Shown: positions 1 through 57,039 of the stretch, in pieces | How positions within the stretch are numbered: the stretch's first letter is position 1 | Layout of the letters: the number at the start of each line of letters is the position of its first letter | Origin: a virus | Direction: 5' to 3' (one strand) | DNA: 57,039 bases | IMG/VR virus record: IMGVR_UViG_3300037882_003134 | Coordinates: 1 to 57,039 of that record | Program-made: the position numbers and the translations under genes | Notes under the pieces: model-generated | What the model was told of the DNA's origin: nothing | What the model saw: the letters and a program-made list of their open reading frames with translations, nothing else | Databases searched by the model: none

Positions 1-1
1 C

Positions 2-847
2 GAAAGAAACGGCCACGCGAATCGACTTCCTGCGGATACGAAGCCGGAGATTCCCGACGGTGGATTCGAGCTCACGCCCGAGCTGATCCTGTACTCGACT
101 CCTGCAGGGCATCGGTATCTGCACCTGCCCACGATGACATGGATGAAGGGATTGACCACGTATCTGAACAACCTGCCCAAGGGACCGGGCCTCACGACGT
201 GGATCGCGAACCAAGGGGGATACGAGAAGTATCAGGAAGCTCTCGCCAAAGCTGCCAAACGGGGAACTGCGGTTCACTCTTCGATCCAAGACCTGCTTTC
301 CGGAAAAGTCGGCAGAGTGAAACGCGGTGAAATGGACAAAGAGGCGTACCACCACCTGCGAACATGGGTGCATTGGTTCGAGGACTACAAGCCGACCACT
401 CTCGCGATCGAGCAAGGCGTGTGCGATATCCGCCGCAAGATTGCCACGATGATCGACTGGCGTGGGGGAGTTGCGGAACCGATGGGACGATCCAAAACGC
501 CAGGTGAGCCGATCCACACAGCCCTCAACTGGAAGACCGGCTCTGGAATCTACGAATCTGCGCAGATTCAGGTCAGCGAAGAGGGACGGCTCTACAACGA
601 ATCAACCGAGCACGACGATTACGGCCCCGTGGAGCAGCTCGGGATCGTCCGAACTGGTGACAAGTACCGGAAGCGTGGCTACGAGTATTGGGCGATCGAC
701 GTTACCAAGCCAGAAGACCGGGTGCAGTTCGAGATCAACAACCAGATCGTGGACCACCTGATCGAGATCGAGAATCTGCTCAATCCGACGATGGAAGCAC
801 AGTGGCCTCCGGAGCCTCCGAAATTTCTGGAGCTGCCGCCCGAATAG
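2..847 (+). CDS. PD-(D/E)XK-like nuclease, 5' end outside window
   Basis: The frame is open from base 2, so the gene begins upstream of the window; the first internal ATG is at 134 and there is no reason to prefer it. The protein resembles the RecB/Cas4-type exonuclease encoded at 50050-50799 (shared pattern of Gly-rich, HSS/KVH helix, then two catalytic strands). In the better copy the second catalytic strand reads IIDFKT; here the matching segment reads ALNWKT, so the catalytic Asp appears to be Asn. It may be an inactive or DNA-binding paralogue. If the molecule is circular, a GTG at 57017 is a possible start. Confidence 0.6.
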   Translation, partial: ERNGHANRLPADTKPEIPDGGFELTPELILYSTPAGHRYLHLPTMTWMKGLTTYLNNLPKGPGLTTWIANQGGYEKYQEALAKAAKRGTAVHSSIQDLLSGKVGRVKRGEMDKEAYHHLRTWVHWFEDYKPTTLAIEQGVCDIRRKIATMIDWRGGVAEPMGRSKTPGEPIHTALNWKTGSGIYESAQIQVSEEGRLYNESTEHDDYGPVEQLGIVRTGDKYRKRGYEYWAIDVTKPEDRVQFEINNQIVDHLIEIENLLNPTMEAQWPPEPPKFLELPPE

Positions 848-892
848 CCCGGAACCCGCTTGCGCTAGAGCACAAACGGGAATAGGCTACGA

Positions 893-1345
893 ATGCTTTA
901 CGTTCGTATGGGGAAGGCTACCACAGACAAGCAACGGCGGTACATGAGCCAGTACCAGAATGCCTGGCTCAAAAGGCGTCGGCAGGAATGGCTGGCAACT
1001 CAAGGTGCCTGCGTCCGGTGTGGATCGTGGAAAAAATTGGAAGTGGATCACATCGATCCGGAGCAGAAGGTCTCGCACCGCATCTGGAGTCTTAGCGAGA
1101 AACGTCGGCTGGCCGAGCTGGAGAAGTGCCAAGTACTCTGCCACGGCTGTCATCTGAAGAAGACAGCCGCAGATCGTGCAGCGAAGGTTCTGCACGCAAC
1201 CCTCACGATGTACCGAAACGGCTGCCGCTGCCGTGCATGCAAGGCGGTTCATGCGATCCGAGAGCGGCTTTATCGCTTGGGAGTTACGGGAAAAGCAATG
1301 CGTCTGCTTGTCACAGAATGCGTCACAGAATCCGAGAAACGGTGA
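893..1345 (+). CDS. HNH endonuclease
   Basis: A 150-residue protein with the HNH layout: a first Cys pair (CVRC), the central VDHID segment with the catalytic His, then LCHGCH, and a further Cys cluster (CRCRAC) near the C-terminus. Such proteins nick or cut DNA and are common in phages as free-standing homing or packaging-associated nucleases. It lies 45 bp after the nuclease-like gene and ends just before the tRNA. A TAGGCT hexamer sits 4 nt before the ATG. Packaging HNH proteins normally sit next to terminase, which is 32 kb away, so that role is unlikely here. Confidence 0.75.
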   Translation: MLYVRMGKATTDKQRRYMSQYQNAWLKRRRQEWLATQGACVRCGSWKKLEVDHIDPEQKVSHRIWSLSEKRRLAELEKCQVLCHGCHLKKTAADRAAKVLHATLTMYRNGCRCRACKAVHAIRERLYRLGVTGKAMRLLVTECVTESEKR

Positions 1346-1375
1346 CGGAAAGTGTGGAACTTATGGAAAAAAGAG

Positions 1376-1449
1376 CGTCCCGGGCAGGATTCGAACCTGC
1401 GACCTGAGCTTTAGAAGAGCCCTGCTCTATCCAGCTGAGCTACCGGGAC
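1376..1449 (-). tRNA. tRNA-Arg (anticodon UCU)
   Basis: The reverse complement folds as a complete cloverleaf: acceptor strands GTCCCGG/CCGGGAC, D-stem GCTC/GAGC, anticodon stem GGGCT/AGCTC with loop CTTCTAA (anticodon TCT), and a T-arm with the TTCGAAT loop and 5-bp stem. CCA is not encoded, and a run of T follows the 3' end. It reads AGA codons. It may be phage-carried or part of the attachment site of the adjacent integrase, but its 5' end, not its 3' end, faces the integrase. Confidence 0.95.
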
Positions 1450-1560
1450 TTACGTCGTGTTCTGCCTCAGTCATTCTCCGTTAAAAAAATTCTGCGTCCA
1501 CCCCTAGCTTTTGGCTTAGAAGGCCAATACACTTTCCTCTGTACGCCGCGTATTATTGCA

Positions 1561-1597
1561 TGTCAGAGCCGTTCTGACAGCTTTCGCGACAGCTTTC
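1561..1597. promoter_or_regulatory. Inverted and direct repeats upstream of integrase
   Basis: A perfect 7-bp inverted repeat (TGTCAGA / TCTGACA, 1561-1567 and 1573-1579) overlaps a direct repeat GACAGCTTTC at 1576-1585 and 1588-1597. The position, 18 to 54 bp before the integrase start, fits an operator or integrase arm-binding sites. Confidence 0.45.
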
Positions 1598-1614
1598 AGC
1601 AGAGGAATGGCATC

Positions 1615-2613
1615 ATGCCCCGTAAATCCGCAGTGTGGTTTTGGGCTGCCCGTGGGGAATACTGTACCACGATCGACGGCAAACGGCATCGGCTCGGCAC
1701 CAACAAGAAAGACGCCGAGAAGCGATATCACGAGCTCATGGCGAAGCCCGAGCGGAGGGTGGTCGCTTCGGACACCGTGGTCGCAATCATCGACGCCTTT
1801 CTGGAGCATTGCCAAGCTCACCAAGCTATGGCCACCTACGACTGGTACAAGGATCACTGCCAGTCGTTCATCGAGACGATTCCCGCAACCCTGCGGGTGA
1901 ATGATCTCCGGCCACACCATCTTCAAAAGTGGGTCGATGCGAAAAAGACCTGGGCGAATGCCACGAAGCACGGCGGGCTTCGAGCCGTTCAACGTCCGTT
2001 TCGTTGGGCGGTAAAACAGGGCTACATCGACCACAGCCCGATTGCCATGATCGAAAAGCCGATGCCCGGTCGTAGGGAGCAAATCGTCACCGAGAAGGAA
2101 TTCAAGACGCTCATCAGCCACGTTAAAGACGAGCAGTTCCGCGATCTTCTCTGGGCTTCGTGGGAAACCGGAGCTAGGCCGCAGGAACTCTTGAAGGTCG
2201 AAGCTCGCCACGTCGATTTGGCAAACTCCCGCTGGGTATTCCCGACCGTCGAATCGAAGGGAAAGAAGCGGCAGCGGGTCGTCTATCTGACCGATCGAGT
2301 GTTGAAGATAACCAAGCGGCTGATGAAGAAGTGGCCGGAGGGGAAGCTGTTTCGCAATCGTCGCAACGCTCCTTGGAATCCGATGCAGCTCAACAACCGC
2401 TTCCAGAGACTTCACAAGAAGATCGGCGTCAGGTACTGCCTCTACGTCCTGCGTCACTCGTTCTGCACACGGGCACTGGAAAACGGTGTCGATGCAGTGA
2501 CGCTGGCCGAGCTGATGGGGCACACCGATGCCACGATGATCTCGAAGGTCTACGCCCATCTCACGCACAACCGCACCCGTTTGCTTGACCAGGCGAAGAA
2601 GGCTGCGGGATAA
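1615..2613 (+). CDS. int: Tyrosine integrase
   Basis: A 332-residue site-specific recombinase. The N-terminal half carries an AP2-like arm-binding region and a SAM-like core-binding domain (about 50-145). The catalytic domain shows R188 (GARPQE), R280-H281 (LRHSF), H303 (MGHTD) and the nucleophile Y313 (KVYAHL). The usual His of HxxR is Tyr (Y277), a tolerated variant. GAGGAA lies about 9 nt before the ATG. It would integrate or excise the element; a tRNA-Arg gene 165 bp upstream and an excisionase-like gene downstream support an integration module. Confidence 0.95.
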   Translation: MPRKSAVWFWAARGEYCTTIDGKRHRLGTNKKDAEKRYHELMAKPERRVVASDTVVAIIDAFLEHCQAHQAMATYDWYKDHCQSFIETIPATLRVNDLRPHHLQKWVDAKKTWANATKHGGLRAVQRPFRWAVKQGYIDHSPIAMIEKPMPGRREQIVTEKEFKTLISHVKDEQFRDLLWASWETGARPQELLKVEARHVDLANSRWVFPTVESKGKKRQRVVYLTDRVLKITKRLMKKWPEGKLFRNRRNAPWNPMQLNNRFQRLHKKIGVRYCLYVLRHSFCTRALENGVDAVTLAELMGHTDATMISKVYAHLTHNRTRLLDQAKKAAG

Positions 2614-2620
2614 TATCCGC

Positions 2621-2824
2621 ATGGATGCACTGGCTTTTCTCAAAATGGCATCGGACGGTAAAGGTCGCATCGTTTCTTCTGGCGACTTGACCGTCATTGA
2701 GATTGCGCAGGCACGTGCTTGTGGACGGTTTTTTGTTGAACCAGGTGGCGGACTTGGTTGGGCGCTGATTCCGTGGGAGGTCTCGACAGAAAAAGACCAT
2801 CACCGCGAGACCGTCAATAGCTAG
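2621..2824 (+). CDS. Small protein of unknown function
   Basis: A 67-residue ORF starting 7 nt after the integrase stop in the same direction, so probably co-transcribed. It is rich in Gly near the C-terminus (EPGGGLGWALIPW) and has no motif I recognise. It converges on the excisionase-like gene, the two stops touching. A small integrase-linked regulator is possible but not shown. Confidence 0.5.
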   Translation: MDALAFLKMASDGKGRIVSSGDLTVIEIAQARACGRFFVEPGGGLGWALIPWEVSTEKDHHRETVNS

Positions 2825-3171
2825 ATCTTCAGATGTTTCAGCTTACCAGGCGGGGACTGCTTTGGCAGTTTCTCGCCGCGCCTGCATGAATCGATGTAGG
2901 CTTGAAGATCCTCGCGCTTGATCCGCTTCGAGCCTCCCTTCGGTCCGATGTCGTGGCACGGGAGCTTGCCCGAGTCGAGCATCTCATAGACCGAAGAGAG
3001 GCCGAGGCTCAGGATCTCTGCCGCTTCTGCGACAGTGAGGTATTCCTTCCACGGCGGGATGAGCTTCTCTCCGGCAGGACCGGGAGTGCCGCAGCGCGGG
3101 CAGTCGCAGACTTGCAGGTCTGCGAACCACTTTGCATCGCACTGGCCGCAGACGAAGTACCAGTAGTTCAC
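2821..3171 (-). CDS. Zinc ribbon plus excisionase-type HTH protein
   Basis: A 116-residue protein with two parts. The N-terminal 30 residues hold CxxC pairs (CGQC, CPRC), likely a zinc ribbon. Residues about 45-95 form a MerR-like/excisionase helix-turn-helix (TVAEAAEILSLGLSSVYEML, then a wing with KRIKREDLQAYI), the family used by Xis proteins. It starts with GTG overlapping the TGA of the upstream gene (GTGA). It is the best candidate for the recombination directionality factor of the nearby integrase, although it could be a general regulator. Confidence 0.7.
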   Translation of the reverse strand: MNYWYFVCGQCDAKWFADLQVCDCPRCGTPGPAGEKLIPPWKEYLTVAEAAEILSLGLSSVYEMLDSGKLPCHDIGPKGGSKRIKREDLQAYIDSCRRGEKLPKQSPPGKLKHLKI

Positions 3172-3527
3172 GACTTCTTCTCCTTCATCGCTTCGAGTTG
3201 TCTTCGACGCGTTTCAAGGTGGTACCTCCAGGCCTTCGCTCGAATGATGTGTTCAATCGCGTCGTACACTCGCGCGATAGTCTCAAGATTCCCACGGCAC
3301 AACGGATACTTCTTGGTTACCCGCTCCATGATTAGAGGAGGCATCCATTTCGGCAGTGGCTTGGGATATCCGTGTTTGTCATCAGGCTTCCACCTGCGGC
3401 CACGCCTTAAGCACTCCTCGATGAACAGCCGTGTGTCATCCATGAATTCCTCGGTGCTTTTTTGGTCGCTGTCGAATCCCATCGCGAACCCGAGCACGCT
3501 GTATTGCCAACGATCTTGATTCATCAT
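3168..3527 (-). CDS. Hypothetical protein, 119 aa
   Basis: Charged, helical-looking protein without a motif I recognise. It starts (ATGATG) one nt after the stop of the upstream gene and its stop overlaps the GTG of the excisionase-like gene, so it is translationally coupled in the left minus-strand operon. Confidence 0.6.
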   Translation of the reverse strand: MMNQDRWQYSVLGFAMGFDSDQKSTEEFMDDTRLFIEECLRRGRRWKPDDKHGYPKPLPKWMPPLIMERVTKKYPLCRGNLETIARVYDAIEHIIRAKAWRYHLETRRRQLEAMKEKKS

Positions 3528-3528
3528 G

Positions 3529-3711
3529 TCACCCGGTCTTCTTCTCCTCTCCTCCCTTCAGTCGCAGAAGTCCCTTCAGCGTCTGCCAGGTTACGGTGAT
3601 GTTTTTGTAGCTACCGTCCGTGAAGCTGCACTGGATGCACTCGCCCTCTTTGCCGTTCATCTGATCCTTAGCCTTGGGCAGTAGCTTGTGGATCGTCACT
3701 ACGTCGTTCAT
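3529..3711 (-). CDS. Hypothetical protein, 60 aa
   Basis: The ATG at 3711 is chosen over a longer form because AGGAGAAG lies at ideal distance before it. The protein begins MNDVVTIHKLL and ends in a Lys/Glu-rich tail. No known domain is recognised. Part of the left operon. Confidence 0.6.
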   Translation of the reverse strand: MNDVVTIHKLLPKAKDQMNGKEGECIQCSFTDGSYKNITVTWQTLKGLLRLKGGEEKKTG

Positions 3712-3764
3712 CGTTCTTCTCCTGATTGAAAGTGATGGGGGCGCAGGGCTCGCCCCCTTGTTTC

Positions 3765-3989
3765 TCACACCAGCCACTTACGTGCCTTCTTCAAGTGCTT
3801 GATGAATTTGTCTAGCTCATCAGCGTTCATCGACACGCCACATCGCATGGAGGGATGCGAGATGCCGATATCGACCAAGCCGACCCTACAGGGAGGCCAG
3901 TCTGTCTGAGTGATGACAACGCCAAATTCGCCAGCGTCTGCAAAAAGCTCGTTCAACATGGGATTGGGGAGAACAAAGTAAAAACCCAC
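3765..3989 (-). CDS. Hypothetical protein, 74 aa
   Basis: Starts with GTG at 3989; an internal ATG at 3959 is an alternative. The C-terminal part (MNADELDKFIKHLKKARKWL) is an amphipathic helix. No domain is recognised. It lies between the primase and small unknown genes in the same direction. Confidence 0.5.
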   Translation of the reverse strand: MGFYFVLPNPMLNELFADAGEFGVVITQTDWPPCRVGLVDIGISHPSMRCGVSMNADELDKFIKHLKKARKWLV

Positions 3990-4046
3990 AGACCGCCAAG
4001 TACGCAGGAGCCAACGCCCTGAAAGCTCAAGCGTGAGGGGCGGGGG

Positions 4047-4808
4047 TTACTGTGGTTGCTTCGAATACGTCCGCGAGATCGCTCTCGCAATGTCTTGGTC
4101 ATCCCACGGCGGGATTGCTTTGCCAGATTGGTTCCATTGCAGGAGAAGCACCGTCGCTTCCGATTCCGTCAGTCCACCGTCACGACAGACAGCAGCAGCA
4201 CGAACCAAACCACGACTGCCACCCTGTCCCTGCACTGACTCGATCTTCATCACGTAGCTCTCCACGCGCTTCACCTCTTTGCGGGTGACACTCCGCTCGA
4301 TCCGCTCCTCAATGACTTCCTCGATCCACGAGGGATCAAACTCAGGCACGCGATCCATATTCCACGAACCGCGTCGTTCATATGGCTCCTCTGTGTCGGG
4401 ATGCACGGTCGGAGCGGCAACGCAGTACGATCCTTCGGCCTTCAGATCGACCAGCACGCCAGCGATCCGGATGCGAGTCGGGATCTCCACCTGGTTGATT
4501 CGGTAATACAAATGCCCCTTCCCAGCAGAGCTTCGCGTCATCATTTCCGTTCTCGGAAGTTTGCCGTACAGCTCGCGAGTCTTCTCTTCCGAGTCGCAGT
4601 CCACGGCAATCACTCCTGAAACTTTCCCGCAGATGATCGCGATTCCGTGGCGGGTCTTGGCGAACCACTTGATCAGTTCATCATCGGTGGGGTGCCGTTC
4701 CTGAAGATCTTTCCACGGTACGGACGGCGACTTCGTGCCTGCCTTGATCGGGCAGACCGACAGTCCACGTTCCCGGTAGAACAGAGCTTCTTTCAGCACG
4801 GCGAGCAT
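4047..4808 (-). CDS. Prim-Pol type DNA primase/polymerase
   Basis: A 253-residue archaeo-eukaryotic-type primase of the bifunctional Prim-Pol family. Catalytic residues are visible: the DxD pair (VDCD, 70-72), the SAGKGH motif (94-99) with the His, and a third Asp in LVDLK (121). The C-terminal segment (about 195-250) looks like the PriCT helical domain. There is no fused helicase, unlike many plasmid homologues, so it would rely on another helicase. Found on plasmids and phages of Gram-positive hosts, where it primes replication. GAGG lies 6 nt before the ATG, one nt after the upstream stop. Confidence 0.9.
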   Translation of the reverse strand: MLAVLKEALFYRERGLSVCPIKAGTKSPSVPWKDLQERHPTDDELIKWFAKTRHGIAIICGKVSGVIAVDCDSEEKTRELYGKLPRTEMMTRSSAGKGHLYYRINQVEIPTRIRIAGVLVDLKAEGSYCVAAPTVHPDTEEPYERRGSWNMDRVPEFDPSWIEEVIEERIERSVTRKEVKRVESYVMKIESVQGQGGSRGLVRAAAVCRDGGLTESEATVLLLQWNQSGKAIPPWDDQDIARAISRTYSKQPQ

Positions 4809-4809
4809 G

Positions 4810-5055
4810 TTAGTCCTCGTTCTCCTCCTTGTCTTCTCTCTCCTTGCACATCCGAGCTATCTCATCCATTTGCTGACACAACTTCGGAAATGCCCATACG
4901 GTGTAGATCAGCAGGCAGACATTGACGAACATCGGGAACACAAAGAAGCCAAAAAGTGCTCCTCCGAGACCTTCCCAGAGATACCCTCCAACTGCACCAG
5001 CAAGGAAAACGCTCACTACAAAACGGCGAGGATCGGCAAGTAGAAACTGGATCAT
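4810..5055 (-). CDS. Small membrane protein, 81 aa
   Basis: The start at 5055 follows a perfect AGGAGG. Two hydrophobic stretches (VVSVFLAGAVGGYLW and LFGFFVFPMFVNVCLLIYTVW) predict two membrane helices, followed by an acidic Glu/Asp-rich cytosolic tail. It ends one base before the Prim-Pol gene. Function unknown. Confidence 0.65.
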   Translation of the reverse strand: MIQFLLADPRRFVVSVFLAGAVGGYLWEGLGGALFGFFVFPMFVNVCLLIYTVWAFPKLCQQMDEIARMCKEREDKEENED

Positions 5056-5104
5056 GGCAACCTCCTGAAAGTAGGGAGAGGGTGTGCAGGGCACCCTCTC
5101 CGTG

Positions 5105-5287
5105 TTATGTCCCGAACAAAAGCTGCTGCCAGAGCGGCTTCTTTGATCCTCCTCCGCTTCCCATCTGCACTTTGCTAATAAAGGCAGAAGGGTTCTTCCT
5201 CATTCGTTCGCAGGCAATCCAATGTGCGTTGCTGGCGCTTCTTGCATCGACCACGATCTGATATGTGAGTTTCACGGTGTAGAGCAT
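5105..5287 (-). CDS. Hypothetical protein, 60 aa
   Basis: Begins MLYTVKLTYQIVVDA and has a short Gly-Ser linker near its end. The start at 5287 is preferred to a Pro-rich longer version. No domain is recognised; it sits between two small membrane-protein genes. Confidence 0.5.
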   Translation of the reverse strand: MLYTVKLTYQIVVDARSASNAHWIACERMRKNPSAFISKVQMGSGGGSKKPLWQQLLFGT

Positions 5288-5371
5288 CGGTTTCGGGGGT
5301 AACGGATATAGACCGCCAAGGGGCGGTGCCACCGGGCATTCCCACTGCGTCCCTGAACGCAGTACAGGGAT

Positions 5372-5671
5372 TTAGTCCGGGTTATGGCCAAACTTCGTTT
5401 CAGCCCACTGCAAAAGTTGTCCAAACAGAAAGCCAGCACACAAACCGTGAAAGCCGAAGTAGAACGATCCACCGAACAGGCAAGTAATCAGCACTAGCAT
5501 CCGACGACACCCAGTCGTGAAAGTGAGCGGAACATATCCCTGTTTGCGGATCAGTTGCTGTTCCTCCAGATAACCCATTACCGCGAGAATCGCGGCAAGC
5601 AGGCAGAGTATCCCAATCGCAATCTGCAGGAAGAGCTGGTCACCAGAGCTTTTGATACCTGTGAAATCCAT
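5372..5671 (-). CDS. Membrane protein, 99 aa
   Basis: GGGAGG precedes the ATG. Two to three membrane helices are visible (LFLQIAIGILCLLAAILAVMGYL and MLVLITCLFGGSFYFGFHGLCAGFL). Its place next to the replication-relaxation and HerA-like ATPase genes suggests a membrane partner of a DNA-translocation complex, but this is only inference. Confidence 0.65.
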   Translation of the reverse strand: MDFTGIKSSGDQLFLQIAIGILCLLAAILAVMGYLEEQQLIRKQGYVPLTFTTGCRRMLVLITCLFGGSFYFGFHGLCAGFLFGQLLQWAETKFGHNPD

Positions 5672-5719
5672 GATTAGTCCTCCCTTCGTTTTGTTTGCTT
5701 TGCTATATGAGCCAAGGAT

Positions 5720-6334
5720 TTACGCTCCTTCGGCCTGTTCACTCATTCGCGCGTTTCTGTGCAGGTTTTCGATCACCTTATCGAGCGCCCACTGATCCCC
5801 GTCGCAGTCGGTCACAATGACCTTTGAAGGGGGCTGTAGCGCGTTTTCGTACGTGGTAGCTAGTAGGGCAGCCGAAAGGAACGAACAACGCTCTAGGATC
5901 GAATACATGCGTTTCTCGGTTGACGTAATGATCAAAACGGTGTCTTCGCAATCGATGTACGAACGGAGTCGGGCTTCCACACGCGGTAAGCTCATTGATC
6001 CAGTGTCCATTTCCAGATGCAGTTTTCCGATCGTGCCGTCAGGCCGGAGCGTCTTGTCCACATCGTTGCCTCGTAAGCACTGGTATCCCCAGAGACGAAC
6101 AACACGAGTGAGCTTCAACTCATGCTCCACGTTGTCTGTCTTGAATCGCTGGGATGAATACACGGCAGTGGGTCTCCCGTTTGAGTGGACGTAGCCGATC
6201 ACGAAGACGAGCCCTTCTTCTTTGAGCCGTTTGATCCTTCGGTATGCCGACCGTTCGTTCCTTGGGATTTCTTTGACGGTTTGTGGGTGGTAGAGCCGTT
6301 CGAGGAGTTCTTTGTCTGTGGGGGTAATGACCAC
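5720..6334 (-). CDS. Replication-relaxation family protein
   Basis: A 204-residue protein with an N-terminal winged helix (about 5-55, ending KRLKEEGLVFVIG) and the family core RPDGTIGKLHLEMDTGSMSLPRVEARLRSY (Replic_Relax type). These proteins occur on conjugative and mobilisable elements and are thought to act in relaxation or replication initiation. The start is GTG with GAGG 7 nt before it. Its first 136 bp overlap the end of the ATPase gene in another frame, which indicates tight coupling. Confidence 0.75.
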   Translation of the reverse strand: MVITPTDKELLERLYHPQTVKEIPRNERSAYRRIKRLKEEGLVFVIGYVHSNGRPTAVYSSQRFKTDNVEHELKLTRVVRLWGYQCLRGNDVDKTLRPDGTIGKLHLEMDTGSMSLPRVEARLRSYIDCEDTVLIITSTEKRMYSILERCSFLSAALLATTYENALQPPSKVIVTDCDGDQWALDKVIENLHRNARMSEQAEGA

Positions 6335-8241
6335 TTTTCGACCTCGCCGGGGATGAAGTAACAGGGATGAATGGAGTACATCCAGTCGAGCAACAGATCC
6401 ATGTCACACGGTTCCTGATCGAGGATCGTGTGTGCGCGGAAGATGATCGGCTGCTTATCTGCGTAGCTCAACACGAAGTGCCTTGGCGGGAGAGTTGCGA
6501 GCATTCTCTTGATCGCCCAGAGCTGCGCTTCAATCGGGTACAGCAGACCGGATGCGTACCATTCCTCGCGAGTGATCGGTAGGTGCGTGCTCTTGTTGGA
6601 TTCAGTGAATGTTTCCGACACACTCCCGCCGTTGCTTCCGGTTCTGCCACGGGCGGTCTGTGCATTCACCGAGCGACCGAAGGAGTGATTGTCTGAATGG
6701 CTCCCGTTTTCCCCGCGTGAATAACCACGCGTCTTTCCCCGCGTGCGGCCACTAGATTCGGAACGACCTTCTGACTGACTGCCTGTAGCACTCTCTCGGG
6801 TTTCATTCGCAGAGTACCCATCGCCTTTGGTAAGTGTGCGTCCTGCGTTTTCCGAGTGCCCCTCGCTCTCGCCGAAACTCCAGTTTTCTGAATTGCCCCT
6901 GCTGTCAGAAGAACCATGCGTGAAGGAGCTGGAATTGCCATTGGTATGAACGAGGCTATTCCCGTTAGTCCATGTCTGCTGCGTAGAGACTCCCTTGCTC
7001 GTATCTGTGAGCGTCACTACTTGGTGCCCTGCAGGGCGATCCATCGGCTTCCAGTTCAGCTCGGTGTTCACGACCTTACCGAGAAAATGCTCGGCAATAT
7101 CCTTCGACTCCCACGGTACCGAGCCGATGAGTTTCAGATCGCACTCTGACATCACCGGAGCGAGCATGCTCACGTACTTGTTTTCCAAGCTGGACGGGTC
7201 TTGAGCGGTGATCACCAGGCGGCAATTGTGCTTTCTGCCGGTTCTCAAAATTTCAGCCGTGTCACTGCGAAGCATCTGGCAGGCTTCCTCTATGACGATG
7301 TAGAACGGCTCGGGATCGTGCCAGTTTGCTTCGATGAACTCGTTGTTCAGCATCGCGCCGATAGCGTCGCACTGTTCTCGGGAGATCAGCGGCGTACTGC
7401 CTAGCTTCACCAGAACGACGCCACGATTGCGGACGATCCAGCGGGCATCGATCGAGGGAGCATTCCCGGAAACGATGTCCTTCACTCGTCCCCGAAGGAA
7501 TGAGCGCAGGATGTTCTCCGTGGATTCCACCTCCCGCTGCCGCTGGCCGTAATTCGTATGATGCAGCCGGAAAAGATTCTGCGCCACGTCGTACGGCAGA
7601 TAGTCGGCCACCTCGTTGAACATCCGCTCCCACGGTTTCGATCCGAACTGGATCGCGTCGATTGCGCGACCAAGACCGAAGTGCTTCCCGTTCGCCTTCC
7701 GAGTGCCGAGCATGTAGAGCACGTCGAACAGGACACGTTCGCGGCGCATCTGGTCTTTGAAGTCATCCAGACCTTGCTTGCGAGCCAGAATCTTGCCGAC
7801 GAACTCTACCCGTCCAGCCAGCCAGTCGTCGTACAGTCGCCCAGTCAGGCGTGTGAAGAATGAATCGTAGGCGAACAGCGTGTCGGAACTCGGATCGATC
7901 AGGTAGATGTGCCTCATTCGTTCTTCGCCGATGATGTTTCGCATGTTGCAAAGCCTCACAAACACGTCTTGCGCCGTCTGGTTGTCAGCGTCCATTAGGA
8001 GCATCCCACGGTTTTGTTCGACGAGCTGGACGCACATCGATGTCAACAGCCGACTCTTCCCCTTCCCGGTCGGAGCTATCACGATCGTGTGACGGGCTAG
8101 GCAGTCTTCGCTGATGCTCATTGCTGCGTCCCGGATCATCCCCATATCTAAGCGTGAGCCAGTCTTGCTCAACGACACGCTCTCTTCGTGGTGCTGGACG
8201 AGGTTTGTTCTGTACTGCATCGACGATGTTCTCGATGTCAT
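6199..8241 (-). CDS. HerA/TraG-like DNA-translocating ATPase
   Basis: A 680-residue ATPase. The start at 8241 follows GGAGGA. Walker A is APTGKGKS (near residue 50-60), with MLLMDAD next, and Walker B is FYIVIEEA, followed by the sensor VITAQD. This is the DUF87/TraG-VirD4 coupling-protein pattern. A Ser/Gly/Asn-rich insert of about 130 residues with repeated SEGxSE/GRS units precedes the C-terminal domain, and the tail is Ser/Lys-rich. It has no membrane helix of its own; the overlapping upstream gene encodes one. A role in moving DNA at the membrane is inferred. Confidence 0.8.
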   Translation of the reverse strand: MTSRTSSMQYRTNLVQHHEESVSLSKTGSRLDMGMIRDAAMSISEDCLARHTIVIAPTGKGKSRLLTSMCVQLVEQNRGMLLMDADNQTAQDVFVRLCNMRNIIGEERMRHIYLIDPSSDTLFAYDSFFTRLTGRLYDDWLAGRVEFVGKILARKQGLDDFKDQMRRERVLFDVLYMLGTRKANGKHFGLGRAIDAIQFGSKPWERMFNEVADYLPYDVAQNLFRLHHTNYGQRQREVESTENILRSFLRGRVKDIVSGNAPSIDARWIVRNRGVVLVKLGSTPLISREQCDAIGAMLNNEFIEANWHDPEPFYIVIEEACQMLRSDTAEILRTGRKHNCRLVITAQDPSSLENKYVSMLAPVMSECDLKLIGSVPWESKDIAEHFLGKVVNTELNWKPMDRPAGHQVVTLTDTSKGVSTQQTWTNGNSLVHTNGNSSSFTHGSSDSRGNSENWSFGESEGHSENAGRTLTKGDGYSANETRESATGSQSEGRSESSGRTRGKTRGYSRGENGSHSDNHSFGRSVNAQTARGRTGSNGGSVSETFTESNKSTHLPITREEWYASGLLYPIEAQLWAIKRMLATLPPRHFVLSYADKQPIIFRAHTILDQEPCDMDLLLDWMYSIHPCYFIPGEVEKWSLPPQTKNSSNGSTTHKPSKKSQGTNGRHTEGSNGSKKKGSSS

Positions 8242-8455
8242 GGCGATTCCTCCAAAGAAGCCAAAGAAAGACCACAACGACGGTGGTTGTGATGACTGCT
8301 GCGAAATAGCACCACACAGCAATGGCGATCCCAATCACGCAGAGAGAAACGAACGGGTTGTCCTTCGCTTCTCCGGGTCGATCCCGATAGAGCCAGAACA
8401 TCGGAGCAAGTCCGTAGGCGAGGCAGATCACCGCCTTGATCACGATTGCTTCCAT
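7985..8455 (-). CDS. Membrane protein overlapping the ATPase gene
   Basis: A 156-residue ORF; GGGAG precedes the ATG at 8455. Two membrane helices (IKAVICLAYGLAPMFWLY and VIGIAIAVWCYFAAVITTTVVVVFLWLLW) are followed by a charged tail. The last 257 bp run in a different frame inside the ATPase gene. VirD4-type coupling proteins carry exactly such an N-terminal two-helix anchor, so this may be the separated anchor. A +1 frameshift or an indel joining the two frames is the alternative. Confidence 0.6.
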   Translation of the reverse strand: MEAIVIKAVICLAYGLAPMFWLYRDRPGEAKDNPFVSLCVIGIAIAVWCYFAAVITTTVVVVFLWLLWRNRHDIENIVDAVQNKPRPAPRRERVVEQDWLTLRYGDDPGRSNEHQRRLPSPSHDRDSSDREGEESAVDIDVRPARRTKPWDAPNGR

Positions 8456-8567
8456 CGTCTCCCGCTCCCATTGCCATCCGGCGAGGTTGATGCAAATGAC
8501 ACAACCTTGATACATATGATACTACGGGCGACGATGGGGATTTCAAGAGGGTCAGCGGAGAAAAAAG

Positions 8568-9137
8568 TCAGCTCACGCTTTTTCTGGCGTCCGCAGGAGC
8601 CGGAACCAGGTCGATAGACGGTACTGTTGCCGAGCTGGAATGCACGCTTCGCTTACCATCCACGGTCACTTCAATCACGAACATGCCATGCTTCGCACCA
8701 CCAGCACGGCGATGTCGTAAGTTCCCAGGAAGTCCCGACTTAGGGCATTTTGCCCGGACATTGAGTTGCTGGAAAAGTGCCTGAATTCGTCGTGCAACGT
8801 CTTGGTTCGCCTCAAACGATCCACCGCTGTACCCAACAAGACCACTGAGGACTGCCTGTAGCCGGTTCGCAATGTCCCGCTGGACAGTTTGCAATTCCGT
8901 TTCGATCTTCCCAAGCTGCGTTAGGGGTGTGAGTCCCTCAAGGAACTTCTCAATGTTCTTCTTCGCGGCAGCAGTGTTCTTTTCGATGAATTCCGTAGTT
9001 TTCTTGGCCAGATCGGGAGGGGGAGAAGCGTTTTGTACACTATCACTTTGGGATTCTCCGGCAAAACGATCCGTTGGAATCCGGCGATCGGGCTTCGGAG
9101 TGGATGTCTGTGCTGATTCTGCGGATTTTTTGGCCAT
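8568..9137 (-). CDS. Hypothetical coiled-coil protein, 189 aa
   Basis: The N-terminal 55 residues are polar and disordered. Residues about 60-130 are heptad-rich helix (KKTTEFIEKNTAAAKKNIEKFLEGL, then QTVQRDIANRLQAVLSGL). The C-terminus is basic. No family is recognised. A TAGAAT box lies about 46 bp upstream, just after a terminator, so it may start a new transcript. Confidence 0.6.
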   Translation of the reverse strand: MAKKSAESAQTSTPKPDRRIPTDRFAGESQSDSVQNASPPPDLAKKTTEFIEKNTAAAKKNIEKFLEGLTPLTQLGKIETELQTVQRDIANRLQAVLSGLVGYSGGSFEANQDVARRIQALFQQLNVRAKCPKSGLPGNLRHRRAGGAKHGMFVIEVTVDGKRSVHSSSATVPSIDLVPAPADARKSVS

Positions 9138-9182
9138 TTTCCCGCTCGTTTTCCCCGGTTCATTGCGAAGTAGTCACATTTC

Positions 9183-9188
9183 ATTCTA
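9183..9188 (-). promoter_or_regulatory. Probable -10 box (TAGAAT)
   Basis: TAGAAT on the minus strand directly follows a strong terminator and precedes the gene starting at 9137. No convincing -35 box is seen. Confidence 0.4.
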
Positions 9189-9192
9189 CCTC

Positions 9193-9220
9193 AAAAAGCC
9201 CCAACACCGAAGTGCTGGGG
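9193..9220 (-). terminator. Rho-independent terminator
   Basis: On the minus strand a 9-bp stem (CCCCAGCAC / GTGTTGGGG) closed by a TTCG tetraloop is followed by CTTTTT. It lies 26 bp after the stop of the 9246-9548 gene. Confidence 0.85.
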
Positions 9221-9245
9221 TGCTCATCCGTGAGCGGGCAAAGCG

Positions 9246-9548
9246 TTACCGCTTCGCGTCCTGCTCTGCGATCCAGAGGGCGCAGTCCTGCAGCGCGAGA
9301 GCGAGCGCAGGCAAGTCTTGCGGCCAGAACGAATCCGACCGCTTCCATTCGTCACCGTCCTTGTAGGAACGGGAGACAGTCACCGTGTGTGTGAGTCGTT
9401 TGTCGTCACCGACTTCCTTCTCCCACACAGCAGCTTCGATGCTTCCCGAACCGCCGATATAGAAGCGGCGGGAATACACGGGTGGATCTTTCTTTTCGGC
9501 TCCACCATTGCCGTTGCCGTTTGAACGGCGGTTCTGAAAACGAGACAT
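9246..9548 (-). CDS. Hypothetical protein, 100 aa
   Basis: The ATG at 9548 follows GGAGG. The N-terminus is Asn/Gly-rich and basic, and the rest looks like a small beta-rich fold (YSRRFYIGGSGSIEAAVWEKE). No domain is recognised. It follows the DUF932 gene and is followed by a terminator. Confidence 0.6.
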   Translation of the reverse strand: MSRFQNRRSNGNGNGGAEKKDPPVYSRRFYIGGSGSIEAAVWEKEVGDDKRLTHTVTVSRSYKDGDEWKRSDSFWPQDLPALALALQDCALWIAEQDAKR

Positions 9549-9600
9549 TGAACAACCTCCAAAGTGAAAAGGGAGGCATCCGTGCCAGAGAACGCGGCTC

Positions 9601-10617
9601 CTATGCCGCAACCAGAGACAACAGAGAAGAAGACTTTTGATCCGCTTCCGTGCGGTCGCCAGCGTCGAGTTCACGCGAGAGTTGCGTGAGAGCATCCACA
9701 AGAGACCAAATGGTGAAGGCTCCCTTGTTGGAAGCAATCTCCAGCGCTTGCTTGGCCAGCTTCCGGGTTACCCCTTGGCCTGTCATCAGCGACATCGCTT
9801 CGTCGGCGTCACCCGCCGATTCAGCCATCGCCTTTTTGACGACCTGATAGAAGCCGTCCTTGCGCGCATCTCGCTTTTCGACCAGCTCTTCGATCCGTTG
9901 CCGGATTTCCGAGAGGCCGGAGGAAACGGACGCAGTGTGCTTCCGCTTCCATGAAACAACATCGGTCGCGTCCCACACGAGGTGGTTGGCGCAGACCTTC
10001 TGAAACCAAAACGTTTCGATCCCAAGGCTTCTCCTCCCAACTTCCGAGTTCCAAACGAAGAATCCGGGGGCGAACGCTTCGCCACCGATTTCAACCCAAC
10101 CCAGCGGATCGATCAGGAACACAAACATGTCCTGCTCGCCCGCGTAGAGGCCGGTTGCTCCGTTAAAGCCCTTCTGAGGGGGTGTGAAGTCCACAGCAAA
10201 TTCGCGGATCATTCCGACAAGATCGGCATCCCAAAGACGGGTATATGCCGTGCCGTGAATGGATCGAACGCCCTGCGTATCGGTGAGAAGTTGCAGAGGC
10301 TTGTTGCCCTCGCGGGGCAGGGTCTCAGCGAAGACCTTATCCGCTGTCGTCGGAGTGAGGCGGTTTACTGTTTCTTTCGCCACTCCTGCCAGGCGGCAGA
10401 GTTGGGAGAAAGACCAGTCGTTCATGAAGAACGCCTCCCCATCCATCGCCAGCTTCAGGTCTCCATTGCCGACCGTCTTCAAGTTCTGCGGAGGATGCCA
10501 TCGATCGACTGCGTCCTCTTTCTTCTTCCGGCAGTAGTTCCACAGGTCGGTGAGCGATTCGTACCGCTCGTCCGGTTCCCGTGCGAACAACTGCTTGCTC
10601 GCGCGTGTAAGTAACAT
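9601..10617 (-). CDS. DUF932 family protein
   Basis: A 338-residue protein matching the DUF932 / phage-plasmid-like family: an internal core with TDTQGVRSIHGTAYTRLWDADL and the conserved HLVWDA region. The start at 10617 follows GGAGGG, which rules out a longer reading. Family members sit on phages and plasmids near replication or anti-restriction genes; the biochemical role is unknown. The 364-bp region upstream is full of inverted repeats. Confidence 0.8.
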   Translation of the reverse strand: MLLTRASKQLFAREPDERYESLTDLWNYCRKKKEDAVDRWHPPQNLKTVGNGDLKLAMDGEAFFMNDWSFSQLCRLAGVAKETVNRLTPTTADKVFAETLPREGNKPLQLLTDTQGVRSIHGTAYTRLWDADLVGMIREFAVDFTPPQKGFNGATGLYAGEQDMFVFLIDPLGWVEIGGEAFAPGFFVWNSEVGRRSLGIETFWFQKVCANHLVWDATDVVSWKRKHTASVSSGLSEIRQRIEELVEKRDARKDGFYQVVKKAMAESAGDADEAMSLMTGQGVTRKLAKQALEIASNKGAFTIWSLVDALTQLSRELDAGDRTEADQKSSSLLSLVAA

Positions 10618-10699
10618 TGCATACCCTCCAATCATGTGAATGAGCATTCGTGCGCTGGAACATCCAGAACACGCTGGGAGGGTACGCCTGCGAGAAAAG

Positions 10700-10916
10700 A
10701 GGCGCAAACGTGAAGCCGAGGCGAAGCCGGGTGTGCGGCTTCACTGGGCGAAGCGGGAGAGAACTGGGTTCCAGCCCCCCGCGGCGATGGAACCAGGTGT
10801 GTCAGTTCTCTTTCGCGTTGGGGGGCTTCCCTTTGCTGCCGAACCACATCTTGCCAGTGGCGGAGAGGCCTTCGAGAGATCGGTGTGCCGTAGCGACCTT
10901 TCCCCCTACGGCATCC
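10700..10916. other. Intergenic region with three strong inverted repeats
   Basis: The 364-bp gap 10618-10981 holds no supported gene. It contains IR1 (GTGAAGCCG / CGGCTTCAC, 10710-10718 and 10736-10744), IR2 (a 21-bp imperfect stem, 10753-10773 with 10788-10816, broken by an 8-nt bulge and capped by a C/G-rich loop), and IR3 (TGCCGTAG / CTACGGCA, 10886-10893 and 10906-10913). No T-run follows any stem, so they are not simple terminators. Candidates are a replication or transfer origin, or a structured RNA. Confidence 0.5.
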
Positions 10917-10981
10917 GGCTACGACTTATGAAAGTCACTAGCTTGGCGGCTGGAGGCTTGCTCCCAGGCAGCGAAGTCATT

Positions 10982-11749
10982 TTACAGCAGTTTCACTCGT
11001 TCCTTTGGACCACCGAACGTCGGCCACCACACGGGATCGTGTGCGAGGTTCACATCCGTGCGATTGAACTCGTTGAGTGTGCAGAAGAGGAAGAGGTTTA
11101 ACTGATTGTGGCCGGCTTCCCGGAGTACTTGTCTGGCAGCCGACCGGATGTACGACATATCCCCGTGTTGGTCGATGATGAAGAGGACGCGGAACGGCCG
11201 CTTGAAGTCCAGGTACAGCCGCAGGTAGTTCTTAAACTTGATCCTCCACTTCGTTTCCACGATGTCGGAGAGCTGCATTTCAATGAAGAACAGATAGCGT
11301 TCCACCCAGAACGTGAAGTCCGGGCGGAATCGATGCCCCATGAACGCCGTTCCCTTTTGCAGCCGTTCTGTCTTGTGACCGTTCACAGCCATATCCCGAG
11401 CGATCCGGGTAAATGTGCGGAACGTGAAGAAATCGTGGTGTGACTGTTCTCTCTCGGTTTGCTTGTACCGCTTGGGGAGTCGGATGTCGGTCAGGTACCG
11501 ATAGACCTGCGAACGCGAACCAGGAATGCCCCACGTCGGAAGAAAATCCTGCATCTGCTCCACGGACATTCCGAGCCGCACGAGCTTCTCCACTTCAAGC
11601 AAGCGTTCTTTCTCTTCCTCGACTATTACGGGTTTCAGAATCGAAGAACGGTTCCGTTTGGGTTCTACGCTGGAAATAACCTGTTCGTAGCGAGTTCGCC
11701 CGTCCCGGTTTTCGTCCCCAGTGCCATTCCTGATACCATCCTCACGCAT
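10982..11749 (-). CDS. Second replication-relaxation-like protein
   Basis: A 255-residue protein. A central segment (FRPDFTFWVERYLFFIEMQ, then KFKNYLRLYLDF and FRVLFIID) resembles the Replic_Relax core seen in the 5720-6334 protein. The N-terminal half contains a possible helix-turn-helix (MSVEQMQDFL ... SRSQVYRYL). The proposed ATG shares the CATG tetramer with the start of the divergent HNH gene; a downstream start is possible. Its role may lie with the inverted repeats just downstream of it. Confidence 0.55.
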   Translation of the reverse strand: MREDGIRNGTGDENRDGRTRYEQVISSVEPKRNRSSILKPVIVEEEKERLLEVEKLVRLGMSVEQMQDFLPTWGIPGSRSQVYRYLTDIRLPKRYKQTEREQSHHDFFTFRTFTRIARDMAVNGHKTERLQKGTAFMGHRFRPDFTFWVERYLFFIEMQLSDIVETKWRIKFKNYLRLYLDFKRPFRVLFIIDQHGDMSYIRSAARQVLREAGHNQLNLFLFCTLNEFNRTDVNLAHDPVWWPTFGGPKERVKLL

Positions 11750-11767
11750 GTCCCAAGGATCGTATCA
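11731..11767. promoter_or_regulatory. Bidirectional leaderless promoter pair
   Basis: TGATACCAT (11731-11739, plus) lies 8 nt before the plus-strand ATG at 11748. TGATACGAT (11759-11767, minus) lies 9 nt before the minus-strand ATG at 11749. Both are extended -10 boxes (TGnTANNNT), so both transcripts would begin at or next to the start codons, which share CATG. Confidence 0.55.
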
Positions 11768-12215
11768 GGATTATCTGAACGGCGCTCATTGGAAACGGCA
11801 GCGGAGACGCTCTCTTCGGTACCACAACTACACGTGCCAGGGCTGCGGACGATACTTCGGAAAAGCAGGTTCGTGGATGCTCGACGTGCATCACACGCCG
11901 GAAGCATACGGAATGCTCGGCAAAGAGTCTCTCGAATCGATTGTGCCGCTCTGCAGCGGCCGGGGAAAATCAACCAAGTGCCATCCGAAGGGAAAATACA
12001 CCAAAGGCGCGATGAAGATCGATCGCGGGGCGTGGACGTGGATTCGGCTACTGGAGACCGTCTTCTCGCTCCGCACGCTTAAACTGATGTGGAGTATCGC
12101 GTGGTGGACACTGAAGATGCTTTGGAACGTGCTGTGCTACGCATTGTTGTTCCTGAACATGCTTTGGTGTCTTCTACTCGGATTCTGCGGAGTGAAGACC
12201 TACTTCTCCGAATGA
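11748..12215 (+). CDS. HNH nuclease with hydrophobic C-terminal membrane region
   Basis: A 155-residue protein, the only plus-strand gene within a minus-strand block. The N-terminal half has CQGCG, then LDVHHTPEAYG and a later Cys/His (CHPKGK), consistent with an HNH fold. Residues about 95-150 are hydrophobic and Trp-rich (LKLMWSIAWWTLKMLWNVLCYALLFLNMLWCLLL), long enough for two membrane helices. A membrane-tethered HNH protein is unusual; acting on incoming or exported DNA at the membrane would be an inference. Confidence 0.6.
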   Translation: MSQGSYQDYLNGAHWKRQRRRSLRYHNYTCQGCGRYFGKAGSWMLDVHHTPEAYGMLGKESLESIVPLCSGRGKSTKCHPKGKYTKGAMKIDRGAWTWIRLLETVFSLRTLKLMWSIAWWTLKMLWNVLCYALLFLNMLWCLLLGFCGVKTYFSE

Positions 12216-12487
12216 GCCCACTGCTCATACGCGATCGTCAGTTGCCTTCGTAGGGCTTCGACTTCCTCCTTTGCTGCCAAGTAAGACGATCGATGCGTGA
12301 GGGCGTACAACGCGAGCATCGCCACACAACGACTCCGCTCGTCACCATCGGGCAAGGCGTTCACCAAACGAACGTGGTGATCCAGCTTCCGCTTTGCTTG
12401 GGCGTAGCTCAATTGTGCTTCTGCCATCTTCCGGTGGCAGATTCGGTCGATCGTTTCTTCCACGTCACTGCGTTCGTTCGATTCCAT
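12200..12487 (-). CDS. Hypothetical helical protein in lysis region
   Basis: A 95-residue, highly helical protein (MAEAQLSYAQAKRKLDHHVRLV ... AAKEEVEALRRQL) with no membrane segment. Its start overlaps the end of the small hydrophobic gene by 23 bp, and it converges on the HNH gene by 16 bp. Its position after holin- and amidase-like genes suggests a lysis-linked role, unproven. Confidence 0.5.
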   Translation of the reverse strand: MESNERSDVEETIDRICHRKMAEAQLSYAQAKRKLDHHVRLVNALPDGDERSRCVAMLALYALTHRSSYLAAKEEVEALRRQLTIAYEQWAHSEK

Positions 12488-12590
12488 GACCGAATCTCAC
12501 CGTACCACCTGCGGGTTCCGCGACGCAGAACGCGAGCACGAGAAGCAACAGCAAAAGTAGCCGACGAAGGGTGCAGCAGTTCACCAGCAT
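12465..12590 (-). CDS. Small signal-peptide protein, 41 aa
   Basis: Starts 3 nt after the stop of the holin-like gene. The sequence begins MLVNCCTLRRLLLLLLLVLAF, then CVAEPAGG, which is a typical export signal with a Cys near the cleavage region; it does not match a strict lipobox (the residue before Cys is Phe). An outer-spanin-like role is conceivable given the neighbourhood, but length and motif are weak support. Confidence 0.4.
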   Translation of the reverse strand: MLVNCCTLRRLLLLLLLVLAFCVAEPAGGTVRFGHGIERTQ

Positions 12591-12593
12591 GAG

Positions 12594-12854
12594 CTAGGAC
12601 GTAGCCTTCTCGATCTTGTGGGCGTTGCCAATCAGACCGAGACCGGCGAGAGCCGTGACCACCGGAACGAACGCGATCTGCAGACCATCGAGACAGCCGA
12701 ACAGATCGAGGTTGCCCATCATGCAGTTTCCAGCGACGGTGAACACGTCACCGAGTGCTGTGAGCAGGGCACCGATACCGACAACGATCAGGCCATAGCC
12801 CGCGATCGCTGACTTCTTACCGTTGAGGCCGGGGATGTCGAGGATGCTTCGCAT
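12594..12854 (-). CDS. Holin-like membrane protein
   Basis: An 86-residue protein with two hydrophobic helices (AIAGYGLIVVGIGALLTALGDVF and LQIAFVPVVTALAGLGLIG) separated by a short Cys-containing loop and ending in a charged tail. Size, topology and position next to the amidase gene fit a holin, which would make membrane lesions at lysis time. A leaderless promoter (TACACT, 6 nt before the ATG) lies directly after the amidase stop. Confidence 0.65.
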   Translation of the reverse strand: MRSILDIPGLNGKKSAIAGYGLIVVGIGALLTALGDVFTVAGNCMMGNLDLFGCLDGLQIAFVPVVTALAGLGLIGNAHKIEKATS

Positions 12855-12860
12855 GCGCTC

Positions 12861-12866
12861 AGTGTA
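12861..12866 (-). promoter_or_regulatory. Leaderless-type -10 box (TACACT)
   Basis: Read on the minus strand: amidase stop TAG, then TACACT, 6 nt, then the ATG at 12854. Confidence 0.6.
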
Positions 12867-13451
12867 CTACTTCGAAATACGCTGAAGTAATCTTTCCCTC
12901 TGTCTGACAAGCGATTCTTTCGTGGAGCCTTCAGCCCTCTCAATGCGGGCTTCCAAGCGATTAAGCCTTGCGGATGCACTTAGCCAAGCGAACGCACCGA
13001 AGAACGTACCTGTCGCCCGAAGGTGATTCGCCAAAAGCTCCGCAAACGGATAGCCAGGACAGGATGTGGAATCGACCGTGCCGTGGTTCACAATGTCCTC
13101 CAGCTTGATGCCCCATCGGTCAACAATCTCTGGACCGAGAACGAACCACTCATCAATCTGCGCCTGCGTTGGATTCTCCTTCGTGAAGTCTCCAGCGAAG
13201 CACACGGCAATACCCGTGGCGTTGAAGTCGATCTTGGCATTGGGGCCTTTATCGACAACCGTGTGCGCTCCACGCTCTCCCTCCCTTCGATACTGCTTCC
13301 GCGTCCCGTCCTTCTCGATGAGGTAGTTGTAACCGCCGCTGTAACCGAGTTCGCTCTTCGGAAAGCCGCGTCGCTTGTGGCTTGCGTCGATCTTCTCGAA
13401 TTGCGGCTTGCTGGAGGCGTCGGCCGAATGGTGTGCAATCAGGTACTTCAT
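12867..13451 (-). CDS. N-acetylmuramoyl-L-alanine amidase (endolysin)
   Basis: A 194-residue Amidase_2 (T7 lysozyme/PGRP fold) enzyme that cuts the MurNAc-L-Ala bond of peptidoglycan. Zinc ligands are visible: H7 (IAHHSA), H123 (NHGTVDS) and C131 (TSCPG). The C-terminal 50 residues form a basic coiled coil (LNRLEARIERAEG ... RQRERLLQRI), perhaps for wall binding or dimerisation. No signal peptide, so release probably needs a holin. The start overlaps the upstream stop (ATGA). Confidence 0.9.
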   Translation of the reverse strand: MKYLIAHHSADASSKPQFEKIDASHKRRGFPKSELGYSGGYNYLIEKDGTRKQYRREGERGAHTVVDKGPNAKIDFNATGIAVCFAGDFTKENPTQAQIDEWFVLGPEIVDRWGIKLEDIVNHGTVDSTSCPGYPFAELLANHLRATGTFFGAFAWLSASARLNRLEARIERAEGSTKESLVRQRERLLQRISK

Positions 13452-13633
13452 CCGCAGCAGGAGCAGGGGGCTAGGATCGCGAGCAGCTTATCACGTTCTT
13501 CGGCACTGATCTCCTCGCACTCGAATTCCACCTGCACCCTGTTTCGTTGGTGCTGCAGATAACCCTCGTTTCGCGTTCCCGCTGCCTCTTGGCACTCCAT
13601 TTCAAGCCGGTGGAAGTATGGGGATTCACTCAA
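13448..13633 (-). CDS. Hypothetical protein, 61 aa
   Basis: A small acidic protein ending in CSCCG, coupled by 4-bp overlaps to both the amidase gene and the upstream membrane-protein gene. No family recognised; part of the lysis cassette by position. Confidence 0.55.
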   Translation of the reverse strand: MSESPYFHRLEMECQEAAGTRNEGYLQHQRNRVQVEFECEEISAEERDKLLAILAPCSCCG

Positions 13634-13986
13634 GGGATCAGGGTAAGGGCATCAAGTGCGCTCATTGAAGCACCGCGGGGAGAAGGATTGCACGCCAAGC
13701 GCTCCTGTTCCGTGTCGGCGGTGTTCTGGCAAATTTGCCGGAGGAAATACTGTTCTGTTGCCGCACGAACCTCACCTGTCGCCACTACGGTATCGACTTT
13801 CCCCTCGATCCGCCGAAGTCGCACATCCATGTCTGCATGGGCGGCTTCCGATCGTTGATTGAAGCCGGCGTTCATCCACATGATGAAGGCAACCGCGCAG
13901 ATAGCGATGACCGGAACGGTCCCGAGAGTTTTCACGCTCTCTACGAAGCTCTTGATCGCGGCCGGCGCGGCTAGAGCGGGGATCAT
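13630..13986 (-). CDS. Membrane-anchored coiled-coil protein of the lysis cassette
   Basis: A 118-residue protein with one N-terminal membrane helix (LGTVPVIAICAVAFIMWM) followed by a periplasmic- or cytosolic-type coiled coil (ADMDVRLRRIEGKVDTVV). This topology fits an inner-membrane spanin or a class III holin-like protein. It overlaps its neighbours on both sides by 4 bp. Confidence 0.55.
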   Translation of the reverse strand: MIPALAAPAAIKSFVESVKTLGTVPVIAICAVAFIMWMNAGFNQRSEAAHADMDVRLRRIEGKVDTVVATGEVRAATEQYFLRQICQNTADTEQERLACNPSPRGASMSALDALTLIP

Positions 13987-14711
13987 GCTGCAGCGGAGAG
14001 TTCAGTAATTGGCTCGGCATCGGCATCACTTGTCGGCGTCTGGGTCATGTGCTCCGTGGTGCCGTCCGTGCGATACGTCTTGCCGGTCGATGCCACGAAT
14101 CGGCTCACAAGTTTGAGACCAGCAGATAGAAGTGAGTGGATGGGGGCTGTGGCCTCCACTTGGTCGAAGTCACGTTTCAAGAGTGCGTCTGCGTTTTCAA
14201 TCGCAGTCGGAATATCGCTTACTGCCGCAGGAGAAGCAGGAATCAGATCGGTTTTGGCTTTGATTGCGGCGACCTCCGTGTCGATGTATCCGGCAATCGC
14301 GTCTGTTGCTGCTGCGATCACCGAAGCGTCTGCCGGGTCACTGGGTAGGTTATCCGTCTTTGTCTTTACCGCTGCAACGCTTTCGTCGGCAAGATATGGG
14401 ATCTCTGCGCTTGCGTGGGCTACAGTGTGGATGAGAACGCCTTGATCCTCCCATTCTTTCGGGTTCGTCTGATCAATGATGCTCAGGCAGATTTGCCGAG
14501 CCTGCATCTCTGTGGCCGTCAGCGGAACGCTGTACCACCCGTGCCCTTCCTCCGTAAAGGTGGCTGTTGTCGTGTTCGCTGCGGCTCCGCCATCCTTAAT
14601 GATCTTGATGTCACCCGACGCAGCGGCTGCCCCAGTCAGAAAATCCGTCGCTCCGAAATCGATAAGCGTGAAGTAGATTGTGGTCGCCACTCCATAGCGT
14701 CGTTGGAGCAT
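13983..14711 (-). CDS. Tail/baseplate-associated protein
   Basis: A 242-residue protein. The N-terminal 90 residues look like a compact beta domain (IYFTLIDFGATDFLTGAA ... GWYSVPLTATEM), as in small tail or baseplate-upper proteins. Ala/Asp-rich repeats follow (IAAATDAIAGYIDTEVAAIKAKTD). It lies at the end of the tail cluster, before lysis. A leaderless promoter lies 6 nt before the ATG. Confidence 0.6.
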   Translation of the reverse strand: MLQRRYGVATTIYFTLIDFGATDFLTGAAAASGDIKIIKDGGAAANTTTATFTEEGHGWYSVPLTATEMQARQICLSIIDQTNPKEWEDQGVLIHTVAHASAEIPYLADESVAAVKTKTDNLPSDPADASVIAAATDAIAGYIDTEVAAIKAKTDLIPASPAAVSDIPTAIENADALLKRDFDQVEATAPIHSLLSAGLKLVSRFVASTGKTYRTDGTTEHMTQTPTSDADAEPITELSAAA

Positions 14712-14717
14712 GCGTTC

Positions 14718-14726
14718 AGTATATCA
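14718..14726 (-). promoter_or_regulatory. Stop-promoter junction TGATATACT
   Basis: On the minus strand the TGA stop of the LamG gene forms the extended -10 with TATACT; 6 nt later comes the ATG at 14711. Confidence 0.65.
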
Positions 14727-15512
14727 TGGTCGCATTACTCCGCGCATCACCCCGCGAAGGATTGATCGATCACGAAACGCTACAGCGGAAGTCGAACACG
14801 CCAGGCCGTAGATATCATCCAGTTCGGCATCAGTCAGCGCGACATTCCACACGACGAGGTCTTGGATGAGACCATCCCACCCTTCATTCAATCCGATCAA
14901 GTCCGGTCGTGTGCCGATTGCGAACGTTCCTGATCCGTCGCGAAGTCCCGCGGCGGCGCTGCTTCCGAGTGTCATAGACGCAGCAGCAGCCCCGTTAAGT
15001 GATATTTTCGCCGCATCTGACTCTACAGTGCATGAAATCGCAACGTGGTAAATGGAACCAGCGCTTAGAGTTGTGTTGTAGGTCAAGTCAGTAAAATTAC
15101 TGGAGCTATCTCGCCAGCCAACACGGAATTGATTCGTACCGGCAAGATTGCGATATGTGAAGAAGTATTCTTCGTTTGCTCCACCACCAGAACTCCACTT
15201 GGCGAATATATTGCGTCCTTCACCAGACGACGTTGCAGACTCGTTCTTAAGCCACATTGCAGCAGAAAAGTTGCCGTTGAATGACAGGCCACTTTGCGAT
15301 CCGTCAGTGATTGAGAGGTATTCATCGCTTCCCTTCTCGAAGTCGCCCGCAAGTTCGGTGCATTGCAACTCAGCGCTAGTGACAGTGTTGTTGTCTGTTA
15401 GCGTATTGCTCGCAACCGAATCGGCGCGTGACCCGCTTTCTTCATTCAACTTCCACCGTGAAACGATCGATCCACTTTGTGGAAATGCCGAAAGGAGAGG
15501 CAGAAACGACAT
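14724..15512 (-). CDS. LamG-domain tail protein
   Basis: A 262-residue protein; the ATG at 15512 is one base after the upstream stop. After a hydrophobic N-terminus comes a concanavalin/LamG-like jelly roll: WKLNEESGSRADSVASN, FSAAMWLKNES, IYHVAISC, ISLNGAAAAS, and the closing DGLIQDLVVWNVALTDAELDDIY. Such domains bind sugars or proteins, so it is a likely receptor-binding or adhesion component of the tail tip. Confidence 0.75.
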   Translation of the reverse strand: MSFLPLLSAFPQSGSIVSRWKLNEESGSRADSVASNTLTDNNTVTSAELQCTELAGDFEKGSDEYLSITDGSQSGLSFNGNFSAAMWLKNESATSSGEGRNIFAKWSSGGGANEEYFFTYRNLAGTNQFRVGWRDSSSNFTDLTYNTTLSAGSIYHVAISCTVESDAAKISLNGAAAASMTLGSSAAAGLRDGSGTFAIGTRPDLIGLNEGWDGLIQDLVVWNVALTDAELDDIYGLACSTSAVAFRDRSILRGVMRGVMRP

Positions 15513-15513
15513 G

Positions 15514-16599
15514 CTAAGCGATTCGAACAACAACAGCTTGCCCCGCTCCAGAAGCAGCTCCGCTCGTTGAATCTGCAACGGCACCCGATCCTGCTGCCGC
15601 TTCATCACTCGTTCCCGGGCTTCCGGCTGTCACATTGTATGTACCAGAGTTCGTGATCGTTCCACGTACAAAAGCCGCGAAGCAACCCGGAGCACCCGGA
15701 GCACCACCACCGGCCGCGAGTGCGTACTTGCTCGCAGAACCAGTGGAAACCGACCCATTACTCGCATTGCTGGTACTCATATTCACTGTGCCGGTGTGCG
15801 AGTAGTCTCCTCCGCAGAACACCAGCATCGATCCGCCTCCATCCGACCCCGCTCCAGACGTAGCCGTAAACGTTCCCGAGGTATATCCGAACACTGCGGC
15901 AGCAGCTCCGCCGCTTGGCCCACCGGCACCGGGAGCCATCGTGATGCCAAACTGTGATGCCAAGTACGCAATCGCAGCGGTGATTGCTGTTCCGGCCGCT
16001 CGACCCACTGCCGAAGCAATGCCGGCTGTAGCAGTGCTCGACGCACTTCCAGAATTCACGGCACTCGCCGATCCGCCTCCACCGCTAGCCGCAGCCTTCG
16101 GGTCGTTGTCGGTCAAGTCTGAATCGGCCAAGCCAGCCTGTCCGCATCGAGTTTGTCCGGCGTTGTTCACCGGCTCTGTTGCGGCGTCCCCGGCCGAGGA
16201 GTCTTGAGTACCAGAAGTGAGGCTCACTACAACAGCATCGCCCTTCGCAGATCCTTCTCCGTTCAGGGAGATCGTTCCAGCCATCGTGTAGTTCCCTTGC
16301 ACGATCGGAATGAAGAGCAGGCCTTCGGCGGGAACATTCGAGAACGCCAATGTGGCTCCCACCGACACGTTAAAGCTCGTGTATTGCTTAATGACGATGC
16401 TTTCATTCTCGCAGTCGATCGTGGTTGTTCCCGAAGTGACGTTCAAGGCTCCGTCCGATCCATCCGCGTAGGCCGGGAAGAAGATTCTTGCCAGAAGATC
16501 GTCCAAATCACTGCGGTTCGTAACTACCTCCGCGCGCAGGTTGTTGTACTGAGCTGCGGTTGCGGTATCGCCGGCGCTGACATCTGACGAGGCTGGCAT
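15514..16599 (-). CDS. Gly/Ala/Ser-rich tail fibre-like protein
   Basis: A 361-residue protein, strongly enriched in Gly, Ala, Ser and Thr, with low-complexity stretches (AAASGGGGSASAVNSGSASS) between short beta repeats (GNYTMAGTISLNGEGS, GDYSHTGTVNMSTS, GTITNSGTYNVTAGS). This is the pattern of trimeric or glycine-rich tip fibres. Located between LamG and tail-tip genes; the start overlaps the upstream stop (TAATG). Confidence 0.6.
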   Translation of the reverse strand: MPASSDVSAGDTATAAQYNNLRAEVVTNRSDLDDLLARIFFPAYADGSDGALNVTSGTTTIDCENESIVIKQYTSFNVSVGATLAFSNVPAEGLLFIPIVQGNYTMAGTISLNGEGSAKGDAVVVSLTSGTQDSSAGDAATEPVNNAGQTRCGQAGLADSDLTDNDPKAAASGGGGSASAVNSGSASSTATAGIASAVGRAAGTAITAAIAYLASQFGITMAPGAGGPSGGAAAAVFGYTSGTFTATSGAGSDGGGSMLVFCGGDYSHTGTVNMSTSNASNGSVSTGSASKYALAAGGGAPGAPGCFAAFVRGTITNSGTYNVTAGSPGTSDEAAAGSGAVADSTSGAASGAGQAVVVRIA

Positions 16600-17144
16600 T
16601 AAGCGTCGGCGAAGGTGAACGTAGAATCTACCGTTACCGTATTCGGTGCGCTCTTCGACTGCTGTTGAATGTGATGCGAGAGCATCGTTCCGCTATCCGC
16701 ATCAGAAGTTCCATCGATGAAATGTCCCCATTCCTCCCAGGTGACGTTCGCTTCGCTCGCGCCGATGAATGTGCTGATATTGGCAACAGAATCATCATCC
16801 AGACGAGAGGAAACGGCCTTGCGGAACACTTCGTTTCCTAGAGCCGTATCGCCGGCTGTAGCGGCAGTGTTATCGTCCCCAATCGCAAAGTGCGTCACGT
16901 ACTTGGATGACTCCTCTGCCGTATTGCAGAGGATCTTTGCGAGAAAGTTGAGGCCGCTGTCCACAACGATGTTATGGCACACGTGCCTCTGCACTAAAAG
17001 ATGCTGGACTTTCGGCAGCCACAGATGACCTTTTCCGATTTCGTACCACTTCTGCAGCTCGTCAATGAGTCGCTCGTCTGCACGAGTCTTCGGCGCGAAG
17101 TGCCGGAAGATATGCACGCCCTTGACGGTAATCGCCCGATGCAT
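16599..17144 (-). CDS. Tail structural protein
   Basis: A 181-residue protein with a His-rich N-terminus (VKGVHIFRHF) and a core found in phage tail-associated proteins (THFAIGDDNTAATAGDTALGNEVFRK, then VTWEEWGHFIDG). Starts 6 nt after a leaderless -10 box embedded in the end of the 941-residue tail gene. Confidence 0.6.
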   Translation of the reverse strand: MHRAITVKGVHIFRHFAPKTRADERLIDELQKWYEIGKGHLWLPKVQHLLVQRHVCHNIVVDSGLNFLAKILCNTAEESSKYVTHFAIGDDNTAATAGDTALGNEVFRKAVSSRLDDDSVANISTFIGASEANVTWEEWGHFIDGTSDADSGTMLSHHIQQQSKSAPNTVTVDSTFTFADA

Positions 17145-17150
17145 GGAAAG

Positions 17151-17159
17151 AGTGTATCA
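17151..17159 (-). promoter_or_regulatory. Stop-promoter junction TGATACACT
   Basis: The TGA stop of the large tail gene plus TACACT form an extended -10 box; 6 nt later is the ATG at 17144. Confidence 0.65.
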
Positions 17160-19982
17160 CGACCAAGCCCCCAAGTCCCAGCGCAGCTTGTCCTCTGTTG
17201 TGCCCTCATCATTCGACCATTTGTAGTCCCCTGTCGCGTTCACATCGACAGTGTGCCCGTCGGCGATCTCAACGGCCTCAGCATGATCGACAGGCGTTGC
17301 AATCACGTAGGCATCAGCGACGCCCACATCCTCGCCATGATCCACGAGATCCTCGATCGTTTCCGTTTCGTTTGGGCTGATCTTCCGCTTCCCCTGCGTG
17401 AACGCATCACGCAAAAAGTCGATCCAGTCTTTTCCGATCACGTTCGTGCATTCGATGGAGTACAGATGGCGAATCGATCCTTGGAGGGTCGGCAGGTAGA
17501 ATTGCGTAGACACCTTCTGAATAATGAAGTCCTGCATCGTGACCCCGAACGATGGAAAGTCGAGTGTGATCACGTCGCCAGCCTTCCGGCCGCTACGGAG
17601 CGTTTGGAACGCTACCGTCGTCGTCGCGGACTTCCGGCGGGAGAGCTCTGCAGCAGCGAGTGAACGAGCGGTCACAAGCGAATCGACGGTCTCGTCGTTT
17701 ATTTCCAATTCACGGCGACCATACGTGCGGATGGACGCTTGATTCGTCCGAACAGCGAGCACCGGCGTGTTCGGGCTTCCGGTCAGGTAGAGAATCACGC
17801 CGTCTGCGGGAGCAGTGTCGAATCGGTACGATTTCTCTTGGAAGTTATAATACCCGTCGAAGCCTTCAGAATTCAGGAAGTCGATTCCACTGCGAAGGAG
17901 CAGGGCACTCTGCGATCCCTCCGTATTCATCAGGTAGATCGATTGCTGTTCTTGGTCGGAGAGGGCGTAGTCGAAGAACGTCACCTCATCAATAAGGCCA
18001 TCGAATACGTTTGATCCGTTGTTTCCACCGATCTCCAATACCCCAGACGAGACATTTGGGGCGGTGATGATCGTCGTGCTGACCAAAGTGCCATCCAGGT
18101 ACAAGCGAAGCGTGGGACCATCCACAACCGAGCTATCGAATGACATCCCAACCAAGTGCCAAGCACCGGAGAGGTCACCAACATCTACGTCCACCGCAAT
18201 CGACCCGCTGAACCGCTGGCGAAGGTAGTACGTTCCGCCCGACTGAATGAGCGATAGCTTGCTGTGTTCGCCAGCGAAGTCTCCAAAACCGCAGATGACC
18301 CGTTCCGTTGTGTCATGCACGTCCGGCCGAATCCACGCTGCCATCGAGTGATTGTCGTCTCCGGTTACATGGGAAGCCGACGTTTTCCGGGCACTGCTCG
18401 TCGAGCCGTTGAAAGAAACCGCATCGGAAAGCTGACCCGTCTGCTGGTATGTCAGGTTTGCAGCGGTCAAGTTGTTGGTTCCCATTGCATCCGTCAGGTT
18501 GCCGCTGGCTTCCTCCATCGTGAACCACGACCGAACGTCACCGCAGAGCCCGACTGTGTCGGTGAACATCTCAAATCCGGTGAATTGATACGGCAGCGGG
18601 TAGAACGTGTTCACGCCGTTTGCTTCGAGGATGTCTTTTCGCCATTGTCCGGGGTACGTCCCGCCGCGGACATAGATCACGTTCCGCACTTGGCTTCGAT
18701 CCGAGATTACTCGCAGAGAGCCCTGAATCACGCTCTGCCCGTCATCCTCTTCGAAAGTGGCTACGGATGCCGCACCGTCGCGGCTGACGAAGTGCAGGAA
18801 CATCTTTTCGTCGATCCACCACGCGAGTTCCAATTCGCGCGCGAGCGCCGAAAAGCAGTCTGCCGGATATTCGTAGAAGAATCCTGCGCTAGCGATCTCG
18901 ATGTCTGCAGAGTCAATAAGGCGGGAGGGGGCTTTCACTTCCAGGATGTCCACATCCCATCGCCTTGCCTCCACTGCTGAAAGCTCTTTCGAATAGGCCG
19001 AGAAGCGATACACCGTGCCTTCAAGGTTGGTTGTCGGCGTGGAATTGCCCGACGGGTGCATCACGCCCTGGAGAGCCAGCACATCGAACAGACCGATTGC
19101 GTACAGCGGTGTGAATTTCTTGCCGATCTTCAGCGCACCTGTTGAAGCCGCGAGCGATGAAGATGTAAGCGTCCCCTCTTTCGTCAGAACCCCATCGACG
19201 TAGATTCTTCCCATGCCTGATCCGAGCGTGCAAACGATCGTGTGGCGTTGACCTGCGGTGATCGGTGACCCCGTCGTTTGGATCGTGTAGTACGTCGATC
19301 CGTCTGACACCGCGAACACGATATTTCCGTTACCAGTGATCTGGATGGCATACGGCGCGTTTCCTGAGTTGTTCTCCTTCAGCACGAGAGTGCGGTTGAG
19401 ATCATCGGTGGAGAAGTCTATGCAGAGCGAAAGTGAACGGACGAAATCAAGGCTTCCGTCATCCTCAATCGACAGCTCCGCATCGTCAGTGCCGTCGAAA
19501 TCCACGGCGTAGTTCACCGTATCCCAGGTCACGCCAGAATCGAGCGTCGCGTCGTTGCCAAACCCTGTCGAGTCTTCCGCCGTCGTTCCAGTTCCTTCTT
19601 CAAACTGAAGCATCACCTTCAAATCGTCGGTCAGCACTTTGTCTCGCACGATATCGCGAATGATGTACCACAGCGTCCGCGCCGAGTACGTTTGCCGAAC
19701 CAGGCCGGCGAGAAGCTCGTCGTACCAGTCGGACACTTGCACTGCTGCCGTTTTCTCTGGCAGGGGCGACTGCTGGTTGATGTTTATTGCCTTGCCCGAA
19801 AACTGCAATGTGTCACCGTCATAGAACTCCACAACATCGTTCTCGCTTGGGATCGTACTGAGATCACGCAGCGAAAATGTCATCTGCGAATTCTTGTTAT
19901 TCACTTCGTTGACGATTGAGAGGGATTCGCGAACCAGGTCGTCTGTCCGTTCAACGCCTTGGATGAATAGGGAAGAAGTCAT
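17157..19982 (-). CDS. Large tail-tip protein with two LamG domains
   Basis: A 941-residue protein immediately after the tape measure gene, where siphoviruses encode distal tail and tail-associated proteins. The first 150 residues look like a tail-hub fold. Two LamG-like domains are visible, about 155-340 (FEEGTGTTAEDSTG ... GRIYVDGVLTKEG) and 475-690 (FTMEEASGNLTDAMG ... LYLDGTLVSTT, GLIDEVTFFDYALSDQE). The C-terminus returns to a hub-like fold. Probable role: host recognition at the tail tip. Confidence 0.75.
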   Translation of the reverse strand: MTSSLFIQGVERTDDLVRESLSIVNEVNNKNSQMTFSLRDLSTIPSENDVVEFYDGDTLQFSGKAININQQSPLPEKTAAVQVSDWYDELLAGLVRQTYSARTLWYIIRDIVRDKVLTDDLKVMLQFEEGTGTTAEDSTGFGNDATLDSGVTWDTVNYAVDFDGTDDAELSIEDDGSLDFVRSLSLCIDFSTDDLNRTLVLKENNSGNAPYAIQITGNGNIVFAVSDGSTYYTIQTTGSPITAGQRHTIVCTLGSGMGRIYVDGVLTKEGTLTSSSLAASTGALKIGKKFTPLYAIGLFDVLALQGVMHPSGNSTPTTNLEGTVYRFSAYSKELSAVEARRWDVDILEVKAPSRLIDSADIEIASAGFFYEYPADCFSALARELELAWWIDEKMFLHFVSRDGAASVATFEEDDGQSVIQGSLRVISDRSQVRNVIYVRGGTYPGQWRKDILEANGVNTFYPLPYQFTGFEMFTDTVGLCGDVRSWFTMEEASGNLTDAMGTNNLTAANLTYQQTGQLSDAVSFNGSTSSARKTSASHVTGDDNHSMAAWIRPDVHDTTERVICGFGDFAGEHSKLSLIQSGGTYYLRQRFSGSIAVDVDVGDLSGAWHLVGMSFDSSVVDGPTLRLYLDGTLVSTTIITAPNVSSGVLEIGGNNGSNVFDGLIDEVTFFDYALSDQEQQSIYLMNTEGSQSALLLRSGIDFLNSEGFDGYYNFQEKSYRFDTAPADGVILYLTGSPNTPVLAVRTNQASIRTYGRRELEINDETVDSLVTARSLAAAELSRRKSATTTVAFQTLRSGRKAGDVITLDFPSFGVTMQDFIIQKVSTQFYLPTLQGSIRHLYSIECTNVIGKDWIDFLRDAFTQGKRKISPNETETIEDLVDHGEDVGVADAYVIATPVDHAEAVEIADGHTVDVNATGDYKWSNDEGTTEDKLRWDLGAWS

Positions 19983-21829
19983 TAGGCATGATTCGTGGTC
20001 AGATTGAGCTGGCGCATGACCATCGCTCCGAGAGCATCGACGATTTCACGAGACGAGACACCGATCATTCCACCATGCACGTTCACCTCAACGTGAACCT
20101 GTTTGCCCATCATTCCACGGGATTCCTGTGCGGTATGAACGCGAGACCCTTGCGGAGCGGAGATGATTTCTGGACCGTGCTCGCCTACACGCGTGAATGG
20201 CTCGGCAATAACGCCTCCGCTCGATCGGCCTCGTGAGGAACGACTGCCAGTCGCAGCTGCAGCCACGAACTCCGCAATTTCCTTTGCCTTCTCCCACGCG
20301 GTCTGAAGTGACTCCAGAAGCCATCCGAAGAATCCTGAAAATGCCCCCTTGATCGCATTCAAAGCGCTATCTGCGCTGTTTTTGATCACGTCGAGGAATG
20401 ACTGCCACGACAGTTGAATTTCGATGGACATCGAGTCGAAAATGTTTTTGACCGTATCGAAGAACGACTGGTAATACAGGGTGACGATCTCTACCCACAT
20501 TTTCGTGTTCTCGACCAATGTCTCCGCAAAGAGCTGCGCCTTCCATTTCACTGCCTCCCAGTGCTGGGCGAGTGTGATGAGCAGGGCGATCAGTCCTACG
20601 ATGGCGAGTGCCAATGGACCACCGAGTGCGAGCAGTGGGGCGAGCACCCCTGCAGCGATGCCGATTGCCGCCATAGCGACCTTTACGCTCGCCAGTACGC
20701 TTACGATGGTTGTGAACATCACGAGCGCGCTACCTGCCACAGTGAGGAGTATCCCGAGTGCCGCTACAACGAGAGCAATGCTCTGCGAAATCTTCGGATG
20801 CGCTTCAGCCCATTCGGCCATTTTGCTGATCACCGGCGTGATCGTAAGCAGAATCTTGTTTATCGCGGGTAGGAGCAGGCTAGCGATGACAATTGCCAGG
20901 TCGTTCACCGTGTTTTTGAAGACGATCCACTGGCTTTCTGTTGTTGCAAAGCGCTTGGCGGCTTCTTCTGCAAGGGCGGTGTTCTCTCGGAATGCATCGG
21001 TCGAACTTCGAACGGCGTCTTCCAGTACCCCACCAGCTCCAGCGACCGACAGGAAAGCTCGCTGCAAGCGCGAATCAGCGAAGCCAAGTTCCGTGAGCAC
21101 CTGCCCTGCTTCATTGCCCGAGTCTGCAAGTCGGCGGACGAAACCTTCAAACTCACCGATTCCGCGTTTGCCTTGGTTATTCAGATCCAAAAGGATCTTT
21201 TGCACCGCCGTACCACCAGTTTCCGCCTGAATTCCTGCTGACGAGAACGCAGCGGCGATTCCGAAGATCTCTGCGGTTGTGAGTCCGGCGATCTTTCCTG
21301 CACCTGCGATACGGAGCGCGAATTCCGTAATCTCGCTTTCTGTTGTTGCGAAGTTGTTGCCCAACTCCACGACAGACGACCCCATTCGGTCAATATTCGA
21401 GATCGGCTCCTGTGTGATGTTCGAAATACGAGCGAATGCCGTTGCAGCGCTTTCTTCCGTCAGATCAGTCGTGACAGACAGCTCCGCAATCGACTTCGTG
21501 AAATTCGTGAGGTTCTCGACCCCACGCACACCGAGCTGACCGGCAAGTTCGCCAATGCGGTTTAACTGATTGACATTGACTGGAACCTGCTTTGAGAGGT
21601 TTCGGAAGTTCCTTTCCAGAGCCGCAAACTCTGCTTCAGATGCATCTACTGTCTTCCGAACGCCAGCGAAGGAGCTTTCGAAGGCAATGGCGCTGTTTAC
21701 CGCGACCCCGAGTGAAGCGGTAACGGCCAATCCAACCGCGGTCGCAGCCAAGCCGATCTTATTGAAGTGAGCACTCGCATTGTCGATGACAGTGACGATG
21801 TACTCGATGTTTTTCGTAACATCAGCCAT
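19982..21829 (-). CDS. Tail tape measure protein
   Basis: A 615-residue protein of the TP901-type tape measure family: N-terminal core FAGVRKTVDASEAEFAALE, then the conserved region with TGGTAVQKILLDL, and several strongly hydrophobic central segments (about 320-420). It sets tail length and helps DNA delivery. The length implies a short tail of roughly 90 nm by the usual 0.15 nm per residue rule. Its place after the frameshifted chaperone pair is classical. Confidence 0.9.
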   Translation of the reverse strand: MADVTKNIEYIVTVIDNASAHFNKIGLAATAVGLAVTASLGVAVNSAIAFESSFAGVRKTVDASEAEFAALERNFRNLSKQVPVNVNQLNRIGELAGQLGVRGVENLTNFTKSIAELSVTTDLTEESAATAFARISNITQEPISNIDRMGSSVVELGNNFATTESEITEFALRIAGAGKIAGLTTAEIFGIAAAFSSAGIQAETGGTAVQKILLDLNNQGKRGIGEFEGFVRRLADSGNEAGQVLTELGFADSRLQRAFLSVAGAGGVLEDAVRSSTDAFRENTALAEEAAKRFATTESQWIVFKNTVNDLAIVIASLLLPAINKILLTITPVISKMAEWAEAHPKISQSIALVVAALGILLTVAGSALVMFTTIVSVLASVKVAMAAIGIAAGVLAPLLALGGPLALAIVGLIALLITLAQHWEAVKWKAQLFAETLVENTKMWVEIVTLYYQSFFDTVKNIFDSMSIEIQLSWQSFLDVIKNSADSALNAIKGAFSGFFGWLLESLQTAWEKAKEIAEFVAAAATGSRSSRGRSSGGVIAEPFTRVGEHGPEIISAPQGSRVHTAQESRGMMGKQVHVEVNVHGGMIGVSSREIVDALGAMVMRQLNLTTNHA

Positions 21830-22022
21830 CCTTGGGGCGGGAAGAGCGGGACTTCTTGTCCCTCGTCACCATTATCGCATAATGCGCCGCGACTGTCTTA
21901 CGCGGAAGCGCATCGATCTCCCAAGGCGTGCAGTTGAGCTCCTTCGCCAGATCGTGCCGCATCATTGTTTGTCTGGCAGCCCGTTCGGCTTCGGGGCAAT
22001 CGACGGGGATGCCGTAGATCAA
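21822..22022 (-). CDS. Tail assembly chaperone, frameshift (T) extension
   Basis: A 66-codon ORF with only a TTG start. Its frame is exactly the -1 frame reached from the GGGAAAA heptamer in the upstream gene, giving a fused product of about 220 residues. This is the G/GT arrangement of lambda-like and many other siphoviruses, where the fusion binds the tape measure protein. Independent translation from TTG 22022 is the less likely alternative. Its end overlaps the tape measure gene. Confidence 0.7.
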   Translation of the reverse strand: MIYGIPVDCPEAERAARQTMMRHDLAKELNCTPWEIDALPRKTVAAHYAIMVTRDKKSRSSRPKDG

Positions 22023-22483
22023 GCAGCCGATTGCCCGTTCGATTTTCCCAACTCCTCCTCGTCCTTCGCTTCGATCTTCTTCACTTCCTCCTGAATAGCG
22101 GAGTAATCGCGCCGTGAAAGCAATCCAAGGCGTTTCTCGATGTCCGAATCGTCATCGTCGATGGACAACACCATGCCGGCGATCTTCGTGCGTTCTGCAG
22201 CGTGCGTATCCGCGACGCTGATTTCCGCATTGACGTGCTTCATGATGATTTCCTTTCGGGCTTCGTCCATGAGCAGCTTTCGCTGTCCCTCCTCAGCATT
22301 CTGAATGGCAAACGCGCGATCTGGTCCCAACTCCTCCGCAACGCGTGTGATGTCCACGTTGGCGATCTTCATGTCGAACTTGATGTTCTTGGAGATCATC
22401 TCCTGGAATCGCTCGAAAACGATCTGCGGGACGAAATCGTGGAGTTCTACGACCGATCCTGATTGAGGGAGCGTGAGCTTCAT
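22019..22483 (-). CDS. Tail assembly chaperone (G-like)
   Basis: A 154-residue acidic, helical protein between the tail tube and tape measure genes, the usual place of the chaperone. The 0-frame product ends in an acidic tail (EAKDEEELGKSNGQSAA). A C-rich tract (TTCCCCC) lies exactly 6 nt before the ATG and there is no Shine-Dalgarno. Confidence 0.75.
   Translation of the reverse strand: MKLTLPQSGSVVELHDFVPQIVFERFQEMISKNIKFDMKIANVDITRVAEELGPDRAFAIQNAEEGQRKLLMDEARKEIIMKHVNAEISVADTHAAERTKIAGMVLSIDDDDSDIEKRLGLLSRRDYSAIQEEVKKIEAKDEEELGKSNGQSAA
22043..22049 (-). promoter_or_regulatory. -1 ribosomal frameshift site GGGAAAA
   Basis: The heptamer G GGA AAA is in the correct phase of the chaperone gene (GGA at 22048, AAA at 22045). 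Slipping by -1 enters the 21822-22022 frame with no stop in between. It differs from the lambda G-T site (GGGAAAG) only in the last base. Confidence 0.75.
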
Positions 22484-22532
22484 ACAACTGGGGGAAGATG
22501 CAGCAGCACGCTACGACGACTTGCCAGAGAAA

Positions 22533-23534
22533 TCAACTCGGCTCCGTGTATGCAGTAGCAGCCTCTTCGTTTGTCAGCACGGCTGCGATCATCTGCGGCG
22601 TACCTTCATCAAGGTCGTAAACGGCGCGGAAGTCGATGCTCTCAATCACTTTGTCATCCGGCCCATCGCTGATCTCGTGCCCTGTGAAGTACACCTTCGC
22701 GAGGTCTATCTGAATTTCTGGCTTCTCGGCTTCACCGATCGTTGTCGGGTTCTGGAAGGCGATGCGCATTGCCCGTTCGGTTGCATCCGTGAAGTAGTCA
22801 CGGTACGTCATGGCCTCATGGAGAATTTCTAGCTTGCCAGAAACACGAATTGATCCAGGAACAAACTTGTTTGGTTCCGTGCTGCCGAAAACGTGATGTG
22901 GCTGCGTATCCCGATCGATCGACAGCTCCACCATGTGGAAACCGACCGCGCTCGCCGCACCCAGACCACTCAAGTCCGTAGCCAGCTTCACCGATCCATG
23001 CGAACCCTGGAAGTGATGATCCGATGCAAACGCCACAGTTCCGGTGCCGGATTCCACCGCCTGAGCGAGGATCTCCACATCGGCCATCAGGGCTTTGTCT
23101 GCTTCGCACGACAGTTTCAGGCTCTTGAACGTGCCATAGGTGGCCTTCTCACTCTGCACACCACCCAGCATGAAGATGGTGTAGGCCGGAGCCGAGGCTG
23201 CACTGTTGACGGTGATCGTGTGCTCGCGGACTTCTGTTTCTCCAGCAGCGTTCGCCGAAGACACAGTGCCGAGCAGACCCGTGAGAACGTGGCCGATCCA
23301 GTCAGATTTCACCAGTCCGGAGAACGAAAGTACGCTTCGCTCAGCAACGACATAGTTCTCGATGCCGGCCTCAATGCGAGCAACCGAGGAATTGTTCTCG
23401 ACGTGCTCTGCTTCGGCTTTCAGATAGCCGCTTTCGATCCCGATGAAGTGGCCGGTAGAGACCGCCACAGCGGTGCCTTTGGATGCGTCGTCCTCACGCG
23501 CAACGGCGATGGAACGTAGACGGCCTACGGTCAT
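22533..23534 (-). CDS. Major tail tube protein
   Basis: A 333-residue beta-rich protein just upstream of the tail chaperone genes, where siphoviruses encode the tail tube. Pattern includes a long internal beta segment (GTFKSLKLSCEADKALMADVEILAQ) and a C-terminal domain (FRAVYDLDEGTPQMIAAVLTNEE). The start overlaps the upstream stop (ATGA). Confidence 0.7.
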   Translation of the reverse strand: MTVGRLRSIAVAREDDASKGTAVAVSTGHFIGIESGYLKAEAEHVENNSSVARIEAGIENYVVAERSVLSFSGLVKSDWIGHVLTGLLGTVSSANAAGETEVREHTITVNSAASAPAYTIFMLGGVQSEKATYGTFKSLKLSCEADKALMADVEILAQAVESGTGTVAFASDHHFQGSHGSVKLATDLSGLGAASAVGFHMVELSIDRDTQPHHVFGSTEPNKFVPGSIRVSGKLEILHEAMTYRDYFTDATERAMRIAFQNPTTIGEAEKPEIQIDLAKVYFTGHEISDGPDDKVIESIDFRAVYDLDEGTPQMIAAVLTNEEAATAYTEPS

Positions 23535-23749
23535 TTAGAAGGGGTGGAAGATTTAACTTTCTTGGGCTTCTCCTCTTGGGTTTTCTCAAACTCCGGATGC
23601 TCCGCTTCAAGTTTCGGGTCACTGCGAAGTGCCGCTGCCAATTTCTTCGTGGCGTCAGCAAGTGACTCCCCATACACGCGAACAGCGCGAGGAACGGCAG
23701 GGCATTCGTCGGATGCTTTCTGTGAGGGGAATGCGTGGAACTTCGCCAT
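23531..23749 (-). CDS. Small protein in tail cluster, 72 aa
   Basis: A Lys/Pro-rich C-terminus (EKTQEEKPKKVKSSTPSK) follows a short folded part. No family recognised. A stop-promoter junction (TGATATACT) lies 9 nt before the ATG. Confidence 0.55.
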   Translation of the reverse strand: MAKFHAFPSQKASDECPAVPRAVRVYGESLADATKKLAAALRSDPKLEAEHPEFEKTQEEKPKKVKSSTPSK

Positions 23750-23758
23750 ACGCGAGGG

Positions 23759-23767
23759 AGTATATCA
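23759..23767 (-). promoter_or_regulatory. Stop-promoter junction TGATATACT
   Basis: TGA stop of the upstream tail gene followed directly by TATACT; the ATG at 23749 is 9 nt downstream. Confidence 0.55.
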
Positions 23768-24184
23768 CGAGATCAAAGTGCGCGCAGCAAACTGAAACGT
23801 CATGACCAGGCATGGGCCGGCGTTGATCTCCCGTAGCTCCACGCTTCCGGTCTGGACGCTGGAAACATCGACGTTATCGTCGAGAAGCCACTCCGCATTC
23901 AGCTTGTCCATCACCGCATCGATGGCGTCTTGGAAGTTTGCTTCTGCGGTATCGTTTGCCTTCTGTGACGTTTCCTGAAAGATGTCAATCGCAAATGTGT
24001 ACGTTCGCCAGTAGTCCGGGGCGTTCGTCTTCAACTCGTTCTCAGTAGAGATCAGATAGAAACGACAGGCAGGGAATCCGGAGAATTCGATAATACGGCC
24101 AGACTTCACGTCCTGCAGCTCGGTCACCGCGGAGAGCTGCGTGTTGAGTGCCGACCGAATGGAAGAGAGCGAATTGTTCGCCAC
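23765..24184 (-). CDS. Tail terminator/completion-like protein
   Basis: A 139-residue protein between an HK97-gp10-like gene and the tail tube gene, the standard slot for the tail terminator. The alternation of beta strands (FPACRFYLISTENEL, YTFAIDIFQET) and a C-terminal helix fits that fold. GTG start, 6 nt after the -10 hexamer. Confidence 0.6.
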   Translation of the reverse strand: MANNSLSSIRSALNTQLSAVTELQDVKSGRIIEFSGFPACRFYLISTENELKTNAPDYWRTYTFAIDIFQETSQKANDTAEANFQDAIDAVMDKLNAEWLLDDNVDVSSVQTGSVELREINAGPCLVMTFQFAARTLIS

Positions 24185-24190
24185 GGCGCG

Positions 24191-24199
24191 AGTATATCA
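24191..24199 (-). promoter_or_regulatory. Stop-promoter junction TGATATACT
   Basis: The TGA stop of the gp10-like gene plus TATACT, then 6 nt, then the GTG at 24184. Confidence 0.65.
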
Positions 24200-24604
24200 C
24201 GTCACCTCAATCGCAATCCTGTGACTTGCCTCCGCGAATAGATCGTCGATCTTCTTCTGCACCCCGAAGTCCTTCAGCGCCCATTCGAAGAACGGGCGAG
24301 CCTTCATCTTCTTTGTGCCCTCGTGGACGAATACACCGTACTTTGTGTTTGTCCGCACGCCGGCCGCAAGTAAGGCGATCTTCCGCTTGTTGATCGACGT
24401 ACGCATGCGGCTCGTGTCCACTGGGATTCCTTTTGCGTCGTATCCCGTCCGGCTCGCGCTCACAGCGGGCATCTTCTTTGTGTCGTCACGGAGAATCTGT
24501 GCTCCTACATCCACTGCCCGAGCGTAATGCCTCTTCGCGACCTCCGGATACTTCATCAGGTTCTTCAGCACGTCTTTGCCACCCTTGATCTGGATGGTCA
24601 TCAT
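24197..24604 (-). CDS. HK97 gp10-like head-tail/tail component
   Basis: A 135-residue protein with the gp10-family pattern: N-terminal helix, basic middle (MRTSINKRKIAL), then the conserved YGVFVHEGTKKMKARPFFEWAL. This family acts at head-tail joining or the tail end. Starts with ATGATG overlapping the upstream stop. Confidence 0.8.
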   Translation of the reverse strand: MMTIQIKGGKDVLKNLMKYPEVAKRHYARAVDVGAQILRDDTKKMPAVSASRTGYDAKGIPVDTSRMRTSINKRKIALLAAGVRTNTKYGVFVHEGTKKMKARPFFEWALKDFGVQKKIDDLFAEASHRIAIEVT

Positions 24605-24912
24605 CAGCGCTGTTTGGAAATGCTGAGGCGCTTGTGTGGCAGACCTCCGAAATTCGCGGAGAAGATCCGCCGTACAAAGTAGTTCGTGCTATCGATCACG
24701 AGCTTATCCGTCTCGCGAACGTCCTCCGCCCCGCCGACGTACACTTCGAACGGTTCAATCGACTCATCGAGCTCCAGCGCCATTGCCTGGCGATCAAGCG
24801 GCAGGAACGCGCCGAGGATCGTTGCATCTGCAGAACCGGGGTACGCCTGCTTTCCCGACGCGGTTGGAAGGTGATAGACGCCGATCTCTTTGGTGATCTC
24901 GGGCGGAAACAC
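24604..24912 (-). CDS. Head-closure (connector) protein
   Basis: A 102-residue protein. The GTG at 24912 is chosen because it follows the upstream stop by one base and gives a protein of family size; longer readings are the shadow of the neighbour. A small beta barrel is suggested (LELDESIEPFEVYVGG, DKLVIDSTNYFVRRI). Position between the gp6-like connector and gp10-like gene fits the head-closure protein. Confidence 0.6.
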   Translation of the reverse strand: MFPPEITKEIGVYHLPTASGKQAYPGSADATILGAFLPLDRQAMALELDESIEPFEVYVGGAEDVRETDKLVIDSTNYFVRRIFSANFGGLPHKRLSISKQR

Positions 24913-24913
24913 G

Positions 24914-25606
24914 CTAAAGGCGGTAACGGGTGAAGAGCGCGACCTTCTCGTCGATCGCCTCTTTTGCCTTCTCCGCATCAAATGTGCGGCTCCACGTTCC
25001 AATGCGTTCGCTCGTGACGCCGTCTTTGTCGTACAAGCGTCGCTTGCATTCGAGGATGCACAGTTCTTCCAGCGCATCCGGGACATAGGGCTGCGCAGCA
25101 CCGACGAAGAAGCCGGCCGTGCAGGTGATCCGGTAGTTCTTCACACCCGACGTAAACCGGCCAGCGAGGAGACGAACAATGCCTTTCTCGTAATCAACCA
25201 CATAATCTTCGTTCTCGACCAGCGCAGTGAAGGTGTCACCGTCACTCCCTCGGTTTGACAGGTAAGATAGCTCGAAAGCTAGAGCATCAGTGACACTGCT
25301 TCGCTGCACCGGAAACTGGGGCAGGATGTACTCTCCCAGTCCCTTTTCGTTCACGACCTGCGCGTCGCCATCGAAGTAAAGGTAGTCCTCAGACAGGACA
25401 CCAGGGGTGAACGCGGCTTCATCCAGCTTGTAGTGCCGGGCTTTGAGCTTCCGTCCCGTCTTTCCCTCGATCCAATCAGTTGCACGATCAATCAGCTTAT
25501 CCAAACGGGTGTCTTGGCTGCTGCCCGAGATACCGAGCTCAGTCTTCAGGTTCGCCGTTGTCGTGAGCGCATCGGCAGCTACAGCCACAGGCAAAGGATA
25601 GCGCAA
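24914..25606 (-). CDS. gp6-like head-tail connector
   Basis: A 230-residue protein with the gp6/gp15-like connector pattern: N-terminal helix pair (LKTELGISGSSQDTRLDKLIDRATDWIEGKTGR) and C-terminal helix (ALEELCILECKRRLYDKDG). It would form the ring below the portal. The start is uncertain: TTG at 25606 lies in the terminator T-run, and TTG 25594 or GTG 25588 are possible. Confidence 0.75.
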   Translation of the reverse strand: MRYPLPVAVAADALTTTANLKTELGISGSSQDTRLDKLIDRATDWIEGKTGRKLKARHYKLDEAAFTPGVLSEDYLYFDGDAQVVNEKGLGEYILPQFPVQRSSVTDALAFELSYLSNRGSDGDTFTALVENEDYVVDYEKGIVRLLAGRFTSGVKNYRITCTAGFFVGAAQPYVPDALEELCILECKRRLYDKDGVTSERIGTWSRTFDAEKAKEAIDEKVALFTRYRL

Positions 25607-25634
25607 AAAAGAGCCCCGCGCTATGCAGGGCTCT
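25605..25634 (-). terminator. Rho-independent terminator
   Basis: On the minus strand a 7-bp stem AGAGCCC / GGGCTCT with an 11-nt loop is followed by six T. It lies 21 bp after the stop of the 25656-26180 gene. Confidence 0.85.
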
Positions 25635-25655
25635 TCTCACTTCGTTTCCCCGTCG

Positions 25656-26180
25656 TTATTCGCCGAGAATGTCCTCGTACCAGAGAGTAACCTTTCCATC
25701 GAAGTCCGCCGTGGGATCTTCAGTAATCACGACCTTGATGTACTGGTCGCCCGGCCATGTAACGTCTTCCGTGTTGAAGGCAGCGGTACAACCTGTGGAA
25801 TTACAGCTTGATCCAAGAGCGAGCAGATCGGCACCGCTACTTGTTAGATCATCACAGCTATCCACGAATCCGATGTAGACGCTCGCTGCAGTCGGGTTGG
25901 CAATGTTGTGGTACCGCCCGTGCATGATGGCGCCAGTGCCGTGGGGGTTCGGGATACACGCAGCGTCGTATGCCGTTCCATTCTGTGCTGAAGTCGAACC
26001 AGTACCCGAAATATCGAATACGTGGGCTACAAATGCCGCGAAGCTGTCCTGCTTCTGAATCGTGCCGTCGGTACTGAGGCTGTTGAGATACACGCCGCCG
26101 CCCACGAGGCCAGAGACAATGAGGCCGCCGAAGACGACTTTGCCAGCTTGAAGGATTTTCCGATTGAGTACGTTACCCAT
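25656..26180 (-). CDS. Membrane-anchored secreted protein inside head gene cluster
   Basis: A 174-residue protein with one N-terminal membrane helix (VVFGGLIVSGLVGGGVYL) and an outward-facing, Cys-containing domain (CIPNP, SCDDL, SSCNSTGC). It does not look like a capsid part. It has its own -10 box upstream and a terminator right after it, the signature of a 'moron' gene. A role in the lysogen's surface, for example superinfection exclusion, is only inferred. Confidence 0.6.
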   Translation of the reverse strand: MGNVLNRKILQAGKVVFGGLIVSGLVGGGVYLNSLSTDGTIQKQDSFAAFVAHVFDISGTGSTSAQNGTAYDAACIPNPHGTGAIMHGRYHNIANPTAASVYIGFVDSCDDLTSSGADLLALGSSCNSTGCTAAFNTEDVTWPGDQYIKVVITEDPTADFDGKVTLWYEDILGE

Positions 26181-26207
26181 GAGCGTGGAGAAGAAAAATA
26201 CAAAGAG

Positions 26208-26216
26208 AGTGTATCA
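26208..26216 (-). promoter_or_regulatory. Extended -10 box TGATACACT
   Basis: TGATACACT on the minus strand lies 27 nt before the ATG at 26180. Unlike the leaderless set, it leaves a short pyrimidine-rich leader. Confidence 0.5.
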
Positions 26217-26220
26217 CAGG

Positions 26221-26445
26221 CTATTTCTTGGCGCGAGTTCGCTTCGGCTTGCTCTCCACTGGCTTCGTGTCCCGAACAACAGTCGGATGAGCTTGCGTTG
26301 TCTGGCGGACTGGCTTGAGGAGCCCAGGGTGAGCTGCGTTCCTTTCAGCCGCCTGCTCTTCGGTGAGCTCGATCGTACCGCCAGCCTCGACCTTCTGGCC
26401 GTTTTCTCGGAAGTAATATGTGGAGGAGACTTCGTATTTTGGCAT
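26221..26445 (-). CDS. Hypothetical protein, 74 aa
   Basis: N-terminal half is a small beta domain (YEVSSTYYFRENGQKVEAGGTIELTEEQA) like head-associated 'DUF' proteins that follow capsid genes; the C-terminus is basic and disordered (KPKRTRAKK). Confidence 0.5.
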   Translation of the reverse strand: MPKYEVSSTYYFRENGQKVEAGGTIELTEEQAAERNAAHPGLLKPVRQTTQAHPTVVRDTKPVESKPKRTRAKK

Positions 26446-26456
26446 CGGAAAAGTGG

Positions 26457-26768
26457 TTAAGAATAAAGCCGATAGAAGACGGTTGCTGTTTCTGCCGTGT
26501 GGCAGAGGAATTTCACATCGGTAATCTTCGCCTTTTCGATCGTCACACGACCGCCTGAGGCGATCTGGTCTCCGTTTCCCGATGCTTGTGCGGTTGGAGT
26601 CGTGCCATCTGCCCGGAAATAGACCGTATTTGGTCCCTTGTTCACGAGTTCGATCTTCTCCGCCCCTTCCGTTTCAAGATTCACAACAGGATCGTTGTCT
26701 ACGCTCAGAATCCCTTCCGTAATGCGGTGGAGAACGACGCCGGTGACTTTGTCTGCTGGATCAGCCAT
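26457..26768 (-). CDS. Head decoration-like protein, 103 aa
   Basis: Located directly after the major capsid gene. Beta-rich with KIELVNKGPNTVYFRADG and a C-terminal strand TVFYRLYS, a pattern of capsid-associated or fibre-base proteins. The start at 26768 is chosen because upstream codons belong to the intercistronic hairpin region. Confidence 0.5.
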   Translation of the reverse strand: MADPADKVTGVVLHRITEGILSVDNDPVVNLETEGAEKIELVNKGPNTVYFRADGTTPTAQASGNGDQIASGGRVTIEKAKITDVKFLCHTAETATVFYRLYS

Positions 26769-26793
26769 AGGAGTGTGGGGGAAGCCCTCACGC

Positions 26794-26814
26794 CTGGCCT
26801 CGTAGGGAGGCCAG
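26794..26814 (-). other. Hairpin after capsid gene, attenuator-like
   Basis: A perfect 8-bp inverted repeat (CTGGCCTC / GAGGCCAG, 5-nt loop) lies 17 bp after the capsid stop. No T-run follows, so it more likely protects the capsid mRNA or partly stops transcription. Confidence 0.5.
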
Positions 26815-26830
26815 AGCGTCAAGGCTGCGA

Positions 26831-28189
26831 TTAGGACGCAGTACCTGTCTTCAGGATCGACATTGCTTCGTCATCGATCGTGTCGGAATCGAAGAACTCC
26901 GTGACGCGCAGCGCGTAGCTGTTCGTCTCGTTCAAGTTCACCGAATCGACCGTACCTTGACTCTGCAGCTCGATGCGGTAGCCCGGACGTACGCCACAGA
27001 TGTGGTAGCCGAGGTTACCGAACAGACCGAACTTCGTCTCTGCGGCAGGAGCCTGCTCCATCGAGACCACACGCTTCAATTCGAAGCCGTGGACACGCTT
27101 GTCAGACTTCAGCTCTTGGACGTTCGCCCAGTGGTAGTTGTCGTTGCCCTTGGACTTCGCGAGCACGTTGATCACCTTGCGGGGCATCCAGAAGCGAGCT
27201 TCGCCACCGATCATGCCAGAGCCCTTGATGTCCTCGTCAGGGAGGTACTGCTCATCGAGCTCGTTGATGAGATCGGCCATGTGATCGAACGTGAGGTCGG
27301 TGATCGCTGACTCACCTGCCGCCATATCCACGACGTTTGCGGTCTGGGCGAGGATATTTGCGAACACGATCGAGTCCTCCTTCTTCGCCAATTCGATCGT
27401 CGCGAAGTTGATCAGCGTCTGGACGAGCGCTGGATCGGCAGTCTCCAAGAGTTCTACCGAGAAGGGCTTGCTCAGCACGTTGATCTTCTTCGTTGTGAGA
27501 GTGAACTGCGCGAACACCGGCTGGCTCGACGTAGCGCCCGTGGCTTCTGCAGTCTGCTCTGCCGTGAAGGTGGACGTGAGCTTCGGCAGGCGAAGAATCT
27601 CGCGTTCCATCGTGATCTGCGTGCAGTACTTGCGAGCCTGCGACACACGAGCGACGTTGTCGTACAGCATCGTGCTGAAGATTTCACCGCCCAGGTAACC
27701 GCCCGTGGTATCCGTCGTGAGGCTCATGGCACGCTCTGCGCGGCCGGTCTCCTTCAGGTACTGACGTTCGGCTTCGTAGGCCTTTTCCACGCCTCCAGCT
27801 TCGCCCTTCCCTACGGAAGCGCGACTGACGGCACGGATCACCTTCGCGGCCTCGTGGAGATCGCGCTGGCGGTGCTTCTGCTGTTCATAGGCGGATTCTG
27901 CGGTTTCCTGCACCAGTGCTCGGGACTGCCCGGCGTTGAGGTTGTACTTCCGCTCGATTTCGCTGCCGACTGTCTCGGCGATCTTCTGTGCATCCTGTGA
28001 TGCACCATCGACGATCATGCGAACCTGATCGTCAGAGAGCTGTACCATCGGCTTGTCTTCGACGGCTACGCCCATGTGTTCCTGCATGTAGGATCGCAGG
28101 ATTTCAGCCTGTTCGGCCTTCTCCTTGCCCTGCATGCGATTGTGGAGGTCAGCAAGCTGCTGTTCCTCCTTTGTGGGAGTGGGACTCAT
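26831..28189 (-). CDS. HK97-fold major capsid protein
   Basis: A 452-residue protein. Residues 1-150 form a charged helical delta/scaffold domain. The capsid domain begins near TTDTTGGYLGGEIFSTMLY and shows typical elements (AEATGATSSQPVFAQFTLTTKKI, KEDSIVFANIL, GEARFWMPRKVINVL, C-terminal SYALRVTEFFDSDTID). The start overlaps the stop of the protease-AAA-scaffold gene (TAATG), as expected for a head operon. Confidence 0.9.
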   Translation of the reverse strand: MSPTPTKEEQQLADLHNRMQGKEKAEQAEILRSYMQEHMGVAVEDKPMVQLSDDQVRMIVDGASQDAQKIAETVGSEIERKYNLNAGQSRALVQETAESAYEQQKHRQRDLHEAAKVIRAVSRASVGKGEAGGVEKAYEAERQYLKETGRAERAMSLTTDTTGGYLGGEIFSTMLYDNVARVSQARKYCTQITMEREILRLPKLTSTFTAEQTAEATGATSSQPVFAQFTLTTKKINVLSKPFSVELLETADPALVQTLINFATIELAKKEDSIVFANILAQTANVVDMAAGESAITDLTFDHMADLINELDEQYLPDEDIKGSGMIGGEARFWMPRKVINVLAKSKGNDNYHWANVQELKSDKRVHGFELKRVVSMEQAPAAETKFGLFGNLGYHICGVRPGYRIELQSQGTVDSVNLNETNSYALRVTEFFDSDTIDDEAMSILKTGTAS

Positions 28190-30534
28190 TAGAGAGATTG
28201 GGAAAGAATCGTCCGCTCGAACTGTTGTGCGGCGGACTTTGCGACTTCCCCGAGATCCTTTGCAGGAACCCCGCGTCGTGAGGCTTCCACGGACGCTTCT
28301 ACACACGCCTTGCGGATGGTTTCACCCAGCCGCGGAAGCGCATCGATAGGGATTTGAACGAAGGCTTTTCGTTCGGGTGCAGGGGCTTCCTGCACCGGAG
28401 GATTTGGGGCGGGTTCGGGCTCCTCCACAACCGGCGTTTCCGGTTCCTCTGGTGTTTCTACTGGCGTTTCCGGCGTCTCGGGCTCTTCGGGCGTCTTCGC
28501 CTCTTCCTCGATTATCTCCTCCATCTGCTCGAACGCTTCCTTCTCATCGGCCGGCTGTTCGATGCCGCGAGCCTTGAAGAACTTCTCCATGGCGCGGCTG
28601 GCTACTTTGTTTACCGGCTGCTTTTGCTCGAAATACCTGCGGTACTTTTCCGATTCGGAAGGTGTGGGTGGCATGGTGCTCGCAAGTATACACCCGTTCG
28701 CATTTGTCTCATTCTCAATTTGGCGACGTGGGCGATAGTTACTTCCTTGGAGCTGAATGCTTGTGATCAGATCCTTCTGCTCTTCCACCTTCTTGACCGC
28801 TTCACGCAGTGCATCGCTGATACTGAGGCCGTCCGAATCGTGAATGTTTCGGGCGAAGCTGGCGAGTTCGTACACGTGAGCCCCGGAGTAACCCTTCGTC
28901 TTTTTCACAGCCTCCTGCACGTCCTCATCGGAAACGCCATCGATCCATTTACGCAGCATCGCAGCGCGTTTCTCGTCAGTCGGCAGATTGAAATTGAGCA
29001 CGTCATGGAAGCGACCGGGACGATCGATCAATGCTTCCGGCAAACGCTCGGGGAAGTTCGTGGTCATGATTGTGACAACCCCGGAACTCCGTGCGATGCC
29101 GTCCATTTCCGTCTTTAAGAGATCGATATTTCCAGCAACCCAGTTGTCGATGTCCTCAAAGAACAATACGGAAGGTGCAATCTCTCTCGCGAGTTCGAAA
29201 GCTTGCTCGAATCCGCCACCGCGGTAGAAGTCCCTTGTCGATACCCAAACAAAGCTGCAGTCCTGTAGTGTGTTTCGGATAATACGACCCGATAGCGTCT
29301 TGCCCGTGCCAGGAGGACCGAGCATCAGCACGCCGCGGTTCGGCGTTGATTTTCCCTTGGCGTTGAGCCGCTCAACGACCCGCGAAAGTGCCTTTGCATT
29401 CTTCTCTTCGAGGAAGCAATCGTCCCAGGTCTCGTCGGTCGTCCGAATGAATTCACCTGAAAGGGCGAACGCTTCGCCTTTCAGCGGATTCTGCTCCCTC
29501 GCGAACTTCCATGCCTCATCAACCACACGTCGATTGAATTCCTTGGCCTCCCGGTGAGTAAAGAAGTTGACCTGCAACCCTCCCCACACAGGAGTTACCG
29601 AGTAGGCGAAATTGCCTTCGCTGCTTCGGTAGAAAGCGATCCCATCAACAAGGAAGTCCTCGCTCTGCCGTGAGTTGAGTTGAATGACGTTGTGAACGGG
29701 CGGGAGTTCAGTCCCCTGCCACGTCAGGTTCCGTACTTCGGCCAGGGTGCTACCCATCAAAGCGTGTCGGAGCCCGGACAGCACTCCACCGATCCGGAAT
29801 GAGGGGATGCGGAAGGTATTCTGGAATATCTCCTTCACTTCGCAGTCGATATGCTTCGCCACCCAATCGTACTGAAGCTCTGCGGGGCTGATGGATTCAT
29901 GTGTTACGTCGAAAGCTCGGCTCAATGACCGATTCCAGCGAATCGGCTCAGATTCATCCGTAAAGCTCTCGATGCGCGAGGCAAGCTCGCGGTATGTCTC
30001 AATCTCGTCTTCCCGGCCGAGCTTTCTAGCTCGCTGCACCAGCGCGTTGCTGTTGCTTGGGATTGTGACGATCGATACTTCGAGCAGTCGTTGCTTGCGA
30101 TACACACGCACCGGCACTCTTGCGCCGGCAGCGTCTTCCTCCTCCATGTCTTCCCAATCGAGTGGTTCGAAGCCGACCGAAACGGCATTGATGAAACCGC
30201 CGCGTGCGAGCTCCCAAACGGTGTCAGCGAGTGGGAAGACTCCCTCTTCAGGGAACTCGATTGTGAGATAGGTTTGCTGGTTGTGTACACGAAGAGTGTC
30301 CGGCAAACCCTTTGCTACTGGCAGGCCATTGCTTCCCGTTCGCCCCCTGTCATCGTGAGCGAGTGGAATGACAGGATTCTTGCGGAACGTCTCAAAGTCC
30401 CAGCCGGCTTGATCGATTCTCGTTCCGTAGCTGTCGATGTCGAACGTCGAAATGATGACGGTCAGACGCCGATTCGCAATGTCGATGTCTCTTGCCTGTT
30501 CGGCCGTGGCTTGCCGGATCTCCTTTTCTGGCAT
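28189..30534 (-). CDS. Fusion: prohead protease - AAA+ ATPase - scaffold
   Basis: A 781-residue protein. Residues about 20-165 are an HK97-type (U35) prohead protease with likely catalytic H60 (PLAHDD) and S119 (AVSVGF). Residues about 200-390 are an unassigned domain. Residues about 395-600 are an AAA+ module: Walker A GPPGTGKT (407-414), Walker B LFFEDID, and RPGRF (505-509), close to FtsH/Cdc48-type ATPases. Residues 621-781 are a Pro/Glu-rich then helical scaffold-like region. Normal phage proteases are 150-250 residues without an ATPase. TTCCCCTC lies 6 nt before the ATG. Confidence 0.85.
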   Translation of the reverse strand: MPEKEIRQATAEQARDIDIANRRLTVIISTFDIDSYGTRIDQAGWDFETFRKNPVIPLAHDDRGRTGSNGLPVAKGLPDTLRVHNQQTYLTIEFPEEGVFPLADTVWELARGGFINAVSVGFEPLDWEDMEEEDAAGARVPVRVYRKQRLLEVSIVTIPSNSNALVQRARKLGREDEIETYRELASRIESFTDESEPIRWNRSLSRAFDVTHESISPAELQYDWVAKHIDCEVKEIFQNTFRIPSFRIGGVLSGLRHALMGSTLAEVRNLTWQGTELPPVHNVIQLNSRQSEDFLVDGIAFYRSSEGNFAYSVTPVWGGLQVNFFTHREAKEFNRRVVDEAWKFAREQNPLKGEAFALSGEFIRTTDETWDDCFLEEKNAKALSRVVERLNAKGKSTPNRGVLMLGPPGTGKTLSGRIIRNTLQDCSFVWVSTRDFYRGGGFEQAFELAREIAPSVLFFEDIDNWVAGNIDLLKTEMDGIARSSGVVTIMTTNFPERLPEALIDRPGRFHDVLNFNLPTDEKRAAMLRKWIDGVSDEDVQEAVKKTKGYSGAHVYELASFARNIHDSDGLSISDALREAVKKVEEQKDLITSIQLQGSNYRPRRQIENETNANGCILASTMPPTPSESEKYRRYFEQKQPVNKVASRAMEKFFKARGIEQPADEKEAFEQMEEIIEEEAKTPEEPETPETPVETPEEPETPVVEEPEPAPNPPVQEAPAPERKAFVQIPIDALPRLGETIRKACVEASVEASRRGVPAKDLGEVAKSAAQQFERTILSQSL
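28685..28690 (-). promoter_or_regulatory. Internal -10-like box (TATACT) before scaffold region
   Basis: TATACT lies 10 nt before an in-frame ATG at 28674 (residue 621 of the fusion), the exact point where the scaffold-like region begins. It may express a 161-residue scaffold separately. Confidence 0.4.
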
Positions 30535-31157
30535 TACTGGGAGGGGAAGTGGGACAGAACGCGATCGCGTTGACCGCGGAATGCACGGCGCAAGTGTATC
30601 ACGAAGTCCCGTTCGAGCGCACCATGTGCTCTGAGGAACACTCGACCGAGTTGGTGTTTTCTGTCGAAGGTAAGCCCTGCACCGACAACTGCGCATCTGC
30701 AGTTTGCTCGTTCTGACATTGGCAAAGTCGAGTCGCCGGGGAACATTCCCGAACTTCCGCCCACCATGAACGGCTGGTGAATTCCGACCACCTGCCCGTC
30801 GGCCGCAGCGTGTGAAGCCCGCTCCCGGCCATCGATCACCGTAGACCATTCTTTGTTCTGGTATCCCTCTCGCCGAAGAGTCTCTGTCGATCCGTCGTTG
30901 ATCACATCCGTCAGCTCCGTGCGAGCAATCAGCTTGTTTCGTACCTTTTCATGTTGTCCGAATAGCTTATCGATGCGCTTCGAGAGTTGCTGAATCCCCT
31001 CTCCCTGCTCGATCGCAGCGGCGAGCTCTACCTGCAGAGCCTCCTTCGTTGTGCCGATTGCGATAGCCGCGTGATCAAAAGACTTCTGCTCAAGCGCAAT
31101 TCGCACGGCTTGGGTGAAGAGATCATCTTCCGAGAACTCCCCGTCGCCCTGCATCAA
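30534..31157 (-). CDS. MuF-like minor head protein, likely made as portal fusion
   Basis: The C-terminal part matches the Mu gpF/SPP1 gp7 family: IARTELTDVINDGS, then GYQNKEW, DGRERASHAAADGQ and ERANCRCAVVG with the conserved His and Cys. The listed start (TTG 31157) cuts into the expected N-terminal helix region, and no better start exists up to the next in-frame stop. The same frame is open back to the AAATTTA heptamer in the portal gene, adding residues such as RWQAIYQPFLFRG. Minor head proteins of this family help DNA passage at the portal. Confidence 0.75.
   Translation of the reverse strand: MMQGDGEFSEDDLFTQAVRIALEQKSFDHAAIAIGTTKEALQVELAAAIEQGEGIQQLSKRIDKLFGQHEKVRNKLIARTELTDVINDGSTETLRREGYQNKEWSTVIDGRERASHAAADGQVVGIHQPFMVGGSSGMFPGDSTLPMSERANCRCAVVGAGLTFDRKHQLGRVFLRAHGALERDFVIHLRRAFRGQRDRVLSHFPSQ
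30593..30601 (-). promoter_or_regulatory. Extended -10 box TGATACACT inside MuF gene
   Basis: On the minus strand, 58 nt before the ATG of the protease-AAA-scaffold gene. Same consensus as the other late -10 boxes, with no start codon at +6. Confidence 0.4.
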
Positions 31158-31294
31158 GCCGATCCCGATACCACGCTTGAACCCACGAAAGAGGAACGGC
31201 TGGTAGATGGCCTGCCACCGAGTCCGCTCTGCACCCTCGTCAAAGATGTCCCCGATGCCGGGGAGATTTGTTTGTCGTTTCTGTGTGGGTGTTG

Positions 31295-32557
31295 CTACGC
31301 GGCTAAATTTGCCGGAGGTTCGGGAGAAGCACCGGCAGGCACTTTGTTGAAGTTCACGTATGGGATGTCGGTCACTCCGGGGAGATCCAGTGGTTCGAGT
31401 CCCATCATCTGGCGGGCTTCATCGGGCAGCAGCGAGGCGTTTTCCATCAGCGTCGCGATCGTCTGCCGTTTCTCCTCAGTGTTCTCCGGCACCGGATCGG
31501 GGAAGTTGAACCGCATGCCCTCGTGACCGGGGAACTGTGGCAGGTAGTCGTTATTCAGGGTATCCGTGATCATTTCTAATAGCGGCAGGACAGTGAACCG
31601 TTGGAACACGTAGATTGCCGCATCTGCGTTCGCCCTTGTCTGCGATTCTGTCCGGCCGAGCATTTCGAGACCGATGCGCATGTTTGCAAGGATCTCGTCG
31701 CGGTTCATCTTCTTGCTCTCGGCGTACTGCATGTCTGCGTTTGATTCCTGCACCTTCGTGAACGTAAGCCCCTTGGGAAGCATTGCTGTCTTCCCTTTCT
31801 GGCCAGAGTATTTATGCATCCATTCGGACAGAATCTTTTGTCGCTCTTCGGGAGTGAGGTTCTGCTCGGTACTCAGCACGCCGGATGGGATGGCGTTGTT
31901 CTCCATCCGATCGAGGTTCATCTGATCCGCTTTCTTGTGCGCATCGAGAGCGTACCGTGCAGACTTCACCGGCGAGTGCCCGCGGAACATATCCATTGGG
32001 TTGGGCATCTTGAAGTGAACGACATCTTCCGGTGCAAGTCGGAGGCGATGTTCGATCGTTTGGTACTCGTAGTGATCGATGCTGTTATCCGCACCGAAGT
32101 GCAATGTCATGCTGCCAGGTAACAGCGGGTGAATGATCGTCGGCGCGCCGTTTAGCTTCCGCCGGCCATCGAGCATCCAGAACGCTTCGCCGTTCAGTTC
32201 ATGGTGCAGGCCGAGCAGGTGGAAGAGCTGGCGCTGCGTGAGCGGGCTCTTGCCCGTCTTCCCAGGCATTGGGTTGTGCAGTGTTTCGAGAGACTCATGC
32301 TTCTCCACCCGATCCCAATCGTCGCCCTTCTTCTCTTCGAGGAAGAACGGAGTACGGGAGACTTCAAAGCAGATAACGTCGATACCCGCGTGGAACCACG
32401 GGTTTTCACCGTAGAATTCGAGCGAGGCTTCGGGTTGGAAGTGATGCGGCTGTCCGGCGTACCGGAACATGGCGCTCAGGTCGGTACCAACAAGACGTTC
32501 CTCCCGCCCGAGGAAAGCATCTGCTGCGTTGCGGAGGCGCGTAAGAATCGACGGCAC
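31295..32557 (-). CDS. Portal protein (HK97 family)
   Basis: A 420-residue portal: SLEFYGENPWFHAGIDVICFEVSRTPFFL, RLAPEDVVHFKMPNP, FRGHSPVKSARYAL, and the wing/crown region with AESKKMNRDEILANMRIGLEMLG. GTG 32557 is chosen because a TACACT box lies exactly 6 nt before it; the longer TTG form would start inside the promoter. The gene ends GCA AAT TTA GCC GCG TAG, which includes a -1 slippery heptamer. Confidence 0.9.
   Translation of the reverse strand: MPSILTRLRNAADAFLGREERLVGTDLSAMFRYAGQPHHFQPEASLEFYGENPWFHAGIDVICFEVSRTPFFLEEKKGDDWDRVEKHESLETLHNPMPGKTGKSPLTQRQLFHLLGLHHELNGEAFWMLDGRRKLNGAPTIIHPLLPGSMTLHFGADNSIDHYEYQTIEHRLRLAPEDVVHFKMPNPMDMFRGHSPVKSARYALDAHKKADQMNLDRMENNAIPSGVLSTEQNLTPEERQKILSEWMHKYSGQKGKTAMLPKGLTFTKVQESNADMQYAESKKMNRDEILANMRIGLEMLGRTESQTRANADAAIYVFQRFTVLPLLEMITDTLNNDYLPQFPGHEGMRFNFPDPVPENTEEKRQTIATLMENASLLPDEARQMMGLEPLDLPGVTDIPYVNFNKVPAGASPEPPANLAA
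31304..31310 (-). promoter_or_regulatory. -1 ribosomal frameshift site AAATTTA at portal end
   Basis: A AAT TTA is in the correct phase of the portal gene (AAT 31309, TTA 31306), two sense codons before the TAG. A -1 slip continues AGC CGC GTA GCA and enters the MuF frame without a stop, giving a product of about 674 residues. A 6-bp hairpin (TCCCCG / CGGGGA) lies about 40 nt downstream, too far for a classical stimulator. Confidence 0.6.
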
Positions 32558-32563
32558 GGGGAC

Positions 32564-32569
32564 AGTGTA
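32564..32569 (-). promoter_or_regulatory. Leaderless-type -10 box (TACACT)
   Basis: TACACT on the minus strand, 6 nt before the portal GTG at 32557. Confidence 0.6.
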
Positions 32570-32591
32570 CAACTATCCCCAAAGAAGCGCA

Positions 32592-33230
32592 TTAGGTTTT
32601 GGGTAGCGTCAAATATGCGTAGATGAAGCTGGCAATGACACTGGCAGCGATACCCAAAAGGAAGCCGACCAAGAGCACCTTCCACTGACCACGCAGGCTT
32701 TGCGCGTACCGAAGATCCTCGCGCATCCCTTCAAGAGTAGCGCTAAGGGTCGCAATGCCTTCGGCAAGATGCTCGTTGGTTACCTGCGCTTGCTGGGGCG
32801 TCTCCTCACGTGGAAGCCTTTGACGAATTTCGTCGGCTTCCATAACACGGATCGCCTCGCCTCGCCGAACAAACGCTCCAGCGTCCGAGATCGCAATCTC
32901 TCCCGCCACAGGCTTGAAGACAACAACACCGACTTGCTGCCCTTGGTATGTGACCGGATGAAGGCGAGTTTCTGGCATCGGGCGGATACGGCCACCAAGC
33001 TGATCGACTAGGTGCCCCAGCCGACGAACATCCGTCCCGACCACAACGTCAGGCTCCCGCACTCCAACGAGCAAGACACCACCCTGCGTATTCCCGAATG
33101 CAGAAGCGATCTTCGCAAGATCGAGGATCGTGCGCATGTTCTCTTTGAACTCGACCTGCTGCGTTTCGCCGCCAGCAATAAGCCGTGCAACGTCGTCGGG
33201 CGTCACGTTCTCAAAAAGTCGGTCGATCAA
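32592..33230 (-). CDS. AlbA_2 (Schlafen-like) protein with C-terminal membrane helix
   Basis: A 212-residue protein; TTG 33230 is chosen because AGGGGA lies 7 nt before it. Residues 10-60 carry the AlbA_2/Schlafen pattern (QQVEFKENMRT, then KIASAFGNTQGGVLLVGV). A coiled coil (about 145-180) leads to one C-terminal membrane helix (VLLVGFLLGIAASVIASFIYAYL). It sits between terminase and portal genes, where no such protein is usual. A nuclease or nucleic-acid binding role at the membrane is possible. Confidence 0.7.
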   Translation of the reverse strand: MIDRLFENVTPDDVARLIAGGETQQVEFKENMRTILDLAKIASAFGNTQGGVLLVGVREPDVVVGTDVRRLGHLVDQLGGRIRPMPETRLHPVTYQGQQVGVVVFKPVAGEIAISDAGAFVRRGEAIRVMEADEIRQRLPREETPQQAQVTNEHLAEGIATLSATLEGMREDLRYAQSLRGQWKVLLVGFLLGIAASVIASFIYAYLTLPKT

Positions 33231-33241
33231 GTTTCTGTCCC

Positions 33242-34717
33242 CTATGCAATCAGTAGTTCGCCAATATCCCCGCTCTTCGCGGCCATCAACATCAAAGCTG
33301 TCGCGTCTGGCGCGTCGTCCTTCGCACCCGGTTCGTCCGGATGGTGGACGCTCAGGTATTCGCCGTCTCCCTTGTACTCGCGCACGAGCTGCGTCATCTG
33401 CTCTTCGAACTCTGCGGCCAGCGGATGATCTGCGGGATAGCTGAACCGCAACGGATCGCCAGCATCGCGGAAGATCGCCTCTTCGAACAGCAAGTACATC
33501 TCGTTCTTGCTTTGAAGGGTGAATTTTACATGACTGGTGGTATCGACTGGAAGGCGCGTTTGGCGCTCCAGCGTTTCCATCGGCATGTCGCCCTGTCCCG
33601 TGGAGTCGCCGCGTACGCCCAGAATCCGCTGCATGTACGTGAATTCGCCCGAAGAATCTTTGCGCGGTTCGTTGAGCCAAGCCGTCAGCAGCTCGATCTG
33701 CTCCTCGTAGGCCACGCTCGGCAGCTTCAGCATGTCCACGATGTCGTTCTGATCGTTGCCCACGATGGCCCACGTCGCATCACTGACCCGTCCCCAGTCC
33801 ACACCGAGGAACAGCTTACCAGCGGGGGCAGGCGTGCTCCTGCCGCACGAAAGCAGGCGCTCGCGTGCGACGAAGTTGCCTTCCTCGATCAGATCATCCA
33901 GGTAGAAGTTGACCCGTATTTCAGGATTCTCGCGGCCTTTCTCCTTCAGCAGGCGGGCGAACGTCTTCTCGTAATCCAGGTGCTTGGCGTCCCCGGTCTC
34001 TTCGTATTTCTTTCGCCGATCCGCGATCACCGCGTCCACATCGACCACGATCGACTTGCTGTTCGGGAAATCCCCGTCACATCCGCGTTTGAAGTCGCAC
34101 GTCCGCCGCGCACCAACCCCGATCATCCACCGCACGCCGTTGGTGGACGCGAGCATCGGATCAAGCTGATCCGCCCGCTTCTGGTCATCGGCCTTGTGGG
34201 CTTCCTCGACGATGAGGACGTTGAGTGTCTTCGATTCGTTTGTCGTCGTAGGTGCGAGAGAGAAACGGTAGACCTCCGCAGAGAGTTGATCGAGCCGATA
34301 CGCGCGAACCGTGTGCGCGTTGAACTCCCGATCCTCGACCTGCCACGAGTCCCGCATGGTCCCGATCGACTTCTTGATGCGGTCTACGTCCGTCTTCGCC
34401 TGCTCGCCCTTGGGTGAGGCGATGCCGGCCATGAGCGGATCACCGACGAGTAAGCGGTAGAAGATAATCAGAAAACGCAGCAGCAGCGTGATCGTTTCCG
34501 TCTTCCCAGCTTGGCGGGAAATCTTGATGTAGATGTCGATCGGCTCGACGAAGAGCGAGTAGAGGCACCAGTACGCGATCTTCACCTGATACGCGTACAG
34601 CTCGAATCCGAACAGTTTGCAGAATCCGACAAAGGCTTTAAGCGTCCGCTTCAGCGTCGCTTTCTTTTGTGCCGGCGTCTGGTTCCGGACCGTCACTGTC
34701 GAGCAGCATACCAGCAA
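33242..34717 (-). CDS. Terminase large subunit
   Basis: A 491-residue DNA-packaging motor. Walker A-like SRQAGKTET (about 66-74), Walker B LNVLIVEEAH, and nuclease acidic residues in LGVDWGRVSD and DDAPDATALM. It would pump phage DNA into the prohead and cut it. The start is uncertain: TTG 34717 or GTG 34699, both inside the small-subunit gene (about 80 bp overlap). Confidence 0.9.
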   Translation of the reverse strand: MLVCCSTVTVRNQTPAQKKATLKRTLKAFVGFCKLFGFELYAYQVKIAYWCLYSLFVEPIDIYIKISRQAGKTETITLLLRFLIIFYRLLVGDPLMAGIASPKGEQAKTDVDRIKKSIGTMRDSWQVEDREFNAHTVRAYRLDQLSAEVYRFSLAPTTTNESKTLNVLIVEEAHKADDQKRADQLDPMLASTNGVRWMIGVGARRTCDFKRGCDGDFPNSKSIVVDVDAVIADRRKKYEETGDAKHLDYEKTFARLLKEKGRENPEIRVNFYLDDLIEEGNFVARERLLSCGRSTPAPAGKLFLGVDWGRVSDATWAIVGNDQNDIVDMLKLPSVAYEEQIELLTAWLNEPRKDSSGEFTYMQRILGVRGDSTGQGDMPMETLERQTRLPVDTTSHVKFTLQSKNEMYLLFEEAIFRDAGDPLRFSYPADHPLAAEFEEQMTQLVREYKGDGEYLSVHHPDEPGAKDDAPDATALMLMAAKSGDIGELLIA

Positions 34718-35141
34718 GTGCTGCGGCGGAATCCTTTGGAACGGTCAGCTCGCGCTCGCTCCGCTCCCGCATGCCGTGATCCGAGGAGAGCACCAGCTTT
34801 GCGATCGTGCTGTTGTACGTCCCTGCCAGGCCGTAATCGATGAGGCGGGACTTCTGTTCGTTCTTGATGAGCTCCAAAGCGTCAACAAACTCCGGGTGCG
34901 CTTCAGACCAGTTGTGCAGCGTTTGCTTCGATACGCCCAGGAATTTGGCGAAGCCTTCGATCTTCGGGAGATCGACGAGCAGGGCTCCATCCTCCTTCCT
35001 GATCGTTTTGCACTGCGCAACATACTCGGCGGCACGATCGCAGAACGCCGGGTCGTATTCGCTCGGCCTTCCACACCGGCAGCAGCCGTCTTCGTCGCCC
35101 TTTGGTTTCTGGCACTTTCCGCAGAGATTCTGATCCGTCAT
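34638..35141 (-). CDS. Terminase small subunit
   Basis: A 167-residue protein. A Cys-rich N-terminus (CGKCQKPKGDEDGCCRCG, likely zinc-binding) precedes a helix-turn-helix (IEGFAKFLGVSKQTLHNWSE) and a central oligomerisation helix (LELIKNEQKSRLIDYGLAGTYNSTIAKLVLSSDHGM), typical of small terminases. ATG 35141 lies 6 nt after a TACTGT box. Confidence 0.8.
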   Translation of the reverse strand: MTDQNLCGKCQKPKGDEDGCCRCGRPSEYDPAFCDRAAEYVAQCKTIRKEDGALLVDLPKIEGFAKFLGVSKQTLHNWSEAHPEFVDALELIKNEQKSRLIDYGLAGTYNSTIAKLVLSSDHGMRERSERELTVPKDSAAALAGMLLDSDGPEPDAGTKESDAEADA

Positions 35142-35413
35142 GCCGACACAGTAACACATTTCACGGGAACCTGATTCAAGTACGTCCCCACTCCGTGAGT
35201 GTTCCAAGCCCAGCGGTTGTATGCGATTGCCGCTTCCCACTGGGTTGCGAAGTACCCGAGGAGAATCTGTTGACCATGCCGGCGAGCATAGGCCTTCCAC
35301 GGCTTTTGCAGCCCTGCCAGGTTCTTCATGAAGTAGACGCCCTTGAGCTTCGCCTGATTCTTCGGGGGATGCTTGTGCTTGTGCCGATGGTTCCAAACAT
35401 TCGAGCTACGCAT
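35138..35413 (-). CDS. AP2-domain DNA-binding protein
   Basis: A 91-residue protein made almost wholly of one AP2-like domain (KGVYFMKN ... KPWKAYARRHGQQILLGYFATQWEAAIAYNRWAWNTHG). In phages this domain is mostly found with HNH homing endonucleases; here it stands alone between an unknown gene and terminase. It overlaps both neighbours by 4 to 8 bp. Confidence 0.8.
   Translation of the reverse strand: MRSSNVWNHRHKHKHPPKNQAKLKGVYFMKNLAGLQKPWKAYARRHGQQILLGYFATQWEAAIAYNRWAWNTHGVGTYLNQVPVKCVTVSA
35148..35156 (-). promoter_or_regulatory. Leaderless-type extended -10 TGTTACTGT
   Basis: Within the end of the AP2 gene on the minus strand; TACTGT is 6 nt before the small-terminase ATG. Confidence 0.55.
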
Positions 35414-35834
35414 CCTTCGTCAGCTCGTGAACGATGTCGATGCCCTCCGGGGGGATGTCGTGGACCTGGACCTGCGCGACGATCCTGTCCTGCGGCAACC
35501 ACTCAACTCCCTCCTTCTCGCAAACGTCCTGAAGGAATGCAGCGCGAGTGAGGAGCAGAAGGGCTTCGGTCGTAATGCCTTGCAGGTTCCAACTGTACGT
35601 CCTTGAAGGCAACCGCAACTCGTAATGCGTATCGTTCAACCTGATACGCTTGTCGGCCGACGCTAGCTCCTGCAGCTTATCCCGCTCGAAAACGGCGTAT
35701 GGATGCCACGTTCCCACTGGTCGCATGACCAAGTTGTTCATGCCGAGACGGTACGGGCCGGTTTCATCGACCTCGTACCACTTAATTTCGCCCTGCAGTT
35801 CGCCTTTGATACAGATGTACGGCTCGGCGATCAT
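35406..35834 (-). CDS. Hypothetical protein, 142 aa
   Basis: Begins MIAEPYICIKGELQG after an ATGA overlap with the upstream gene. Beta-rich first half (WYEVDETGPYRLGMNNLVMR). No family recognised. Confidence 0.6.
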   Translation of the reverse strand: MIAEPYICIKGELQGEIKWYEVDETGPYRLGMNNLVMRPVGTWHPYAVFERDKLQELASADKRIRLNDTHYELRLPSRTYSWNLQGITTEALLLLTRAAFLQDVCEKEGVEWLPQDRIVAQVQVHDIPPEGIDIVHELTKDA

Positions 35835-36445
35835 GCGGAGAGCATAGAACCGACCACGATCATCGTCATCCCGAAGAGCACGACCGCGAAAATGAATTCC
35901 CTCGCACACCGCCTGCGATGGGATTCTTTCGTGGCAACCGCTAGGTCTTCTAACTCCTTCACGCGATTCGTCAGCGCAGCCCGCTCCTTGTAGTCTTCAA
36001 GATCGTGCTTGCTGATCCTATCCTCGATGGCTTTGCAGCGCTCTCGCTGATATGCGTCCATCAGGTCGCAGGCGATCCGCTCTAAAGTCCTTTCTCGATT
36101 GCCCTCGTCGTCTGTGATCTGCACTTCCAAATGCTTGCCGCGTTGGTGGAGTGCCCACTCCTCGCATAGCTTCTCCTTCTCGCTACGGGAGAGGGGCTTG
36201 GGGAAGAGTGTTGGCGTTGCGCGAAACTCAATGCGTCCTCCGGCATTCAATTCTCCGGCAGGGATCGTGTACTCATGCGGAAACTGCTTCATCCACCTCC
36301 GAATCGTCCTTGAATCAACTCCGATGCGTTGGCATGCGGCGTGATCGCTTTCTCCTTCATCACGGAGCTTGCGATAGGAGGCGAGCTTGTTCTTCTTCTG
36401 TTCTTCGGTGTAGCGGCCTGTGGTGGGTTTGCGTGAGCGGGTCAC
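35831..36445 (-). CDS. HTH protein with coiled coil and C-terminal membrane helix
   Basis: A 204-residue protein, GTG start. Residues 30-60 form a helix-turn-helix of transposase/terminase type (DHAACQRIGVDSRTIRRWMKQF). Residues about 110-170 are coiled coil. The C-terminus is one membrane helix (FIFAVVLFGMTMIVVGSML). DNA binding plus membrane anchoring is unusual, and similar to the AlbA_2 and HNH membrane proteins in this window. Confidence 0.65.
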   Translation of the reverse strand: MTRSRKPTTGRYTEEQKKNKLASYRKLRDEGESDHAACQRIGVDSRTIRRWMKQFPHEYTIPAGELNAGGRIEFRATPTLFPKPLSRSEKEKLCEEWALHQRGKHLEVQITDDEGNRERTLERIACDLMDAYQRERCKAIEDRISKHDLEDYKERAALTNRVKELEDLAVATKESHRRRCAREFIFAVVLFGMTMIVVGSMLSA

Positions 36446-36654
36446 AGGTGGTAATGGGAAGAAGGATAAAGCCTATTGCACACTTCCGTGGCTATATGAG
36501 CACCGCTTCCTGCCATCTTCCACAAGCAGTCACGCCTATTGCTGTCTGTTCGCCACCGAGTCCAAACCGGAGCAGTAACAACAAACCAGATGAACGCCCA
36601 GCATAAAAGCATGAACACCATTAGCTTGTAGAAATCTGCGTAGCGGTCACTCAT
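36442..36654 (-). CDS. Small membrane protein, 70 aa
   Basis: One membrane helix (LMVFMLLCWAFIWFVVTAPVW) followed by a basic, Cys-containing tail. A C-rich tract (TTCCCCCT) lies exactly 6 nt before the ATG. It is the last gene of a tightly overlapping chain of tiny genes. Confidence 0.55.
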   Translation of the reverse strand: MSDRYADFYKLMVFMLLCWAFIWFVVTAPVWTRWRTDSNRRDCLWKMAGSGAHIATEVCNRLYPSSHYHL

Positions 36655-36844
36655 TCGTAGAGGGGGAATCAATTACAGCTCGTGTCTCTGGGGAGAGGGC
36701 AGGAAGACAATCGTAGCAATCTTCTCTTCTGCAAATTCCATTTTCACAATGCCTACACAGGAACCCCTTCAGCTTTCCACCATTACAAACGCAGCATTCG
36801 CAGTTATCGCGGTTTGCCTTTGCTGGTGATGGTGAGGGGGTCAT
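36647..36844 (-). CDS. Cys-rich zinc-finger-like protein, 65 aa
   Basis: Eleven Cys in pairs (CECCVCNGG, CRHCENGICRREDCYDC) suggest two zinc sites. Starts by ATGA overlap with the upstream gene. Function unknown. Confidence 0.55.
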   Translation of the reverse strand: MTPSPSPAKANRDNCECCVCNGGKLKGFLCRHCENGICRREDCYDCLPALSPETRAVIDSPSTNE

Positions 36845-37053
36845 AGGCCAAAAAAGGAGAGAAGAGAATGACGCACGGATTCCCGTGGAACCTTTAGTGA
36901 CCTTAGTTCTTCCATTGTCACTTCCAGAAGAGATTGCGACTCTTCGGCCTGTTTCTTGAAAGTCATTGCAAGATTGTAAAGACAATCAATCTGCTCCCCG
37001 TGGGACATTTCACTGAATTTCTTGCCATCCGATGATGCAGAGCGAGGGGTCAT
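36841..37053 (-). CDS. Hypothetical helical protein, 70 aa
   Basis: A short coiled coil (AMTFKKQAEESQSLLEVTMEELRSL) is the only visible feature. ATGA overlaps on both sides. Confidence 0.5.
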   Translation of the reverse strand: MTPRSASSDGKKFSEMSHGEQIDCLYNLAMTFKKQAEESQSLLEVTMEELRSLKVPRESVRHSLLSFFGL

Positions 37054-37247
37054 AGGCAGCCGTGGTAAGGGCAATTACAAAGCTCTTCGCATTTCGCAAC
37101 GTCGCCAAAGATTTCTGGGCAACGCATTGTGCATCTCCAGTCCGGCCAACAGGCTTCGGGATATTCATACTCGGGATATTCATACTTCGGTTGTGCAGAG
37201 CACCCCGCCAGCGTAAGAGCCAAGAGGATGGAGAGGAGGCGGGTCAT
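37050..37247 (-). CDS. Small Cys-rich lipoprotein, 65 aa
   Basis: A clear lipoprotein signal (LLSILLALTLAGC, lipobox LAGC), then a duplicated YEYPE motif and seven further Cys. It would be lipidated and face outwards or into the periplasm. Outer-spanin, receptor-blocking and superinfection-exclusion lipoproteins look like this, but no family is recognised. Confidence 0.65.
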   Translation of the reverse strand: MTRLLSILLALTLAGCSAQPKYEYPEYEYPEACWPDWRCTMRCPEIFGDVAKCEELCNCPYHGCL

Positions 37248-37315
37248 TTCTTCAAGAGATAAATAGCGCACAAAGCCCACAAGCACATGCCGATGGCGAT
37301 AGCGAGGGGACTCAT
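37244..37315 (-). CDS. Tiny membrane protein, 23 aa
   Basis: The whole product is one membrane helix with a Lys pair at its end (IAIGMCLWALCAIYLLKK). Start and stop overlap both neighbours by 4 bp, which supports real translation. Confidence 0.45.
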   Translation of the reverse strand: MSPLAIAIGMCLWALCAIYLLKK

Positions 37316-37404
37316 GCGGGGAGAGCGGAGAATACTGCTGGAAGTGAAATGGCAGCGATCACCAGAGCGATTCCCAGGAGCCGCCAGAAGTCTTCGGTTG
37401 GCAT
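37312..37404 (-). CDS. Tiny membrane protein, 30 aa
   Basis: One membrane helix (LLGIALVIAAISLPAVFSAL). Coupled by one-base and 4-bp overlaps to its neighbours. Confidence 0.45.
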   Translation of the reverse strand: MPTEDFWRLLGIALVIAAISLPAVFSALPA

Positions 37405-37580
37405 CAGTCGCGAGAAAGAACATCAGCGTACTGCCGACCAAGGGCAAGCAGCTTCCGGAAGTACTTCCAGCGCGAGCGCGGGGCATCGATACGACGAGAG
37501 GGAAAGCCGGCAGCTTTCGCGTCGCGCTCGAATTCTTCGAGGATCTCCGGTGGCATGAGAGTGAGCATATTCGTGCTCAT
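37404..37580 (-). CDS. Hypothetical basic protein, 58 aa
   Basis: A soluble, Arg/Lys-rich helical protein (PPEILEEFERDAKAAGF, then RSRWKYFRKLLALG). GGAAGTGGA precedes the ATG. It heads the chain of overlapping tiny genes that runs down to 36442. Confidence 0.5.
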   Translation of the reverse strand: MSTNMLTLMPPEILEEFERDAKAAGFPSRRIDAPRSRWKYFRKLLALGRQYADVLSRD

Positions 37581-37623
37581 GTTTCCACTTCCATCGTCGG
37601 AAGTAAAGGCATTCCCCGGAATA

Positions 37624-37818
37624 TCACGTTGACGGCGTTCGCAGAATCCGGAGAAGCATCGCCCGAAGCTCCGCGGTGATCTCGCCCCGCGCCTCTCGCT
37701 CCTGCAGCATCTCTTCAGCGATCTGCTTCATCGATTCTTTGTCCGGCCCTTCCGGCATGCGTGCCAGGTTGCGGCATTGGTGGACGAGGGCGTCAGGATT
37801 CTCCATTCGGTTGAACAT
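37624..37818 (-). CDS. Hypothetical protein, 64 aa
   Basis: A charged helical protein (DKESMKQIAEEMLQEREARGEI). It overlaps the zinc-finger gene by 26 bp. No family recognised. Confidence 0.5.
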   Translation of the reverse strand: MFNRMENPDALVHQCRNLARMPEGPDKESMKQIAEEMLQEREARGEITAELRAMLLRILRTPST

Positions 37819-37942
37819 CGGGAGCGGCGATCGGGAGCTTGCCAGTTCCTTGGCAGAAGTCGCAGGTCAGCTTGCTCTTCTTTGGACCTGGCACCCAGCC
37901 GAGGCCGTCGCACGATGGGCATTCATCGAAAACTAGATTCAC
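37793..37942 (-). CDS. DnaJ-type zinc finger mini-protein, 49 aa
   Basis: Two CxxCxGxG-like repeats (CPSCDGLG and CDFCQGTG) as in the DnaJ cysteine-rich domain, but without a J domain. GTG start, with TAGAGT exactly 6 nt upstream. Free-standing CxxCxGxG proteins occur in phages; the role is unknown. Confidence 0.6.
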   Translation of the reverse strand: MNLVFDECPSCDGLGWVPGPKKSKLTCDFCQGTGKLPIAAPDVQPNGES

Positions 37943-37948
37943 GGTCCC

Positions 37949-37954
37949 ACTCTA
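37949..37954 (-). promoter_or_regulatory. Leaderless-type -10 box TAGAGT
   Basis: The TAG stop of the HNH-AP2 gene (37952-37954) is the first half of TAGAGT; 6 nt later is the GTG at 37942. Confidence 0.55.
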
Positions 37955-38608
37955 CGGCGAACCCTGATCCAAAGGAAAGTTCAAGTAGGCGAATGGTCCG
38001 TGCAGCCGACGAGCTGCTTCGTCGTAGGCTCGGGCAGCGTCTTCCTCCGTTGCAAAGTAGCCTAGATTCTTAATCCGATAGTCGCACATTATCGACGCAG
38101 CCCACGGCTTCCGTAATTCAAAGTCGCGGCGAACGAACTTCACGCCCTTGTAGCGGGATGATGTACGTGACTTATCGAATACCTGGTTTCGCTTGTTCTG
38201 AGCTCTGGTGCAAATACGGAGGTTTTCCTTTCGATTGTCCCACGGGCAACGATTTACGTGGTCAGTTTCAAATCCAAGCGGAGTGTCCATCACCACTCGA
38301 TGCATGAATATCATTCGATCCTCTGGCTTGCAGACCACGTGCCCAGAATGAGCGAAGTACCAATTGAACTGAATCAATCGATCGTAATCGTCACGGTCAA
38401 CGATTGTGTATCCGTTCGGAGCAACCGGGATGTAGCACACACTTCGAACAGGCGGATGAGCGCGAACAAACAAGTCGCGATAGTTGTAGACGCATCCTGT
38501 CTTCGCCTTCCGCTTCGAATGCATGCCACATAGACCGCTCGTCATCGGCAGTCGCGGACATCCTTTCACACGGCAACGCCTGCGGTGTACGGATGCTGCA
38601 GAGCCCAT
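37952..38608 (-). CDS. HNH homing endonuclease with AP2 domain
   Basis: A 218-residue protein: N-terminal Cys/His cluster ([19 protein letters not shown]), an HNH core ([26 protein letters not shown]) and a C-terminal AP2 domain ([11 protein letters not shown] ... [21 protein letters not shown]). This is the usual architecture of phage homing endonucleases. ATG 38608 overlaps the stop of the replication gene. Confidence 0.85.
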
Positions 38609-39228
38609 CAGCGCAATGTCTTGTGATAGTGGATGCACCGTGAGAAGAACTGGCTAGGTGATTCGATGCCCACACCGCGTTTCCAATCCGACCAAGCTTT
38701 GCGGATCGCCCTCGTATCGTTGTTCACTTCCCGCATGAGCTTCTGTAGGTAGGCGCGTGGATTCTCTATCTGCTGTTTGCCGAGGAACGTTACCAACTCA
38801 TTTTCAAACCCGCCGTCGTTTGTTTCTTTCTTTTCTTTCTTCTCTTTTACTTTCATTGTCTGCGGTACCTGCTGCGGTACCTGCTGCGAAGGCCGCTGCG
38901 GTACACCCTGATACTTGGCATAGTTGACCACAAAAAGCCGCTGCGGTACCTGCTGCGATTGGTGCTGCACTAGCCGCTGCACTTGACCACTCTTCTCCCA
39001 GTGTTCTAACCAACGATGGACGGTGCCACGATTCTGCCGCCAACGCTTCGCGAGGAAAGTTTCACTGGCGATTACTTCACCGCGTCGGATCAGCTTCCCT
39101 GCCGTATCCGTGTAGTCGTCCCATGCGACGAGCGTGAGTAGATCAATCCATGCGAGAGATCGGAGCGGGTGCTTCCACTCGTCCTCCGTGATGCCCTTGC
39201 GGTGAAGGAGGATGTAGCCGTTACGCAT
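38608..39228 (-). CDS. O-like replication initiation protein
   Basis: A 206-residue protein. The N-terminal half has a winged helix-turn-helix ([27 protein letters not shown]) as in phage replication initiators and DnaD-like proteins. A middle linker repeats QQVPQ and is followed by a Lys-rich stretch ([10 protein letters not shown]). The C-terminal part ([18 protein letters not shown]) resembles DnaD/O C-terminal domains. The linker DNA carries repeated CTGCGGTAC boxes beside a polypurine tract, as in the lambda O gene. Confidence 0.65.
38817..38965. other. Candidate replication origin inside the initiator gene
   Basis: Four copies of CTGCGGTAC lie at 38860-38868, 38872-38880, 38896-38904 and 38941-38949, with weaker CTGCTGCG and CCGCTGCAC variants between and after them. 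They are flanked on one side by a 40-bp polypyrimidine/polypurine tract at 38819-38858. The layout copies the lambda origin, where iterons and an AT-rich tract lie inside gene O. Simple protein-level repetition is the alternative. Confidence 0.5.
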
Positions 39229-39373
39229 ACCTCGTCTCAGAACGGGAACCAGAGCACGCGCAAAAAGCCATCACGCCCGAGCGCGCGGTAGTTCCCGATC
39301 TAAAACGAAGGGGTGATGGCACGACGCAAAGCTACCTCTGCTCTTACAGAGATGCACTTGCAGCACTGTCAAA

Positions 39374-39736
39374 TTATTGCAGTTTCTTCATCCGATGAAT
39401 CCCAATCGACAGCCTGTCACAAATATCCTCCTCTGCATCGTTGAATAGCTTGTCGTGAGAAAGGCGGTGCTGATCGAGCGGTTCCAGAAGAACGTGCATC
39501 ACCTCATGGAGTAATGCTTCCTCCTGCGCGTCTTGCTCCTGATTCCAAAACTCCGGGAAGATCCCAAGTGTAATTGCTCTGTACGGATACGACGTGCTCA
39601 CTTCGGCCAAAGTTTCATCTTCAACCTGCTTTACTTTCCATTCGTAGCGCACTCGCGCAGGCTGCAATCCGAATCGATCACAGGCATCCTCGAAATACTG
39701 CTGAACGCCGGCTTTGTCTTTCTCAGTGGGCATCAT
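39374..39736 (-). CDS. Zincin-like metalloprotease domain protein
   Basis: A 120-residue protein with a HExxH zinc motif (LLHEVMHVLLEPL), after a beta strand and an acidic segment, as in small phage and ImmA/IrrE-like zincins. It might be a protease or a structural relative. Coupled by ATGA to the phosphoesterase gene. Confidence 0.65.
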   Translation of the reverse strand: MMPTEKDKAGVQQYFEDACDRFGLQPARVRYEWKVKQVEDETLAEVSTSYPYRAITLGIFPEFWNQEQDAQEEALLHEVMHVLLEPLDQHRLSHDKLFNDAEEDICDRLSIGIHRMKKLQ

Positions 39737-40530
39737 CCAGTGTAGAGAACACCATCGTGGATCGTGGAGTAATTGACGACCTCGTGCGGGATGCAGAAGA
39801 ACAGCCCGGACTTTGCGATATGCAGCTCAAGATAGGCGTGCGACCAATCCGGCTTCGATCCGATGGGCAAGTATTCAACTTTCTCTTTCGTCCGCATACA
39901 CCCCGATTCCCACCAGCCTTGGAGCTTACCGTGCATCGTTTGCTTGAATGAGTTTGCCCTGTGCGTGTGGCCGCTCGTGCCCGATCCAAACGTCAGAAGA
40001 TTGGTTTTGGCCGCATTCTGGCTAGTTTTCACCCCGTGAATGATCGTGAACGTGTCATAGAGAACGTCGATGTCGTTGTAGCTCAGTTCGATATTCCAGC
40101 GGTTGAGCTGGGCTACGTCTTCCAGATAGACGGACTTGCGCTTCCGCATGGTCTTGAGGAGCTGCATCAGGGCGTCCGGTGACGACATGCTCGCCTTGAT
40201 AAATCGAGCGTCATGATTCCCGAGCCGCATCTGGATCTTCGTTTTGTTCCCCACCGCTTTTCGCAGTGGCGCGAAGAGTTCTGTCTGCACATGAAACAGC
40301 TCATCTTCGATCGTGAAGTCGTCGTGATAGTCCCTGTCGAAGTTCCGCTGGCTCTTACGGTCGTGCACGGAGAGCTGCGCGAAATCGAATACGTCCCCGT
40401 TGAGGATTACTCGATCCCACTGCTTCTCTGTCGCGACACTGAGGAAAACTCGCCACGCACGCCTGTCGAGATAACAACCGTGATGGTCGCTGCAGATCAG
40501 GATGCGCTCAAATGCTTCCTTCTTCATCAC
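39733..40530 (-). CDS. Calcineurin-like metallophosphoesterase
   Basis: A 265-residue protein with the five blocks of the family: SDHHG, NGDVFDF, GNHDARF, and the C-terminal GHTHRA, plus HGVK. Two metals would be bound. Phage relatives act on nucleotides or RNA ends; the substrate here is unknown. Overlaps the MazZ-like gene by 23 bp. Confidence 0.85.
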   Translation of the reverse strand: MMKKEAFERILICSDHHGCYLDRRAWRVFLSVATEKQWDRVILNGDVFDFAQLSVHDRKSQRNFDRDYHDDFTIEDELFHVQTELFAPLRKAVGNKTKIQMRLGNHDARFIKASMSSPDALMQLLKTMRKRKSVYLEDVAQLNRWNIELSYNDIDVLYDTFTIIHGVKTSQNAAKTNLLTFGSGTSGHTHRANSFKQTMHGKLQGWWESGCMRTKEKVEYLPIGSKPDWSHAYLELHIAKSGLFFCIPHEVVNYSTIHDGVLYTG

Positions 40531-40846
40531 GAACGGCGGGGGGAAGGAAAGCCCTGTCGTCTTTTTCGGGATGCGTTCGCATGTACTCCAAAAGGAACAT
40601 GCAATTCACTGCGGCGTGAGCCAGGTGAAAGCATCCACTCTCTTGATCGGTGAGCTCGCCACGGCGGAATGCTTCTATGTGTCGCTGAAGAGAATTGAGG
40701 CACCGGCTCCAATCCATGCCCTTCTGCCAGTTTCCGCGATCGTACTTCTTTGCTCCGTAGGTAAGTACCTGGGAGATGTCTTCCAGCGGACGTGGCGGAA
40801 TGAGATCGTATTCCGGTTTCCCTGCGTCGAATCGCAGTGCGTCCAT
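40508..40846 (-). CDS. dATP/dGTP diphosphohydrolase-like (MazZ/DUF5664)
   Basis: A 112-residue protein with RFDAGKPEYDLIPPRPLEDISQVLTYGAKKYDRGNW and HLAHAAVNCMFLLEY, the DUF5664 pattern related to MazG. Some members (MazZ) remove dATP/dGTP or make dGMP in phages that replace A by 2-aminoadenine. No PurZ or DatZ gene is seen here, so general nucleotide-pool control is more likely. TAGACT lies 10 nt before the ATG. Confidence 0.75.
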   Translation of the reverse strand: MDALRFDAGKPEYDLIPPRPLEDISQVLTYGAKKYDRGNWQKGMDWSRCLNSLQRHIEAFRRGELTDQESGCFHLAHAAVNCMFLLEYMRTHPEKDDRAFLPPAVRDEEGSI

Positions 40847-40899
40847 GCAGGGGTACAGTCTACGGCTCGATCACATTTATTGCGCGGAATCGCCTTGCC

Positions 40900-40927
40900 A
40901 AAAATGCCCCTTCCTTTCGGAAGAGGC
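40900..40927 (-). terminator. Rho-independent terminator
   Basis: On the minus strand a 9-bp stem (GCCTCTTCC / GGAAGGGGC) with a GAAA tetraloop is followed by ATTTTT. It follows the 40968-41399 gene. Confidence 0.85.
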
Positions 40928-40967
40928 TTGTTGGAGAGGGGCCGAGACTCCTCTCCGTGGTCACCGA

Positions 40968-41399
40968 TCAGTGAACCCGGCCGGTCATCACATGCATGTT
41001 CCGATCGCCCGCGGTCCCGCCGTAAGCTAAGCGGCGGAGAGGCCCGTGGGCCTCCTTCACCGCTTGAAGACGATCAGCGTCGTCGTTGGGCTCGACGCCA
41101 AAGAGCGTTTCGCCCTTGCGCCAGACCTCCGTGCATCCATGTTCAAGGAGGCAGAAGATCCCGACCGCTGGCAACATCTCTGGAGCAAGCATGATCGAAC
41201 CGACATGCGGCTCGTCCTCAGTGCCCCTGTTCCAGGGGTCATCCAGTTCAAGCTGCATCAGGCCGAAGCACTTCTGCAGAATGCCGCGCCCTTTCGCGGT
41301 AACATCGAAGAGCACGCGGTACATTAGCCCACAGGCTTCGCCAGTGAGCGGAACGATTCCGAACCGTTCAAGGTCATTCAGGCATTGAATCGTCTGCAT
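40968..41399 (-). CDS. Hypothetical protein, 143 aa
   Basis: AAGGAG precedes the ATG. The first 60 residues look alpha/beta (IQCLNDLERFGIVPLTGEACGLMYRVLFDV). No family recognised. It is the first gene of the minus-strand block, divergent from the restriction system, and is followed by a terminator. Confidence 0.6.
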   Translation of the reverse strand: MQTIQCLNDLERFGIVPLTGEACGLMYRVLFDVTAKGRGILQKCFGLMQLELDDPWNRGTEDEPHVGSIMLAPEMLPAVGIFCLLEHGCTEVWRKGETLFGVEPNDDADRLQAVKEAHGPLRRLAYGGTAGDRNMHVMTGRVH

Positions 41400-41587
41400 G
41401 GGAAAACTCCTTTTTGAAAGAACCGTGACCGTGGCGGAGCCTGCCAGACCTCACCGCATAGCGCAACATATGTAGAGACAACGAGTTAGAGCTCCTCTGC
41501 GTTCGTCTGTAGCGTCTTCCTCACGACTTGTGTAGAATCCAGCGATTCGCGTTGTTCAGCAAAAAGTCGTGAAGTGGAGGTAATAGA

Positions 41588-43600
41588 ATGCCCGTTACAC
41601 GTCCGCACCTTCGTCGCGGAAAGAACGGGGGCGCAGCAGCGGCAAAGAATGAGGCGTCGGACTACGACAACCTCAGTCGCGATGACCTGGTGCAGCTCCT
41701 GACGCAGCGCGATAAAGAGGAGGAAGGCGGCCTCCGACTAATGTATACGGGGCAGACGCCCCCCTGGCATATCGTTCGCCGAGTGCGTCCCCGTCGCCAG
41801 AAGATCGAGAAGAAGTTGTCAGTTGGCTCAGAAGAGGATCAATCCTCAAGCATCATCATGGAGGGCGAGAACCTCCAGGCGATGGTCTCACTGTATAAAT
41901 ACCGTGGCCAAGTCGATCTCATCCTGACCGATCCGCCGTACAACACCGGCGGCGACTTCCGCTACAACGACAAGTGGGACGAAGACCCAAACGACCCGGA
42001 TCTTGGCAAGATCGTTCCGGCGGACGATGGATCGCGTCACTGTAAGTGGCTCAAGCTGATGACGCCTCGCGTCTGGATGATGAAGGAGATGCTGAAACCC
42101 GGCGGCGTACTCGCCATCTGCATCGACCAGCGGGAGATGTTCCGCTTGGGCATGATCCTGGACCAAGTCTTCGGCGAGGAAAACCGGATCGCCATCATCA
42201 ATTGGCAAAAGACAACGCCGAAGAACCAAGCCACGCACGTCAGCAATATCACTGAGTACGTGCTCGTGTACGCCAAAGACTTGAACCAAGCGAAGAGCGG
42301 GCTGCTGGAGCGAAAGGAGTCCACCAACCGCCGCTTCAACAATCCCGACAACGACCCTCTTGGCCCTTGGCAGTGGGGTGATCTCACCGGCAAGGACTAC
42401 CAAAAGTCGGCCAGCTATCATGTCCAGTCTCCCTTCACAGGAAAGCTGTACGATCCCGGCCGTCGCCACTGGGCGAACAAAAAGACGCAGATGAAGAAGT
42501 GGCTGGAGGAGTGGGGCATCAAGTACGAAGAGGTGGAGACGGATGCAGACCGCCCTGCTGCACTCGTGGTGAAAGGCTGGTCTCCGAAGAATTCTGACAA
42601 GCAAAACGATAAGGTTATCGCCGCTAGTCGCAAGAAGGCTCTCACCATTCTAGAACGCGGTCAGTGGCCAATCTTGTATTGGGGCCAGGACGGCAATGGC
42701 GGTCCCGCCAAAAAACACCGTTTGGAAGCCGTCAAAGCAGGGCTCGTTCCTTCCACGTTTTGGCTCGAACCCGACGACCACCCCCTACAGCTCGATTCCG
42801 TCTCCTGGCCTTACGAGCAAAGCGGCCGAAGCCGCGATGGGCTGGAAGAACTCGACGAGATCGTTGGAAAGGGCCACGGCTTTGACACGGTGAAACCGCT
42901 GAAACTGTTCACCAAAATCATACAAATTTGGTGCCCTGACGACGGTATCGTTCTCGACCCGTTCGCCGGTTCCGGCACTACCGCCCACGCACTCTTGGAA
43001 CTGAACGCCAAGAATGAAGTAAACCGCCGGTTCGTGCTCATTGAGCAGGGGCGTCCGGAAAATGGTGACAACTTTGCCAGCACTCTTACCCGCGTGCGGG
43101 TAGCGCGAGCTATTTCCGGTGAGCGTGTGAACGATGCGGGGAAGGTAGTCAAAACTGCTGATCCACTACCCGGCGGTTTCCGCTACATCAAGCTTCTGGA
43201 CAAGATCGACGGTGATGCTGTCCTCGCCCTGGAGCGCGAGGAGATGATTGACCTGCTGCTGACCAGCCATTGGGATCAAGCGGAACGATCAGGTTGCCAC
43301 CTGCAGCGCCTCCCAGCCGGGAAACACCAGTACCTCATTGCTATTGGCGGTCGGGGAGAGGGATATTTCCTGGTCTGGAATGGACCCGAAAAGGCCGCCG
43401 TTCTTGATCGTTCGGCATTCAAGGCCATTGTCGAAGAGGCAAAGGCTGCCGACATAAAACAGCCTTACCACGTCTATGCCCGTATCTCCGCTTACGCTGG
43501 GCCGAATATTGAGTTCTACCAGATTCCGCAACGAATCCTGGAGAAGCTCGGGTTCAACGAAGCGACGGAACCGCTTTCTTCGTCGGAAGGTGAAACATGA
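41588..43600 (+). CDS. mod: Type III restriction-modification methyltransferase (Mod)
   Basis: A 670-residue beta-class N6-adenine methyltransferase. Motif IV is DPPYNT (115-120) and motif I is FAGSGTT (459-465), in the circular order typical of Mod. The region between (about 270-430) would hold the target recognition domain. GGAGGT precedes the ATG, unlike most neighbouring genes. With Res it forms a complete type III system; Mod alone methylates one strand of an asymmetric site. Confidence 0.95.
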   Translation: MPVTRPHLRRGKNGGAAAAKNEASDYDNLSRDDLVQLLTQRDKEEEGGLRLMYTGQTPPWHIVRRVRPRRQKIEKKLSVGSEEDQSSSIIMEGENLQAMVSLYKYRGQVDLILTDPPYNTGGDFRYNDKWDEDPNDPDLGKIVPADDGSRHCKWLKLMTPRVWMMKEMLKPGGVLAICIDQREMFRLGMILDQVFGEENRIAIINWQKTTPKNQATHVSNITEYVLVYAKDLNQAKSGLLERKESTNRRFNNPDNDPLGPWQWGDLTGKDYQKSASYHVQSPFTGKLYDPGRRHWANKKTQMKKWLEEWGIKYEEVETDADRPAALVVKGWSPKNSDKQNDKVIAASRKKALTILERGQWPILYWGQDGNGGPAKKHRLEAVKAGLVPSTFWLEPDDHPLQLDSVSWPYEQSGRSRDGLEELDEIVGKGHGFDTVKPLKLFTKIIQIWCPDDGIVLDPFAGSGTTAHALLELNAKNEVNRRFVLIEQGRPENGDNFASTLTRVRVARAISGERVNDAGKVVKTADPLPGGFRYIKLLDKIDGDAVLALEREEMIDLLLTSHWDQAERSGCHLQRLPAGKHQYLIAIGGRGEGYFLVWNGPEKAAVLDRSAFKAIVEEAKAADIKQPYHVYARISAYAGPNIEFYQIPQRILEKLGFNEATEPLSSSEGET

Positions 43601-45915
43601 GCAACATCGAACTCTTTCCATTCCAGACCGGCGCTTCAGACAAGATCCTGGAGCGCTTTGTTGAATTGACGGACGACCCTGACCGCCCCATGCAGACGGC
43701 GCGGTGGGCGACACCATACTATCAAGCGCTGGCGGCGCTTACCGGTGCTGGCAAGACGCCGATACTGGCTGACGCCGCATCGCAGCTGCGCGCGGCGATG
43801 TCCGTCGAGCCGATCGTTTTCTGGATTTCCAAGGCCAAAGCGGTAGTCGATCAAACCACTGCCAACTTCGAGAGCGGAGGGAAATACAGTCACCTCATTC
43901 CGGATTTCATCGTCGTCCCGCTGCCTGAACTGCGTGAGGATCACATCCGCGACGGCGACACTCCAATACTGGTGCTCGCCACGGTGGGGTCCTTCAACCA
44001 GAAAAGCAAGGAAGACGGCAGTCTCAAAGTTCACAAGCCAAGCCACGATAAAAACCGTGATGCCCTTTGGCGCGTCCTGCGCGAGCGTCCCAACTCTGAC
44101 GTGGAACGCCGGCCGCTGGTGATCGTATACGACGAGGCGCAAAACCTTTCCGATCAGCAGACGGACCTCCTACTGGAGCTCGAACCCGACGCGTTTCTTG
44201 CCGCAAGCGCCACGATGCGCACCCCAACAAGGCTTGCCAAGCTCATCGAGCGTCTCCGGGACTGCGGTTGGACGGATGAAAGGCTCGTCACCACCGTGAA
44301 GAGCCTTGATGTGGTCAATATGGGCCTGGTGAAACGTCAGCTCATCTTGGGCGGCTATGCCACGGACATGGAGCTCGCTCTCGATGACATGCTCGCCGCG
44401 ATGAAGTCATATGCCAAGAAGGCGAAGCGACTCAACGTCGGGTTCCAGCCGAAGGCGATCTATGTCTGTCGCACCAACATTTCTCAGATCGACGGCACGA
44501 AGGACATTGCGTCGCGCCCCTTCGCGGAGCGCCAGGCTCCTCCCATACTGATTTGGCGGTACTTGGTGGAAAAGCACGGGATCAACCCCGATGATATCGC
44601 CCTCTACTGTGATCTGAAAATGGATCACAAGCACAATCCGCCGCCCGAAGGCTTCCACCTTTTCAACGGCGGCGAGGATGACTTCGCATCATTTAGCGCG
44701 GGCAACTTCCATCACATCATTTTCAATCAGTCCCTCCAGGAGGGCTGGGATGATCCAGAGTGCTGCTTCGCGTATATCGACAAGAGTATGGGGTCCGCTG
44801 TCCAGGTGGAACAGGTGATCGGCCGTGTCCTCCGCCAGCCTGGTGCCCGCCACTACCCAGACGCAGACCTCAACAGCGCTCACTTTTACATTCGCATTGA
44901 CGACAAGCAGGTGTTCCCTCAGATCCTCAAAGCCGTTCGCAAAGAGATCGGCGGCGAGATCCCGGACATCGCCATTTCCGGTTTCACTGATCGAAAAGAC
45001 CGGAACCGAATTCACCTGGAACCGCGACGAGAAGTAACCGTCCCGGAGATCCACATTCTCTGTGACCTCGAACCGATCTATGAAGAGATAGAGAACGTAG
45101 TGGACTACCGCAATGACAATGGCGACAACATCATTGGAAAGGGTGAGCGTTACCGAGCTGTACAGGGAATCGGCGACGGCTCCACTGCCGAGGTCGTGGT
45201 CACCACGATGAAGCACTCCAACCGAGTCACCGCTCGCTGGATTGTTCGCCGCGGAATCCAGTCCCTCTACCCGAGGGCCACCATGAGCATTGATCTCACT
45301 GGCGGGAAGTTCGACGCCCGCGTCGAAGTTACAAGTCGTGCTGCAAACGATCTCAAAGATGCGGCCGAGAAGCTTGTTGACGCCTATCTGCAGCACAGCA
45401 GCTTGGCTTTCGAGGATGAGAACCTGTACACGGTCGGCCCCGTTGTTGTGAACCCTGCAAAGGTTAAGAACTTCACCCACTCAATCCATGAAGGTTATAG
45501 CGATATCAGCAATTCCGAGATGCCTTATGCCGACGCATTGGATTCGCTCGGCCATCCTTGGGCGCGCAATCCGGTCAACGGCGGCTTCGCAATTCCGCTG
45601 CTACAAACCGGCGGCACGTACAACTTTTACCCCGACTTCCTCGTGTGGAAGGACGACGTGATTTTCGCTCTGGACCCCAAGGGCGCTCACCTGCTCGTTG
45701 ACGCTGCCGGTCGCAAGATGCTCGATATACGCGACGAGGATGGAAAGCAAAAGGTAGTCGTCCGCATGTTCACGGAAGGCAAGTGGGAAGAGCCGGGCAA
45801 AAAGAAATCAAATCAGGGAATTACCGTGTGGGTTCTCGCTTCCGGTGGAACTGTCCGTCCGAAGCACTACCCGACAATTGAGCAGGCCGTGGAAGGGGCC
45901 TTGCGTCTACGGTAG
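43597..45915 (+). CDS. res: Type III restriction endonuclease (Res)
   Basis: A 772-residue SF2 helicase-nuclease. Walker A TGAGKT (49-54), DEAQ box (179-182), later helicase region with EGWDDPE and QVIGRVLRQPG. The C-terminal PD-(D/E)XK nuclease is visible near 678-696 (YPDFLVWKDD ... LDPKG). Length is below the about 900-970 of EcoP1I-type Res. The start overlaps the mod stop (ATGA). It needs Mod and two inverted sites to cut foreign DNA. Confidence 0.95.
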   Translation: MSNIELFPFQTGASDKILERFVELTDDPDRPMQTARWATPYYQALAALTGAGKTPILADAASQLRAAMSVEPIVFWISKAKAVVDQTTANFESGGKYSHLIPDFIVVPLPELREDHIRDGDTPILVLATVGSFNQKSKEDGSLKVHKPSHDKNRDALWRVLRERPNSDVERRPLVIVYDEAQNLSDQQTDLLLELEPDAFLAASATMRTPTRLAKLIERLRDCGWTDERLVTTVKSLDVVNMGLVKRQLILGGYATDMELALDDMLAAMKSYAKKAKRLNVGFQPKAIYVCRTNISQIDGTKDIASRPFAERQAPPILIWRYLVEKHGINPDDIALYCDLKMDHKHNPPPEGFHLFNGGEDDFASFSAGNFHHIIFNQSLQEGWDDPECCFAYIDKSMGSAVQVEQVIGRVLRQPGARHYPDADLNSAHFYIRIDDKQVFPQILKAVRKEIGGEIPDIAISGFTDRKDRNRIHLEPRREVTVPEIHILCDLEPIYEEIENVVDYRNDNGDNIIGKGERYRAVQGIGDGSTAEVVVTTMKHSNRVTARWIVRRGIQSLYPRATMSIDLTGGKFDARVEVTSRAANDLKDAAEKLVDAYLQHSSLAFEDENLYTVGPVVVNPAKVKNFTHSIHEGYSDISNSEMPYADALDSLGHPWARNPVNGGFAIPLLQTGGTYNFYPDFLVWKDDVIFALDPKGAHLLVDAAGRKMLDIRDEDGKQKVVVRMFTEGKWEEPGKKKSNQGITVWVLASGGTVRPKHYPTIEQAVEGALRLR

Positions 45916-45938
45916 TACCGATTTCCTCCCGCTACTGC

Positions 45939-45944
45939 TATCCT
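45939..45944 (+). promoter_or_regulatory. Leaderless-type -10 box TATCCT
   Basis: TATCCT lies 7 nt before the GTG of the VRR-NUC gene, shortly after the res stop. Confidence 0.4.
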
Positions 45945-45951
45945 CCGTTCT

Positions 45952-46323
45952 GTGTCGGAGACCGACGTCGTCAGAGGCTGCCTGGATCTTCTGGCGCTTC
46001 GGGGAATCCTCGCTTGGAGGAACAACACAACCGGCGTCTACGATCCCTCGCGGAGAGTCTTCCGCAAATTCTCTGGCCGGAAAGGAGTGAGCGACATTCT
46101 TGCAGTTCTACCAGGCGGTCGGTTCCTCGCAGTGGAGTGCAAGATGCCGGGGAAGAAGCCGTCACCCGAACAGCAGTCGTTTCTCGATGAAGTCACCGAG
46201 CAGGGAGGGGTGGGAATCTGGGTCACGTCGCTAGATGAGCTGCAGCACGATCTGGACTGCATTCTTCACAGCGATCCTTCTGCCAACCAGTCACCCGAGA
46301 GCATGTCGAGCAGAACTTATTGA
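45952..46323 (+). CDS. VRR-NUC type nuclease
   Basis: A 123-residue PD-(D/E)XK protein: VSDILAVLPGGRFLAVECKMPGKKPS, with the catalytic Asp and the ECK pair, then a helix QQSFLDEV and GVGIWVTS. VRR-NUC phage proteins are thought to resolve or trim branched DNA. GTG start; the C-terminal 25 residues are disordered. Confidence 0.85.
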   Translation: MSETDVVRGCLDLLALRGILAWRNNTTGVYDPSRRVFRKFSGRKGVSDILAVLPGGRFLAVECKMPGKKPSPEQQSFLDEVTEQGGVGIWVTSLDELQHDLDCILHSDPSANQSPESMSSRTY

Positions 46324-46392
46324 TGAACAGCTTGTCGCTCGGCTTGTGCATGATCACCGTTTCGGAAAAGCTGCGTACGGTTACGTGGTGAG

Positions 46393-46557
46393 TCATAGCT
46401 TGATGTCGATGTCCTGCTTCTGCGTCGGGATCGGACGCACGCCATCCATCGCGAGGAAGTAATCACCGAGACTGTGGAAGCCCAAACGCTTGGCGTTGTT
46501 CTTGGCTTCGCGTTTCTCTTGCTTCGAGCACCGAAATCGGATCACATCGTCGAGCAT
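46393..46557 (-). CDS. Ribbon-helix-helix-like small protein, 54 aa
   Basis: MLDDVIRFRCSKQEKREAKN then AKRLGFHSLGDYFLAMDG matches the RHH pattern of MobC/CopG-like proteins (strand IRFRCS followed by two helices). A TACTCT box is exactly 6 nt before the ATG, which supports the start. Opposite in direction to its neighbours. Possible regulator or relaxosome accessory. Confidence 0.6.
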   Translation of the reverse strand: MLDDVIRFRCSKQEKREAKNNAKRLGFHSLGDYFLAMDGVRPIPTQKQDIDIKL

Positions 46558-46563
46558 GGGCAG

Positions 46564-46569
46564 AGAGTA
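46564..46569 (-). promoter_or_regulatory. Leaderless-type -10 box TACTCT
   Basis: Minus strand; spacer of 6 nt to the ATG at 46557. Confidence 0.55.
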
Positions 46570-46684
46570 GCGCAGTACCTACGTTGTGGCAACACATTTT
46601 GAAAGAGTGCTCCGCGATTTGCTTGACGAGCGTGGCTACGTTGTGGCACTCTTCCCGCGTTGAACCATTTTCCCCCTTCATTCC

Positions 46685-47008
46685 ATGTTCACCCTTCTCC
46701 TCGCCGCTGTAGTGGAAACCACTCCGCTCCCGGCAACTCTTCCTCCATCGACCGTTCGCGTAGAGACAGTCGCACGCCCTCCGGCGAATAGCGTGCAGTT
46801 CTACGACAACCTGCGGAACGTCACGAACCGCGTGCTAGATCGTTCGATCTACCAGGACGTTCGTCGCGTCCACACCGATCGTGCAGGAAAGCTCCACGCT
46901 CTGCGTGAGAAGCAGAACCGTGCAGCAGTCGAAGAGCACTGCAAGACGCGTCTCCGTGCCGAGACTCTGCCTGAGGCGGAGTGCGGACGCGGGTTCAATC
47001 GTGACTAA
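46685..47008 (+). CDS. Exported hypothetical protein, 107 aa
   Basis: A short hydrophobic N-terminus (MFTLLLAAVVETTPL) may be a signal peptide, followed by a Pro-rich linker and a basic helical domain. A C-rich tract (TCCCCCTT) lies 6 nt before the ATG and there is no Shine-Dalgarno. Confidence 0.55.
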   Translation: MFTLLLAAVVETTPLPATLPPSTVRVETVARPPANSVQFYDNLRNVTNRVLDRSIYQDVRRVHTDRAGKLHALREKQNRAAVEEHCKTRLRAETLPEAECGRGFNRD

Positions 47009-47049
47009 GCCGAAGTCCAGCTATCCAGTCCTCCACGGAGGATTGGTAG

Positions 47050-47247
47050 ATGTACTTCCCTGAAGAGCACCAACGGCTTGAAAACGAGATCACAGCAGTC
47101 GGCTCCATGCAGCCCGAAGATGTAAGAAGAACTGATGAGTTGGAATGGATTGAAGAAGAGGTAAGCGACGCAGATAGTTGCGGTGATATAACCGAGGATC
47201 AGGCGCACCAGCTAAGGAAGCGTATTTACTCCCTCATGCGCTCTTGA
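47050..47247 (+). CDS. Hypothetical acidic protein, 65 aa
   Basis: GGAGGA lies at good distance before the ATG, but the preceding CCTCC can pair with it and mask it. The protein is acidic and helical. Its stop overlaps the next start (TGATG). Confidence 0.55.
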   Translation: MYFPEEHQRLENEITAVGSMQPEDVRRTDELEWIEEEVSDADSCGDITEDQAHQLRKRIYSLMRS

Positions 47248-47402
47248 TGCGAGAACTGACCATAGAGCAGGCTGTTGAACTCGCTCGCGATGATCGGCAG
47301 AGGGAGACAGGGTACTTCCTCAAATTCAACCGTTTCCGGTTCGTTGCACAACCGAATCGGAGAATGATCGCCTCATATGTGAGGCTGGTAGCCAAGCAGT
47401 GA
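47247..47402 (+). CDS. Hypothetical protein, 51 aa
   Basis: Begins MRELTIEQAVELARDDRQ and ends in a basic strand-helix. Coupled to the upstream gene by a one-base overlap. No family recognised. Confidence 0.5.
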   Translation: MRELTIEQAVELARDDRQRETGYFLKFNRFRFVAQPNRRMIASYVRLVAKQ

Positions 47403-47405
47403 CCG

Positions 47406-47434
47406 TTGCGCTTTTATCTGCTTTCCTGTAGAAT
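47406..47434 (+). promoter_or_regulatory. Promoter TTGCGC-N17-TAGAAT
   Basis: A -35-like TTGCGC (47406-47411) and TAGAAT (47429-47434) are separated by 17 bp. The expected transcript start (about 47441) is inside the codon at 47438, which argues for the ATG at 47480 as the real start. Confidence 0.6.
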
Positions 47435-47479
47435 AGTATGCAGATCAAACAATTACTTACTTCATACCAATACATACTT

Positions 47480-47779
47480 ATGCGTCTCGCACGCAAAAAC
47501 ATCATCGGCGGTCTTGGCATTCTCTCTATCCTCTTCCTCGTCGGGGTTCTATTCGGCTTCACTCGCGGAGCACTTGCTGACGAGCCGATGCCCGAGCCTG
47601 TACTCTTCGCCCTGAAGGCGATCCAGAACAACCAGGCATACATTGCCGAGAACCGGGCAATCGTAGAAGAGTTCGAGCGAAGGAAGTCAAATAACGCCAC
47701 GCAAATTGGCGTGCTGCAAGCCTACGGATACGCCTACAGTTGGGACACTGGCACCGCAGACAAGGTGGATTTTCAGTAG
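47480..47779 (+). CDS. Membrane-anchored N-terminal part of a muralytic protein
   Basis: A 99-residue ORF with a signal-anchor helix (IIGGLGILSILFLVGVLFGF) and a helical stalk (AIQNNQAYIAENRAIVEEFE). It stops at TAG just where a Pro-rich linker and a transglycosylase-like domain begin in the -1 frame. Either a frameshift at TTTT joins the two, or one base has been lost. Confidence 0.55.
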   Translation: MRLARKNIIGGLGILSILFLVGVLFGFTRGALADEPMPEPVLFALKAIQNNQAYIAENRAIVEEFERRKSNNATQIGVLQAYGYAYSWDTGTADKVDFQ

Positions 47780-48096
47780 CACCAGCCCCGCAGCCGCAGG
47801 TTTCTGGTGATCTTGACCTCGACAGGTTAGCGCACGCCGTATCCGTTGCTGAAACGGGTGGCTGCACTGACGGCACCGCGATCAAGCGAAAGAACTGTTT
47901 CGGAATAATGACGTGGGAGAAGGGCTACCGTGAACCGAAGTGGTACGGCTCCCATGAGGAGAGCTTTGCAGACTTCAAACGCATCTGGTCAACGTACTAC
48001 AAGCGCTTTCCAGACATGGCACTTGCGAAGAAGTGGACTGGCGATGACAACGCCGAGAGCTGGCTCCGCAACGTTCATGCAGCATACGAAAGTTGA
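47740..48096 (+). CDS. Lytic transglycosylase-like domain
   Basis: A Pro-rich linker (APAPQPQVSGDLD) leads to VSVAETGGCTDGTAIKRKNCFGIMTWEKG, the lysozyme/transglycosylase core with the catalytic Glu in ETGG and the NCFGI block, then WSTYYKRFPDMALAKKWTG. It cleaves peptidoglycan, either at infection or lysis. TTG 47740 is the only independent start and no ribosome site precedes it; fusion with the upstream ORF is more plausible. Confidence 0.65.
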   Translation: MGHWHRRQGGFSVAPAPQPQVSGDLDLDRLAHAVSVAETGGCTDGTAIKRKNCFGIMTWEKGYREPKWYGSHEESFADFKRIWSTYYKRFPDMALAKKWTGDDNAESWLRNVHAAYES

Positions 48097-48119
48097 CACT
48101 GCCTGCACCGAGGAGCAAC

Positions 48120-48329
48120 ATGCAGGCACTCTTTCCCAACTCTTCCATGCAAGCCAAATCCAAGCTGCGTCGTCGCCCACCGGCCTCTGCACCAAAGCCG
48201 CGGGTGATGCCCAACTACGAAAAGAGGATTGCCCAGGAGATGCCTCGCTTCGAAAAGGCTGTCACAAATCTGCGGAACTACGGCGTGTCGAAGCGTGAAA
48301 TGCACCGCAGAATCGACGCCCAGAAGTAG
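48120..48329 (+). CDS. Hypothetical basic protein, 69 aa
   Basis: GAGGAG precedes the ATG at 48120. Arg/Lys/Pro-rich first half, then a helical part (YEKRIAQEMPRFEKAVTNLRNYG). Followed by a terminator. Confidence 0.55.
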   Translation: MQALFPNSSMQAKSKLRRRPPASAPKPRVMPNYEKRIAQEMPRFEKAVTNLRNYGVSKREMHRRIDAQK

Positions 48330-48356
48330 GGCAGCTACAATACCGCCGGACGATCA

Positions 48357-48382
48357 GGGGTCGCAATCGCGACCCCTTTCTT
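48357..48382 (+). terminator. Rho-independent terminator
   Basis: A perfect 8-bp stem GGGGTCGC / GCGACCCC with a 4-nt loop is followed by TTTCTT, 27 bp after the 48120-48329 gene. Confidence 0.9.
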
Positions 48383-48390
48383 GAACGGGC

Positions 48391-48588
48391 ATGGCGATGG
48401 ATGACGCAGAAGCGGACAAGCTCTGGCAGCGATACCAAGAGTGCGAGCAGATCATTCTCGCGATCTATGAAGGCAAGGTCGTGGATGGATCACCAGCCGA
48501 GCTGGAAGGCCGGATGCTGGAAGAGCAGGACGAAATTGAATTCAAACTAGGCGAGAAGTATTTCGAGGATCGTGACCGGCAACAATAA
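48391..48588 (+). CDS. Hypothetical acidic protein, 65 aa
   Basis: An acidic coiled-coil-like protein (DKLWQRYQECEQIILAIYEG). It begins right after the terminator; the ATG at 48397 is an alternative start. No family recognised. Confidence 0.5.
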   Translation: MAMDDAEADKLWQRYQECEQIILAIYEGKVVDGSPAELEGRMLEEQDEIEFKLGEKYFEDRDRQQ

Positions 48589-48598
48589 TGAGGAACCA

Positions 48599-48805
48599 AT
48601 GGCAAAGAAACGACACAAGGGTGACACAAAGACTTTTGCGGAACTCACGTTCGAGGAGCAGGCCAAGTCAATCACGGCCATGCTCAACAACGTAAAGAAC
48701 GCGATCGAGCACCACATCGACCACGCACCCAATCGACAGACAACACGCCAGAAGTGCATCGACCAAGCGATCCGTTTTTCTGCCCGCGTCAATCAGATTC
48801 CTTGA
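48599..48805 (+). CDS. Hypothetical protein, 68 aa
   Basis: The ATG at 48599 follows GAGGAA. Basic N-terminus (MAKKRHKGD), then helical. No family recognised. Confidence 0.5.
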   Translation: MAKKRHKGDTKTFAELTFEEQAKSITAMLNNVKNAIEHHIDHAPNRQTTRQKCIDQAIRFSARVNQIP

Positions 48806-48812
48806 GGATGTC

Positions 48813-49274
48813 ATGCGCTACATCCTTGGAATGGCAAAGTCTTCCGAAAATGGCAGTGGCGCGAAGGCTCGGAACTTGGAACTCGATTGCCTGCGCCTCA
48901 TCTACGCGGTAGCGCATCTGCGTAGGGAGGGGCATCAGGCGATCGGGTATCTGACCGTTCTGAGCGAGCCGTTGCGCCAGACAATCAATGGATGGGTGCG
49001 GAAGTATGACGCAGCCGGACTCGTCCAAATCATCGTCCCCACTCTGACCGAGGAGCAGTTGCAGCTCTATCTTGCGGAGAAGGATCGCAATCGGTTGGGG
49101 AATGTACCTGGTTCCGACAAATCTCTGGCCGCTGCAGGATATGCACGGGACTTGGGCGAACAGGCGTTACGCACTCACATTTTGGCAACGGAGAATGGTG
49201 TGCGAGAGCTTGATCTAAAGGACGCTCCGCATGAAGTCAGATGGGACTTCTACGGAGTCGCCGAGGAGGCGTGA
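48813..49274 (+). CDS. Hypothetical protein, 153 aa
   Basis: GAGGAT precedes the ATG. Mostly helical, with a possible DNA-binding helix pair (LRREGHQAIGYLTVLSEPLRQTINGWVRKYDAAGL). No family recognised. Confidence 0.55.
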   Translation: MRYILGMAKSSENGSGAKARNLELDCLRLIYAVAHLRREGHQAIGYLTVLSEPLRQTINGWVRKYDAAGLVQIIVPTLTEEQLQLYLAEKDRNRLGNVPGSDKSLAAAGYARDLGEQALRTHILATENGVRELDLKDAPHEVRWDFYGVAEEA

Positions 49275-49289
49275 GGCCGCGAGTCCCTT

Positions 49290-49448
49290 CTAAGACTCGC
49301 TTGGCCGAACACTAGGCTGGACGCGCAGCTTCTTGATCGCGTAGCGGATGACTCCGGCCAAAGTACGGATTCCAAGCTCTTCACCCTTGGCGAGAGCTTC
49401 CTGCTTTTCTTCATCTGTTAGGCGAATGCTAATTGCTGTGATTGGCAT
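49290..49448 (-). CDS. Ribbon-helix-helix regulator, 52 aa
   Basis: MPITAISIRLTDEEKQEALAKG then TLAGVIRYAIKKL is the RHH/CopG fold: a strand for base contacts and two helices. TATGCT is exactly 6 nt before the ATG. Repeats of ATTGGCATAC over its own start and over the divergent promoter suggest that it controls both genes. No toxin partner is evident. Confidence 0.7.
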   Translation of the reverse strand: MPITAISIRLTDEEKQEALAKGEELGIRTLAGVIRYAIKKLRVQPSVRPSES

Positions 49449-49521
49449 ACGCGCAGCATACATGGGTCTGCACAATTGGCAAGACTTTCCCCTTGCGCGC
49501 GGCATACTATTGGCATACAGT
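49441..49521. promoter_or_regulatory. Operator repeats and divergent promoters
   Basis: ATTGGCATAC occurs at 49441-49450 and 49509-49518, with partial copies at 49475-49482 (ATTGGCAA) and 49501-49507 (GGCATAC). The plus promoter TTGCGC (49493-49498) - 17 bp - TACAGT (49516-49521) contains the second copy; the minus -10 box TATGCT (49455-49460) abuts the first. Confidence 0.6.
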
Positions 49522-49550
49522 TGTCGCATCACTTCTTTCCCTCCTCGCAC

Positions 49551-49769
49551 ATGTTGGAAGCACTCGCAAAGATCGAAGAAGCCATGCTGGCTCTCTCTCC
49601 AGAGATCCGCGTCGAGGTAAACATCCGTCTGAAGATTCACGACGATGTTCCAGCGGACTTCGTTGAGCAATCCACCACGGTCATGAGTGACAGCACCGAC
49701 TACCGCAAGGTAGTTCAGGCATTCGATGGAATGGTGCATAAGGAAATCACCCTCTCCATTCCCGATTGA
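49551..49769 (+). CDS. Hypothetical protein, 72 aa
   Basis: Starts about 23 nt after the pred. transcript start of the TTGCGC/TACAGT promoter, behind a pyrimidine-rich leader. Helical first half (EALAKIEEAMLAL), then beta. Divergent from the RHH gene, so probably its target. No family recognised. Confidence 0.55.
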   Translation: MLEALAKIEEAMLALSPEIRVEVNIRLKIHDDVPADFVEQSTTVMSDSTDYRKVVQAFDGMVHKEITLSIPD

Positions 49770-49843
49770 TGCTCCGCTTCTTCCTCATTGCTCTGGCCTT
49801 CTACGTTCTCCTTCTTTCTGAAGGCTTTCTCCCCGCCATCTAA
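49769..49843 (+). CDS. Tiny membrane protein, 24 aa
   Basis: One membrane helix (FFLIALAFYVLLLSEGFL). It overlaps the previous stop (TGATG) and the next start (TAATG) by one base each, which supports translation. Confidence 0.45.
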   Translation: MLRFFLIALAFYVLLLSEGFLPAI

Positions 49844-50031
49844 TGTTCTGCCCAATCTGCTCCGACAACGGCCACGAAATCGAAATGGAAGTCCGCGACA
49901 CGGTTCACAACTTCCACGATCCCGCCTCTTCTCACGGCCACGGCCAGACCGAAGGCAAGCTCGCAGTCTGCCCTACATGCGGACACGAGGAGGAGGTGGA
50001 GCCGAACGATCCGGAGCCGCTTGAAATCTAG
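49843..50031 (+). CDS. Zinc-ribbon protein, 62 aa
   Basis: Two Cys pairs (CPIC at the start and CPTCGH near 45) form a zinc ribbon with a His/Gly-rich loop between. Acidic C-terminus. A CCCCGC tract lies 6 nt before the ATG. Confidence 0.6.
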   Translation: MFCPICSDNGHEIEMEVRDTVHNFHDPASSHGHGQTEGKLAVCPTCGHEEEVEPNDPEPLEI

Positions 50032-50049
50032 TTTCTTCCCCTCTCTTCG

Positions 50050-50799
50050 ATGAAAAAGGAAATCCGCAAAGTATCAGACGACGGAAAGACCGTTCAAATC
50101 ACAATCGCTGATGAACGGTTCTACGTGAAAACGGAGACCGACGAAAAAGGGAACATTCTCTCGATTCGAGAATACCCCTCTGTTACGTGGAAATGCGGTT
50201 GTTATCCAAAAGGCGTTGGCTACTACATGTGGCTCGCAAAGAACGGCTGGGATGAATCTCAGGAAATCATGCGCGAAGCAGGTCACCGTGGTTCCAAGGT
50301 TCACAATGCAGTTGAATCACTGCTGCTTGGGAATACGGTCAGAATGGAAGACGCGTTCCAAGACGGCGACGGCAATGTGTCAGACCTTACCCTTGAAGAG
50401 TACGAGGCACTGCTTTCCTTCGCCGACTGGCACAAAGAATTCAAGCCCGAAACGATTGCCATCGAAACGACAGTGTTCAACGACGAATACAACTACGCGG
50501 GTACAGTCGATTACATCTGCAAGATCGACGGCAAAGTGTGGATCATCGACTTCAAGACTTCCGCAGACGTATGGCCTTCCTACGAATTGCAGGTGTCCGC
50601 ATACAAGCACGCACTCGACATGAAGGTAGACCAGCTCGGCATTCTCCAGCTTGGCTACAAGCGAAACAAGAGGAAGTGGAAGATGAATGAAATCGAAGAT
50701 CAATTCGAGCTATTCAAAGCAGCCGACCTTATTTGGCAGAAGGAACACGGCAAGACAGAAATATTCGTGAAAGATTATCCCACTTCCATCTCTCTCTAA
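50050..50799 (+). CDS. PD-(D/E)XK exonuclease (RecB/Cas4-like)
   Basis: A 249-residue nuclease with an intact active site: GSKVHNAVESLL helix, then GTVDYICKIDGKVWIIDFKTS (catalytic Asp, Asp and Lys) and the QxSAY helix (ELQVSAYKHAL). It resembles phage recombination exonucleases. The next gene, a small protein often adjacent in phages, and NinB/NinG-like genes downstream suggest a recombination module. TTTCTTCCCCTC lies 6 nt before the ATG. Confidence 0.85.
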   Translation: MKKEIRKVSDDGKTVQITIADERFYVKTETDEKGNILSIREYPSVTWKCGCYPKGVGYYMWLAKNGWDESQEIMREAGHRGSKVHNAVESLLLGNTVRMEDAFQDGDGNVSDLTLEEYEALLSFADWHKEFKPETIAIETTVFNDEYNYAGTVDYICKIDGKVWIIDFKTSADVWPSYELQVSAYKHALDMKVDQLGILQLGYKRNKRKWKMNEIEDQFELFKAADLIWQKEHGKTEIFVKDYPTSISL

Positions 50800-51209
50800 T
50801 GGGCTTCTCTGTCAAAAACGAATTTCCCTCTCGCTTCTTGAAGGGCGAAGAAATCACCGGCAAGGAAGTCCCTGTCACGATTCGCGAAGTGCGACGGGAA
50901 AACGTCTTCTCCCCACAGAAGAACAAAAAGGAAGCGGTGCTCGTGGTGTATTTTCAGGGCAAAGAGAAGGGCGTGATCCTCAAAAAGCAACGTGCCCTCG
51001 ATCTGAAGACTTTATCCGGAAGCGACGATACCGACGGCTGGATCGGACAGACGTTCCGTATGTTCACAGAGAAGAAGAAAACCGGCGAAGGCGTTGTAGA
51101 TGTCATTCGTTTCAAAGATGCCAGTCCCGACGACCTACCTCCGGATCAAAAGAAAGCGCTTGGCGATCAGCTCGACGCAAAGTCTGATTCTTCTTCTCTC
51201 CCTGCCTAA
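50799..51209 (+). CDS. Phage protein paired with exonuclease, 136 aa
   Basis: The N-terminus (EFPSRFLKGEEI, VPVTIREVRREN) followed by a small beta fold (AVLVVYFQGKEKGVILKKQRALDL ... DGWIGQTF) matches a phage family I know only as conserved protein near recombination nucleases; it looks like an OB-type domain. An ssDNA-binding role is plausible but not shown. Overlaps the exonuclease stop (TAATG). Confidence 0.6.
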   Translation: MGFSVKNEFPSRFLKGEEITGKEVPVTIREVRRENVFSPQKNKKEAVLVVYFQGKEKGVILKKQRALDLKTLSGSDDTDGWIGQTFRMFTEKKKTGEGVVDVIRFKDASPDDLPPDQKKALGDQLDAKSDSSSLPA

Positions 51210-51634
51210 TGACTCCTCCTACTCACCAGCAACGGCCACTGCGGTTCAGGGCGTGGCATAAGGGCACAAAGCAAATGGCGACTGTCCGCGAAATGTACGA
51301 TGCCTGCCTGAATCCGAACGACGAAAATAGGCATGATTCAGCGTTTGCACTCCTAAAAGGAGTGGGCGATGTGAAAGACATCATCATCATGCAGTCCACC
51401 GGACTCCGTGACCGGAACGGAGTGGAGATATTCGAGGGGGACATCGTGCGAGGAGAGAAACGCTACGCGGACGACTTTGGCAATACGACCGAACCAGAGT
51501 TGTGCGTCGCTGAGGTGAAGTACGGCGAGCGGCTGGGCGCGGTGGGACTGTATGTCGGAAGCGGTATGAACTTCGGGGAATTCCCCTTGGAAGTCATCGG
51601 AAATGTTTGGCAGCATCCCCACCTGCTGAAGTGA
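51209..51634 (+). CDS. YopX family protein
   Basis: A 141-residue protein with the YopX pattern: LRFRAWHKGTKQM at the start and MQSTGLRDRNGVEIFEGDIV in the middle, ending with EVIGNVW. Widespread in phages of Gram-positive bacteria; function unknown. Confidence 0.85.
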   Translation: MTPPTHQQRPLRFRAWHKGTKQMATVREMYDACLNPNDENRHDSAFALLKGVGDVKDIIIMQSTGLRDRNGVEIFEGDIVRGEKRYADDFGNTTEPELCVAEVKYGERLGAVGLYVGSGMNFGEFPLEVIGNVWQHPHLLK

Positions 51635-52020
51635 TCCTCTCCGCTGTCGTCACCAACGGCAAAGCCTGCTTCGATCCCCGCGACGAGGACAATCTCAAAG
51701 CGTTCATCCGCAGCCACGAAGGCAAGCGGCTCTGGTTCGTGATCCAGAAGGAGCGGCCACCGCGCACGCTGACGCAGAACGCCTACTATCACGCCGCCGT
51801 GATCCAAACGATTTCGGACTACACCGGCGACGATGCAAAGAGCACGCACGAGAACCTCAAGCAGATGTTCCTGCCGCAGTTCTTCGACGATAAAGGCCAG
51901 CCGATCGAGAAGAGCACAACGAGGCTCACCACCAAGGAGTTCGCCCAGTACATCGATCGGATCATTGCATGGGCGGGTACGGAGCACGGCCTTGCGATTC
52001 CTTCACCCAACGAGGCATGA
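51631..52020 (+). CDS. NinB-like recombination protein
   Basis: A 129-residue protein. GTG 51631 overlaps the upstream stop (GTGA). The block RPPRTLTQNAYYHAAVIQTISDYTG with later STTRLTTKEFAQYIDRIIAWA resembles NinB (Orf), a recombination mediator that loads on ssDNA. Its neighbour is NinG-like, as in lambda. Confidence 0.7.
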   Translation: MILSAVVTNGKACFDPRDEDNLKAFIRSHEGKRLWFVIQKERPPRTLTQNAYYHAAVIQTISDYTGDDAKSTHENLKQMFLPQFFDDKGQPIEKSTTRLTTKEFAQYIDRIIAWAGTEHGLAIPSPNEA

Positions 52021-52457
52021 ACGCACTCTACGGCTACACCACGCCGCGCTACATTATCGACTGGCTCTTGAACCACCACGACTTCCCCGCACCGGCTATC
52101 GCTCGCGAGGATCACAACTGCGATCTCTGCCAAGCCCCTTCCGGCTGGAGCCTTGTGTGTGAGGACTGCCGACGGCGACTCACTCCTTCGCAGGAGCGTC
52201 GGATAATGGGTATTTGGCATGCATTGATGCGTGAGAAGGGGCGTGACCCCATCGATCCGTCCAGCTTCTGGTGCTTCCACTGCGAGCAGCAATTCTCCGA
52301 GGATGAAGTGTGCGGCGACCACTGGCCGCATTCGCGTGGAGCCCGTATTGGCTTGCGATTCGACACACGCAATGGCGTTCCATGCTGCAAAGCGTGTAAT
52401 ACTTCCGGCTCGCCGCACCGCAAGCGACCGGGAGCCGCTGACTTCTTCGCTATCTAA
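52017..52457 (+). CDS. HNH/NinG-like zinc protein
   Basis: A 146-residue protein with three Cys pairs (CDLC, CEDC, CFHC) and CGDHWPHSRG ... GVPCCKACNTSG, an HNH-like zinc finger comparable to NinG (Rap), a structure-specific nuclease. ATGA overlap with the NinB-like gene supports a joint recombination role. Confidence 0.65.
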   Translation: MNALYGYTTPRYIIDWLLNHHDFPAPAIAREDHNCDLCQAPSGWSLVCEDCRRRLTPSQERRIMGIWHALMREKGRDPIDPSSFWCFHCEQQFSEDEVCGDHWPHSRGARIGLRFDTRNGVPCCKACNTSGSPHRKRPGAADFFAI

Positions 52458-52475
52458 TTTCTTCCCCTCAACCCA

Positions 52476-53006
52476 ATGAAGACACCAGAGTTCAACACTG
52501 AAACAGCTCGTCACGAATTGGATGGCATTCCATTCGCTGGTCATTTTCTGGAATGGAAGCTGGAATATGTGCCAGAAACCTATCTTAAAGAAAGCGAGCT
52601 AAGTGGCGAAGAATGGCGGAAGGGTGGATTCGTCCGTATCTATTTGAATGGCGATTGCGTGCTGGAAAAATTCTGCCGTGAGCCAGAAAGGGCTCTGATG
52701 CTTCTATCAAAGGGGCTGCATGAACTGAAATGCTTTTTTGAGGGGTATGGTGTGCAGATAGGCAAGTGGCAAAAAGATTTGATTGGCAGAAAAGTCCGTC
52801 ATGGATGTATTCCGAGTACTGTAGTGCGATATGTGGGCAACGGCGAAGTAATTATCAAGCGTGACGACGGAAAGGATTACCTGCCAGACCTTTATCCGTC
52901 ATTGATGGAAGAAGACGGAACTTATGAAACAGAATGGAAAGATGAAGACAGAGTGCATATTACAGACAAGCGTATTAACTGGCATGTCGCCCCATCCCTC
53001 TCATGA
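52476..53006 (+). CDS. Hypothetical protein, 176 aa
   Basis: Visible features are a beta-rich central part and an aromatic-rich start (GHFLEWKLEYVPETY). TTTCTTCCCCTC lies 6 nt before the ATG. More AT-rich than its neighbours. No family recognised. Confidence 0.55.
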   Translation: MKTPEFNTETARHELDGIPFAGHFLEWKLEYVPETYLKESELSGEEWRKGGFVRIYLNGDCVLEKFCREPERALMLLSKGLHELKCFFEGYGVQIGKWQKDLIGRKVRHGCIPSTVVRYVGNGEVIIKRDDGKDYLPDLYPSLMEEDGTYETEWKDEDRVHITDKRINWHVAPSLS

Positions 53007-53176
53007 CCCATCAGCAGGACAAAGCAGCGGCAAAGAAATGCGGAAGGCACAACTATGTTGAAACGTTTGACCTTCACGGATGCAAATGGCTTTACTGCAA
53101 ATATTGCGGAGACAAAAAGCTACTGTCAGATGGGCGATCGAGACGAGATCGCATGTTCCAAGCAGTTCACCCGTAG
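53003..53176 (+). CDS. Small zinc-finger protein, 57 aa
   Basis: Starts by ATGA overlap with the upstream gene. Cys/His arrangement CGRHNYVETFDLHGCKWLYCKYCGD suggests one zinc site. The ORF is missing from longer-ORF views because it is short, but coupling on both sides supports it. Confidence 0.5.
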   Translation: MTHQQDKAAAKKCGRHNYVETFDLHGCKWLYCKYCGDKKLLSDGRSRRDRMFQAVHP

Positions 53177-53178
53177 AT

Positions 53179-53736
53179 ATGACCGACCAGCAGCAAATCC
53201 TCGCCGTGCTACGTCGCCACTTGTTCGACCGTCCTCCAATGGTCGCCTACGAGCTGAACCTCACGCAGATGGCAGAGGAGATCGAGAAGGAGCTTCGCCC
53301 GTCGTTTTCAGAAGTCGTGATTCAGCAGAGCGAGTGCGCGATGCGATGCCCGACCTGCAAGGAAACGCGGAACATCTACAGACGTTCATGGAGGCACGAG
53401 TCCACCGATGCCCTCAAAATGCTCCAAGATCGCGATATGACAACGCCGGAGTTCGGCAGCGTGGTGAAGACCCAAGGGGCACGAAAGACGCTCTCAGAGC
53501 TTGCAGAAAGCGACCTCGTAGAAATCTGCGGCACACGCAAGGGGAGTCGCCTCTATCGGATAACACAAAAGGGACGGGACTTCCTTGCAGGCAAGATACC
53601 CGCCCAGTGCAGTTGGTGGCCTCCCGATTCGCCAAAAGAATGCGAAGCAGGAGAGCTGCGGTACGTTCACGAGATGCCGCACTCCCATCCGCTGAATCAG
53701 CCGGAGAAACATGCCGAGATGGCGGTTGCAATGTGA
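53179..53736 (+). CDS. Winged-helix protein with zinc motif, 185 aa
   Basis: Starts 2 nt after the previous stop; a longer plus-strand ORF in another frame over the same DNA is rejected. An N-terminal helical part, a CxxC motif (RCPTCKE) near 60, then a winged helix (TLSELAESDLVEICGTRKGSRLYRITQKGRDFL). Likely DNA-binding; role unknown. Confidence 0.6.
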   Translation: MTDQQQILAVLRRHLFDRPPMVAYELNLTQMAEEIEKELRPSFSEVVIQQSECAMRCPTCKETRNIYRRSWRHESTDALKMLQDRDMTTPEFGSVVKTQGARKTLSELAESDLVEICGTRKGSRLYRITQKGRDFLAGKIPAQCSWWPPDSPKECEAGELRYVHEMPHSHPLNQPEKHAEMAVAM

Positions 53737-53950
53737 AGCCCAGAGGAGATCACGGAACTGCTCCTGTCGGTCTATGCTCGGCGGGATCTGGTGAGGCCGG
53801 AATCTACGTATTTGTTCGAGAGCGGCCGTTCTGCAACTTTGGGAAGCACAGGATATTGCCCTAGCTCGCCGAATCCCGATAATGGGGGGAATGACAAAAC
53901 GTGAACTTCGCCATGGATGGGCGACGGCGGTGAGAAAATGAAAGCGCACC

Positions 53951-54832
53951 ATGGGATTAGCAGACTGGTTCAGTACGTTCTGCTCGAATTTGAAAGTCGA
54001 TAATGGAGACACTATTTCCACTCGATACAAGGCTATTACGCGCCGGTTAAATACGGACTACTGGAGCACGACGTCTGACACCGCCCACAGCCTTTATGTT
54101 GGCTCCTATGGTCGCAATACAGCGGTTCGAGGATTTAGTGACTTAGACATGATCTTTCAATTGCCGTATTCCGTCTACGAGCAGTACGATGCATACACTG
54201 GAAATGGTCAGTCAGCACTGCTGCAGGCTGTGAAAACCTCTATCGAGAAGACGTACTCTAAGACCAATATCCGTGGCGATGGTCAGGTAATCCAGGTGCC
54301 GTTCACCGACGGAGTAACGTTTGAAGTCGTGCCGGGCTTTATCAACAAGGATGACAGTTACACGTACCCAGATGCGAACAGCGGTGGAAGTTGGCGTACA
54401 ACTGATCCGAGGCCGGAGATTGCTGCAATCAGGACAAGAAACACTGACTGCAATGGTAATCTCGTCTGGCTATGTCGAATGATGAGGGCTTGGAAGAACA
54501 AATGGGATGTCCCAATCGGCGGGTTGCTAATAGATACCCTCGCGTACCAATTCATGGAAGACTACGTCTCTAGGGCTAAATCGTACATTTACTACGATTG
54601 GATATGTCGAGATTTCTTCCGATTTATGGCCGACCAGGATAAGGAGAAGGAGTACTGGAAGGCACCTGGAAGTGGCCGATATGTCTACGGCAAGGGGCTG
54701 TTTCAATATAAAGCCACGCGGTGCTATAACATCTCGCTTGAGGCAATTGAAAACGAAACCGCAACTCCCAAGCGAGAGTGGACTGCCAAGCAAAAATGGA
54801 GGGAGATTTTTGGAACCTCATTCCCAGACTGA
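53951..54832 (+). CDS. CBASS-type CD-NTase (SMODS nucleotidyltransferase)
   Basis: A 293-residue cGAS/DncV-like nucleotidyltransferase. The active site is complete: GS at 51-52 (VGSYGRNTAVRG), D64 and D66 (FSDLDMIF), and a third acidic residue E125 (FEVVP). On phage sensing it would make a cyclic or linear oligonucleotide second messenger; the product cannot be told from sequence. A 214-bp gap without a clear gene precedes it. The next gene is the likely effector. Confidence 0.85.
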   Translation: MGLADWFSTFCSNLKVDNGDTISTRYKAITRRLNTDYWSTTSDTAHSLYVGSYGRNTAVRGFSDLDMIFQLPYSVYEQYDAYTGNGQSALLQAVKTSIEKTYSKTNIRGDGQVIQVPFTDGVTFEVVPGFINKDDSYTYPDANSGGSWRTTDPRPEIAAIRTRNTDCNGNLVWLCRMMRAWKNKWDVPIGGLLIDTLAYQFMEDYVSRAKSYIYYDWICRDFFRFMADQDKEKEYWKAPGSGRYVYGKGLFQYKATRCYNISLEAIENETATPKREWTAKQKWREIFGTSFPD

Positions 54833-55418
54833 CGACACTCCGAGCTCTAGGGCAATTTTGGAGGGACAACTTCGCGAATGCTTCGGCCGCGTCGTCTATT
54901 CGCACAAAACCCATGAGAAGTGCGCAGACATCCTTCTGTCGCGTTTGTCGTGCATAAAGCTCTGGCAAATCATTTTGGCGGCAATCACGACCGGTGGCTT
55001 CATTGCCGCCGTTTTCGGTGGAGGTACAACTGCCGCCGTGATTGGCGTGGTGGTGTCCACGCTCTTACTGGTCATTAATGCCTATACCAAAGACTACGAT
55101 CTCGGGGAACTCGCGCAGAAGCACCGGCAGGCTGGTGCAGACTTATGGATGATTCGTGAGAAGTACCTGTCGCTTTTGACAGATCTCCGGATGGGTGAGA
55201 GGCCGATAGAAGCCCTTCAAGCCGAGCGGGACGCACTGCTTAAAGAGCTTCATGCCGTATACTCCGGCGCGCCGAGCACGACATACAAGGCGTACAAGAA
55301 GGCACAGGAAGCTTTGCAGACGCTTGAGGACATGACGTTCTCGAACGAGGAAATCGACGCCTTTCTGCCGAGCGAGCTGAAGAGGTCCAAGCCCCAATCT
55401 GCAGACTCCGCCAGGTGA
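54810..55418 (+). CDS. SLATT-type two-helix membrane effector
   Basis: A 202-residue protein. TTG 54810 is chosen because GGAGGGAG lies at ideal distance before it; longer ATG forms would sit deep in the CD-NTase gene. Two membrane helices (about 51-70, LWQIILAAITTGGFIAAVFG, and 73-92) are followed by a long helical cytosolic part (AQKHRQAGADLWMIREKYLSLL), the SLATT pattern. SLATT proteins pair with SMODS enzymes and are predicted to form pores that stop growth when the messenger binds. The two genes overlap by 23 bp. Confidence 0.8.
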   Translation: MEPHSQTDDTPSSRAILEGQLRECFGRVVYSHKTHEKCADILLSRLSCIKLWQIILAAITTGGFIAAVFGGGTTAAVIGVVVSTLLLVINAYTKDYDLGELAQKHRQAGADLWMIREKYLSLLTDLRMGERPIEALQAERDALLKELHAVYSGAPSTTYKAYKKAQEALQTLEDMTFSNEEIDAFLPSELKRSKPQSADSAR

Positions 55419-55422
55419 AAGA

Positions 55423-55710
55423 TCAATAGTCGTCAGGCAGTAGCGCGGTGATCGCTCCGCCGTCGCCGTCTTCGATGATCCAGAGATCCGGCTTGTTCGG
55501 ATCAACGTTCTTGAATATCTGCAGGTAGTCGATACCGCCGTATCGCTTTGCCTGTTCCTGCAGGACGGCGAGGCATCGCTGGATCGTTTCCATCTGATGG
55601 GCTTCGATCGCCGCGGCTGTTGCGAGGAACGGCTTTTCTGGTGATGGCTGGAATCGGTTGCACGATTCCGGGGAGTCCAGAGGGACTTCCTGTTGTTTGA
55701 GGATGAGCAA
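55423..55710 (-). CDS. Hypothetical protein, 95 aa
   Basis: TTG start; TTTCTTCCCCTC lies exactly 6 nt before it, as for 50050 and 52476. Helical centre (AAAIEAHQMETIQRCLAVLQEQAKR) and acidic C-terminus. It converges on the effector gene. No family recognised. Confidence 0.55.
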   Translation of the reverse strand: MLILKQQEVPLDSPESCNRFQPSPEKPFLATAAAIEAHQMETIQRCLAVLQEQAKRYGGIDYLQIFKNVDPNKPDLWIIEDGDGGAITALLPDDY

Positions 55711-55731
55711 GGGAGAGAGGGGAAGAAATTA

Positions 55732-56346
55732 TCAATCATCGTCGTCTTCACATTCGCCTTCTTCATCGCAGTCGTCATTCCAAGTGTCTTTGACGCCGGG
55801 AGGAAGAGGGATGTCGAAGAATGAACCTGATTTGCTGATCGGCTTATAGTTCCCGCCACGAACGATATCGACAATGTCGAAGTTCTGGGATCGCATCATT
55901 GAACCGATCTGCCACGTGATCATCGCTGGATACCACTCTTCGCGCGGAAGTGGGTCAGGTTCTTCAAAGCCGAAGAGTGAATTGTTGCTCAGCCGTTCAA
56001 GCATTTTCGGCCCCGACACGAGATCGGTGTTCGTTACACATCCTCCAGAATTGGACATGTCGTACGACTTTCGAGCCTCTGTCAGTACATGCTCCAACGC
56101 CTCTGCGCGTGACGGAAATGCTTTCCAGGGAGAGCCGCCGCCAGAATTATCCGTTTGTCTATCGGATCGCGCTGCGTAACGACCGTCTGGCAACGGTGCC
56201 AATTGATACTCAAAGCGGCACGAACCGATCTTGATTACGCGAGGGCCTTCGCTGTTATAGGTCGCTGGGTTACGAACGGTGCGAACCCACTCGTCAAAGT
56301 CGTCATGCCGCTGCTTGAGCTCAGCGGGGATTGCTTTTGATGGCAT
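55732..56346 (-). CDS. Hypothetical protein, 204 aa
   Basis: TTTCCCCTC lies 6 nt before the ATG. The C-terminus is a strongly acidic tail (DDCDEEGECEDDDD). Central part looks alpha/beta. No family recognised. Confidence 0.55.
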   Translation of the reverse strand: MPSKAIPAELKQRHDDFDEWVRTVRNPATYNSEGPRVIKIGSCRFEYQLAPLPDGRYAARSDRQTDNSGGGSPWKAFPSRAEALEHVLTEARKSYDMSNSGGCVTNTDLVSGPKMLERLSNNSLFGFEEPDPLPREEWYPAMITWQIGSMMRSQNFDIVDIVRGGNYKPISKSGSFFDIPLPPGVKDTWNDDCDEEGECEDDDD

Positions 56347-56480
56347 CGGAAAGAGGGGAAACGGATAAGAAATCCGCTCTTGCGCTGCAGCCGATGAGAA
56401 GTGCTATTCTCTCCATAGCTTTGTCGCAAAAGCCAGAGTACCCCGCCCCGAATGCTTTCGCAAACGGGACGGGGATTTCT

Positions 56481-56669
56481 CTACATATCGATCATTTCGA
56501 ACGTCCGCATGTTCCGGTACTTGCGAAGGTAGGCGTCTTCGAAGAACCATTCTTTGCCGATTCGAACGATCGGTTGAACGCGTGGTCCTGACATATCGCC
56601 TTTCGCCAGGCGTTTTAGGAAGCTCTCGCGTTCATTGAGCCAGTGCTGTACGTCTTTGGGTACTCGCAT
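56481..56669 (-). CDS. Hypothetical protein, 62 aa
   Basis: A helical N-terminus (VPKDVQHWLNERESFLKRLAKG) and a beta C-terminus. It starts two bases after the stop of the next gene upstream. No family recognised. Confidence 0.5.
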   Translation of the reverse strand: MRVPKDVQHWLNERESFLKRLAKGDMSGPRVQPIVRIGKEWFFEDAYLRKYRNMRTFEMIDM

Positions 56670-56671
56670 GG

Positions 56672-56791
56672 CTATTCTTCGGAATCGTCACCGTCGTGAA
56701 GTCGTTTCTGGACTTCGTCTTCTACGAGCTGGACTATTCGAGCGAAGTAGTCAAGTTGCGCGTCGAAGTGAACGTCTTTAATCTTGGCCAT
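56672..56791 (-). CDS. Hypothetical protein, 39 aa
   Basis: An amphipathic helix followed by an acidic end (IVQLVEDEVQKRLHDGDDSEE). Coupled to the 62-aa gene with a 2-nt gap. Confidence 0.4.
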   Translation of the reverse strand: MAKIKDVHFDAQLDYFARIVQLVEDEVQKRLHDGDDSEE

Positions 56792-56819
56792 AGAAGTGAG
56801 CGGTAAGAACTAAGGAAGG

Positions 56820-56848
56820 GCGGTTCTCTGCGAGAGGGAGCCGCTTTT
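56820..56848 (+). terminator. Terminator-like hairpin
   Basis: A 9-bp stem with three G-T pairs (GCGGTTCTC / GGGAGCCGC) and 7-nt loop is followed by TTTT. It is oriented on the plus strand although no plus gene directly precedes it, so it may shield the next region from readthrough. Confidence 0.55.
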
Positions 56849-56904
56849 CCTCACGATTGGCGGTTGCCCTGTCTCCGGTCGCAGTTGCCTGTAGGTGAAG
56901 GATC

Positions 56905-57025
56905 AAGGTGTCTTCGCGAAAGACGCCCGGTAAGCCGCACGGCAAGGCTCGCGGTCTAGGTGGAGACGCGAAGCGTACTACCTAGAACGCATAGAGCCGC
57001 CAGCCGTGCGAGAAAGGTGGCGTCT
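56905..57025. other. Structured region at right end
   Basis: The last 248 bp hold no supported gene. Successive stems are: GGTGTCTT / AAGACGCC (56907-56925), a long stem GCGgTCTAGGT / ACCTAGAaCGC (56951-56990) capped by ACGC-GAA-GCGT, and GCCGCC / GGTGGC near 56997-57021. Several stems in a row suggest a structured RNA or an origin. If the molecule is circular, this would be the leader of the first gene. Confidence 0.4.
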
Positions 57026-57039
57026 GAGCGGAACACCGA

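Follow-up and report, generated by a model that had tools for sequence, protein, structure and literature searches.

Prohead proteases fused to a Bcs1/YjoB-type AAA+ module, found in uncultured tailed phages, are a form undescribed in the literature searched, which covered few subscription journals and yielded no description of a protease–AAA fusion. One of them is encoded in the window, a virus contig of 57 kb (57,039 nucleotides), by a single minus-strand ORF (30534–28189) of 781 aa plus stop. The protease and AAA parts are inherited jointly across a wide family, and there is about an even chance that the product of the window gene is a head-maturation protease powered by ATP; the fusion suggests that these phages spend ATP maturing their heads. 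HK97-type head maturation serves as the textbook example of a process that drives itself, in which cleavage frees stored energy and the shell expands, and we know of no standard HK97-type capsid that spends ATP on it. If the proposed activity is true, some phages, making up a widespread family, add ATP hydrolysis to head maturation, and a Bcs1-like protein mover is placed inside a virus-assembly pathway.

The head genes of the window follow the order small terminase, large terminase, AlbA-domain gene, portal, MuF, fusion, and capsid, with a head–tail connector farther along, and because of this order the fusion occupies the slot of the prohead protease. One-base TAATG overlaps join it to the MuF gene upstream and to the major capsid gene downstream. 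A sequence-only reading of this DNA had placed the ORF at 28189–30534; these coordinates are exact, and the strand is minus. The genes around this slot are:

33242–34717, minus strand: terminase large subunit (PHROG 2, 3e-13)
31295–32572, minus strand: portal protein (PF04860, 7e-56)
30534–31157, minus strand: MuF-like minor head protein (PF04233, 2.9e-17)
28189–30534, minus strand: protease–AAA fusion gene
26831–28189, minus strand: major capsid protein, 452 aa (PF05065, 7e-17; PHROG 10)

The N-terminal region of the capsid protein, of roughly 150 aa, appears to resemble the HK97 delta domain. No second copy of the protease or of the AAA part is present in the window record. A gene with a Schlafen/AlbA_2 domain (PF04326, 7.5e-14; 32592–33773, minus strand) separates the terminase and portal genes. 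By eye, two other minus-strand ORFs (37952–38638 and 35138–35413) look like HNH/AP2-type homing endonucleases, one of them being short and adjoining the small terminase gene.

From N to C terminus the fusion runs through an S78 prohead protease domain, a linker that varies among members, an N domain, one complete AAA+ module, and a tail:

29995–30534, minus strand: S78 prohead protease domain, residues 1–180 (PF04586, 1.7e-6; PHROG 80; H60, S119, E152)
29941–29994, minus strand: variable linker, residues 181–198 (38–307 aa in other fused members)
29443–29940, minus strand: N domain of the AAA module, residues 199–364 (Bcs1-like helix-grip fold; no Pfam family)
28735–29442, minus strand: AAA+ core and lid, residues 365–600 (PF00004; YjoB/Bcs1 fold; model pLDDT 89.8)
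29296–29319, minus strand: Walker A, GPPGTGKT, residues 406–413
29146–29169, minus strand: Walker B, VLFFEDID, residues 456–463
29011–29022, minus strand: arginine fingers, RPGR, residues 505–508
28192–28734, minus strand: C-terminal tail, residues 601–781, P/E/A-rich (a GRVxSxKN S78 tail stands here in many relatives)

The PF04586 match of the protease domain scores 28.7 bits against a curated cut-off of 21, and PHROG 80 ('head maturation protease') covers residues 1–179 (2e-19). H60 and S119 had already been named as catalytic, correctly so, and E152 is added here as the likely third residue of the triad; all three are invariant in 39/39 non-redundant protease/AAA pairs, the set on which conservation and co-variation were computed. 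With the HK97-type S78 proteases (PF04586, PHROG 80) the fusion shares the catalytic domain, the H/S/E residues, the placement between the portal/MuF and major capsid genes, which holds in the window and in relatives, and, in many relatives, the tail. Unlike them, it holds an AAA+ module of ~400 aa between the catalytic domain and the tail, a module that ordinary S78 proteases such as gp5 of Microbacterium phage BAjuniper (245 aa) do not have.

The position of the module is seen in about sixteen relatives, where the AAA part is followed by the motif GRV(I/L)SxKN, or a close variant, and then by a helix-like stretch. The same motif stands directly after the S78 domain in the BAjuniper protease, and a 48-aa query with the tail motif matched 232 cultured phage records, the matches listed being all capsid- or head-maturation proteases. 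The motif tail is the ordinary S78 tail, and thus in those relatives the AAA module has the catalytic domain on one side and the protease's normal tail on the other. The tail of the window protein does not carry this motif; it has no PHROG family match and no recognisable homologue, and resembles only the tails of its closest relatives. It had been called scaffold-like: the P/E/A-rich stretch exists, and the scaffold label finds no PHROG match behind it. Three other fusion ORFs (L010, L011, and L023; 1386, 2046, and 1466 aa) have post-AAA tails of 641–1173 aa with cysteine-rich stretches.

The classical AAA set is complete in the fusion, comprising Walker A, Walker B (as ED), sensor 1, and the arginine fingers, with a PF00004 match at residues 402–516 (7e-18). 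K412, T413, E460, D461, N493, R505, and R508 are unchanged in all 39 pairs. Walker B reads FFED, where the ED (E460–D461) is the reverse of the usual DE. The complete AAA+ module claimed in the sequence-only reading therefore has its motifs, although Walker A lies at residues 406–413 rather than 407–414. We infer that the module assembles as a ring and hydrolyses ATP. Its pore loop 1 is variable (position 438 is mostly Y, R, K, or H) and gives no discrimination between threading and a Bcs1-like action.

Structure prediction and profile search, the checks proposed along with that reading, gave a confident AlphaFold2 model of residues 199–600 as one compact module (mean pLDDT 89.8, pTM 0.83). 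In comparisons with solved structures, scored by Z with a Foldseek ranking also run, the best match of the whole module is YjoB from Bacillus subtilis (7w42; Z 21.1, 349 residues, rmsd 7.6), followed by mitochondrial Bcs1 (9gsn; Z 18.7, 339 residues, rmsd 8.9). Both alignments run from module residue 1 to 387–390, i.e., through the AAA lid, and the high rmsd probably reflects a differing angle between the N and AAA domains. The N domain, first noted as an unassigned domain, is indeed one (residues 199–364), with a pLDDT of 91.6 when folded by itself. Taken alone, it finds several Bcs1 chains among helix-grip folds at Z 5.0–6.5, a suggestive match at most, since even the best of these chains (Z 6.0–6.5) fall inside the noise band, and no solved structure with E under 0.001. 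Its sequence has no match to Bcs1 and none across 50,697 phage records; the window sequence matches no Pfam or PHROG family, and elsewhere the hits are scattered and weak.

As judged from the model, the AAA module is closest to the Bcs1/YjoB type by domain layout and would be Cdc48-like in core sequence only. Like Bcs1 and YjoB, it consists of an N domain and, after it, one AAA domain; unlike them, it is fused to a protease, shares just 18–20% identity with them, has an N domain that Pfam misses, and has a core that scores higher with Cdc48/p97. The latter profile gives the best score for the core (E 1e-57), and the RPGR motif is also shared with Cdc48/p97, from which the phage module differs in its single AAA domain, its other N domain, and its ED in place of DE. 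The ATPase had been described as Cdc48/FtsH-like, a label that fits the core sequence only, because the one AAA domain, preceded by an N domain, and the fold as a whole point to YjoB/Bcs1. Membership in Cdc48/p97 was rejected, there being one AAA stretch and not two tandem AAA domains. Membership in FtsH was rejected as well: no C-terminal M41 metalloprotease domain was found, AAA and S78 being the only families to pass the Pfam cut-off, and the tail is without a PHROG match. The AAA+ proteases (FtsH, i-AAA, and others) likewise carry protease and AAA+ motor on a single chain; however, the phage protease is of the S78 serine type, lies N-terminal to the motor, and has capsid maturation as its proposed work.

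A profile of the AAA module retrieved 63 viral loci, near-identical copies from related samples counted, which were typed with purpose-built profiles of the protease, portal, MuF, and capsid proteins. Protease and AAA share one ORF in 48 of these loci, drawn from many metagenomes and found in the protease slot of the head genes; a capsid-type ORF lies nearby downstream in 42 of the 48, and in most of the others the contig ends first. The remaining loci comprise six in which a separate protease gene adjoins the AAA gene, one (L012) with AAA, protease, and capsid in a single ORF, four distant stand-alone AAA genes, and four without a protease, three of which are contigs that begin inside the module and the last of which is L020. 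In the wider collections, four family members used as queries found no protease–AAA fusion among the 50,697 phage records, where matches were AAA-sized or smaller parts at <60% identity, and two scans of host genomes (84,980 species) found a sole fusion (L067), on a 3.4-kb contig of a Cloacimonadota MAG. The same fusion, which the first reading had suggested looking for in other phages, thus exists in metagenome loci and is lacking from those phage records.

The oddity of the fusion, and nothing more, speaks for an assembly chimera or a chance read-through of two genes, an explanation that can practically be dismissed. Relatives at 34–65% identity from other metagenomes show the same domain order as the window, so that neither chance nor a misassembled join explains the fusion, and G+C and GC3 are uniform along the ORF, with no shift at the junctions. 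The chimera, which the sequence-only reading had regarded as a danger to its proposal, is ruled out by these relatives, the fused loci, and the uniform composition, and on the even G+C and GC3 a recent insertion was rejected as well.

Joint inheritance of the two parts is seen in their distance matrices, which correlate at r = 0.46 (0 of 5000 permutations). In the module tree (midpoint root, several forks open), split and rearranged forms nest within fused clades, so that, within the family, the fusion probably came first. The second danger foreseen, an arrangement as separate genes in a different order, does occur in a few loci (L012, L024, L035, and L060), but these genes adjoin the protease gene and nest in fused clades, which favours a coupling of the parts. 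For L009, whose two ORFs overlap and whose nearest relatives L010 and L011 carry the fusion, a frameshift or a sequencing error may account for the split.

The linkers of fused relatives vary in length and content and are often acidic, so that the AAA part could be cut loose and act elsewhere. An improbable explanation built on such potentially cleavable linkers holds that the AAA part is a passenger of a polyprotein, freed by self-cleavage to target the host or DNA packaging, with its site among the head genes serving for timing only. Single AAA genes lie away from the protease–capsid pair in other phages (Gordonia phage Keelan and Pseudomonas phage KPP25), which speaks for it. A passenger would nevertheless be expected to move away, yet the separate AAA genes of the family still adjoin the protease, and protease and AAA co-vary.

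The HK97 protease co-assembles with the capsid protein and digests the delta domains and itself. An intact motor within such a protease suggests that ATP is spent on remodelling, either within the procapsid or while it is being assembled. More specifically, and at a little under even chances, a Bcs1-type ring on the prohead protease would actively remove or rearrange scaffold domains in the procapsid before DNA packaging starts. The fusion protein would enter the procapsid along with the capsid protein, as the HK97 protease does, and six or seven AAA modules would form a closed ring. ATP-driven movements of this ring could then rearrange the protein core inside the shell (the delta domains of the capsid protein, tails, and portal contacts), allowing the attached proteases to reach and cut it while pieces are moved, and the protease would probably cut its own linkers thereafter. 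The layout favours a Bcs1-like handling of folded domains over a Cdc48-like threading. Bcs1 shifts the Rieske protein in its folded state, in a concerted cycle that involves no threading (PMC11143374; PMC12219900), and by analogy the ring of the phage may displace scaffold domains while they stay folded, with no unfolding required.

The same kinship also serves a somewhat unlikely explanation, according to which the AAA ring is an assembly chaperone that works before or during procapsid assembly and is not a maturation motor. It would keep the capsid protein or the protease soluble, nucleate the shell, or set its size, the fusion ensuring its delivery and 1:1 supply until the protease frees it. 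The fold nearest YjoB and Bcs1, the handling of folded protein by the latter, the variable linker, the separate-gene forms, and the AAA part placed N-terminal to protease plus capsid in L012 would all suit a chaperone. A chaperone has no need for a protease fusion, yet most members are fused, and neither active site varies.

ATP-driven maturation is favoured by the 48/63 fusions, the invariant active sites, the correlation, the adjoining split forms, the joining of AAA to protease plus capsid in L012, the fold, the S78 tail, and the gene overlaps. Against it stand the ordinary HK97-type proteases, which do without an AAA module, the variable linker, which could let the AAA part be released, the weak match of the N domain alone to Bcs1, and the fact that a folded ring in the head must be degraded or remain there. 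The core of the first interpretation, an AAA+ motor as part of the capsid-maturation protease, therefore holds, given invariant active sites and co-varying parts, and it is the type of ATPase that changes; the ATP-driven removal or unfolding of scaffold or delta domains that it put forward is a candidate mechanism.

Some members of the family have other arrangements. The ORF of L012 (L012:2693–5998, 1102 aa) encodes the AAA module, the S78 protease, and the major capsid domain; the portal gene comes after it, so that the order is inverted. Its residues 450–1100 match the whole of PHROG 617, as in the protease–capsid fusions of that type, from which it differs by the AAA module in front. In L024 (6544–8478) and L035 (7280–9235), the protease ORF lies downstream of a separate AAA gene and combines an S78 domain with a PHROG 976 match; in the former, a second protease region, resembling Mu protein I, comes after the S78 domain. 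Finally, downstream of the fusion in L023, L025, L028, and L031 there are two capsid-type ORFs, arranged in tandem or near each other.
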